A stretch of DNA of 32,994 bases. It comes from Candidatus Fermentibacterota bacterium (GTDB lineage: Bacteria > Fermentibacterota > Fermentibacteria > Fermentibacterales > JCC-6). The DNA is taken from positions 1 to 32,994 of the forward strand of contig JAUVIR010000036.1 in the NCBI GenBank assembly GCA_030592645.1. The letters run 5' to 3'. A model generated the notes under the pieces. The model made no database searches. It had not been told where the DNA came from and saw nothing but the letters and a program-made list of their open reading frames with translations. The stretch's first letter is position 1, and every line of letters begins with the position of its first letter. The translations under genes and the position numbers were made by a program. This document shows, piece after piece, positions 1 to 32,994 of this stretch.

Positions 1-63
1 GGACTTGAACCGGCGACCACCTGATCCACAATCAGGGGCTCTACCAACTGAACTACTCCCACC
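1..63 (-). tRNA. tRNA-His (anticodon GTG), 3' part cut off by the window edge
   Basis: Read on the minus strand, this begins with the extra G(-1) typical of histidine tRNAs, followed by the acceptor strand GTGGGAG, TA, the D arm GTTC-AGTTGGTA-GAGC and the anticodon arm CCTGA-TTGTGGA-TCAGG with anticodon GTG. Next come the variable loop and the first half of the T arm (GCCGG-TTCAAGT). The 3' side of the T stem and acceptor stem lie beyond the window, so acceptor pairing cannot be checked. A separate promoter lies just upstream, so the gene is probably transcribed away from nrdR. Confidence 0.95.
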
Positions 64-77
64 ATCGAAGCCCGCTG

Positions 78-106
78 ATTCTATTGATAACGGTGTACCT
101 CGTCAA
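78..106 (-). promoter_or_regulatory. sigma70-type promoter for tRNA-His
   Basis: On the minus strand there is a -35 TTGACG (101-106), a 17-nt spacer and a -10 TAGAAT (78-83). The expected transcription start is near position 71, about eight bases before the mature 5' end of tRNA-His at 63. Both hexamers are close to consensus. The assignment is from sequence pattern only. Confidence 0.75.
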
Positions 107-133
107 GGATATTTACTATGATTCTGGATACTT

Positions 134-162
134 GTACAGTCTGACAGATTTGAATTCTGTAC
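134..162. promoter_or_regulatory. inverted repeat upstream of nrdR (possible operator)
   Basis: GTACAG (134-139) and CTGTAC (157-162) are exact inverted copies 17 bp apart. Nested inside is a second symmetry, ACAGA-N7-TCTGT (144-160). The element sits 28-56 bp upstream of the nrdR start, where a promoter or operator would be. It does not match the usual A/T-centred NrdR box, so the regulator is unknown. The arms are short enough for chance to be possible. Confidence 0.3.
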
Positions 163-189
163 TTTTACAATGATGTCTGGAGTGCATGG

Positions 190-639
190 ATGAAGTGTCC
201 CCGTTGCTCAAGCGTGGATGACAGAGTAATTGATTCACGTTCAGTAAGGGATGGAGAGGCCACCCGGCGAAGGCGGGAGTGCTCTGAATGCGGTTATAGA
301 TTCACAACTTACGAGTATGTTGAGAAGTCCTTTCCAGTTGTTGTTAAGAACGACGGCAGGAGGGAGCCCTTCGATCGGAAGAAGCTTGAGAAGGGAATAG
401 ACAGAGCGTGCGAGAAAAGGCCGGTATCCGCTGAAGATATGCGGGATCTGATTGACAGGATAATTGCAAAGATCACCGAAGAGTACTCGGATGAGGTTTC
501 CGTAAAATTCATAGGTGAATGCGCAATGGAATTACTCCATGAGGTCGACCAGATCGCTTATGTCAGGTTTGCCAGTGTATACAGGAAATTCAAGGATGTT
601 TCGCAGTTCAAGGAAGAACTTGACAAATTACTGAAATAG
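190..639 (+). CDS. nrdR: NrdR, transcriptional repressor of ribonucleotide reductase genes
   Basis: A 149-residue protein of normal family length. The N-terminus carries the zinc ribbon CPRC...CSECGYRFTTYE (four Cys, about residues 3-34) with the basic stretch between the Cys pairs that contacts DNA. The rest is an ATP-cone domain (about residues 49-139), including the VVVKNDGRREPFDRKKL segment. The family senses ATP/dATP and represses nrd operons through NrdR boxes. The start has a weak ribosome site (CTGGAG) upstream. No nrd gene is present here. rnfC begins only 32 bp downstream, so read-through into the rnf operon is possible. Confidence 0.95.
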   Translation: MKCPRCSSVDDRVIDSRSVRDGEATRRRRECSECGYRFTTYEYVEKSFPVVVKNDGRREPFDRKKLEKGIDRACEKRPVSAEDMRDLIDRIIAKITEEYSDEVSVKFIGECAMELLHEVDQIAYVRFASVYRKFKDVSQFKEELDKLLK

Positions 640-671
640 CAGCCGGGAGTACATCTCTGCATGGTGAAAGC

Positions 672-2000
672 ATGAAATCGGGGAGGCGTATGATCAAAGC
701 CAGATCATTCAAGGGGGGGATTCATCCTCCGGGTAACAAAGACCTTTCATCGAAGCAGCCGATCAGAAGATTGCCTGCTCCTGAAACGGTATGGATTCCA
801 TTGTGTCAGCATATGGGGGTTCCCTCTAAACCTTCAGTCTCAAAAGGAGATAAAGTTAAAAGGGGAGAGGAGATCGGTACTCAGAACGGTTTTATAAGTT
901 TGCCGACACATTCGCCTGTAAACGGCACTGTAAAATCCATTGAGAGTTTTCCAATGCCTCACAGAAGAACCGGTCCCTGTGTTGTAATAGAGACAGAATC
1001 CGAGGATGGAGGCCAGGTCTTTGAGAAATGGGATGATTACAGCAGTCATTCCCCCGCTGAGATAACTGAACGTATCAAGCTTGCCGGTATCTGCGGTATG
1101 GGGGGAGCAAGCTTCCCCACCTATGTCAAGCTTTCGCCGCCACCGGACAAGAACATTGATACTCTCATAATAAACGGCATAGAGTGTGAACCCTACCTTA
1201 CGGCAGACCACAGGCTGATGCTTGAGAATCCCGATGATGTTATTCTCGGAATGGAGATACTGGCTTACACACTTGGTGTGGAGAAATGCCTTATCGGTAT
1301 TGAGATAAACAAACCGGACGCTATCGAGCTTATGGATAAGAAGGGTGTCTCCGTCCTTCCACTGAAAGTCAGCTACCCGCAGGGGGCCGAGAAGCAGCTT
1401 ATCGATGCCGCCACCGGCAGGGAGGTTCCCGCCGGGGGGCTTCCGCTTGATGTCGGTGTGGTGGTTCAGAATGTGGGTACCGCTGCAGCTGTGGCGAAAG
1501 CTGTTCGGGACGGCGAACCTTCGCTTCGCAGGATAATCACCGTAACCGGTAGAGGAGTTTTTTCACCTGCAAACTACGATGCGTGCGTTGGAACCCTTTT
1601 CTCGGACCTTATCGGAAAATCAGGTGGCTACACCGAAGATGTTAAGAGGCTGATAAGCGGAGGTCCCATGATGGGCATGTCCCTTTATACCGATGGTGTG
1701 CCTGTAACGAAGGGGACCAGCGGCCTGCTGGCGCTAACCGATGATGAAGTGAGGGATGTTGTTGAAGGTCCCTGCATACGCTGCGGCAAATGCGTGGATG
1801 TCTGCCCTTTGAGACTGACTCCAAACCTTATAGCTCTTGCAGCTGAGAATGAGAGATGGAAACTTGCTGAGGGTTTTGGTGCGCTGAACTGCATGGCGTG
1901 CGGAACATGCAGCTACGTCTGTCCCGCCGGGAGATATCTTGTTCACTACATTAAGAAGGCTCAGGACGCTATAAGGGCCAACAAGGGAAAGGAGGCATAA
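672..2000 (+). CDS. rnfC: Rnf complex subunit RnfC (NADH/flavin/Fe-S subunit)
   Basis: RnfC is the peripheral subunit where NAD+/NADH reacts in the ferredoxin:NAD+ oxidoreductase complex at the cytoplasmic membrane. The sequence has the N-terminal GGIHPPGNKD region, a glycine-rich nucleotide/FMN-binding motif GMGGASFPT near residue 145, an SLBB-like region, and two ferredoxin motifs CIRCGKCVDVCP (from 368) and CMACGTCSYVCP (from 407). The 442-residue length is normal. An in-frame ATG at 690 follows GGGGAGG more closely and is an alternative start, giving 436 residues; the choice is open. It ends directly against rnfD (2001) and opens the operon rnfCDGEAB. Confidence 0.95.
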   Translation: MKSGRRMIKARSFKGGIHPPGNKDLSSKQPIRRLPAPETVWIPLCQHMGVPSKPSVSKGDKVKRGEEIGTQNGFISLPTHSPVNGTVKSIESFPMPHRRTGPCVVIETESEDGGQVFEKWDDYSSHSPAEITERIKLAGICGMGGASFPTYVKLSPPPDKNIDTLIINGIECEPYLTADHRLMLENPDDVILGMEILAYTLGVEKCLIGIEINKPDAIELMDKKGVSVLPLKVSYPQGAEKQLIDAATGREVPAGGLPLDVGVVVQNVGTAAAVAKAVRDGEPSLRRIITVTGRGVFSPANYDACVGTLFSDLIGKSGGYTEDVKRLISGGPMMGMSLYTDGVPVTKGTSGLLALTDDEVRDVVEGPCIRCGKCVDVCPLRLTPNLIALAAENERWKLAEGFGALNCMACGTCSYVCPAGRYLVHYIKKAQDAIRANKGKEA

Positions 2001-3131
2001 ATGGCACAGACCAGACGATTTGAACTCGCGATGTCGCCTCATGTGGGCGCAAACCAGACTACACGTAAGATTATGTTCGATGTGGTTATTGCGCTTCTTC
2101 CTGCGCTGGCGGCCGCAACATGGTTCTTTGGACCCCGAGCATTGCTGATAGTATTCCTGAGCGCAGCGACTGCAGTAGTGGCTGAGTTTTTATGCCTGAA
2201 GTTCATGAAGAGGCCGGTGAGCTTTGCACTGGATGGAAGTGCCATTGTAACGGGTATGCTCCTTGCATACAACCTTCCATCCGGGGTTCCAATATGGCTT
2301 CCCGTAATTGGCACCGCTTTCGCAATCGTAGTAGGCAAACAGGCTTTCGGAGGTCTTGGACATAATATCGTGAACCCCGCCCTGCTTGGCAGAGCTTTCC
2401 TGATGGCCAGTTTTCCCATTCTCATGACAGCGGGATGGGCTGCGCCTGAAGCCTGGAACAGCAGTGAGGATATTTCCTGGGGGACAAGCGGTATCGCTAT
2501 GGAAGAGATGAGTACGATCCCGATGGCTGACGCCATCTCCGGGGCTACTCCGCTGAACGTTCTCAAGCAGACCTTCGACCTGGATGCCAGTGCAGCAAAT
2601 GCCCGTAATGAAGGGAATACCACGGAGGCACAGAGCCTTGAAGAAAGAGCTGACGGCATTCGAAGCGCACTCTCGTGCAATTCCACATATATGAACCTGC
2701 TTATAGGGAGAAGCGGAGGCTGCCTTGGAGAGACTTCGGTAATTCTTCTTCTGGTTGGAGCTATCTACCTCGTTATGAGGGGAGTGCTTGAACTGAGGCT
2801 TCCTGTAAGTTACCTCGGGACAGTTGCGGTTCTTGCCTGGGTTTTCGGCGGCAGCGGATGGTTCAACGGAGACCCTCTCTTTCATGTACTTGCCGGCGGT
2901 GTCATACTCGGCGGAATTTTCATGGTTTCCGATATGGTGACAACTCCGGTGACTCCAAAGGGAAGGATCATATTCGGCATAGGTGCCGGGCTGCTGACAA
3001 TGGTGATAAGAAGGTGGGGCGGTTATCCCGAGGGATGTTCGTACTCAATACTTCTTATGAATCTGGTCACTCCGCTTATAGATAAACTTACGCTGCCCAG
3101 GGTATTCGGGGAGGTGAAAAAGAATGGCTGA
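2001..3131 (+). CDS. rnfD: Rnf complex membrane subunit RnfD (covalent FMN)
   Basis: An integral membrane subunit of the Rnf ion pump with many hydrophobic helices. S180-G-A-T183 (in DAISGATPLNVL) is the flavin-transferase target, where FMN is expected on Thr183. At 376 residues it is somewhat longer than usual; the extra length includes a charged, soluble-looking insert after the FMN site (about residues 195-230, rich in Ala, Glu and Arg). The start ATG follows GGAAAGGAGGC at the end of rnfC. The last 8 bp overlap rnfG. Confidence 0.94.
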   Translation: MAQTRRFELAMSPHVGANQTTRKIMFDVVIALLPALAAATWFFGPRALLIVFLSAATAVVAEFLCLKFMKRPVSFALDGSAIVTGMLLAYNLPSGVPIWLPVIGTAFAIVVGKQAFGGLGHNIVNPALLGRAFLMASFPILMTAGWAAPEAWNSSEDISWGTSGIAMEEMSTIPMADAISGATPLNVLKQTFDLDASAANARNEGNTTEAQSLEERADGIRSALSCNSTYMNLLIGRSGGCLGETSVILLLVGAIYLVMRGVLELRLPVSYLGTVAVLAWVFGGSGWFNGDPLFHVLAGGVILGGIFMVSDMVTTPVTPKGRIIFGIGAGLLTMVIRRWGGYPEGCSYSILLMNLVTPLIDKLTLPRVFGEVKKNG

Positions 3132-3741
3132 CATGCTGAAAATCGGTCTGGTCCTGATGCTTGTAGCCCTTATAGCCGCAGTGGCGCTGGGGTTCGTCAA
3201 CAGCAGAACAGCACCGATGATCGCGATACAGAAGGAGCTTGCAAAGCAGAATGCAATGACTGAAGTTGCTGCAGGCCTCAGCCCCGGAGACAGCCTGGCC
3301 TTCGATTCTCTTTCTGTTACCTCGCTTGAGAATCCCTACGCTTCTTGCGATAACACACTGAATATCGTACGGGTCTCGGTGCCGCCGGATACCTCAAGGA
3401 TAGGATACGTTTTCATCGCTTTTGGAAAGGGCTATTCAAGCACCGTGCAGACTATGGTGGCTGTGGAGATTGAGGGAGTTATCTCGAACACCATGATCCT
3501 CTATCAGCAGGAGACCCCGGGTCTCGGAGCCAATATCGTTAACCCCGCTAAACTGATTTCGAAGTTCAACGGTCTGATTGCATCACAATGCCTTCTCTCA
3601 AAGGATGGAGGCGGGATCGATGCAATGACGGGCTGCACCATTACTTCAAGGACCGTGACCAATTCTATCAGAACCGGCCTTGAGGCTATGAGTGAAGCCG
3701 GGCTTTTCGATTCAGGTGATACGGAAGGGGGTATGCAATGA
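3124..3741 (+). CDS. rnfG: Rnf complex subunit RnfG (covalent FMN)
   Basis: A 205-residue protein with one N-terminal transmembrane helix (about residues 5-25) and a soluble FMN-binding domain expected outside the cytoplasmic membrane. Family features include the ETPGLGANI segment and the flavinylation region GIDAMTGCTITS. The attachment motif reads T169-G-C171-T172, where the usual motif is (S/T)GAT. The threonine that carries FMN is retained, but Cys replaces the Ala. The gene overlaps rnfD by 8 bp and rnfE by 4 bp. Confidence 0.93.
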   Translation: MADMLKIGLVLMLVALIAAVALGFVNSRTAPMIAIQKELAKQNAMTEVAAGLSPGDSLAFDSLSVTSLENPYASCDNTLNIVRVSVPPDTSRIGYVFIAFGKGYSSTVQTMVAVEIEGVISNTMILYQQETPGLGANIVNPAKLISKFNGLIASQCLLSKDGGGIDAMTGCTITSRTVTNSIRTGLEAMSEAGLFDSGDTEGGMQ

Positions 3742-4346
3742 GCCTCATTAAGGATTTTACGAAAGGGATCTACCGCGAGAATCCTGTTTTTCGGCTTGTG
3801 CTGGGTATGTGCCCCTTTCTTGCGGTAACAACTTCAGTTGAAAATGCTCTCGGAATGGGAGCTGCTGCAACTTTCGTGCTGATCTGCTCCAATTTTCTCG
3901 TATCACTTTTCCGGAACATCATACCATCGAAAGTAAGGATTCCCTGCTACATCGTGATAATCGCCACTTTCGTTACCCTGGTCGATATGGTTATGAACGC
4001 ATACCTTCCCGATCTTCATCGAAGCCTCGGGATATTCATTCCGCTGATAGTGGTGAACTGCATAATACTCGGCAGGGCGGAGGGTTTTGCCAACAGGCAC
4101 CCTGTCCTCAACTCGATTGCAGACGCGGTTGGAATGGGTATTGGATTTACACTGGCAATGGTTATTCTGGCTTCATTCCGTGAGCTGCTTGGAAATGGAA
4201 CACTGCTTAATATCAACGTTCTTGGTTCGGCATACCAGAATCAGCCGCTTCTCATAGCGATACTGGCACCCGGAGCATTCATACTTCTGAGTTTCATACT
4301 GGGATTTTTCAACATTCTTGAAAAGCGTAAAGGAGGTCGTCAGTAA
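3738..4346 (+). CDS. rnfE: Rnf complex membrane subunit RnfE
   Basis: A 202-residue polytopic membrane protein with about six hydrophobic helices, homologous to RnfA (and to NqrD/NqrE). Family features are the early NPVFRLVLGMCPFLAVTTS segment, whose Cys belongs to the intramembrane Fe-S site shared with RnfA, and the repeat-like LIVVNCIILGRAEGFA. RnfE and RnfA pack as an inverted pair around that cluster and carry ion and electron transfer. It starts with ATG in an ATGA overlap with rnfG and ends on the first base of rnfA. Hydrophobicity and order make RnfE secure. Confidence 0.94.
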   Translation: MSLIKDFTKGIYRENPVFRLVLGMCPFLAVTTSVENALGMGAAATFVLICSNFLVSLFRNIIPSKVRIPCYIVIIATFVTLVDMVMNAYLPDLHRSLGIFIPLIVVNCIILGRAEGFANRHPVLNSIADAVGMGIGFTLAMVILASFRELLGNGTLLNINVLGSAYQNQPLLIAILAPGAFILLSFILGFFNILEKRKGGRQ

Positions 4347-4990
4347 TGAACCCTACAGTACTGCTTTCAGCCCTTCTGGCGACACCCGATTCGGGCAGCC
4401 AGGGGTTCGATCTTGGAAAGATGATGGCCATAATCATTGCCTCAATCTTTGTTAATAACTTCGTACTGGCGAGATTTCTGGGTATCTGCCCCTTCCTCGG
4501 AGTATCCAAAGAGCTGGATTCCGCGATCGGCATGGGAGCGGCGGTCATATTCGTTATGGCTCTTGCGACACTGGGCTCCTGGGCAGCGTACCATCTGCTT
4601 CTGGTTCCAATGGGACTGACCTACCTCAGCACAATCGCATTCATTCTGATAATAGCATCCCTTGTGCAGCTGGTGGAGATGATACTGCAGAAATTCAGCC
4701 CCGCTCTCTACAGCGCTCTGGGAATCTTCCTGCCGCTGATCACAACCAATTGCGCTATACTGGGAGTTGCTGTTCTCAATATTGATGAGAAGTACACCCT
4801 TGGATATTCACTTGTCAACGCGATAGCTGCAGGGATAGGCTTCACCCTTGCCCTAATCCTGATGGCCGGCCTGCGGCAGAGGCTCGAACTTGCGGATGTA
4901 CCTCCCGCCATGAAGGGGAAACCTGTCGCATTCCTTGTTGCGGGCATAATGTCCATCGCATTCCTCGGCTTTGCCGGATTAGGGGGATGA
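4346..4990 (+). CDS. rnfA: Rnf complex membrane subunit RnfA
   Basis: A polytopic membrane protein paralogous to RnfE, containing FVNNFVLARFLGICPFLGVSK and LPLITTNCAILGVAVLN, the two Cys-bearing regions typical of RnfA/NqrE. At 214 residues it is longer than the usual 190 or so because of an N-terminal stretch of about 25 residues before the first conserved helix. An internal ATG pair (MMAIIIAS, residues 26-27) would give the usual length. The upstream start is preferred because AAAGGAGG precedes it and it overlaps the rnfE stop by one base. Confidence 0.94.
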   Translation: MNPTVLLSALLATPDSGSQGFDLGKMMAIIIASIFVNNFVLARFLGICPFLGVSKELDSAIGMGAAVIFVMALATLGSWAAYHLLLVPMGLTYLSTIAFILIIASLVQLVEMILQKFSPALYSALGIFLPLITTNCAILGVAVLNIDEKYTLGYSLVNAIAAGIGFTLALILMAGLRQRLELADVPPAMKGKPVAFLVAGIMSIAFLGFAGLGG

Positions 4991-4991
4991 G

Positions 4992-6047
4992 ATGAATATC
5001 CTGACGCTTCTTCATCAAGTGCTTATTGCAGGAGAAGAATCTCTAATTGATTCAATCGGCAACCCGGCTATAGTACTCGGGTTGATGGGACTGATCTTCG
5101 GGCTGGGGCTGGCCTTTGCAGCGAAGAAACTGGCTGTGGAGAGGGATCCTCTTGTCGAAAAGGTCAATAGTCTGCTTCCAGGTGCCAACTGCGGCGGGTG
5201 CAACTATCCTGGCTGCATGCAATTCGCTGAGGCTGTGGTAGCGGGTAAGGCTCCCGCGGACGGCTGCCTGGCGGCAAGCGCTGAGATCAATCAGCAGATT
5301 GCCGATGCGGTTGGCGGGGAAATATCTGACAGCGTAAGGCTGATAGCCCTTGTTCATTGCAATGGCGGCCACTCGGCAAGGGATGAGTTTGAATATCACG
5401 GTCCTGCTGATTGTGTCTCCGCCGCGATGATAATGGGGGGGCAGAAAACATGTTCATACGGCTGCCTGGGATTCGGTGACTGCGTAACCGTCTGTCCCTT
5501 CGATGCCATTATAATGGGAGAGAACGGAATACCACTTGTTGACAAGATCGCCTGCACCGGATGCGCCAAGTGCATTGAAGCCTGTCCAAAGAATATCATA
5601 GAGCTGTGGCCCGTGAACAGGGAAGTTGTTGTAGCCTGTTCCAGTCTCGATAAGGGTGCTTTTGCACGAAAAGCCTGCACCATGGCATGCATAGGATGCA
5701 GAAAATGTGAAAAGGCTTGCCCTGTTGATGCAATAGTCGTTGATGATTTTTTGGCGGTGATCGATTCTGAGAAATGTATCAACTGCGGTCTTTGTGCTTC
5801 GGAGTGCCCCACCGGAGCCATACTAGACAATGCTCCTGCAAGGCCGAAAGCATACATAGACAGCAGCTGTATCGGATGTACACTGTGCACGAAAGTATGC
5901 CCGGTGAATGCGATCACAGGAGAGTTAAAGGAAAGGCATGTAGTGGACAGTGACAGCTGTATCGGTTGCGGTCTATGTCTTCCGAAGTGTCCGAAGAACT
6001 CGATAAACATGATAGGGGTGAAATCCTATCAGAATGATAGGGATTGA
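4992..6047 (+). CDS. rnfB: Rnf complex subunit RnfB, ferredoxin-rich form
   Basis: RnfB takes electrons from reduced ferredoxin. It has an N-terminal membrane helix (about residues 26-45) and the Fe-S domain C67-x2-C70-x4-C75-x16-C92. Six further ferredoxin-type cysteine groups follow, starting at C154, C188, C229, C262, C293 and C323; the later ones are regular CxxCxxCxxxCP. The 351 residues could therefore hold about seven [4Fe-4S] clusters, against three in many proteobacterial RnfB proteins. Clostridial-type RnfB proteins are also known to be cluster-rich. It starts just after rnfA (GGGGGATGAG upstream) and is the last gene of the rnf set. Confidence 0.94.
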   Translation: MNILTLLHQVLIAGEESLIDSIGNPAIVLGLMGLIFGLGLAFAAKKLAVERDPLVEKVNSLLPGANCGGCNYPGCMQFAEAVVAGKAPADGCLAASAEINQQIADAVGGEISDSVRLIALVHCNGGHSARDEFEYHGPADCVSAAMIMGGQKTCSYGCLGFGDCVTVCPFDAIIMGENGIPLVDKIACTGCAKCIEACPKNIIELWPVNREVVVACSSLDKGAFARKACTMACIGCRKCEKACPVDAIVVDDFLAVIDSEKCINCGLCASECPTGAILDNAPARPKAYIDSSCIGCTLCTKVCPVNAITGELKERHVVDSDSCIGCGLCLPKCPKNSINMIGVKSYQNDRD

Positions 6048-6052
6048 CAGGT

Positions 6053-7441
6053 ATGAAGGATTTGGAACTCAACGAATTATTGAGAAAACTACCTGCAGTA
6101 CATGAACTTGTGGAGACAATAGCAGATGAGGATGGGACGCCCGCAACAGTCTTAATGGCTTGCAGAGCCGTGCTTGAGAATGAAAGAGCTTCTATCTTAG
6201 AAGGCAGGAAACCTCAGTCTTCCGAGGAGCTTTCAGAAAGAGTGCTTATCGAGCTCAGCAGGATCACCGGTTCAAGCATGAAGAATGTAATAAACGCTAC
6301 GGGAGTTATTCTTCATACTGCTCTGGGAAGAGCCTGTATGCCAGGCAGCGCGGTAGAAGCTGTCAGCAGAGTCGCACAGGGATACAGTATTCTCCAGTGG
6401 GACTCCGAAACGGGGAGAAGGGGACACCGCGACATACATACGGAAAGGCTTATTTGCGAACTCGCCGGGTCGGAAGCGGCAACGATAGCCAACAACAACG
6501 CTGGAGCAACTCTTCTTGTACTTTCCGCCCTTGCCACAGGGCGGGAAGTGATAGTGTCGCGGGGTCAGCTGGTCGAGATAGGAGGCTCCTTCAGGATTCC
6601 GGATGTTATGAAACAGAGCGGCGCTATCATGCATGAAATCGGCTGCACCAACAGAACCCATCTTCGGGATTACCGCGAAGCTATTAACGAAAACACAGCG
6701 ATTATCCTGCGTGTTCACCCCTCCAACTACAGGATAAGGGGATTCACAGGAGAGGTCCCCCTTGAACAGATGGTCGAACTTGGAGAGGAATTCGGTATTC
6801 CTGTTGTGGATGATCTGGGTGCCGGTTCCTATGTAGATCTTTCGCATTTTGGTCTCCCTTCCGAACCAACAGTCCAGAGCAGCATAGAAGCCGGAGCAGC
6901 GGTTGTTACCAGTTCGGGGGATAAGCTCATAGGCGGTCCCCAGGCTGGAATAATCACAGGCACGAAGGAGTACATTCAAAAGATCAAGAAACATCCTCTT
7001 GCCAGGGCACTGAGGGTAGGGAAACTTACAATTGCCGCATTGGAAGCCTCTTTGATGCTGTTCAGAGAGGGTATTGATTACATTGCAGACAATCATCCAC
7101 TTTACAGAATGTTCGCTGCTGATGTTACCGAACTCCAGGAGAAGGCTGATGAGTTCATCGCCCTTCTTACTCTGCCCGGTTCATGTTCCGCATCCATACT
7201 GGAAACTGACAGTTTCGTGGGAAGCGGGTCGCTTCCGGATTACGCCATTCCATCAGTTGGCGTTGCTCTTGAGTGCCCCGATAACGAGAATCTGGCCAGG
7301 AGGCTGCGTCTTGGAAGCCCTGCGGTTGCCTCGAGAATTGAAGACGGTCTTCTAAAACTGGATATGAGAACGATTCAACCGGGTGAACTGGATATGCTCG
7401 CATCACTGGTGAACTCAGCGCTGCAGGAATTATGGGCGTAA
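6053..7441 (+). CDS. selA: L-seryl-tRNA(Sec) selenium transferase (selenocysteine synthase)
   Basis: SelA is a PLP enzyme that converts Ser-tRNA(Sec) to Sec-tRNA(Sec) using selenophosphate. Family features are an N-terminal helical domain, NVINATGVILHTALGRA, TIANNNAGATLLVL, and SSGDKLIGGPQAG, where K291 should bind PLP. Its 462 residues are normal. ATG 6053 is chosen because AGGGA (6039-6043) is well spaced for it; an in-frame TTG at 6044, overlapping the rnfB stop, is possible but too close to that site. It overlaps selB by 10 bp. selC (tRNA-Sec) and selD are not in the window and must be elsewhere if the pathway works. Confidence 0.95.
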   Translation: MKDLELNELLRKLPAVHELVETIADEDGTPATVLMACRAVLENERASILEGRKPQSSEELSERVLIELSRITGSSMKNVINATGVILHTALGRACMPGSAVEAVSRVAQGYSILQWDSETGRRGHRDIHTERLICELAGSEAATIANNNAGATLLVLSALATGREVIVSRGQLVEIGGSFRIPDVMKQSGAIMHEIGCTNRTHLRDYREAINENTAIILRVHPSNYRIRGFTGEVPLEQMVELGEEFGIPVVDDLGAGSYVDLSHFGLPSEPTVQSSIEAGAAVVTSSGDKLIGGPQAGIITGTKEYIQKIKKHPLARALRVGKLTIAALEASLMLFREGIDYIADNHPLYRMFAADVTELQEKADEFIALLTLPGSCSASILETDSFVGSGSLPDYAIPSVGVALECPDNENLARRLRLGSPAVASRIEDGLLKLDMRTIQPGELDMLASLVNSALQELWA

Positions 7442-9306
7442 TAGTAGGTACCGCCGGTCACATTGACCATGGAAAGAGCCAGCTCGTCAAGTATCTGACA
7501 GGGAGTGATCCTGACAGACTGAAAGAGGAGAAGGAGAGAGGTATCACTATCGAGCTCGGGTACGTGTTCATGCCTGCCCCTGACGGTGGTGTTGTTTCCT
7601 TCATAGACGTACCCGGACACGAGAAATTTATCCGGCAGATGGTTGCCGGGACAGCTACCGTTGACTGTTTCCTGCTTGTTGTAGCGGCCGATGAGGGAAT
7701 AATGCCTCAGACAAAAGAACATCTTGATATTCTCAAGCTTCTTGGCGTTGAGAAGGGCATCGTTGCCCTGACCAAGTGCGATCTGGTCGATGATGAAATG
7801 CAGGAACTGGTTGAAAGCGAGATCGAAGAGTATTTCGAAGATTCAGTGTTCAGCGGAACGCCTGTATACAGAGTATCTTCAATGACAGGCTTCGGAATGG
7901 AGGAGCTCAGAAAAGTTCTTATCCAGCTTGCCGAAGATACCGGTCAGAGATATTCGGAAGGAAAATTCAGACTGGACATTGACAGAGTATTCGTGCTTGA
8001 AGGATTCGGTACCATTGTGGGAGGGACGGCTGCCTCGGGCAGTGTATCGGTTGGAGATGAGCTTGAGCTGCAGCCCGGCGGAGGAAAGTACCGGGTGCGT
8101 GAGATGAGAGTAAACGCTAACAAGGATGTAAAAACGGGAGTAGCAGGCGACAGGATCGCACTCAATCTGGTTGGCCTTCGCAAGGATGATGTTCTAAGGG
8201 GATCATGCGTCGCGGAACCCGGATATCTCCAGGTGCAGAATAGTCTTGACACCAGCCTGACCCTGCTGGAAACTGCAAAGCCCCTGAAAAAGTATCAGCG
8301 CGTAAGGCTCCATACCGGAACCGCGGAAGTTATGGCGCGCGCGATTCCTGTTGACACGGCAGTGATAAGCCCCGGAACATCAGGATACGTGCATTTTCAA
8401 CTTGAATCACCTGTTGCTGCGCTGCCGGGTGACAAGTTCGTTGTAAGAAATTATTCTCCGATCATTACTATCGGCGGCGGCAGGATACTTGAAGCCGGCA
8501 CGCGCAAGGTAAGGAAGAAATACGCTCCACAGAGAACCTCACATTTGATAGCACTGGAAGCGGGTGATGTTGAAAGCATTCTTGATGAGATGCTTGAGCA
8601 TTCCCGGATCGATGGTATTACAGTTAAAGAAGCAATGAAAAACTCTTCCCTTGCCCGGGATGATATTCTTAATACCTTACTTGAAATGGAGAAGAAAGGT
8701 AAGATCGAACTGATCGATGAAGGTACAGTCCGGCATGCGGTCAGTAAGATCCTGTTTGATGAAGCCAGCAGAAAGCTTGTTTCAAGTTTTGAAAATCATC
8801 ATAAAATCGACCCGATCAGTCCAGGACTTCGGCTTACAGTACCCCAAAGAATTCTGAAGGAGTATTCCCAGTGGTTTGTCAAAGCGGTACTGAAAAAACT
8901 GACGGAATCCCGTGAACTTGAAAAAAGAGATGACTGGTATGCCCTGTCCTGTCACAGCAGGGATATCCCGCCCGAGTACTCCGGGGCTGTCAGCAGTATG
9001 ATTGCAGGAGTTGAGACGGGAGAGAACATGGGGGTCAGCATTGAGAAATTCGAGAATTCCAGACTTGCTGTGGCTCTTACCGAGCGCGGGATACTGTGTG
9101 AACTTGCAGGAGGTGTGCTGGTTACATCACAGCGGGCGGAATCTTTAATTCACAAACTGGTAGAGGGCTTTGGGAATAATGGTTTCTCCCTTGGAGAATT
9201 GAGGGATTTTCTTGGAGTATCAAGAAAAATAGCACTGAAATGGGCAGAGTTCTTTGACAGTAAGGGTTGGACTTTGCGAAAAGGCGACAGAAGGATCTGT
9301 AAATAA
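7432..9306 (+). CDS. selB: selenocysteine-specific elongation factor SelB
   Basis: SelB is the EF-Tu-like GTPase that carries Sec-tRNA(Sec) to in-frame UGA codons by binding a SECIS hairpin. The G domain shows AGHIDHGKS (G1), the DVPGHEKFIRQM region (G3) and TKCD (G4). Beta-barrel domains II and III follow, then C-terminal winged helices that bind SECIS (about residues 380-624). The 624-residue length is typical. It starts within the end of selA, and its last codons form the left arm of a terminator hairpin. It implies that this organism encodes selenoproteins, though none is recognisable here. Confidence 0.95.
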   Translation: MGVIVGTAGHIDHGKSQLVKYLTGSDPDRLKEEKERGITIELGYVFMPAPDGGVVSFIDVPGHEKFIRQMVAGTATVDCFLLVVAADEGIMPQTKEHLDILKLLGVEKGIVALTKCDLVDDEMQELVESEIEEYFEDSVFSGTPVYRVSSMTGFGMEELRKVLIQLAEDTGQRYSEGKFRLDIDRVFVLEGFGTIVGGTAASGSVSVGDELELQPGGGKYRVREMRVNANKDVKTGVAGDRIALNLVGLRKDDVLRGSCVAEPGYLQVQNSLDTSLTLLETAKPLKKYQRVRLHTGTAEVMARAIPVDTAVISPGTSGYVHFQLESPVAALPGDKFVVRNYSPIITIGGGRILEAGTRKVRKKYAPQRTSHLIALEAGDVESILDEMLEHSRIDGITVKEAMKNSSLARDDILNTLLEMEKKGKIELIDEGTVRHAVSKILFDEASRKLVSSFENHHKIDPISPGLRLTVPQRILKEYSQWFVKAVLKKLTESRELEKRDDWYALSCHSRDIPPEYSGAVSSMIAGVETGENMGVSIEKFENSRLAVALTERGILCELAGGVLVTSQRAESLIHKLVEGFGNNGFSLGELRDFLGVSRKIALKWAEFFDSKGWTLRKGDRRICK

Positions 9307-9333
9307 TTCTGGTTTACAGATTTTATTTTTTTT
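9295..9333 (+). terminator. intrinsic terminator of the selAB (rnf-sel) transcript
   Basis: ATCTGTAAA (9295-9303) pairs perfectly with TTTACAGAT (9313-9321) around a 9-nt loop. TTTATTTTTTTT (9322-9333) follows directly. The left arm encodes the last three codons of selB and the stop codon TAA (9304-9306) lies in the loop. The stem is AT-rich, but the long U run makes it convincing. It separates the rnf-sel block from the polysaccharide block. Confidence 0.85.
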
Positions 9334-9380
9334 CGTATAGTTCTCAGCCCTGAACAAAAAATTAAATATCTGGAGGAAAG

Positions 9381-10685
9381 ATGCATATTGCGGTTGTTGG
9401 AAGCGGCTACGTAGGACTTGTTGCTGCAACCTGTCTATCGGAGATGGGTAATGATGTTATCTGTGTCGATAACAATAGAGATAAAATAGATAACCTCAAC
9501 AGAGGTATCCTGCCCATATATGAGCCCGGTCTGAAAACTATGATAGAGCGTAACACCCTTGAGAATCGTCTTTTTTTCACAACTGATATCGCGACCGCAG
9601 TGAAAAAGAGTTCCATCATTTTCATAGCTGTCGGTACTCCTCCTGATGAGGATGGTTCGGCCGACCTAAAGCATGTGCTTGCCGTTGCGTCTGACATAGC
9701 CAGGCACATGGATGGCTCCAGAATAGTAGTGAATAAGAGTACCGTACCTGTCGGTACTGCAGAAATCGTTACGGAGCAGATCAGAAAAGGAACTGATCAT
9801 GAAGTTTATGTGGTGAGTAATCCCGAATTCCTGAAGGAGGGCTCAGCTATAGATGATTTCATGAAACCTGATAGAGTGGTGATCGGGACAGATTCCGATG
9901 AAGTTGCAGAAACAATGAGCGAGCTGTACTCCCCATTTGTACGGACAAATAACCCTGTTCTTGTCATGAGCAAGAGAAGTGCCGAGATGACAAAATACGT
10001 TGCTAACAGCCTGCTTGCTACCAGGATCTCCTTCATGAACGAAATTGCCAATATGTGTGATTCTGTTGGTGCCGATGTTCATGATATCAGGATCGGGATC
10101 GGTTCTGACAGAAGGATAGGCTCCAGTTTTCTCTTCCCCGGAGCCGGGTTCGGCGGTTCCTGCTTCCCCAAAGATATCAGAGCGCTCCAGAAAACAGCGA
10201 TCGAGAATGGTGTTGAACTAAGGGTGCTCAAAGCTGTAACTGACGTTAACCAGGATCAGAAGAAGCTACTTGTCGGGAAAGTTGCCAGCCATTTCGGGGA
10301 TAACCTGAAAGGCCTCACAATAGGGGTATGGGGCATCTCCTTCAAACCCAATACTGATGATATCAGGGAGGCTCCGGCTCTTACCGTTATCAAGGGGTTA
10401 CTAGAGAGGGGAGCAGCGATAGCAGCTTACGATCCTCAGGCTATGCAAAACGCTTCAGAAGTTCTTGGTGATTCTGTAAGATTTGCTTCATCCGTGTACG
10501 ATGCGGTAACCGGAGCCGATGCGATGGTCCTTGTTACCGAATGGACAGAGTTCAGAGAGCCTGATTTTCCAAGAATGGCTGAGATAATGAAACAACCCGT
10601 CATCTTCGACGGCAGAAATGTATTCAACCCAGGTAAACTGAGAAAACTGGGCTTCACTTACTTCGGGATCGGGAGAAATGTATGA
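9381..10685 (+). CDS. ugd: UDP-glucose 6-dehydrogenase
   Basis: This NAD-dependent enzyme oxidises UDP-glucose to UDP-glucuronate for surface polysaccharides. The N-terminal Rossmann motif is VVGSGYVGLVAATCLSEMG. The catalytic Cys is in GFGGSCFPKD (about residue 262), with the FPKD form typical of UDP-glucose dehydrogenase. GVWGISFKPNTDDIREAP marks the third domain. The 434-residue length is normal. The start has the strong site TGGAGGAAAG. The stop overlaps the next dehydrogenase by 4 bp (ATGA), so the two should be made together. The family could accept a related sugar; UDP-glucose is the likely substrate. Confidence 0.9.
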   Translation: MHIAVVGSGYVGLVAATCLSEMGNDVICVDNNRDKIDNLNRGILPIYEPGLKTMIERNTLENRLFFTTDIATAVKKSSIIFIAVGTPPDEDGSADLKHVLAVASDIARHMDGSRIVVNKSTVPVGTAEIVTEQIRKGTDHEVYVVSNPEFLKEGSAIDDFMKPDRVVIGTDSDEVAETMSELYSPFVRTNNPVLVMSKRSAEMTKYVANSLLATRISFMNEIANMCDSVGADVHDIRIGIGSDRRIGSSFLFPGAGFGGSCFPKDIRALQKTAIENGVELRVLKAVTDVNQDQKKLLVGKVASHFGDNLKGLTIGVWGISFKPNTDDIREAPALTVIKGLLERGAAIAAYDPQAMQNASEVLGDSVRFASSVYDAVTGADAMVLVTEWTEFREPDFPRMAEIMKQPVIFDGRNVFNPGKLRKLGFTYFGIGRNV

Positions 10686-11995
10686 AATTCACTGATAGGT
10701 TGAAAGGCTCTGAACACCCATCGGTCGCAATTATTGGCCTTGGCTATGTAGGGCTTCCGCTGGCACTGGAATTCGTTAAAGGTGGATGCAGGGTTGTCGG
10801 TATTGATATAGATGCAGAAAAGCCGCGAATGATAGGAGAAGGCAAAAGCTACCTTAAGACCATCCCGTCAGAGCGGATCGCAGCTGCAGTAAAGACCGGC
10901 TTGATCGAATGCACAACCGAATTCTCCAGTATGAAGGATTCTGATGCCATTATTATCTGCGTACCTACTCCTCTGGGCAAATCCAGAGAACCCGATCTCA
11001 GTTATGTGATCAGTACCGGCAAAGAGGTTTCCAGATATCTTCAGCCCGGCCAGCTTGTCGTACTTGAATCCACAACCTACCCGGGCACAACCCGGGAAGA
11101 GCTTGTACCTATTCTGGAGGAAAGCGGTTTGAAGGCCGGAGAGGATTTCTTCGTTGCATTCTCTCCAGAGAGGGAGGATCCGGGCAATAAGGAATTCTAT
11201 ACCAGGACTATTCCGAAACTCGTCGGCGCATTGACCCCCGAAGGCTCAGATGCTGCAAACCTGGTCTACTCCTTTGCGGTTGATAAGGTTGTTGTAGTCA
11301 GTTCTCCCGAGGTGGCTGAGATGGCGAAGATAACCGAAAATACTTACAGGGCCGTCAATATCGCCCTTGTTAACGAGCTGAAAGTACTTGCTTCGAGGAT
11401 GGATGTCGATATATGGGAAGTTATCAGGGCGGCATCAACTAAGCCCTTCGGCTACACTCCTTTCTTCCCCGGACCGGGACTCGGGGGGCACTGCATTCCG
11501 ATTGATCCTTTCTACCTTACCTGGAAAGCACGTCAGTTCGGCATGCCGACCAGATTCATCGAGCTTGCGGGGGAGATCAATACCGCGATGCCCGCCTTTG
11601 TGGTTTCAATCATCACGAAGGCTCTGAATGAAAGGCAGAAAAGCGTAAACGGCAGCAGGATACTCATTCTTGGAATGGCTTACAAGCCTGATATAGACGA
11701 TATCCGGGAAACTCCTGCACTCATGGTAATGGATCAGCTCCTGGAACTTGGCGCCGATGTTGATTACAACGATCCATACGTTGGGAGTATCGGGGAAACA
11801 AGACAGACTCATCACAGACCGGTCTCGGTGGAGCTTACCGAGAATGTTCTCAGCGGGTTTGACTGCGTTGTCATCATTACCAATCACTCATGCTACGATT
11901 ATCAGTGGATAGTTGACAATGCATCCCTTATAATTGATACAAGAAATGCGTGCGCGGGATTGAAAGGTAGTGAGGAGAAGGTAGTTAAAGCATGA
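10682..11995 (+). CDS. UDP-N-acetylglucosamine/UDP-N-acetylmannosamine dehydrogenase family protein
   Basis: A second nucleotide-sugar dehydrogenase, only distantly similar to its neighbour. The Rossmann motif is IIGLGYVGLPLALEFVKGG. The catalytic region GLGGHCIPIDPFYL, with HCIPIDP in place of SCFPKD, is typical of the WbpA/WecC/TviB branch that oxidises UDP-HexNAc to uronic acids. GMAYKPDIDDIRETPA follows in the C-terminal domain. The 437-residue length is normal. The exact substrate (GlcNAc or ManNAc) cannot be told from sequence. It sits in ATGA overlaps with ugd upstream and the SLBB gene downstream, which suggests that two different uronic acids enter one polymer. Confidence 0.85.
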   Translation: MKFTDRLKGSEHPSVAIIGLGYVGLPLALEFVKGGCRVVGIDIDAEKPRMIGEGKSYLKTIPSERIAAAVKTGLIECTTEFSSMKDSDAIIICVPTPLGKSREPDLSYVISTGKEVSRYLQPGQLVVLESTTYPGTTREELVPILEESGLKAGEDFFVAFSPEREDPGNKEFYTRTIPKLVGALTPEGSDAANLVYSFAVDKVVVVSSPEVAEMAKITENTYRAVNIALVNELKVLASRMDVDIWEVIRAASTKPFGYTPFFPGPGLGGHCIPIDPFYLTWKARQFGMPTRFIELAGEINTAMPAFVVSIITKALNERQKSVNGSRILILGMAYKPDIDDIRETPALMVMDQLLELGADVDYNDPYVGSIGETRQTHHRPVSVELTENVLSGFDCVVIITNHSCYDYQWIVDNASLIIDTRNACAGLKGSEEKVVKA

Positions 11996-12420
11996 GAGTT
12001 TCCGCTGTCCTTGTGATAACAGCCGTTTTCGTTCTGTACGCTTCAGGATTGGAAGGTTACACCGTTCCAGGCGTGGAGACTGATGAAGTTCTCATGAGCA
12101 TTCACGTGTGGGGAGAAGTGAGAAATCCAGGTACATACCTTGTTCCCATTGATGCCGATCTTATAGCGGGGATATCCTCTGCGGGAGGTCCAACATCAAA
12201 AGCGAAACTCAGCGATGTTAGGATAGTATACGAGGAGAGTGAGATAATTTACAATCTTGACCGGTTCCTGGATGCTGATGGCGGGCCCGTCCCGGATCTT
12301 CTTCCCGGAGCGACAATCTATATACCAACCAACAGTTTTGAGTGGTGGAAGACTGCTATTGATTTTTCCTATAAAATCATAATCGCGGTAAACCTTATCT
12401 GGATAATGAGTGAACGATGA
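11992..12420 (+). CDS. small SLBB-domain protein with C-terminal membrane helix (polysaccharide export-related)
   Basis: A 142-residue protein with an N-terminal signal peptide or membrane helix (residues 3-20). It has an SLBB/ubiquitin-like domain (about residues 36-80: HVWGEVRNPGTYLVPIDADL, then SSAGGPTSKAKL) and a hydrophobic C-terminal helix (about residues 120-138) followed by SER. SLBB domains occur in Wza-type exporters, but the Poly_export domain and barrel-forming parts of Wza are missing. With both ends hydrophobic, it may be a periplasmic adaptor fixed to the inner membrane beside the Wzz/kinase encoded next. Function is inferred from the domain and from the 4-bp overlaps on both sides. 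Confidence 0.75.
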   Translation: MRVSAVLVITAVFVLYASGLEGYTVPGVETDEVLMSIHVWGEVRNPGTYLVPIDADLIAGISSAGGPTSKAKLSDVRIVYEESEIIYNLDRFLDADGGPVPDLLPGATIYIPTNSFEWWKTAIDFSYKIIIAVNLIWIMSER

Positions 12421-14609
12421 ATGATGGAAACTTCCAGGAAGAACGGGAATCCATAAACATTGCAGAATACCTGTGGCTTCTCTATCATAATAAATGGATC
12501 GTTCTGGGATTTCTGATTATTTCCATAGCTGCAAGTATCTGGATGACTTCAAGGATCAGGCCTTTGTTCAGGTCCTCTGCCACATTCATTTTTGATGTCA
12601 GCAGCAACATGACCCAGACACTCAATATGTCGAATGTTTTCTGGTTCGAGATGGATCCCATGCGGAACAACCAGATACAGATAATACGCAGCAGAAGTAT
12701 GGCTGAATCGGTAGCCGATTCAATTTTGAGGTCACCTAACTCGGACAGCCTGCTTACCATCCTCTTCTGTGATCTTCCAGTTCCTCAGAACAATCTTCGA
12801 GGTGCACTTATCGGAATGGTAAGGGGCAGTATTTCTGTCAGCATTATGAAGGATACTGATTTCTTCGTTCTTTCATCTATCGGTTATTCTCCCGTGGCTG
12901 CGGCAACAATGGCTAACCTTGTGGTTGGGACATATTTCAGAAGGAATCTTACCGATGCCAGGGGCGAAAACACTCTGATAAAGGAATTCCTTGCTGATCA
13001 GCTTGATATTATGCAGATCGAACTTGCTGAATCTGAGGATTCCCTGACCGTGTTCAAAGAGGAATATGGAATACTGAGCCTGAGTACTGAAACAGCTCAG
13101 ATCGTAAGGAATCTGTCCATATTTGAAACAGCAGCTGCTACATCCAGGACTGAACAGGGAGCCCTTCAGGCCCAGAAAACCTACTACACGGATCAGCTTG
13201 AGATAGGCCGCATCAATCTGCCGGAGGATATTGCAAACCTGAATACTGCTTTTATAGCACAGCTTGAAAATGATATAGCGACACTCGAATCCTCCAGAGC
13301 TTCTCTGATGTCCAGGGGCGGCAGTGAGGATGACAATGTTATCATGGATCTGGACACTCAGATCTCTGTCAGGAGGGAAGCTCTTACCCGGGCACTCGAG
13401 GAAGCCGCTTTCAGCCGATATCCCAACGATCCCGCTCAGTCTCTCCAGGGAATAGTTTCGCAACTAGTAACGGTTGAATCGCAGCTGAGAGCCGAGAGAA
13501 TCAGGGAATCTGTTCTAAGGAGTATTGTTCTCGATCTTGAGGACAGTATATCGATTCTTCCTGAACTGGAGTTAAGGCTGACAAGGCTTGAGCGGAACTG
13601 GAGAGTGAGCGAGAATATCTACCTAATGCTCAGAACCAAGTATGAAGAAGTCAGGATTGCAGAAGCTGGTCAGATCGGAAACGTGACAATAGTCGATACT
13701 GCTCTTCCCGGAGGTATGATAAAACCCAATAAAAAACGTAATCTGATACTGGGAATCTTCGCGGGGCTGGCAGCGGGAATAGGGTTCATATTCCTGAAGG
13801 AGCAGCTGGATTCTTCTGTCAAGAACCCTGAGGATATCGAGAACCTGGGTATTCCTGTTATCGGTGTGGTCCCCAAGGTACCGAGGTCAGATGTAACAAT
13901 TCCGGGGGGGAAACAGGGTCTGATAATGATAACCGCTCCCCGGCAGGCTGCCAGCGAGGCGTACAGGGATCTGAGAACAAGCCTTCGTTTCAGTGCAATT
14001 GAGGAGGGTATCCACTCGATTCTGGTTACCAGTGCCGGCCCCGGAGAAGGCAAATCCACCACTGCTGGAAACCTTGCTGTAGCCATTGCTCAGGCCGGAT
14101 CCAGAGTTCTGCTCGTGGATACTGATCTGAGGCGTCCCATATTGCATAAGATATTCGACCTTAAGCAGGAGCCCGGCTTTACCGAAACGATAACAGGTAT
14201 AATCACGCTGGAAGAAGCTGTGAACAGCACGAGCATAGAGAATCTGTCAGTTCTCACATCCGGGCATATACCGCATAATCCATCGGAATTACTGGGCAGC
14301 AGAAAGTTCAGGGCTCTTCATGCATTGCTGAAAGAATCCTACGACATGGTGATCTTCGACAGCCCTCCAATTGCCGTTGTCACCGATCCTGTTGTGATGA
14401 GCCCGGAAGTTGATGCTACATTGACGGTTGTCGGTGTTAAAAAGATCGACAGGAGAGTACTCAAGTCAGCATGGGAAAAACTCCGGAGAGGATCCGGTCA
14501 TTGCGTAGGTGCAGTTCTTAACGGATTTGATCCCCTGAACACCTACACATCATACAATTACTACACTTACAAGTATCATTATTACTACCATGATAAGAAG
14601 AAATCATAG
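12417..14609 (+). CDS. Wzz-type chain-length regulator fused to a tyrosine autokinase (BY-kinase)
   Basis: A 730-residue inner-membrane protein. The N-terminal Wzz part begins after NIAEYLWLLYHNK with a membrane helix (about residues 29-47), continues as a long periplasmic coiled-coil region, and ends with a second helix near residues 440-460. The cytoplasmic kinase has Walker A GPGEGKSTT (K546), Walker A' LLVDTDLRRP and Walker B VIFDSPP. The C-terminus has nine tyrosines within about 20 residues, the autophosphorylation cluster of the family. Such proteins control polymerisation and export of exopolysaccharide. It is the last gene of the block; no glycosyltransferase, flippase or polymerase follows. 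Confidence 0.92.
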   Translation: MNDGNFQEERESINIAEYLWLLYHNKWIVLGFLIISIAASIWMTSRIRPLFRSSATFIFDVSSNMTQTLNMSNVFWFEMDPMRNNQIQIIRSRSMAESVADSILRSPNSDSLLTILFCDLPVPQNNLRGALIGMVRGSISVSIMKDTDFFVLSSIGYSPVAAATMANLVVGTYFRRNLTDARGENTLIKEFLADQLDIMQIELAESEDSLTVFKEEYGILSLSTETAQIVRNLSIFETAAATSRTEQGALQAQKTYYTDQLEIGRINLPEDIANLNTAFIAQLENDIATLESSRASLMSRGGSEDDNVIMDLDTQISVRREALTRALEEAAFSRYPNDPAQSLQGIVSQLVTVESQLRAERIRESVLRSIVLDLEDSISILPELELRLTRLERNWRVSENIYLMLRTKYEEVRIAEAGQIGNVTIVDTALPGGMIKPNKKRNLILGIFAGLAAGIGFIFLKEQLDSSVKNPEDIENLGIPVIGVVPKVPRSDVTIPGGKQGLIMITAPRQAASEAYRDLRTSLRFSAIEEGIHSILVTSAGPGEGKSTTAGNLAVAIAQAGSRVLLVDTDLRRPILHKIFDLKQEPGFTETITGIITLEEAVNSTSIENLSVLTSGHIPHNPSELLGSRKFRALHALLKESYDMVIFDSPPIAVVTDPVVMSPEVDATLTVVGVKKIDRRVLKSAWEKLRRGSGHCVGAVLNGFDPLNTYTSYNYYTYKYHYYYHDKKKS

Positions 14610-14667
14610 GGTCGGACATACTGATGCAAGTACACGATGTTATGTCCGACCCTGACCCGTCCGACCC
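14609..14667. repeat. REP-like inverted repeat after the BY-kinase gene
   Basis: GGGTCGGACATA (14609-14620) is followed after 20 nt by its exact reverse complement TATGTCCGACCC (14641-14652). A further direct copy of GTCCGACCC lies at 14659-14667. The 12-bp stem could fold in RNA, but no U run follows, so a simple intrinsic terminator is unlikely. The structure resembles REP/BIME-type intergenic elements spread by RAYT-like transposases. No transposase is seen here. The first base overlaps the stop codon of the upstream gene. Confidence 0.55.
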
Positions 14668-14812
14668 CTTCTGAGTCCGTCGAAGGCACTCCACAGTATA
14701 TCTTCATTATAGTAGAAATCTGCCCGCTCAATTCGGAACGGCTTCACATATTCCATAAATCATAGCATAACAATAGTATAGAGCGATGCTACTTTTCCGC
14801 TAGGAATTCTGG
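14668..14812. other. non-coding spacer between the polysaccharide block and the mraZ promoter
   Basis: No supported ORF is seen. The only structure is a short inverted repeat, TAGCAT (14763-14768) with ATGCTA (14786-14791), of unknown meaning. Together with the flanking repeat and promoter, the whole gene-free stretch from 14610 to 14882 is 273 bp. Confidence 0.5.
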
Positions 14813-14864
14813 TGGGATATAGTCCCATGAAATGGGTTGACAGTGGGGAATTGTGGGATAGAAT
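14813..14864 (+). promoter_or_regulatory. dcw promoter with four phased MraZ boxes
   Basis: A -35 TTGACA (14837-14842), 16-nt spacer and -10 TAGAAT (14859-14864) form a near-consensus promoter. TGGGN motifs, the core MraZ-binding element, occur at 14813 (TGGGA), 14833 (TGGGT), 14844 (TGGGG) and 14854 (TGGGA). Offsets are 20, 11 and 10 bp, so all lie on about the same face of the helix. Three of them touch the -35 or the spacer, so bound MraZ should block polymerase. The ribosome site GGAGG (14871-14875) lies almost at the predicted start of transcription, so the leader would be very short. Confidence 0.75.
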
Positions 14865-14882
14865 TGATGTGGAGGATTATCC

Positions 14883-15323
14883 ATGAATGACTACACGGGG
14901 AAGCACATACATACGCTGGATGAAAAGGGCCGTGTGAGCGTACCAGCCCAGTTTCGAAGACAGCTGCCCAGAGAAGGTCTCTTCATAGGGAAGGGCATGG
15001 AGGGTAGTCTTATTCTCTACCCGCCCGAGAAGTGGCAGAATGTCAGGGACGGGCTTGCATCGCTATCCCGGAACGTCAGGAAGAACAGAGACATTATTCG
15101 CGAATTCTCACAGTACATTCGACCTGTGAATATAGACGGTCAGGGCAGGATCACCATTCCATCGGACCTGATTGAAGTTTCCGGGATGACCCATGAAATC
15201 GTTTTCATAGGCCTGCTTGATTCAATCGAACTCTGGGCTGCCCAGCGGTACGCTGGACGGGAAAAGGAACAGGTATCCTCTCTGGAAGAAGCCATTGAGG
15301 AAATCGACATCGATATTTACTGA
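14883..15323 (+). CDS. mraZ: MraZ, transcriptional regulator of the dcw cluster
   Basis: A 146-residue protein made of two tandem AbrB/MazE-like (SpoVT) domains. The first is near residues 6-50 (HIHTLDEKGRVSVPAQFRRQ), the second near 77-125 (IRPVNIDGQGRITIPSDLIE). MraZ forms ring-shaped oligomers that bind runs of TGGGN in front of its own gene and represses the division and cell wall operon. Such boxes are present here at 14813-14858. The start ATG follows GGAGG with 7-nt spacing. It is first in the dcw cluster, 36 bp before rsmH. Confidence 0.95.
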   Translation: MNDYTGKHIHTLDEKGRVSVPAQFRRQLPREGLFIGKGMEGSLILYPPEKWQNVRDGLASLSRNVRKNRDIIREFSQYIRPVNIDGQGRITIPSDLIEVSGMTHEIVFIGLLDSIELWAAQRYAGREKEQVSSLEEAIEEIDIDIY

Positions 15324-15359
15324 GTTTTCATCTCTCCCTTTTCAGGAGGCCTGGTTTCA

Positions 15360-16271
15360 ATGTGCGCAGAAAGATCTGTAGAAGAGAGTCCCAGGAGTCC
15401 GGATAGCGGAATTGATCTGTTGCCTCATGTTCCGGTAATGGCCGATGAGGTGCTTGAATTCTTATCCCATGGTCAGAATGAAGGGCTTCTTGTGGATGGA
15501 ACAGCCGGAGCTGGGGGGCATCTGGACTTGCTTTCCCGTGCATTGCCCGGAATGACTTTTCTTGCTGTAGACCGCGATCCTGCAGCCGTTAAGATGCTCA
15601 GAAGCAGGTTCAGAGATAATCCTGATGTAATGGTACGGCAGGGGAGCTACACTGAAATACCTGAAATTATCAGCGAATTGGGCTTGCAGAATGCATCCGC
15701 TGCTCTTTTTGATCTGGGTCTTTCATCGATACAGCTGGATGATCCGCTGCGGGGCTTCTCCTACAGGTTCGAAGGTCCCCTGGATATGAGATTTGATAAT
15801 TCAACCGGTAAAACAGCGGCGGAAATGTTCAACAAAATGACTGAAAAAGAAATAGCCGATATCATCTACAATTACGGTGAAGAGGGTAGAAGCAGGAGGA
15901 TAGCAAAGGCTATCGTACAAAACCGGCCTGTCAATACTACTCTTGAACTTGCTGAGATAGTTAATGCCTCGGTTAGAAGGGGTTCCATCAAAATACTTTC
16001 CAGGGTCTTCCAGGCTCTCAGAATAGCGGTAAACGGAGAGCTTGATCAGCTCGAAATGCTGATCGATGAACTGGATGGCTGGACCGAAGCTGGTGCTCGA
16101 ATTGCATTCATCACGTTTCACTCCATCGAGGACAGGAAGATCAAGCTGCTGTTCAGAGATACTCCCGGGTATCGGCAGCATTCTCCCCGATGGCTTGTTC
16201 CAGGTGAGGATGAGGTTCGGAGAAACAGCAGGGCGAGGTCGGCCAGGCTCCGCATGGGGATAAGGGTATGA
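15360..16271 (+). CDS. rsmH: 16S rRNA (cytosine1402-N4)-methyltransferase RsmH
   Basis: RsmH (MraW) methylates C1402 in the decoding centre of 16S rRNA using S-adenosylmethionine. Family features are HVPVMADEVLEFL near the start, the SAM motif DGTAGAGGHLDLLS, the FDLGLSSIQLDDPLRGFSYR region and the C-terminal FHSIEDRKIK. The 303-residue length is normal. AGGAGG (15344-15349) is 10 nt before the ATG, slightly far, and about 20 unconserved residues precede the first conserved block. It overlaps ftsL by 4 bp. Confidence 0.96.
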   Translation: MCAERSVEESPRSPDSGIDLLPHVPVMADEVLEFLSHGQNEGLLVDGTAGAGGHLDLLSRALPGMTFLAVDRDPAAVKMLRSRFRDNPDVMVRQGSYTEIPEIISELGLQNASAALFDLGLSSIQLDDPLRGFSYRFEGPLDMRFDNSTGKTAAEMFNKMTEKEIADIIYNYGEEGRSRRIAKAIVQNRPVNTTLELAEIVNASVRRGSIKILSRVFQALRIAVNGELDQLEMLIDELDGWTEAGARIAFITFHSIEDRKIKLLFRDTPGYRQHSPRWLVPGEDEVRRNSRARSARLRMGIRV

Positions 16272-16582
16272 AAATCGGAGTGCGCAGGATTATCCAGGTT
16301 ATCGCAGCAGGAGTTCTTCTTCTGCTTGTGCTTGAAGCAGGTGTTTACAACTGGAGGCTTGTGCTTTCAATGAGGTACAGGGATCTGGCAGAACAGAATC
16401 GTCAGCTCAGCTGGAGAAGGGATGAGCTCCAGGTGGAGCGGGCAGCTCTACTGAACCCTGAGAGGCTTCAGAGGGTTGGTACCGAACTGGGCCTGGCACC
16501 TCTCTCACTCGAGTTCATTACAGTTCTTCGGCTGTATCATGACGTATCCGGGGGTGATCAGTATGTCTGTATGGAACAGTGA
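16268..16582 (+). CDS. ftsL: FtsL-like cell division protein
   Basis: A 104-residue bitopic membrane protein. It has a short basic cytoplasmic end (MKIGVRR), one transmembrane helix (about residues 8-27), then a coiled coil (about residues 36-63) and a segment NPERLQRVGTELGLAPL that is characteristic of FtsL/DivIC proteins. Position between rsmH and the division PBP is classical for ftsL. FtsL works with FtsB and FtsQ to activate FtsWI. Sequence identity is low across this family, so the call rests on topology, the NPxR-LGL motif and context. Its last 20 bp overlap ftsI. Confidence 0.85.
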   Translation: MKIGVRRIIQVIAAGVLLLLVLEAGVYNWRLVLSMRYRDLAEQNRQLSWRRDELQVERAALLNPERLQRVGTELGLAPLSLEFITVLRLYHDVSGGDQYVCMEQ

Positions 16583-18278
16583 GATCTCCCCGGAGCGGCG
16601 TTCGGCAAGGCTCAAGGTGGTTATGATCTCTGCGTTGATAGGTTTTCTGATCGTTGCCGTACGGCTGGTAAATATTCAGATCGTCCATCACCAGTACTAT
16701 TCCGATATCGCCTGCGGTCAGCATACAACACAGATCGACGTGGAAGCCCGGCGCGGAAGGATACTGGACAGAAACGGCTTCCTTCTGGCCGGGAACAGGA
16801 CAGTTGCTACTTTCCAGGTTTACTGGCCTGAGGTTCCATCGGAAGAAAGTGCTCTTATAGATACTCTGCTGCAGCAGCTGGGCGAGCATTCACTGGTGAA
16901 ACTGCCTGTTGAGCGGCGTTCAGGAAATCAGATACTTGCAGTCGACGTTCCATTTCAGGACGCAATGCTTCTTACCAATTCAGGCTTACCTGTAGGCGTC
17001 AGCGTTGGTGTAGAGCAGGAGCGGACATATCCCATGGGTGATATGGCAGCCGGGATAATAGGAAGATTCACAACCGAAAATTCTGAAGGAATCGAACAAT
17101 GGTTCAATTCTGATCTGCAGGGGGTCAATGGCAGGCTGTTTATAGAGAGAAGCGCCACAGGTAGATACAATCTGACCGATCCCGAAGCAGATAATATTCT
17201 CGCTGTTGATGGCCGTGATATAATGCTGACCATAGATGCCAGATTTCAATGCATCATCATGGAAGAGCTGGAAATCGCCATGGAGAAATTCAACAGCGAC
17301 TGGGCCGCTGCAGTACTGCTGGATCCGGCCAGCGGAGAGGTACTCGCAGCCGGCAGCGTGCCGGTCAGAGCCCAGAACGGATCTCTTGCAATGAATCACT
17401 GCTTCCAGGGCTATCATGAGCCGGGCTCAACATTCAAGATCGTTACCTATGCCGCCTGTATTGAGGAGGGCGTAATAAATGATGGAGACTTCTTCAACTG
17501 CAGCGCAGGGTATATCGATGTAGCGGGGGACAGCATTTCCGATGCTCATGAGATGGGTGTTCTAAGCCGAGACGAGATCATTATCAATTCCAGTAATGTG
17601 GGTACCGTTATGCTTTCCCGCCTTCTTTCAGATACTACACTGTGTGATTACTGCAGTTTATTCGGGTTCGGCCTGAAAACAATGATCGAATACCCTGACG
17701 AATCGAGAGGAATACTGCCGGTTCCAGGATCTTCCGGATGGTCCGGGGTTTCATCAGCTCAGATCGCTATTGGCCAGGAAGTAACTGTCACACCAATTCA
17801 GCTCGCTCTGTCTTACGCTGTCATAGCGAATGGCGGCACTCTGTTTTATCCGAGGCTTTTAGAAGCCTATCGTGAGGGAGATCGATGGGTACGGGAGGAA
17901 TCAATCGTTCGATCTCATCCTCTATCACCCGAAACAGCGGAAACAGTACGGCGTACACTCAGAGCAGTCGTTGAGGAAGGAACCGGTGCAAGCGCCGCTG
18001 TTGAAGGAGTTGCAATTGGAGGAAAGACCGGCACTGCCGAACGGCTCAGCGGCAGCAGCGATTATCTGAGTGCATTTGTCGGGCTGGTCCCAGCAGAGAA
18101 CCCCAGTTTTGTGCTGGTCGTGATTATTGACGGTCCGGATTACGAGTACCGATGGGGCAGCGCTTCGGCAGCACCGGTGTTTGCGGAGATGACCTCTAGA
18201 ATTCTTGCAGTTGAACCTGAGCTTGCCATCGGACCGGGTAGAGAGGAAGAGAATCTAATGGCGGGGGTAGTGGAATGA
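16563..18278 (+). CDS. ftsI: division-specific penicillin-binding protein (FtsI/PBP3-like transpeptidase)
   Basis: FtsI crosslinks septal peptidoglycan together with FtsW. The 571-residue protein has a membrane helix (about residues 17-36), a dimerisation/pedestal domain (ARRGRILDRNG near residue 60) and a transpeptidase domain. Catalytic motifs are S289-T-F-K292, S343-S-N345 and K488-T-G-T491. There is no PASTA domain. The frame is open upstream to an ATG at 16476, but ATG 16563 is chosen because GGGGGTGA sits just before it and the charged tail MSVWNSEISPERR suits a cytoplasmic end. The overlaps with ftsL (20 bp) and murE (4 bp) suggest coupling. Confidence 0.94.
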   Translation: MSVWNSEISPERRSARLKVVMISALIGFLIVAVRLVNIQIVHHQYYSDIACGQHTTQIDVEARRGRILDRNGFLLAGNRTVATFQVYWPEVPSEESALIDTLLQQLGEHSLVKLPVERRSGNQILAVDVPFQDAMLLTNSGLPVGVSVGVEQERTYPMGDMAAGIIGRFTTENSEGIEQWFNSDLQGVNGRLFIERSATGRYNLTDPEADNILAVDGRDIMLTIDARFQCIIMEELEIAMEKFNSDWAAAVLLDPASGEVLAAGSVPVRAQNGSLAMNHCFQGYHEPGSTFKIVTYAACIEEGVINDGDFFNCSAGYIDVAGDSISDAHEMGVLSRDEIIINSSNVGTVMLSRLLSDTTLCDYCSLFGFGLKTMIEYPDESRGILPVPGSSGWSGVSSAQIAIGQEVTVTPIQLALSYAVIANGGTLFYPRLLEAYREGDRWVREESIVRSHPLSPETAETVRRTLRAVVEEGTGASAAVEGVAIGGKTGTAERLSGSSDYLSAFVGLVPAENPSFVLVVIIDGPDYEYRWGSASAAPVFAEMTSRILAVEPELAIGPGREEENLMAGVVE

Positions 18279-19723
18279 TCCTGTCGGATCTCCTGAGGAA
18301 TACAAATGTCCGGCTGCCGCGGAATCTTGCCCGGGTGGAGATAACATCAATTGAGGATGATTCCAGAAATATCATACCTGGCTCCCTCTTTGTAGCGCTC
18401 AGGGGCTTGAAGGCGGACGGACATGATCACATCAAGCAGGCTCTGGACAGCGGGGCAGCAGCCGTCCTGGCGGAGCATCAGGTCTCAGACGATTGCAGAA
18501 TATGCGTGAATCCCGGTCATGATAATAGAAAAGTTCTCTCACTGATCGCTTCCAGGTTCTACGATTATCCCTGGAATGATCTTGTCACAGTCGGCATAAC
18601 CGGTACGAACGGAAAAACATCCACCGCGAGAATGCTTCACTGGATATTAGAAAAACATGGTATACAAAGCGGTATCATGGGTACGATAGGTCATCTCGTC
18701 GGCGGTGAGGAAGCACAGGCGAAAATGACAACGCCGGGTGCGCTGGTAACCGCAGGTATGATGAGAGACATGGTTCGGAAGGATGACAGATACTGCATAA
18801 TGGAAGTATCGAGTCATGCCCTCTCCCTCAGCAGGGTTGAAGATGTAAGATTTGACGTGGCGCTTTTCACCAATATCACACAGGATCATCTGGATTTCCA
18901 TAAGAGCATGGAGGAGTATCTCAACTCCAAGAAGCACCTTTTTGACCTCCTTAAGAAAAATGGAACTGCTATCGTTGGCACCTACTCAACCGGATTCCCG
19001 TCAATAGACGGTGCGGTGACCTTCGGACTCCGGGAAAACGACAACTACCGTATCGATGATATATGCGGTGAGCTGGGGAGGATAGCGTTTCGATTCCATA
19101 CAGACGGGACTTCTGTTCCGGTGGAGATGAACATCCCCGGCAAATTCAACATTTTCAATGCTGCAGGTGCTCTGGCGGCAGCAATTGAACTGGGTATCGA
19201 TCCGCTCTCCGCATCGGCAAGCCTCAAAGATTTTCCGGGTGTGCCCGGCAGATTTCAGTCCGTAGACCTGGGACAGGATTTTCTCGTTGCGGTTGATTAC
19301 GCTCATACACCTGATGCACTTGAGCGAATATTGCGGCAGGCATCTGAGCTTACTGAGAACAGAGTTATCACTGTCTTCGGCGCAGGCGGCGACAGGGATT
19401 CTTCCAAACGTCCTGTCATGGGGCACATTGCGGAGCGTATCGCGGATATCGTATTTATTACAAGCGATAATCCCAGAACCGAAGCGCCGGATTCGATCAT
19501 CCGTGATATCACAGGAGGGTTAAGTTCAGAATCCCGGTGTCGCGTTATTGTGGAGCCGGACAGACGGGCTGCTATAAGGTCTGCGATCAGCATCGCTGAA
19601 ACTGGAGATGTAGTGATCATCGCCGGTAAGGGGCATGAAGATTATCAGATACTGGGGAAGAAGAGAATTCATTTTGATGACCGTGAGGAAGCCGCAGCAG
19701 CATTGAAAGAGGTTTCCAAATGA
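18275..19723 (+). CDS. murE: UDP-MurNAc-L-Ala-D-Glu:meso-2,6-diaminopimelate ligase
   Basis: MurE adds the third residue of the peptidoglycan stem peptide. The 482-residue protein has an N-terminal UDP-binding domain (IEDDSRNIIPGSLFVALRG), the ATP loop GITGTNGKTSTARML (about residues 108-122) and a C-terminal domain with SDNPRTEAP and GKGHEDYQ. The DNPR motif is that of enzymes selecting meso-diaminopimelate rather than lysine, so the wall is predicted to be DAP-type. It begins and ends in 4-bp ATGA overlaps with ftsI and murF. Confidence 0.96.
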   Translation: MILSDLLRNTNVRLPRNLARVEITSIEDDSRNIIPGSLFVALRGLKADGHDHIKQALDSGAAAVLAEHQVSDDCRICVNPGHDNRKVLSLIASRFYDYPWNDLVTVGITGTNGKTSTARMLHWILEKHGIQSGIMGTIGHLVGGEEAQAKMTTPGALVTAGMMRDMVRKDDRYCIMEVSSHALSLSRVEDVRFDVALFTNITQDHLDFHKSMEEYLNSKKHLFDLLKKNGTAIVGTYSTGFPSIDGAVTFGLRENDNYRIDDICGELGRIAFRFHTDGTSVPVEMNIPGKFNIFNAAGALAAAIELGIDPLSASASLKDFPGVPGRFQSVDLGQDFLVAVDYAHTPDALERILRQASELTENRVITVFGAGGDRDSSKRPVMGHIAERIADIVFITSDNPRTEAPDSIIRDITGGLSSESRCRVIVEPDRRAAIRSAISIAETGDVVIIAGKGHEDYQILGKKRIHFDDREEAAAALKEVSK

Positions 19724-21033
19724 TGCGTCTGGGTGACATCGCTCTCGCTTGCGGCGGCTGGGTTTCCCCCGAAAGCGTGGGCAGGATCGTGAAAAGCGCA
19801 GTGATCGATTCAAGGAATTCCACCAGCGGCTGCCTGTTCTTCGCCCTCGCAGGAGACAGCTCTGATGGACACCAGTACGTTGATAATGTACTCCGGGACA
19901 ATGGTATGGCGGTAGTTTCCCGCGGGAGCAGGCGTGAGGGGGTCATTCTTGTTGAAAGTGTTGAGCAGGCTCTTCTTGATGCCGCAAAATGGAGAAGGAG
20001 CAACATAAGTTCAAGGGTTATAGCGATCACCGGTTCCAGTGGGAAAACGACTACCAGATTGTTTCTCACTGCTGCACTGGAATGTAGATACAGCGTATAC
20101 AGTACCACTGGGAATCTGAATAATCATCTGGGTATGCCTCTGACCATTCTGAACGCTCCGGAAGAAGATCCCGATGTCATCATCCTTGAGCTTGGTATGA
20201 ACCATGCTGGAGAACTGATGATCCTGGGTGATGCAGCTTCTCCAACAGATTGCCTGGTAACCAATATTGGACATGCTCACATGGAGTTCTTCGATACTGT
20301 TGATGATATAGCAAGAGCAAAGGCTGAACTTATCAGGACAACCGCTCCAGGTGGACTATGCGTAATCCCCGTAGATGAGGAGATACTTAAAAGCAGCGCT
20401 CACGCTGCAGGATTGAACATCAGGTATTTCGGTGATGGCGGTGATGCGTGGTTTGAAGAGGAAGACGGTGAATACATCATTTACCCCTATAAGAAAGAGC
20501 TTAGACTTCAGTTCAAGGGAAGTCACAATATGATGAATGCAGTATCGGCGGTACTGATGGCGGGCTCATTGGATGTTCTGATCGAAAGAGCGATCGAAGC
20601 GATCGCTGCCGTTTCTCCAGCAAAGGGCAGAGGCAGGATTGTAAGGGCAGGAGGGATCACCATCCTTGATGAGAGTTACAATGCAAACCCTGATTCCACT
20701 CTGGCATGTCTTGCTGTACTTGAAGGGATGGAGGGAAGCAGAGGGGTAGTTCTGGGTGATATGAGGGAATTGGGAACGGATGCGCCCATCTTCCACAGAG
20801 AGATACTTCAGAAGGCGGACAGCATCGGGCTGGATTTCATGATCCTGACCGGGGAAATGTACGATTCAGCAAAGGCCGCCGTCTCAAGAACAAGGGTATT
20901 TATCGCCGAAGACTGGAAGGAAGCACTGAGGATTCTCATGAATGCAGCTTCATCCGAATGCACTGTTCTTGTAAAAGGGTCAAATTCGCTGCAACTGGGT
21001 GAACTGGTTAGTTCCATGGAGGAGGGTATCTGA
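19720..21033 (+). CDS. murF: UDP-MurNAc-tripeptide:D-alanyl-D-alanine ligase
   Basis: MurF attaches D-Ala-D-Ala to complete the UDP-MurNAc-pentapeptide in the cytoplasm. Of 437 residues, the N-terminal domain has IDSRNSTSGCLFFALAGDSSDGH, the ATP loop is ITGSSGKTTTR (about residues 104-114), followed by LELGMNHAGE and the C-terminal DESYNANPDST typical of MurF. It overlaps murE by 4 bp and ends on the first base of mraY. The D-Ala-D-Ala ligase (ddl) it depends on is not in the window. Confidence 0.96.
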   Translation: MMRLGDIALACGGWVSPESVGRIVKSAVIDSRNSTSGCLFFALAGDSSDGHQYVDNVLRDNGMAVVSRGSRREGVILVESVEQALLDAAKWRRSNISSRVIAITGSSGKTTTRLFLTAALECRYSVYSTTGNLNNHLGMPLTILNAPEEDPDVIILELGMNHAGELMILGDAASPTDCLVTNIGHAHMEFFDTVDDIARAKAELIRTTAPGGLCVIPVDEEILKSSAHAAGLNIRYFGDGGDAWFEEEDGEYIIYPYKKELRLQFKGSHNMMNAVSAVLMAGSLDVLIERAIEAIAAVSPAKGRGRIVRAGGITILDESYNANPDSTLACLAVLEGMEGSRGVVLGDMRELGTDAPIFHREILQKADSIGLDFMILTGEMYDSAKAAVSRTRVFIAEDWKEALRILMNAASSECTVLVKGSNSLQLGELVSSMEEGI

Positions 21034-22193
21034 TGCTTTACTGGATACTGTACCCGCTGAGGGAATCTGTTTCAATATTCAATCTGTTCGGCTATATCAC
21101 TTTCCGTGCTGCAGGAGCAACCGTTACCGCTATGATAATCGCATTCGCTGCAGGCCCGTTCGTGATAAGATTCCTTAAGAAGCACCAGATTGGTCAGACC
21201 GTCCGGGATGATGGCCCGCAGAGTCACCTTAAGAAGGAGGGTACTCCCACCATGGGAGGTCTTCTCATTCTTCTATCCGTTCTGATCCCGGTGCTGCTCT
21301 GGGGAATGCTCGATAACCGTTACCTGCTGGTTGTGCTCATTTCAACGATATGGATGGGCCTTATAGGGCTGCTGGATGATTATCTGAAAGTTGTCAGGCA
21401 CTGTTCAAAAGGACTGATAGGAAGATATAAGCTGGCGGGGCAGTTTACAATTGGAATTGCTCTTGGCGCATGGCTCTGTTTCAGCCCTGTAACACCCGGC
21501 GGGGATGCACCGGATGTCAGATTGATGCCTTCGGTTCGCACAGTGGATCTGGAATCCTCAGAGGATATTAATATTACATCGACCGAGACGACAGTTCCGT
21601 TTTTCAAGGATATCAGGCTTGATCTGGGGCTCTTTTATATAGTGTTTGTCGCGCTTGTGCTTGCCGGAACCGCCAATGCGGTCAACCTTACCGATGGTCT
21701 GGACGGACTCGCGACAGGGGTCAGTCTGATATCGATTCTGACATTCGGTTTGATGGCATACCTTCTCGGACATGTGAATTTTGCCGATTACCTGCAGTTT
21801 TCCTACCTGCCCGGAGTGGGGGAGGTATCCATTTTCGCAGGGGCCATGGCAGGAGCATGCCTTGGTTTCCTCTGGTTCAATGCACCTCCAGCATCGGTTT
21901 TCATGGGGGATACGGGGTCTCTCGCTCTCGGAGGAGCCATCGGCTCCATGGCAGTAGTAACAAAAAATGAATTTCTTCTCTTTCTTGTTGGCGGCATTTT
22001 TGTAGTGGAGGTATTCAGTGTTGTTCTACAGGTAGCCTGGTTCAAGAGAACGGGGAAAAGGATCTTTCGTATGGCTCCTATCCACCACCATTTCGAGCTT
22101 AGCGGGTGGATGGAAAGTAAAGTTGTTGTCCGATTCTGGATAATAGCTGTGATCCTGGGTCTTTTGGGATTAACTACATTGAAGATCAGGTAA
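21033..22193 (+). CDS. mraY: phospho-N-acetylmuramoyl-pentapeptide transferase MraY
   Basis: MraY makes lipid I from UDP-MurNAc-pentapeptide and undecaprenyl phosphate in the inner membrane. The 386-residue protein has about ten hydrophobic helices. It shows the family motifs GTPTMGG, GLLDDYLKV, NAVNLTDGLDGLATG, FMGDTGSLALGG and FRMAPIHHHFE, with the Asp and His residues of the active site present. A polar stretch around residues 150-190 (VRTVDLESSEDINITSTET) lengthens the loop between helices, as in MraY of several Gram-negative groups. A 4-bp gap separates it from murD. Confidence 0.96.
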   Translation: MLYWILYPLRESVSIFNLFGYITFRAAGATVTAMIIAFAAGPFVIRFLKKHQIGQTVRDDGPQSHLKKEGTPTMGGLLILLSVLIPVLLWGMLDNRYLLVVLISTIWMGLIGLLDDYLKVVRHCSKGLIGRYKLAGQFTIGIALGAWLCFSPVTPGGDAPDVRLMPSVRTVDLESSEDINITSTETTVPFFKDIRLDLGLFYIVFVALVLAGTANAVNLTDGLDGLATGVSLISILTFGLMAYLLGHVNFADYLQFSYLPGVGEVSIFAGAMAGACLGFLWFNAPPASVFMGDTGSLALGGAIGSMAVVTKNEFLLFLVGGIFVVEVFSVVLQVAWFKRTGKRIFRMAPIHHHFELSGWMESKVVVRFWIIAVILGLLGLTTLKIR

Positions 22194-22197
22194 TAAT

Positions 22198-23535
22198 ATG
22201 GGATACTGGACCGATGGTGATAAAGAGATAGGAGTATTCGGGCTCGGGAAGAGCGGAAGAGCAGCGGCAGCACTCCTGCGCCGAAGAGGCTTCTCGGTAA
22301 CAGGTATGGACACCAGGGATGATATCCCGGATTGCCCTGACTGCAACCGCATGGTGACCGGGGATGATATGACAGGATGTCTCGATGGTCTGGACGGTTT
22401 CGTGATAAGCCCGGGCATTGACCCTGCATCTCCGCTGCCCTCGGCGGCAAGAGAGCTCGGAGTTCCGGTCATAGGCGAGATCGAGCTTGCTTTCCGTAAT
22501 ACAGATATCCCTGTGCTGGCAATTACCGGTTCCAATGGAAAAACCACCACCACGGAATGGCTGGGATATACCCTCAGAAAAGCAGGATTGAATGTATCCG
22601 TAGCTGGTAACACCGGTTATCCGTTCTGCAGGGCGATCATGGAGAATCCCGATGCCGATTTCATCTCTTTGGAAGTAAGCAGTTATCAACTGCAGACCAT
22701 AGAAACTTTCCGCCCTCTGGCTGCGGCAATACTCAACATCACCCCCGACCATCTTCAGCGTCATGGAACTATTGATGAATACATTAATGCCAAAGCCAGG
22801 ATATTCATGAATCAGCATGACAGTGATTTGCTCATTCTTAACAGGGATGATCGCGGGTCGATACCTCTCGCCGGTAGAACCTCCGGACTCGAATGGTACT
22901 TCGGCATTGGAGAAAGCATCAAAGCAGGTGCCTTTTCCGAGGGGAATTCCATTTACTATTCGGATTCCAGAAGCAGGAAATTCGTGATCGACACGGGAGA
23001 GATTTCTCTATCAGGCCTTCACAATCTCTCAAATGCTCTGGCAGTTGTTTGTCTTGCGGGTAAGGCCGGGCTTTCGGTTGAACAGATGATCCGAGGGCTT
23101 TCATCATTTCCAGGTGTCCCTCATAGAATCGAAATGATAAGAAAATACCACGGCGTCTCGTTTGTAAACGATTCAAAATCCACAAATCCGGATTCTCTGA
23201 ACGTTGCTCTGAAAAGTATTTCCGAACCGATCGTACTGATCGCCGGGGGGCTTGCAAAGGAAACTGATTACAGCCAGCTCAGAGACCTTATTGCAGATCG
23301 GGTAAAAGTACTCATTCTTATAGGAGATGCATCAGATATGCTGGAGCGCTGCTGGTCCGGCACCGCACCGGTTTTCATTGAAGGTACATTGGATAATGCA
23401 CTGAAAAGAGCATTGGATCAATCGGTGAATGGAGATCTTGTCCTGCTCAGTCCTGCATGCGCAAGTTTTGACCAGTACGGCAGTTTTGAAGAGCGGGGAG
23501 AGCACTTTCGGAAGCTAGTGGAGGGTTTTGTTTGA
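22198..23535 (+). CDS. murD: UDP-N-acetylmuramoyl-L-alanine:D-glutamate ligase
   Basis: MurD adds D-glutamate to UDP-MurNAc-L-Ala. In 445 residues it shows the N-terminal Rossmann-like GVFGLGKSGRAAAALL, the ATP loop ITGSNGKTTTTEW (about residues 109-121), the central NITPDHLQRHGT and the C-terminal NDSKSTNPDS. The order N-terminal UDP domain, Mur ligase central domain, C-terminal ligase domain is complete. It ends in a TTGA overlap with ftsW. Confidence 0.96.
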   Translation: MGYWTDGDKEIGVFGLGKSGRAAAALLRRRGFSVTGMDTRDDIPDCPDCNRMVTGDDMTGCLDGLDGFVISPGIDPASPLPSAARELGVPVIGEIELAFRNTDIPVLAITGSNGKTTTTEWLGYTLRKAGLNVSVAGNTGYPFCRAIMENPDADFISLEVSSYQLQTIETFRPLAAAILNITPDHLQRHGTIDEYINAKARIFMNQHDSDLLILNRDDRGSIPLAGRTSGLEWYFGIGESIKAGAFSEGNSIYYSDSRSRKFVIDTGEISLSGLHNLSNALAVVCLAGKAGLSVEQMIRGLSSFPGVPHRIEMIRKYHGVSFVNDSKSTNPDSLNVALKSISEPIVLIAGGLAKETDYSQLRDLIADRVKVLILIGDASDMLERCWSGTAPVFIEGTLDNALKRALDQSVNGDLVLLSPACASFDQYGSFEERGEHFRKLVEGFV

Positions 23536-24653
23536 CAACTATTAACCCGCCCAGAGCCCGGAATATCATGATTTTTTCAGCAGTTCTTCTGCTGATTCTC
23601 GGGACTCTGGCAGTATTCACCGCAAGCTCATTTAAATCCCTGCTGCTTACGAATTCGGAATCAAGCACGATCTTCCTGCTATCCCATATAAAGAAGGTTC
23701 TCATAGGAATTGCTGCTGGAGTGGTAGCCTGGTTGATCCCGCCTTGCAAGCTCAAGAAAGCCGCTCCTGTCCTTTATGGGATATCGGTATTGATGCTGAT
23801 AACTCTGATTCTGCTGAGGGGTACACATTGGGCACCTGTGATCAACGGATCAGCAAGATGGCTGGTTCTTTTCAGCGGTTTCCGGATAATGCCGTCAGAG
23901 ATTGTTCGAATTGCGTATGTGATACTGGCAGCTTCTCTGGTTTCCGATGGTGTCATCCGCGCAAGGACAGGTATCGGTGTTGTCTGGCTTGCAGTTCTTG
24001 GCATTATCCCTGCAGCTCTGGTCGCATCTCAGCCGGATTTTGCCGGAGGAATGTACATTGTCATTGTAATGGTCACTGTTCTTTTTCTGGCTGAATCCAG
24101 GTTCAAGGATATGCTGGTTCTTTTCCTTCTTATGCTTGCGATGGCTTCGGTGGTCGTATTCTCGTCCGAGTACCGCAGAGTAAGACTGGTCAGCTGGTTC
24201 TCTCCGGGGGACGCTGCACAGGCGTCAACCTATCAGCCTGAGCAAGCCTGTATCGCTCTTGGGAGCGGAGGAATAATGGGAAGGGGTATCGGCAGGGGGA
24301 GGCAGCAGAGAGGCTTTCTGCCTGAAGCATTCTCAGATTACATACTCGCTGTGATAGGAGAGGAGTCCGGATTTGCCGGTGTTCTTCTGATACTCACTCT
24401 GCTGCTCCTGCTGCTGCTGTCAGGATGGACCATTGCTGAAAACGCTGATCACTTGTTCGGTTACCTGGTTGCAGGAGGTCTGATTGCCTCAATTGCTCTG
24501 GGGATGTTTATTCATATAGGAGTGGTTACAAGAATATTCCCGTCCACCGGTATGCCGCTCCCGCTTGTGTCATGGGGAGGATCGAATCTCATGGTTACCA
24601 TCGGAACTCTGGGAATCGTATCCAGAGTTGCCAGCGAAGGGATACGGAGATGA
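23532..24653 (+). CDS. ftsW: FtsW, septal peptidoglycan polymerase (SEDS family)
   Basis: FtsW is the SEDS glycosyltransferase that polymerises lipid II at the septum with FtsI. The 373-residue protein has about ten membrane helices. Family motifs are GSARWLVLFSGFRIMPSEIVRIA, SQPDFAGGM (with the catalytic-region Asp), GIGRGRQQRGFLPEAFSDYILAVIGEE (in part) and FPSTGMPLPLVSWGGSN. The start is TTG at 23532, inside the murD stop (TTGA), with GGAGGG (23520-23525) six bases upstream; the rare start and overlap suggest coupling to murD. It shares 4 bp with murG. Confidence 0.94.
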   Translation: MTTINPPRARNIMIFSAVLLLILGTLAVFTASSFKSLLLTNSESSTIFLLSHIKKVLIGIAAGVVAWLIPPCKLKKAAPVLYGISVLMLITLILLRGTHWAPVINGSARWLVLFSGFRIMPSEIVRIAYVILAASLVSDGVIRARTGIGVVWLAVLGIIPAALVASQPDFAGGMYIVIVMVTVLFLAESRFKDMLVLFLLMLAMASVVVFSSEYRRVRLVSWFSPGDAAQASTYQPEQACIALGSGGIMGRGIGRGRQQRGFLPEAFSDYILAVIGEESGFAGVLLILTLLLLLLLSGWTIAENADHLFGYLVAGGLIASIALGMFIHIGVVTRIFPSTGMPLPLVSWGGSNLMVTIGTLGIVSRVASEGIRR

Positions 24654-25720
24654 GAATTGTCATATCAGGTGGAGGTACCGGTGGTCATATCAGCCCTGCA
24701 ATTGCCGTTGCAGAAGCTATCTGGGAGAGGTGTCCGGATACAGGGATCGATTTCATCGCAACGCCCCGACCTGTTGACAGGAGAATGTACCAGCAATTCG
24801 GAGACACAGTACACATACTGAACCCTCCACGGATCGACATGGGCATACTGGATGCTGCCCTCCTGCCTCTGCGGGCAGTGCGGGAATTCGTCAGGACGAG
24901 GAGACTGCTCCGCAGATTGGGATCTTCCGTACTTTTTGCTACGGGCGGCTATCCATCCTTTTTTCCGGTCATTGCTGCGCGCAGCCTGGGTATTCCCTCA
25001 ATAATACATGAGTCGAACAGTATTCCCGGAAGGGCGAACAGACTGGCCTCCCGTTTTTCGGATAAAGTGCTTACAGGATTCAAATCAGCCGCTTCTGGTT
25101 TCAGGAGAGACGCTTTCTATTCCGGGAATCCTGTCAGGCAATCACTTCAGAAATACGATAGAGGTTATGCAAGAGAGAAACTGAATATTCCCGATGGTGT
25201 TCCGGTTGTACTATTTCTTGGTGGAAGTCAGGGCGCCAGAGCGATAAACGATACAGCTCTCGGGGCTCCGGAGAACGTATATGTCCTGCTTCAGTGCGGC
25301 AGCCGTGACAGGGAAAGAATAATTGAAGAATCGTCCGCTCTTCAGATGATCCAGGTAATCGATTTTGCGGATGATCCGGCACTTCTCTACTCCGCTGCTG
25401 ATTTAGCGGTGGCCCGTTCGGGGGCGATGACCGTTGCTGAATTAACATGGTTCAGAATCCCTGCTGTTTACATACCCTACCCGTTCGCAGCTGACGATCA
25501 TCAGAAGTGGAACGCTCTTGAAATTGCCGATCGGGGCGGAGCTCTTCTTTCAATTCAGGACAGCATCGATACTGCCGCTCTATGGAGCATCATAAGCGGT
25601 CTGCTTGAGAATGAGCGCACGATTCAGAGCATGAAAACAGCTCTGGAGAGAATAATGCCTGTCAACCCGGCAGACACTATTGCGGAGATCGTGTTCAGCA
25701 GTGCAGAGGAGGGTTCATAA
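24650..25720 (+). CDS. murG: UDP-GlcNAc:undecaprenyl-PP-MurNAc-pentapeptide transferase MurG
   Basis: MurG converts lipid I to lipid II at the inner face of the cytoplasmic membrane. The protein starts MRIVISGGGTGGHISPAIAV, the glycine-rich loop diagnostic of the family. It continues with ATGGYPS, HESNSIPGRANRL, FLGGSQGARAIN and the C-terminal sugar-nucleotide site ARSGAMTVAEL and PYPFAADDHQ. The 356-residue length is normal. The frame is open further upstream (to 24572), but ATG 24650, in an ATGA overlap with the ftsW stop, gives the conserved N-terminus and is clearly right. Confidence 0.96.
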   Translation: MRIVISGGGTGGHISPAIAVAEAIWERCPDTGIDFIATPRPVDRRMYQQFGDTVHILNPPRIDMGILDAALLPLRAVREFVRTRRLLRRLGSSVLFATGGYPSFFPVIAARSLGIPSIIHESNSIPGRANRLASRFSDKVLTGFKSAASGFRRDAFYSGNPVRQSLQKYDRGYAREKLNIPDGVPVVLFLGGSQGARAINDTALGAPENVYVLLQCGSRDRERIIEESSALQMIQVIDFADDPALLYSAADLAVARSGAMTVAELTWFRIPAVYIPYPFAADDHQKWNALEIADRGGALLSIQDSIDTAALWSIISGLLENERTIQSMKTALERIMPVNPADTIAEIVFSSAEEGS

Positions 25721-27042
25721 TGGCTGGCAGTGTGCATCTCATAGGGATCTGCGGCAGTGGAATGAGTTCTCTGGCCCTCTGGTACCGGTATCGCGGTTAT
25801 GAAGTCAGCGGCTGCGACAGAAGTCCAGGCGAAAACCTTGCCGAATTGCTTGATGCAGGCATATTGGTTTCGGATAAACATGATCCAATACATATTGAAA
25901 ATACTGACAGGGTTGTCTTCAGTGCCGCCATTCCTGTCGATCACCCCGAGATCACAAGCGCAAGAAACAGAGGGATTCCCGTTTTGCGGAGAAGCGAAGC
26001 TCTTGCCGAACTCGCCAATGATTCTCACCTGCTGGCAGTAGCCGGTGCTCACGGTAAAACTACTACGACTGCAATGACAGGATGGATACTTCAGGAAACC
26101 GGACATGACCCGACGGTTATGGTTGGCGGGGCAGTAAGCGCATGGGGCGGGAATTTCAGGCCAGGATCCAGACTGACGGTAGTTGAAGCCGATGAATATG
26201 ACAGAGCGTTCCTGAGATTGAGACCCGAGTCTGCAGCTGTTACATCCTTCGCAATAGAACATCTGGAGTGTTACGGCACTCCTGAAGCACTGTCGGTTGC
26301 ATTCGGAGTATTCCTTGAGATGACCCGTTCGGGGGGAACCGCAATAGTACCTTTCATTAACAGAGATCTTGCGAAATGGGCCGAAAGAATTGATAGAAAT
26401 GTAATCACAACAGGGCCTGAAGGTTCAGTATTCTGCAGATTTCTGGAAGCTGATAAATGGCAGCAGAAATACATGATCGATGGTATCCAGGGGTATCTGC
26501 CCCTTCCGGGGAATCACAATCTGAGGAATGCAGAGACTGCTATTGCTCTTGCCTCAACAGCAGGTGTTGAAACTGCAGATTCGGTACTGGCCCTTGAATC
26601 ATTTCCGGGGGTATCGCGAAGACTTGAGCGGATCGGAACCCTTGGTTCAGCGGTAGTTCTATCTGATTACGCTCATCATCCAGACGAGATCGAAGCTGCC
26701 CTCCAGGGGGTATCCCAGCTGACAGATGGAAAAACTGTCGTTGTATTCCAGCCGCATCTTTATTCCAGAACCGCAATCCAGTTCGAAGCTGCAGGTATGG
26801 CACTCAGCAGGGCTGATCATGTGCTTGTTCTGCCTATTTATCCAGCAAGGGAAAAACCGATACCAGGTGTAACCAGCAGGCTGGTAGTTGATGCATCAGC
26901 AAGAGCAGGCGGTAATTGCAGGTTATGCAAACCCGCTGATGTGAGGAAACTCCTGTTGGAGATAGAAGCAGAAATAATAGTCTTCATGGGGGCCGGCAGT
27001 ATTGATCCACTTGCACGGAGGTTGTGCGACAATGGGCATTGA
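25720..27042 (+). CDS. murC: UDP-N-acetylmuramate:L-alanine ligase
   Basis: MurC adds the first amino acid, L-alanine, to UDP-MurNAc. In 440 residues it has the start motif HLIGICGSGMSSLALWY, the ATP loop VAGAHGKTTTTAMTG (about residues 107-121), VEADEYDRAFL, and the C-terminal LSDYAHHPDEIEAAL with FQPHLYSRT. These are specific to MurC among Mur ligases. It begins on the last base of murG with GAGGAGGG upstream. The stop overlaps a short ORF that lies before ftsQ. Confidence 0.96.
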   Translation: MAGSVHLIGICGSGMSSLALWYRYRGYEVSGCDRSPGENLAELLDAGILVSDKHDPIHIENTDRVVFSAAIPVDHPEITSARNRGIPVLRRSEALAELANDSHLLAVAGAHGKTTTTAMTGWILQETGHDPTVMVGGAVSAWGGNFRPGSRLTVVEADEYDRAFLRLRPESAAVTSFAIEHLECYGTPEALSVAFGVFLEMTRSGGTAIVPFINRDLAKWAERIDRNVITTGPEGSVFCRFLEADKWQQKYMIDGIQGYLPLPGNHNLRNAETAIALASTAGVETADSVLALESFPGVSRRLERIGTLGSAVVLSDYAHHPDEIEAALQGVSQLTDGKTVVVFQPHLYSRTAIQFEAAGMALSRADHVLVLPIYPAREKPIPGVTSRLVVDASARAGGNCRLCKPADVRKLLLEIEAEIIVFMGAGSIDPLARRLCDNGH

Positions 27043-27205
27043 GCAGAAGAGCCTCATAGCTGAGATAGAATGGTTACAGATTAGAGGAGAATACTGGATG
27101 TATTTGACGATAATATGTAATCATTATAGCCAGATATGGGGTTTCTTATGCCGATGCTTCATTATCGGACAGCCTCCTGGAGAACTAGTGGAGGATGTTG
27201 AATGA
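27032..27205 (+). CDS. 57-codon ORF of unknown function between murC and ftsQ (possible murB remnant)
   Basis: This ORF overlaps the murC stop by 11 bp and the ftsQ start by 4 bp (ATGA). GGAGG (27017-27021) lies 10 nt before its ATG. The product has no family I can name. Residues 41-57 (RCFIIGQPPGELVEDVE) loosely resemble the N-terminal FAD-binding block of MurB (pattern TTFRxGGPAxxLVEP), and IRGE at 17-20 could match the piece just before it. murB often stands exactly here, between murC and ftsQ. It may be a murB relic after a large deletion, a real small protein, or a leader that couples ftsQ translation. The resemblance is weak: the key second glycine is Gln. Confidence 0.35.
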   Translation: MGIEQKSLIAEIEWLQIRGEYWMYLTIICNHYSQIWGFLCRCFIIGQPPGELVEDVE

Positions 27206-27918
27206 AGGATCGTGGGAGGACCGCATTCTGGTTGCTGCTCGGTTCAGGGCTCATCGTTTTTGCTCTAGCCATGGGATACAGATGGTTCGAGCGGGGAGGT
27301 GCTTTTGATCTCGATACAGTGCGGATAAGAGGAGTACGGCAAGCAGACTCATCTGCGATCTGTCAGGTGGTGGGACCCCTGTTCGGGACATCTATCTGGC
27401 AGATAGATACTGATGAACTGCAGTATACGCTGTCTGATATTCCCGGTATCGATTCCGCGCATGTCAGTCGGGCACTTTTCACCTCTCTCATACTCGAGCT
27501 GAGGGTCTCAGAATCCGTTTTTGCGGTCAGTGACTCATCCGGAGTTACAGCAGTATCCTCCATTGGTGAGGTTCTTCCGCCCCGGTTCATTACGGATAGC
27601 CTTCCCGTTGTTGAATCACGGGAGGGAATTGATCCGGCAGTTTCCTTGGCGCTTGCTGCCTGGCTGGGGGCTTTTGATACGCAGCATGATTCTCTCTCAT
27701 TCAAATATGCGGACAGAGGATTATCTGTATTTGTCAGCGATGGATACGAAGTACTTCTTGGTAATGATCGATTTTCCGAAAGATGGGCTTGTTATCAGCA
27801 GCTTGCATCTTCGATGTCAACTTCCGAAGGCTGGTATCAGGTGGATATGAGATATTCAGGTCAGGCCGTCCTGAGAAATGCACAGGGAAACACAGCATCT
27901 CAGGGGGGTGAAATATGA
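27202..27918 (+). CDS. ftsQ: FtsQ/DivIB-like cell division protein
   Basis: A 238-residue bitopic protein. It has a short basic cytoplasmic end (MKDRGR), a transmembrane helix (about residues 8-27), then a POTRA domain beginning FDLDTVRIRGVRQADSSAI and a beta domain. FtsQ bridges FtsL/FtsB to the rest of the divisome. Similarity to well-known FtsQ proteins is modest, but the topology, the POTRA start and the position before ftsA-ftsZ agree. Both ends lie in 4-bp ATGA overlaps. Confidence 0.88.
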   Translation: MKDRGRTAFWLLLGSGLIVFALAMGYRWFERGGAFDLDTVRIRGVRQADSSAICQVVGPLFGTSIWQIDTDELQYTLSDIPGIDSAHVSRALFTSLILELRVSESVFAVSDSSGVTAVSSIGEVLPPRFITDSLPVVESREGIDPAVSLALAAWLGAFDTQHDSLSFKYADRGLSVFVSDGYEVLLGNDRFSERWACYQQLASSMSTSEGWYQVDMRYSGQAVLRNAQGNTASQGGEI

Positions 27919-29159
27919 ATCCTGAGATCCATGCCGGAATTGATGTAGGCAGCAAGAATGTCATCTGTGTCGTAGCGGAGGTCGATGAAGAGGGAATACT
28001 TCATATAACCGGGGCAGGTAAAGCGCCCACTTCAGGCAGCGTGATCGAGGGTGTGATCGTGGACCTTCCAGGTGCTGCCCAGGCGGTATCCCAGGCAATA
28101 GAAGAGGCTGAATCACTTTCATCATGGAAGATAGCTGAAACTGCCGTATCCATAAGCGGATCCCATGTAAGAGGGTTTCCTGGCCGAGGAACTGTAAACA
28201 TAGAACGTGAAGATGAATTCGTTTCAGGGAAAGTGACCTGGTTGGATATTGAAGATGCAACAGAAACTGCACAGCTGATCAAGCTGCCAAGGGAATCCAT
28301 GGTTCTCCGGACGGAGAAATGCGGATATACAATAGACGGTTCCAGCAGGCTTCTGCGGCCTCCTGTTGGTCTTCGAGCGGAGAGACTTACAGCTGACATT
28401 TACATGGTAACCGCTGACAGAACTGCAGTTCTTAACCTTGAACAGGTAATCCGTGATGCAGGAAAGAACGTTTCGGAGCTCTATCCCTCAGCATTTGCGT
28501 CTGCGAGATCCGTTCTGACTCCGGATGAAATGGAAATAGGGGTAGTACTCGCAGATATCGGCGCCGATACAACCGATATTGCTGTCTTCCATTCAGGTGT
28601 CCTGGCTCATCTTGCAGTTATCCCCTGCGGAGGGGAATCGATAACAAGAGCTCTGCAGGCGATTCGCATTCCCAGATACGAAGCTGAAAGACTGAAAATG
28701 GAATACATTGATCTGACCCGCAGGTCAAAAACAGATAACAGGGAAATAACAGTGAACTCTTTCGGCGGGAGGAGCACAATCCCGATTACGGATGAAGCAA
28801 TAAATGAAATCGCATATAGAAGCGCAGGCAATCTTATTGGAGACATTCTCTGTGAACTCAAGCAGGCTGGAATACAGGAATCGGATCTGCCTGCGGGAAT
28901 AGTTCTTTCAGGTGGAACGTCTTACCTCAGGGGATTAACCAGCATAGCCGCAAGGATCATAGGTATACCCGTTGAAGTTGGAAGTCCGGCCGGGGTAGAT
29001 ATGTCCTCTTCTTTAATAGGAAATGCTGAATTCGCTAACGCTGTAGGACTTGTACTGCTTTCACATGAAGAGGAGAGTGAATATGAGCAGAGGAGGATAT
29101 CGAACCCGCTTGGCATTGCAGCGCAGCGATTAAAAGGATTGATAAGGAAACTGAGATAA
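27915..29159 (+). CDS. ftsA: FtsA, actin-like membrane anchor of the Z ring
   Basis: FtsA tethers FtsZ polymers to the membrane. In 414 residues it carries the actin-fold phosphate loops GIDVGSKNVICVVAEV (near residue 7) and LADIGADTTDIAVF, the IPCGGESITRAL segment, and the adenosine motif VLSGGTSYLRGL. The C-terminus (NPLGIAAQRLKGLIRKLR) can form the amphipathic membrane-targeting helix of the family. The start has GGGGGGTG upstream and overlaps the ftsQ stop. The stop overlaps an ATG at 29159 in the ftsZ frame. Confidence 0.95.
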   Translation: MNPEIHAGIDVGSKNVICVVAEVDEEGILHITGAGKAPTSGSVIEGVIVDLPGAAQAVSQAIEEAESLSSWKIAETAVSISGSHVRGFPGRGTVNIEREDEFVSGKVTWLDIEDATETAQLIKLPRESMVLRTEKCGYTIDGSSRLLRPPVGLRAERLTADIYMVTADRTAVLNLEQVIRDAGKNVSELYPSAFASARSVLTPDEMEIGVVLADIGADTTDIAVFHSGVLAHLAVIPCGGESITRALQAIRIPRYEAERLKMEYIDLTRRSKTDNREITVNSFGGRSTIPITDEAINEIAYRSAGNLIGDILCELKQAGIQESDLPAGIVLSGGTSYLRGLTSIAARIIGIPVEVGSPAGVDMSSSLIGNAEFANAVGLVLLSHEEESEYEQRRISNPLGIAAQRLKGLIRKLR

Positions 29160-29176
29160 TGAACAGGGGAGGAAAT

Positions 29177-30331
29177 ATGATATCGCAAGAGGAAGGTCCC
29201 AGGCTCCAGATAGTTGATGTGGCCGAAGAATTTCACGGCAAGCCCAAGATAGTCGTTGTCGGGATCGGCGGATGCGGATGCAACGCCATTGACAGGATGT
29301 TGAGTGCTGACATCATTGGCGTTGAGTATATCGCATTGAATACTGATCTTCAGGCACTTCAGAACTGCGAACCGGATCTGAAAGTGCAGCTCGGTCCTAA
29401 GCTCACCGGAGGTCTGGGAGCTGGCGGAAATGTGGAAACAGGTGAGAGCTCCGCTGAGGAGAGCAGAGATGAGATCGAAGAAAGTCTCCAGGATTGCAGC
29501 ATGGTTTTCATTGCTGCGGGCATGGGCGGTGGAACAGGTACCGGTGCAGCTCCAGTCGTGGCTCGCATCGCTAGAGACCTCAATGCCATTACAGTTGGTG
29601 TTGTAACCAGACCGTTCGAGATCGAGGGTTCCGTCAAGAAAAACAGAGCAGAGCAGGGCATATCAGCACTGAGGAAGGAAGTTGATACTCTTATCGTCAT
29701 CCCTAACGACAGTCTGCGTCGTGAAGCCGGTGATGATGAGACGCTTTCGAATGCTCTGGAGAGAGGGAACAGGACTCTCAAAGATGCTGTAGAAGGCATA
29801 GCGAACATAATCTCATCTCCGGGACTTATGAACCTCGATTTTCAGGACATCAAGAAGGTTATTACAACCGGTGGAGGCGCGATGATGGGTACAGGCTGCT
29901 GCAACGGTGAACACCGTGCTTCCGAAGCTGCAAGCAGAGCCATATCGGACCCGCTTCTGGAGAATGTATCGATCGAGGGCGCGCAGTCGCTTCTTGTAAG
30001 TATACAGGCATCTTCAAGCATGAAATTCGCTGAGTTCCACGAAGCGGTGGAGATCGTTACAAAGGCTGTAGGACCGCAGGCTGACGTATCGCTGGGAACC
30101 AGCATTGTTGAAAGCATGGGTGATAAACTGAAAGTGACCGTAATAGCAACAGGTTTCGGCGAGGTTGAAGAGATGATTCTCGATTCAGACGACATAAGAT
30201 TACCTGAGGGTCTGAAAGTCAAGAGTTCTTCAAGAGAAATTGAACGGGATAGAGTTCCCTTTATTCTTGGAGGTAACCGAAACGGTGGAAAGGAGGAAAG
30301 GAAAAAACATCCGCCATTCTTCAGAAGTTAG
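29177..30331 (+). CDS. ftsZ: FtsZ, tubulin-like division GTPase
   Basis: FtsZ polymerises into the cytokinetic ring. Motifs are VVVGIGGCGCNAIDRM near the start, ALNTDLQAL, the tubulin signature GMGGGTGTGAAP (near residues 115-125) and the T7-region NLDFQDIKKV. ATG 29177 is chosen because GGGGAGG (29166-29172) is placed for it. ATG 29159, overlapping the ftsA stop, would add six residues and cannot be excluded. The C-terminal linker is short and the end reads KKHPPFFRS, a variant of the usual DIPxFLR peptide that binds FtsA. The length from 29177 is 384 residues. It is the last gene of the dcw cluster; no clear terminator follows. Confidence 0.96.
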   Translation: MISQEEGPRLQIVDVAEEFHGKPKIVVVGIGGCGCNAIDRMLSADIIGVEYIALNTDLQALQNCEPDLKVQLGPKLTGGLGAGGNVETGESSAEESRDEIEESLQDCSMVFIAAGMGGGTGTGAAPVVARIARDLNAITVGVVTRPFEIEGSVKKNRAEQGISALRKEVDTLIVIPNDSLRREAGDDETLSNALERGNRTLKDAVEGIANIISSPGLMNLDFQDIKKVITTGGGAMMGTGCCNGEHRASEAASRAISDPLLENVSIEGAQSLLVSIQASSSMKFAEFHEAVEIVTKAVGPQADVSLGTSIVESMGDKLKVTVIATGFGEVEEMILDSDDIRLPEGLKVKSSSREIERDRVPFILGGNRNGGKEERKKHPPFFRS

Positions 30332-30447
30332 ATGGAGATACTTTGAAGTAATATAACTACCGTTGTATCAAGCATATAGTAGTATCATCTAGCGGTATGC
30401 GTTACATTATCGTATATTACCCGCATCTAACAATGGAGGGTGACACA

Positions 30448-32118
30448 ATGAGCAGAAAACCTGCAGCAGAATACTACGATGAACGTCGACGCAGGCTATT
30501 GGAAAATGAAACATGCACTCATACTGTATCAAAGCAAGGAATCTTCGAAATAATCCTTGCTTCACCCAGCGAATATCGCAACGCAATGTCCTCTCTTCGA
30601 TTCCAGAGTCTTTTCAGACAGTTGGCTTCCTGGCCGGAAACCTGCTGCGAGAGGGCGTTTTATCCCGATAAAGATGAATTCCACTGGAGAAGCAGATACG
30701 GAAATCCTTCAATAACGCTTGAAACGGGCAAATCAATAAAACAGTGTGATCTGCTTGTCTTTGCCCCTACCAGTGAAGATGATTACCTGAGAATCCTGGA
30801 GATGATGAAGCTTTCCGGTATTGAGCAGAGGAGCTCCGAAAGAACCAGTAAATGGCCTCTGGTTATTGCAGGAGGAACACCCGTAACGGCTAACCCCATG
30901 CCTCTTTCCTTTTTCATGGATGCATTCGCAATAGGGGAGACCGAACCATCAATGGGACCAGTTCTGGATACGATAAAAAGCCTTGGTGCACAGGGTGCAT
31001 CGAAGAGAAAGATCCTTCGGAGACTTGCCACACTGCCAGGAATGTACATTCCTTCCGTACATGACATACCTGGCAAAGTAAGCTCGATTATGCGTCAGTG
31101 GGCAGGTTCAGATGGAATGGGTATGACTTCCTTCATTCATTCTCCCGATTGCATAAATACTGATATATCAATGCTGGAGATCTCAAGGGGATGTTCTTTC
31201 AACTGCAAGTTCTGTCAGCCTGGATATGTCAGTCTTCCATATAGAGAGTCTAAACTGGAAGATCTGGAAAGTACTATTGCAAAACTGCCGGGCATCAAAA
31301 AGCTCGCTCTTCTTGGCAGTTCACCAAGATCCTATCCTGATATCCGCAAAGTCATAAAGGCAGCCAAAGAACGGAATCTTGAGATTATATTCTGCTCAAA
31401 TAAGTATGAGGATCAGATTCATTCCGGCGAGGTCCCGGATGACCTAAGTGAGAAATCCATTGTACTATCTCCCGAAACGGGAACTGATTCCCTCAGGAGA
31501 GTTATTGGAAAGAAACTCACGAACAGTCAGCTGTTTGAATCTATCGAGAAGGAATATGATAATACCGTGAAAATCATCAAGATATATTTCATGATTGGTT
31601 TGCCCTTCGAGACTGATGCGGATAGAATTGCAATAGTTGATTTCGTTAAAGAAGTACGAGCCAGAACATCTCTACCAATCCGTGTTGATATAAATCCCTT
31701 CATACCAAAGCCATGGACTGCATTTCAATGGACTTCTATGGCGGCTCCAACCAACCTCAGGGAATGGATAGAATATCTCGAACCCAAGTTCAGGAAGATA
31801 AAGAAAGTTACAGTCAGATTCGGCGATCCGCGCAAGTCTCATATCAGAGCACTTCTTGCAAGAGGAGATCACCGAACGAGTATTGCCCTTGAAGAGAAAC
31901 TTTCTGGCGTGGGATGGAATACAGCTTTCAAGAAAGCCGGCGTGAACATCAAATGGGTTCTGGAAGACATAGATCCTGAGACTTCTTTCGAATGGAGTTT
32001 CCTGAATATGGGCTTCGGCCACACCAGGCTTGCAAGGGAATATCACGCATCATTTTCTCTCAATCAGAACAGATTGAAAGATATGGAAAAGGAATCAGAA
32101 CAGGAAGATTCTGATTAG
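30448..32118 (+). CDS. radical SAM protein of the B12-binding-like (TIGR03960-like) family
   Basis: A 556-residue protein. The N-terminal half resembles the B12-binding-like domain of the TIGR03960-type family: SPSEYRNAMSSLRFQSL, ITLETGKSIKQCDLLVF, WPLVIAGGTPVTANPMPLS, AFAIGETEP. No classical cobalamin DxHxxG motif is visible. The second half is a radical SAM core with the cluster motif CSFNCKFC (near residue 250) preceded by LEISRG. The substrate is unknown. ATG 30448 is preferred because GGAGGGTGA lies just upstream; the frame is open to an ATG at 30397. It stands 116 bp after ftsZ and ends near a hairpin terminator, so it may be its own unit. Confidence 0.8.
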   Translation: MSRKPAAEYYDERRRRLLENETCTHTVSKQGIFEIILASPSEYRNAMSSLRFQSLFRQLASWPETCCERAFYPDKDEFHWRSRYGNPSITLETGKSIKQCDLLVFAPTSEDDYLRILEMMKLSGIEQRSSERTSKWPLVIAGGTPVTANPMPLSFFMDAFAIGETEPSMGPVLDTIKSLGAQGASKRKILRRLATLPGMYIPSVHDIPGKVSSIMRQWAGSDGMGMTSFIHSPDCINTDISMLEISRGCSFNCKFCQPGYVSLPYRESKLEDLESTIAKLPGIKKLALLGSSPRSYPDIRKVIKAAKERNLEIIFCSNKYEDQIHSGEVPDDLSEKSIVLSPETGTDSLRRVIGKKLTNSQLFESIEKEYDNTVKIIKIYFMIGLPFETDADRIAIVDFVKEVRARTSLPIRVDINPFIPKPWTAFQWTSMAAPTNLREWIEYLEPKFRKIKKVTVRFGDPRKSHIRALLARGDHRTSIALEEKLSGVGWNTAFKKAGVNIKWVLEDIDPETSFEWSFLNMGFGHTRLAREYHASFSLNQNRLKDMEKESEQEDSD

Positions 32119-32146
32119 ATCCGATTTATTTATTTAATATGAAGAA

Positions 32147-32177
32147 GCGGGAATGTAGATCATTCCCGCCTTTCTTA
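32147..32177. terminator. bidirectional intrinsic terminator between the radical SAM gene and rpmB
   Basis: GCGGGAATG (32147-32155) pairs perfectly with CATTCCCGC (32161-32169) around the loop TAGAT. On the + strand a pyrimidine run CTTTCTT follows. On the minus strand the stem is followed by TTCTTC, so the hairpin can serve the convergent rpmB as well. U runs are interrupted on both sides, but position between two converging genes supports the role. Confidence 0.75.
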
Positions 32178-32191
32178 ACACAAAACCCCAG

Positions 32192-32380
32192 TTAGACTTT
32201 CTGAAATTTACCTGTTTTGAGACAACTGGTACATATCTTAACTTTTTTCGGCTTGCCATCAACCAGTATCCTTGCATTCTGAAGGTTTGGTTTCCAGACA
32301 TGTTTTGTATGTCTGTTAGAATGGCTGACCCTGTTTCCAACTGAAGGACCTTTACCACAGATATCACATTTCCAGGACAT
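32192..32380 (-). CDS. rpmB: 50S ribosomal protein L28
   Basis: A 62-residue protein beginning [20 protein letters not shown] and containing [18 protein letters not shown], the standard L28 core. It is the zinc-binding form: CDIC near the N-terminus and CTSC near the C-terminus make a four-Cys site. Such short C+ forms are common in bacteria. AGGAG lies 7 nt before the start (32388-32392 on the complementary strand). It is convergent with the radical SAM gene and divergent from ssrA. I could not assign its promoter with confidence. Confidence 0.95.
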
Positions 32381-32474
32381 ATCTCAGCTCCTAATTGTAT
32401 TGATATGACTCAAATAAGAATCAATTTAATAACTCAATTTTGGATATTTAGCAAGTCCCATGTTGTACAAGGGG

Positions 32475-32502
32475 TTGACAGATTCAATTTGAGTCCCATA
32501 AT
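32475..32502 (+). promoter_or_regulatory. promoter of ssrA (tmRNA)
   Basis: A perfect -35 TTGACA (32475-32480), a 16-nt spacer and CATAAT (32497-32502) form a strong sigma70-type promoter. The expected start near 32509 leaves about 15 nt of leader before the mature 5' end at 32525, to be removed by RNase P. The spacer length equals that of the mraZ promoter in this window. Confidence 0.75.
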
Positions 32503-32524
32503 TACATTGTGTGTTACAGACTGC

Positions 32525-32875
32525 GGGGGCGACAGGTATCGACGGGTTCAGAAGCGGTCTGACGGTTGCATGTCGAGGTATCCGCTGCCTCGTTAAACTG
32601 GCGGATAGAAATAACTGCCGCATAAATACGGCACGCTGTTCCGAATAACAGGAGCAGCCGTCCTCCCCGGAATAGCTTTCCTTTCGGGGGCTGGGCGGAA
32701 GAAGGAAAGCTGGCTGTGAAGCCCCGTTCCCAGACGTAAGCAGCGAGATTAAATGGGAGCTAGGTCTGATAAGGCCGACCGGAGCCGAATCAGAATGACA
32801 TTAATCCGGACTAAACATGTAGAGCCGACAGGTCCCTGATCTCGGACGCGGGTTCGAATCCCGCCGCCTCCACCA
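32525..32875 (+). ncRNA. ssrA: tmRNA (SsrA), with an apparently two-codon tag
   Basis: A one-piece tmRNA of about 351 nt. The 5' GGGGGC pairs with 3' GCCTCC before ACCA, with the G3-U wobble that marks alanine charging. The T arm is GCGGG-TTCGAAT-CCCGC, and the conserved ATCGACGGGTTC start is present. Pseudoknot 1 is complete: CGAGG/CCTCG (32574-32578 with 32588-32592) and TATCCGC/GCGGATA (32579-32585 with 32601-32607). The resume motif ATAACT (32611-32616) precedes GCC GCA TAA (32617-32625), so the tag reads Ala-Ala-stop. TGCCG/CGGCA (32616-32620 with 32629-32633) forms the hairpin that holds the stop codon in its loop. The coordinates assume encoded CCA. The RNA itself is secure; the tag reading is discussed as a finding. 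Confidence 0.95.
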
Positions 32876-32914
32876 TGAAAGCGAACACCCCCGAATGGGG
32901 GTTTTGCTTTCATA
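32876..32914 (+). terminator. intrinsic terminator of ssrA
   Basis: The inner stem CCCCC (32888-32892) with GGGGG (32897-32901) around GAAT is followed by TTTT. An outer stem, ATGAAAGC (from 32875) with GCTTTCAT (32906-32913), extends the hairpin on both sides. It starts at the very last base of the tmRNA. The inner hairpin plus U run is the likely terminator, and the outer arms may help 3' processing. Confidence 0.8.
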
Positions 32915-32994
32915 GAGAATAAGATGATTCGGACCTTCAACCGCAGGTTGAAATGGTGAGTTTACACTGAGCGAGTTTTGCGAGTCGAAGTGAA
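32915..32994. other. non-coding tail of the window
   Basis: No gene is seen. TTCAACC-GCA-GGTTGAA is a small perfect hairpin (about 32937-32953). The last 30 bases contain GCGAG twice and begin and end with sequence (CACTGAG... and ...GTCGAAGTG) of the kind often seen in intergenic repeats near tRNA and GIY-YIG genes. The window ends before this can be judged. Confidence 0.3.

Follow-up and report, generated by a model that had tools for sequence, protein, structure and literature searches.

In the phylum Fermentibacterota, the tag reading frame of tmRNA consists of two alanine codons followed by a stop codon, and this frame, in the form GCC-GCN-TAA, occupies the resume site of all 35 full tmRNA loci that we detected in the phylum. 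In the window, the stretch of 32,994 nucleotides analyzed here, which is a whole contig (JAUVIR010000036.1) of genome G000 (2.58 Mb, 73 contigs, estimated 92.9% complete), an intact one-piece tmRNA gene (ssrA), including the CCA end, is located at positions 32525-32875 on the forward strand. It matches the Rfam covariance model RF00023 over its complete length (model positions 1-374) with a score of 167.5 bits (E-value 1.1e-66; gathering cut-off 47), and is the sole match above the cut-off in G000, where six further matches of 76-93 nt fall below it. The resume codon of the model aligns with GCC at 32617-32619, which is followed by GCA (32620-32622) and TAA (32623-32625). The two-alanine tag is already known: in 2025, Nawrocki, Petrov and Williams reported 25 tags of just two residues, Ala-Ala, which they called “especially common among the Fermentibacterota” (PMC11915505; the only paper that our literature searches on tmRNA in this phylum brought up), and the window tmRNA, with its Ala-Ala-stop frame and its host from the same phylum, joins Fermentibacter__daniensis.1 and its kin from that report. 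The tag section of that paper presents these tags without structure, conservation or mechanism; beyond that section, the present analysis adds the occurrence of the trait in all tmRNAs detected across the phylum, the geometry of the early stop with helix 5 kept, and a survey of partner genes. The frame, the structure and the Ala-Ala-stop reading given in the preliminary description of this DNA stand; the tag is no oddity of a single genome, being a phylum-wide trait that is already in print.

The remaining parts of the gene are in order, and the landmarks by which the resume codon had originally been placed at 32617 all hold on re-reading, in agreement with the covariance model. The conserved CCTCG (32588-32592) is 24 nt from GCC; the arms of pseudoknot 1 (32579-32607), TATCCGC at 32579-32585 and GCGGATA at 32601-32607, are complementary over 7 bases and end 9 nt before GCC, the distance from pseudoknot 1 to the resume codon in E. 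coli tmRNA being 11 nt (PMC2481249). The resume codon is immediately preceded by the frame-setting stretch ATAACT (32611-32616), in which the A residues at -6, -4 and -3 are conserved without exception in the 33 unique genes; the E. coli counterpart of the A at -4 is A86, a frame determinant, with the frame set four bases downstream (PMC2481249). The acceptor stem carries the alanine identity pair G3-U (32527/32869). As described previously, the gene is flanked by a promoter-like site, TTGACA-16-CATAAT (32475-32502, forward strand), which agrees with the consensus at 11 of 12 positions and is weak on its own because one such site was found against 0.5 expected, and by a terminator-like stem with a T-rich tail (32887-32902, forward strand). 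At the other end of the window, a tRNA gene on the reverse strand (positions 1-62; RF00005, 42.6 bits; anticodon GTG, His, by eye) is cut by the contig start.

The 35 full tmRNA loci above the cut-off come from 34 of the 42 genomes of the phylum, and their uniform GCC-GCN-TAA argues against both a sequencing indel and coincidence; relatives carrying a normal tag at the same site, which the preliminary description had named as evidence that would overturn its reading, were not seen among them. Of the 24 genomes with a completeness of 90% or more and a contamination of 5% or less, 23 have a tmRNA, the exception being G023, with a tRNA-sized match only. Altogether, eight of the 42 genomes, most of them incomplete, yielded no tmRNA above the cut-off (G002, G009, G014, G015, G023, G024, G029 and G051); G024 is the only representative of family f2, so that the 35 of 35 count covers the phylum except for this branch. 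Genome G008 has two full tmRNAs on two contigs, and the 110-nt segment of the second is identical to that of L031 from G017; the second copy may be bin contamination.

We counted the changes in each column over 33 unique full-length genes on a tree built without the tag region. The columns of GCC, the first two bases of GCN, and TAA show zero changes; the wobble base of codon 2 changed 4 times (A, G, C), always encoding alanine, the two bases after TAA changed 7 and 4 times, and a column in the loop of helix 5 changed 10 times. A zero in a single column is common, given that the baseline over 345 columns is a mean of 2.1 changes with 35% of the columns unchanged; eight unchanged columns that surround a freely varying wobble base and adjoin rapidly changing loop positions form a pattern that suggests coding constraint. 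All but one of these genes come from the covariance-model search, the 33rd (L067) being from a pattern scan, and the 32 alone are equally invariant.

The pattern scan of genome contigs yielded 39 stretches. The titles of 33 of them name Fermentibacteria, Fermentibacteraceae, Aegiribacteria, Sabulitectum, Fermentibacter or Hyd24-12 (an older name); NCBI taxonomy places the phylum within the FCB group. Named carriers include Candidatus Fermentibacteria, Aegiribacteria, Sabulitectum and Fermentibacter daniensis, and the loci titled Aegiribacteria are identical in the tag region to loci from the genus of the window. Because the motif is present in these 33 matches by construction (33/33), they were left out of the conservation evidence. 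The scan pattern requires Ala-Ala-TAA together with strict anchors, which 1 of 9 outgroup loci outside the phylum carries, compared to 20 of 21 loci belonging to the order of G052; hence, its counts pertain to this form of the tag, being blind to other two-codon tags and no measure of absence elsewhere. In viral contigs, the same pattern with the strict anchors gave no matches. The other six stretches comprise five without a tmRNA match (L055, L056, L063, L074 and L076) and one other tmRNA, L071. The latter (also L154; G052:C2:6709-7050, reverse strand) is a second tmRNA, with GCA GCG TAA, again Ala-Ala-stop, in a genome outside the 42, the other tmRNA of which (L128) has the normal tag ANNDFALAA. 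The 49-kb contig of L071 additionally contains two tmRNA matches, each 112-113 nt long (C2:12849-12960 and 19939-20051), and L071 is perhaps a mobile-element copy or part of a misbinned contig.

The stop codon lies in the loop of a hairpin at 32616-32633, as noted previously, with a 5-bp stem formed by TGCCG (32616-32620) and CGGCA (32629-32633). The segment 32608-32660 has a folding energy of -21.3 kcal/mol (z -5.8; none of 200 shuffles as stable), a value that includes helix 5. In all 34 unique tag-region segments (one of which, L054, comes from the pattern scan only), the stop codon is unpaired, and the GCC-G part of the 5' arm is invariant. Codon 1 is fully paired in the 21 segments with the CGGCA arm; the other 13 have a GCGACA arm and a short or mismatched stem with identical codons, and the middle C of codon 1 is kept there although it is opposite an A. 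Pairing alone thus offers no explanation for the conservation in these 13 segments, and the hairpin was rejected as its sole cause. In E. coli tmRNA, a helix around the resume codon has been suggested to block function if the upstream element is buried (PMC2481249); the stem of the window-type hairpin starts no earlier than position -1, and the A at -4 stays free.

Helix 5 (32635-32658 in the window, with the loop GAATAACA) begins 18 nt after the first base of the resume codon. Across the 34 unique segments, a simple stem search has its 5' arm start between +18 and +20 in 33, and in the remaining one, L021, RNAfold draws a stem at that place. In the outgroup loci L008, L009, L010 and L011, the best stems include one that starts at +17 to +21, with a loop that holds or adjoins the tag stop, and in the other four of the eight outgroups (L013, L018, L033 and L128), the same search recognized no helix 5 stem. 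Helix 5 being kept in place, room for some 10 tag residues appears to remain, and the tag would have been cut short by an early stop rather than by a deletion within the mRNA-like part. An in-frame stop is found in the loop of helix 5 in 10 of the 34 segments, consistent with a remnant of the old frame.

ARAGORN either overlooks these tmRNA genes or assigns them a different tag. On 16 Fermentibacterota loci, it reported no gene in 7 (L015, L030, L032, L034, L036, L037 and L046, all matched by the Rfam model) and a tag in 9, none of them Ala-Ala and most in disagreement with each other; of the tags that it gave for eight outgroup tmRNAs, seven have Ala-Ala at the end (LAA, VAA, IAA) and the eighth has FA. 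For the window and for L012, it proposes AASLNWRIEITAA followed by a stop, which could be taken to indicate that the true frame lies elsewhere. This is highly improbable because the proposed frame starts at 32584, runs before and through CCTCG, and recurs only in these two of the 16 loci, whereas GCC is the triplet that the Rfam model matches to its resume codon. A second frame, which ends at TAA 32646-32648 and was raised in the preliminary description as a potential competitor, fares no better: a stop at this position is found in 8 of the 34 unique segments compared to 34 of 34 for Ala-Ala-stop. We assign a similarly negligible probability to readthrough of TAA that would extend the tag along the old frame, a scenario suggested by the placement of helix 5 where a tag of some 10 codons would end: the next in-frame stop falls in the helix 5 loop only in the 10 segments mentioned above, and the region after TAA varies in both length and sequence. 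Decay of the gene, for which the unusual frame might be taken as a sign and of which L071, a second copy found in a different lineage, may be an instance, is equally hard to credit given the full covariance-model match, the key columns unchanged over 33 genes, and an SmpB that is open and full length. Conservation among the relatives and the comparison of frames led us to reject alternative frames, readthrough, a sequencing indel and a pseudogene.

Of the partners named in the preliminary description, smpB, clpX and RqcH-like genes are present in the phylum; sspB was not found, nor was rqcH in the genome of the window. SmpB was identified in 38 of the 42 genomes and, in G000, is encoded on contig C42 (6e-51, NCBIfam equivalog) as an open, full-length protein with its C-terminal tail. 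ClpX is found in 40 of the 42 genomes, in 39 above the cut-off, and ClpP in 41 at E ≤1e-30, with only 2 of the 42 above the strict NCBIfam cut-off, which 5 of 14 control genomes pass (10 of the 14 giving a match); in G000, clpP adjoins clpX on contig C10. Proteins of the NFACT/RqcH type are present in 40 of the 42 genomes, the two examined carrying both the NFACT_N and NFACT-R domains, with no match in G000 or G047; in G000, the missing gene is perhaps due to an assembly gap. The search for SspB was positive in none of the 42 genomes and in 2 of the 14 controls, E. coli and Caulobacter. The ClpX residues Y153, V154, T199, V202, R228 and H230, located by motif and E. coli spacing, are kept in 7 of 7 sequences (G000 and six relatives). 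These residues of ClpX are widely conserved in bacteria, and therefore, their retention is weak evidence. The same residues have been named as critical for the degron (PMC7652416).

By homology with known systems, alanyl-tmRNA together with SmpB would enter the stalled ribosome, the nascent chain would be moved to the alanine of tmRNA, translation would resume at GCC and add two further alanines, and TAA in the hairpin loop would end translation, releasing a chain with the C-terminus Ala-Ala-Ala-COOH. The terminal Ala-Ala-COO-, which the translation of 32617-32625 preserves, has been called the most important element of the ssrA tag; E. coli ClpXP degrades GFP-YALAA, and does not degrade GFP-LAA (PMC7652416). 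Three residues are thus insufficient on that folded protein, which counts against degradation of folded proteins in our case: the three residues here, one from the charged tmRNA and two coded, fall short of the reach of about five required on a folded substrate. If the importance of Ala-Ala-COO- and the failure of GFP-LAA are taken together, Ala-Ala-Ala can be read as a tag that keeps the recognized head and not the reach, which could come from the unfolded C-terminal region of the truncated protein. We consider it probable that this is a working tmRNA engaged in normal trans-translation, and that Ala-Ala-Ala-COOH is a bare recognition head for ClpXP, with the unfolded chain as the linker; the final steps, recognition by ClpXP and the contribution of the unfolded chain, are less certain than the preceding ones.

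The main rival of this mechanism is rescue without marking, whereby the sole purpose of the frame would be to offer one or two sense codons and a stop for release, and the alanines would be no degron. It is consistent with the fate of GFP-LAA, with the observation that the function of the tag peptide was not critical in a phage assay (PMC2481249), and with the existence of tag-less mitochondrial tmRNAs (PMC11915505). If the frame were no more than a release site, however, codons 1 and 2 would be expected to drift, barring a constraint from the hairpin or the resume site; instead, both codons stay alanine, with zero non-synonymous changes in 33 genes, and the middle C of codon 1 persists even opposite an A. 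We therefore regard rescue without marking as somewhat unlikely, although it is a far more serious contender than the alternative frames, readthrough or decay.

Compared to the standard one-piece tmRNA (RF00023), the window tmRNA is alike in the full model match, the G3-U acceptor pair, pseudoknot 1 and helix 5; it differs in having 2 tag codons instead of about 10 and in the hairpin that encloses the tag frame, where the Rfam model is unpaired. With the tag-less tmRNAs of mitochondria, plastids and Nasuia (PMC11915505), it shares the loss of most of the tag, but the Fermentibacterota keep two alanine codons and a stop, in genomes of 1.4-3.7 Mb, most of which encode SmpB. The alanine tails added by RqcH likewise give an alanine-only C-terminus to the chain from a stalled ribosome, and are read by ClpXP (PMC8012679); the tail discussed here would differ in being templated by tmRNA and fixed at a length of three. 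The parallel is plausible, and under the favored mechanism, the tails made by RqcH would be delivered to the same receptor, although this step, too, is less certain. More tentatively, and with less confidence than in the mechanism itself, we suggest that the tag in this phylum has been reduced to a templated alanine tail, such that trans-translation and RqcH tailing share an all-alanine ClpXP signal, a minimal degron without an adaptor site (SspB was not found), for which the unfolded nascent chain supplies the length.

Whatever the fate of the tagged products, the Ala-Ala end is the part of the ssrA tag that is kept when nearly all else is lost. Should these products still undergo degradation, the remainder of the tag would be dispensable in the Fermentibacterota lineage; otherwise, the main service of trans-translation in this lineage would be the freeing of ribosomes.
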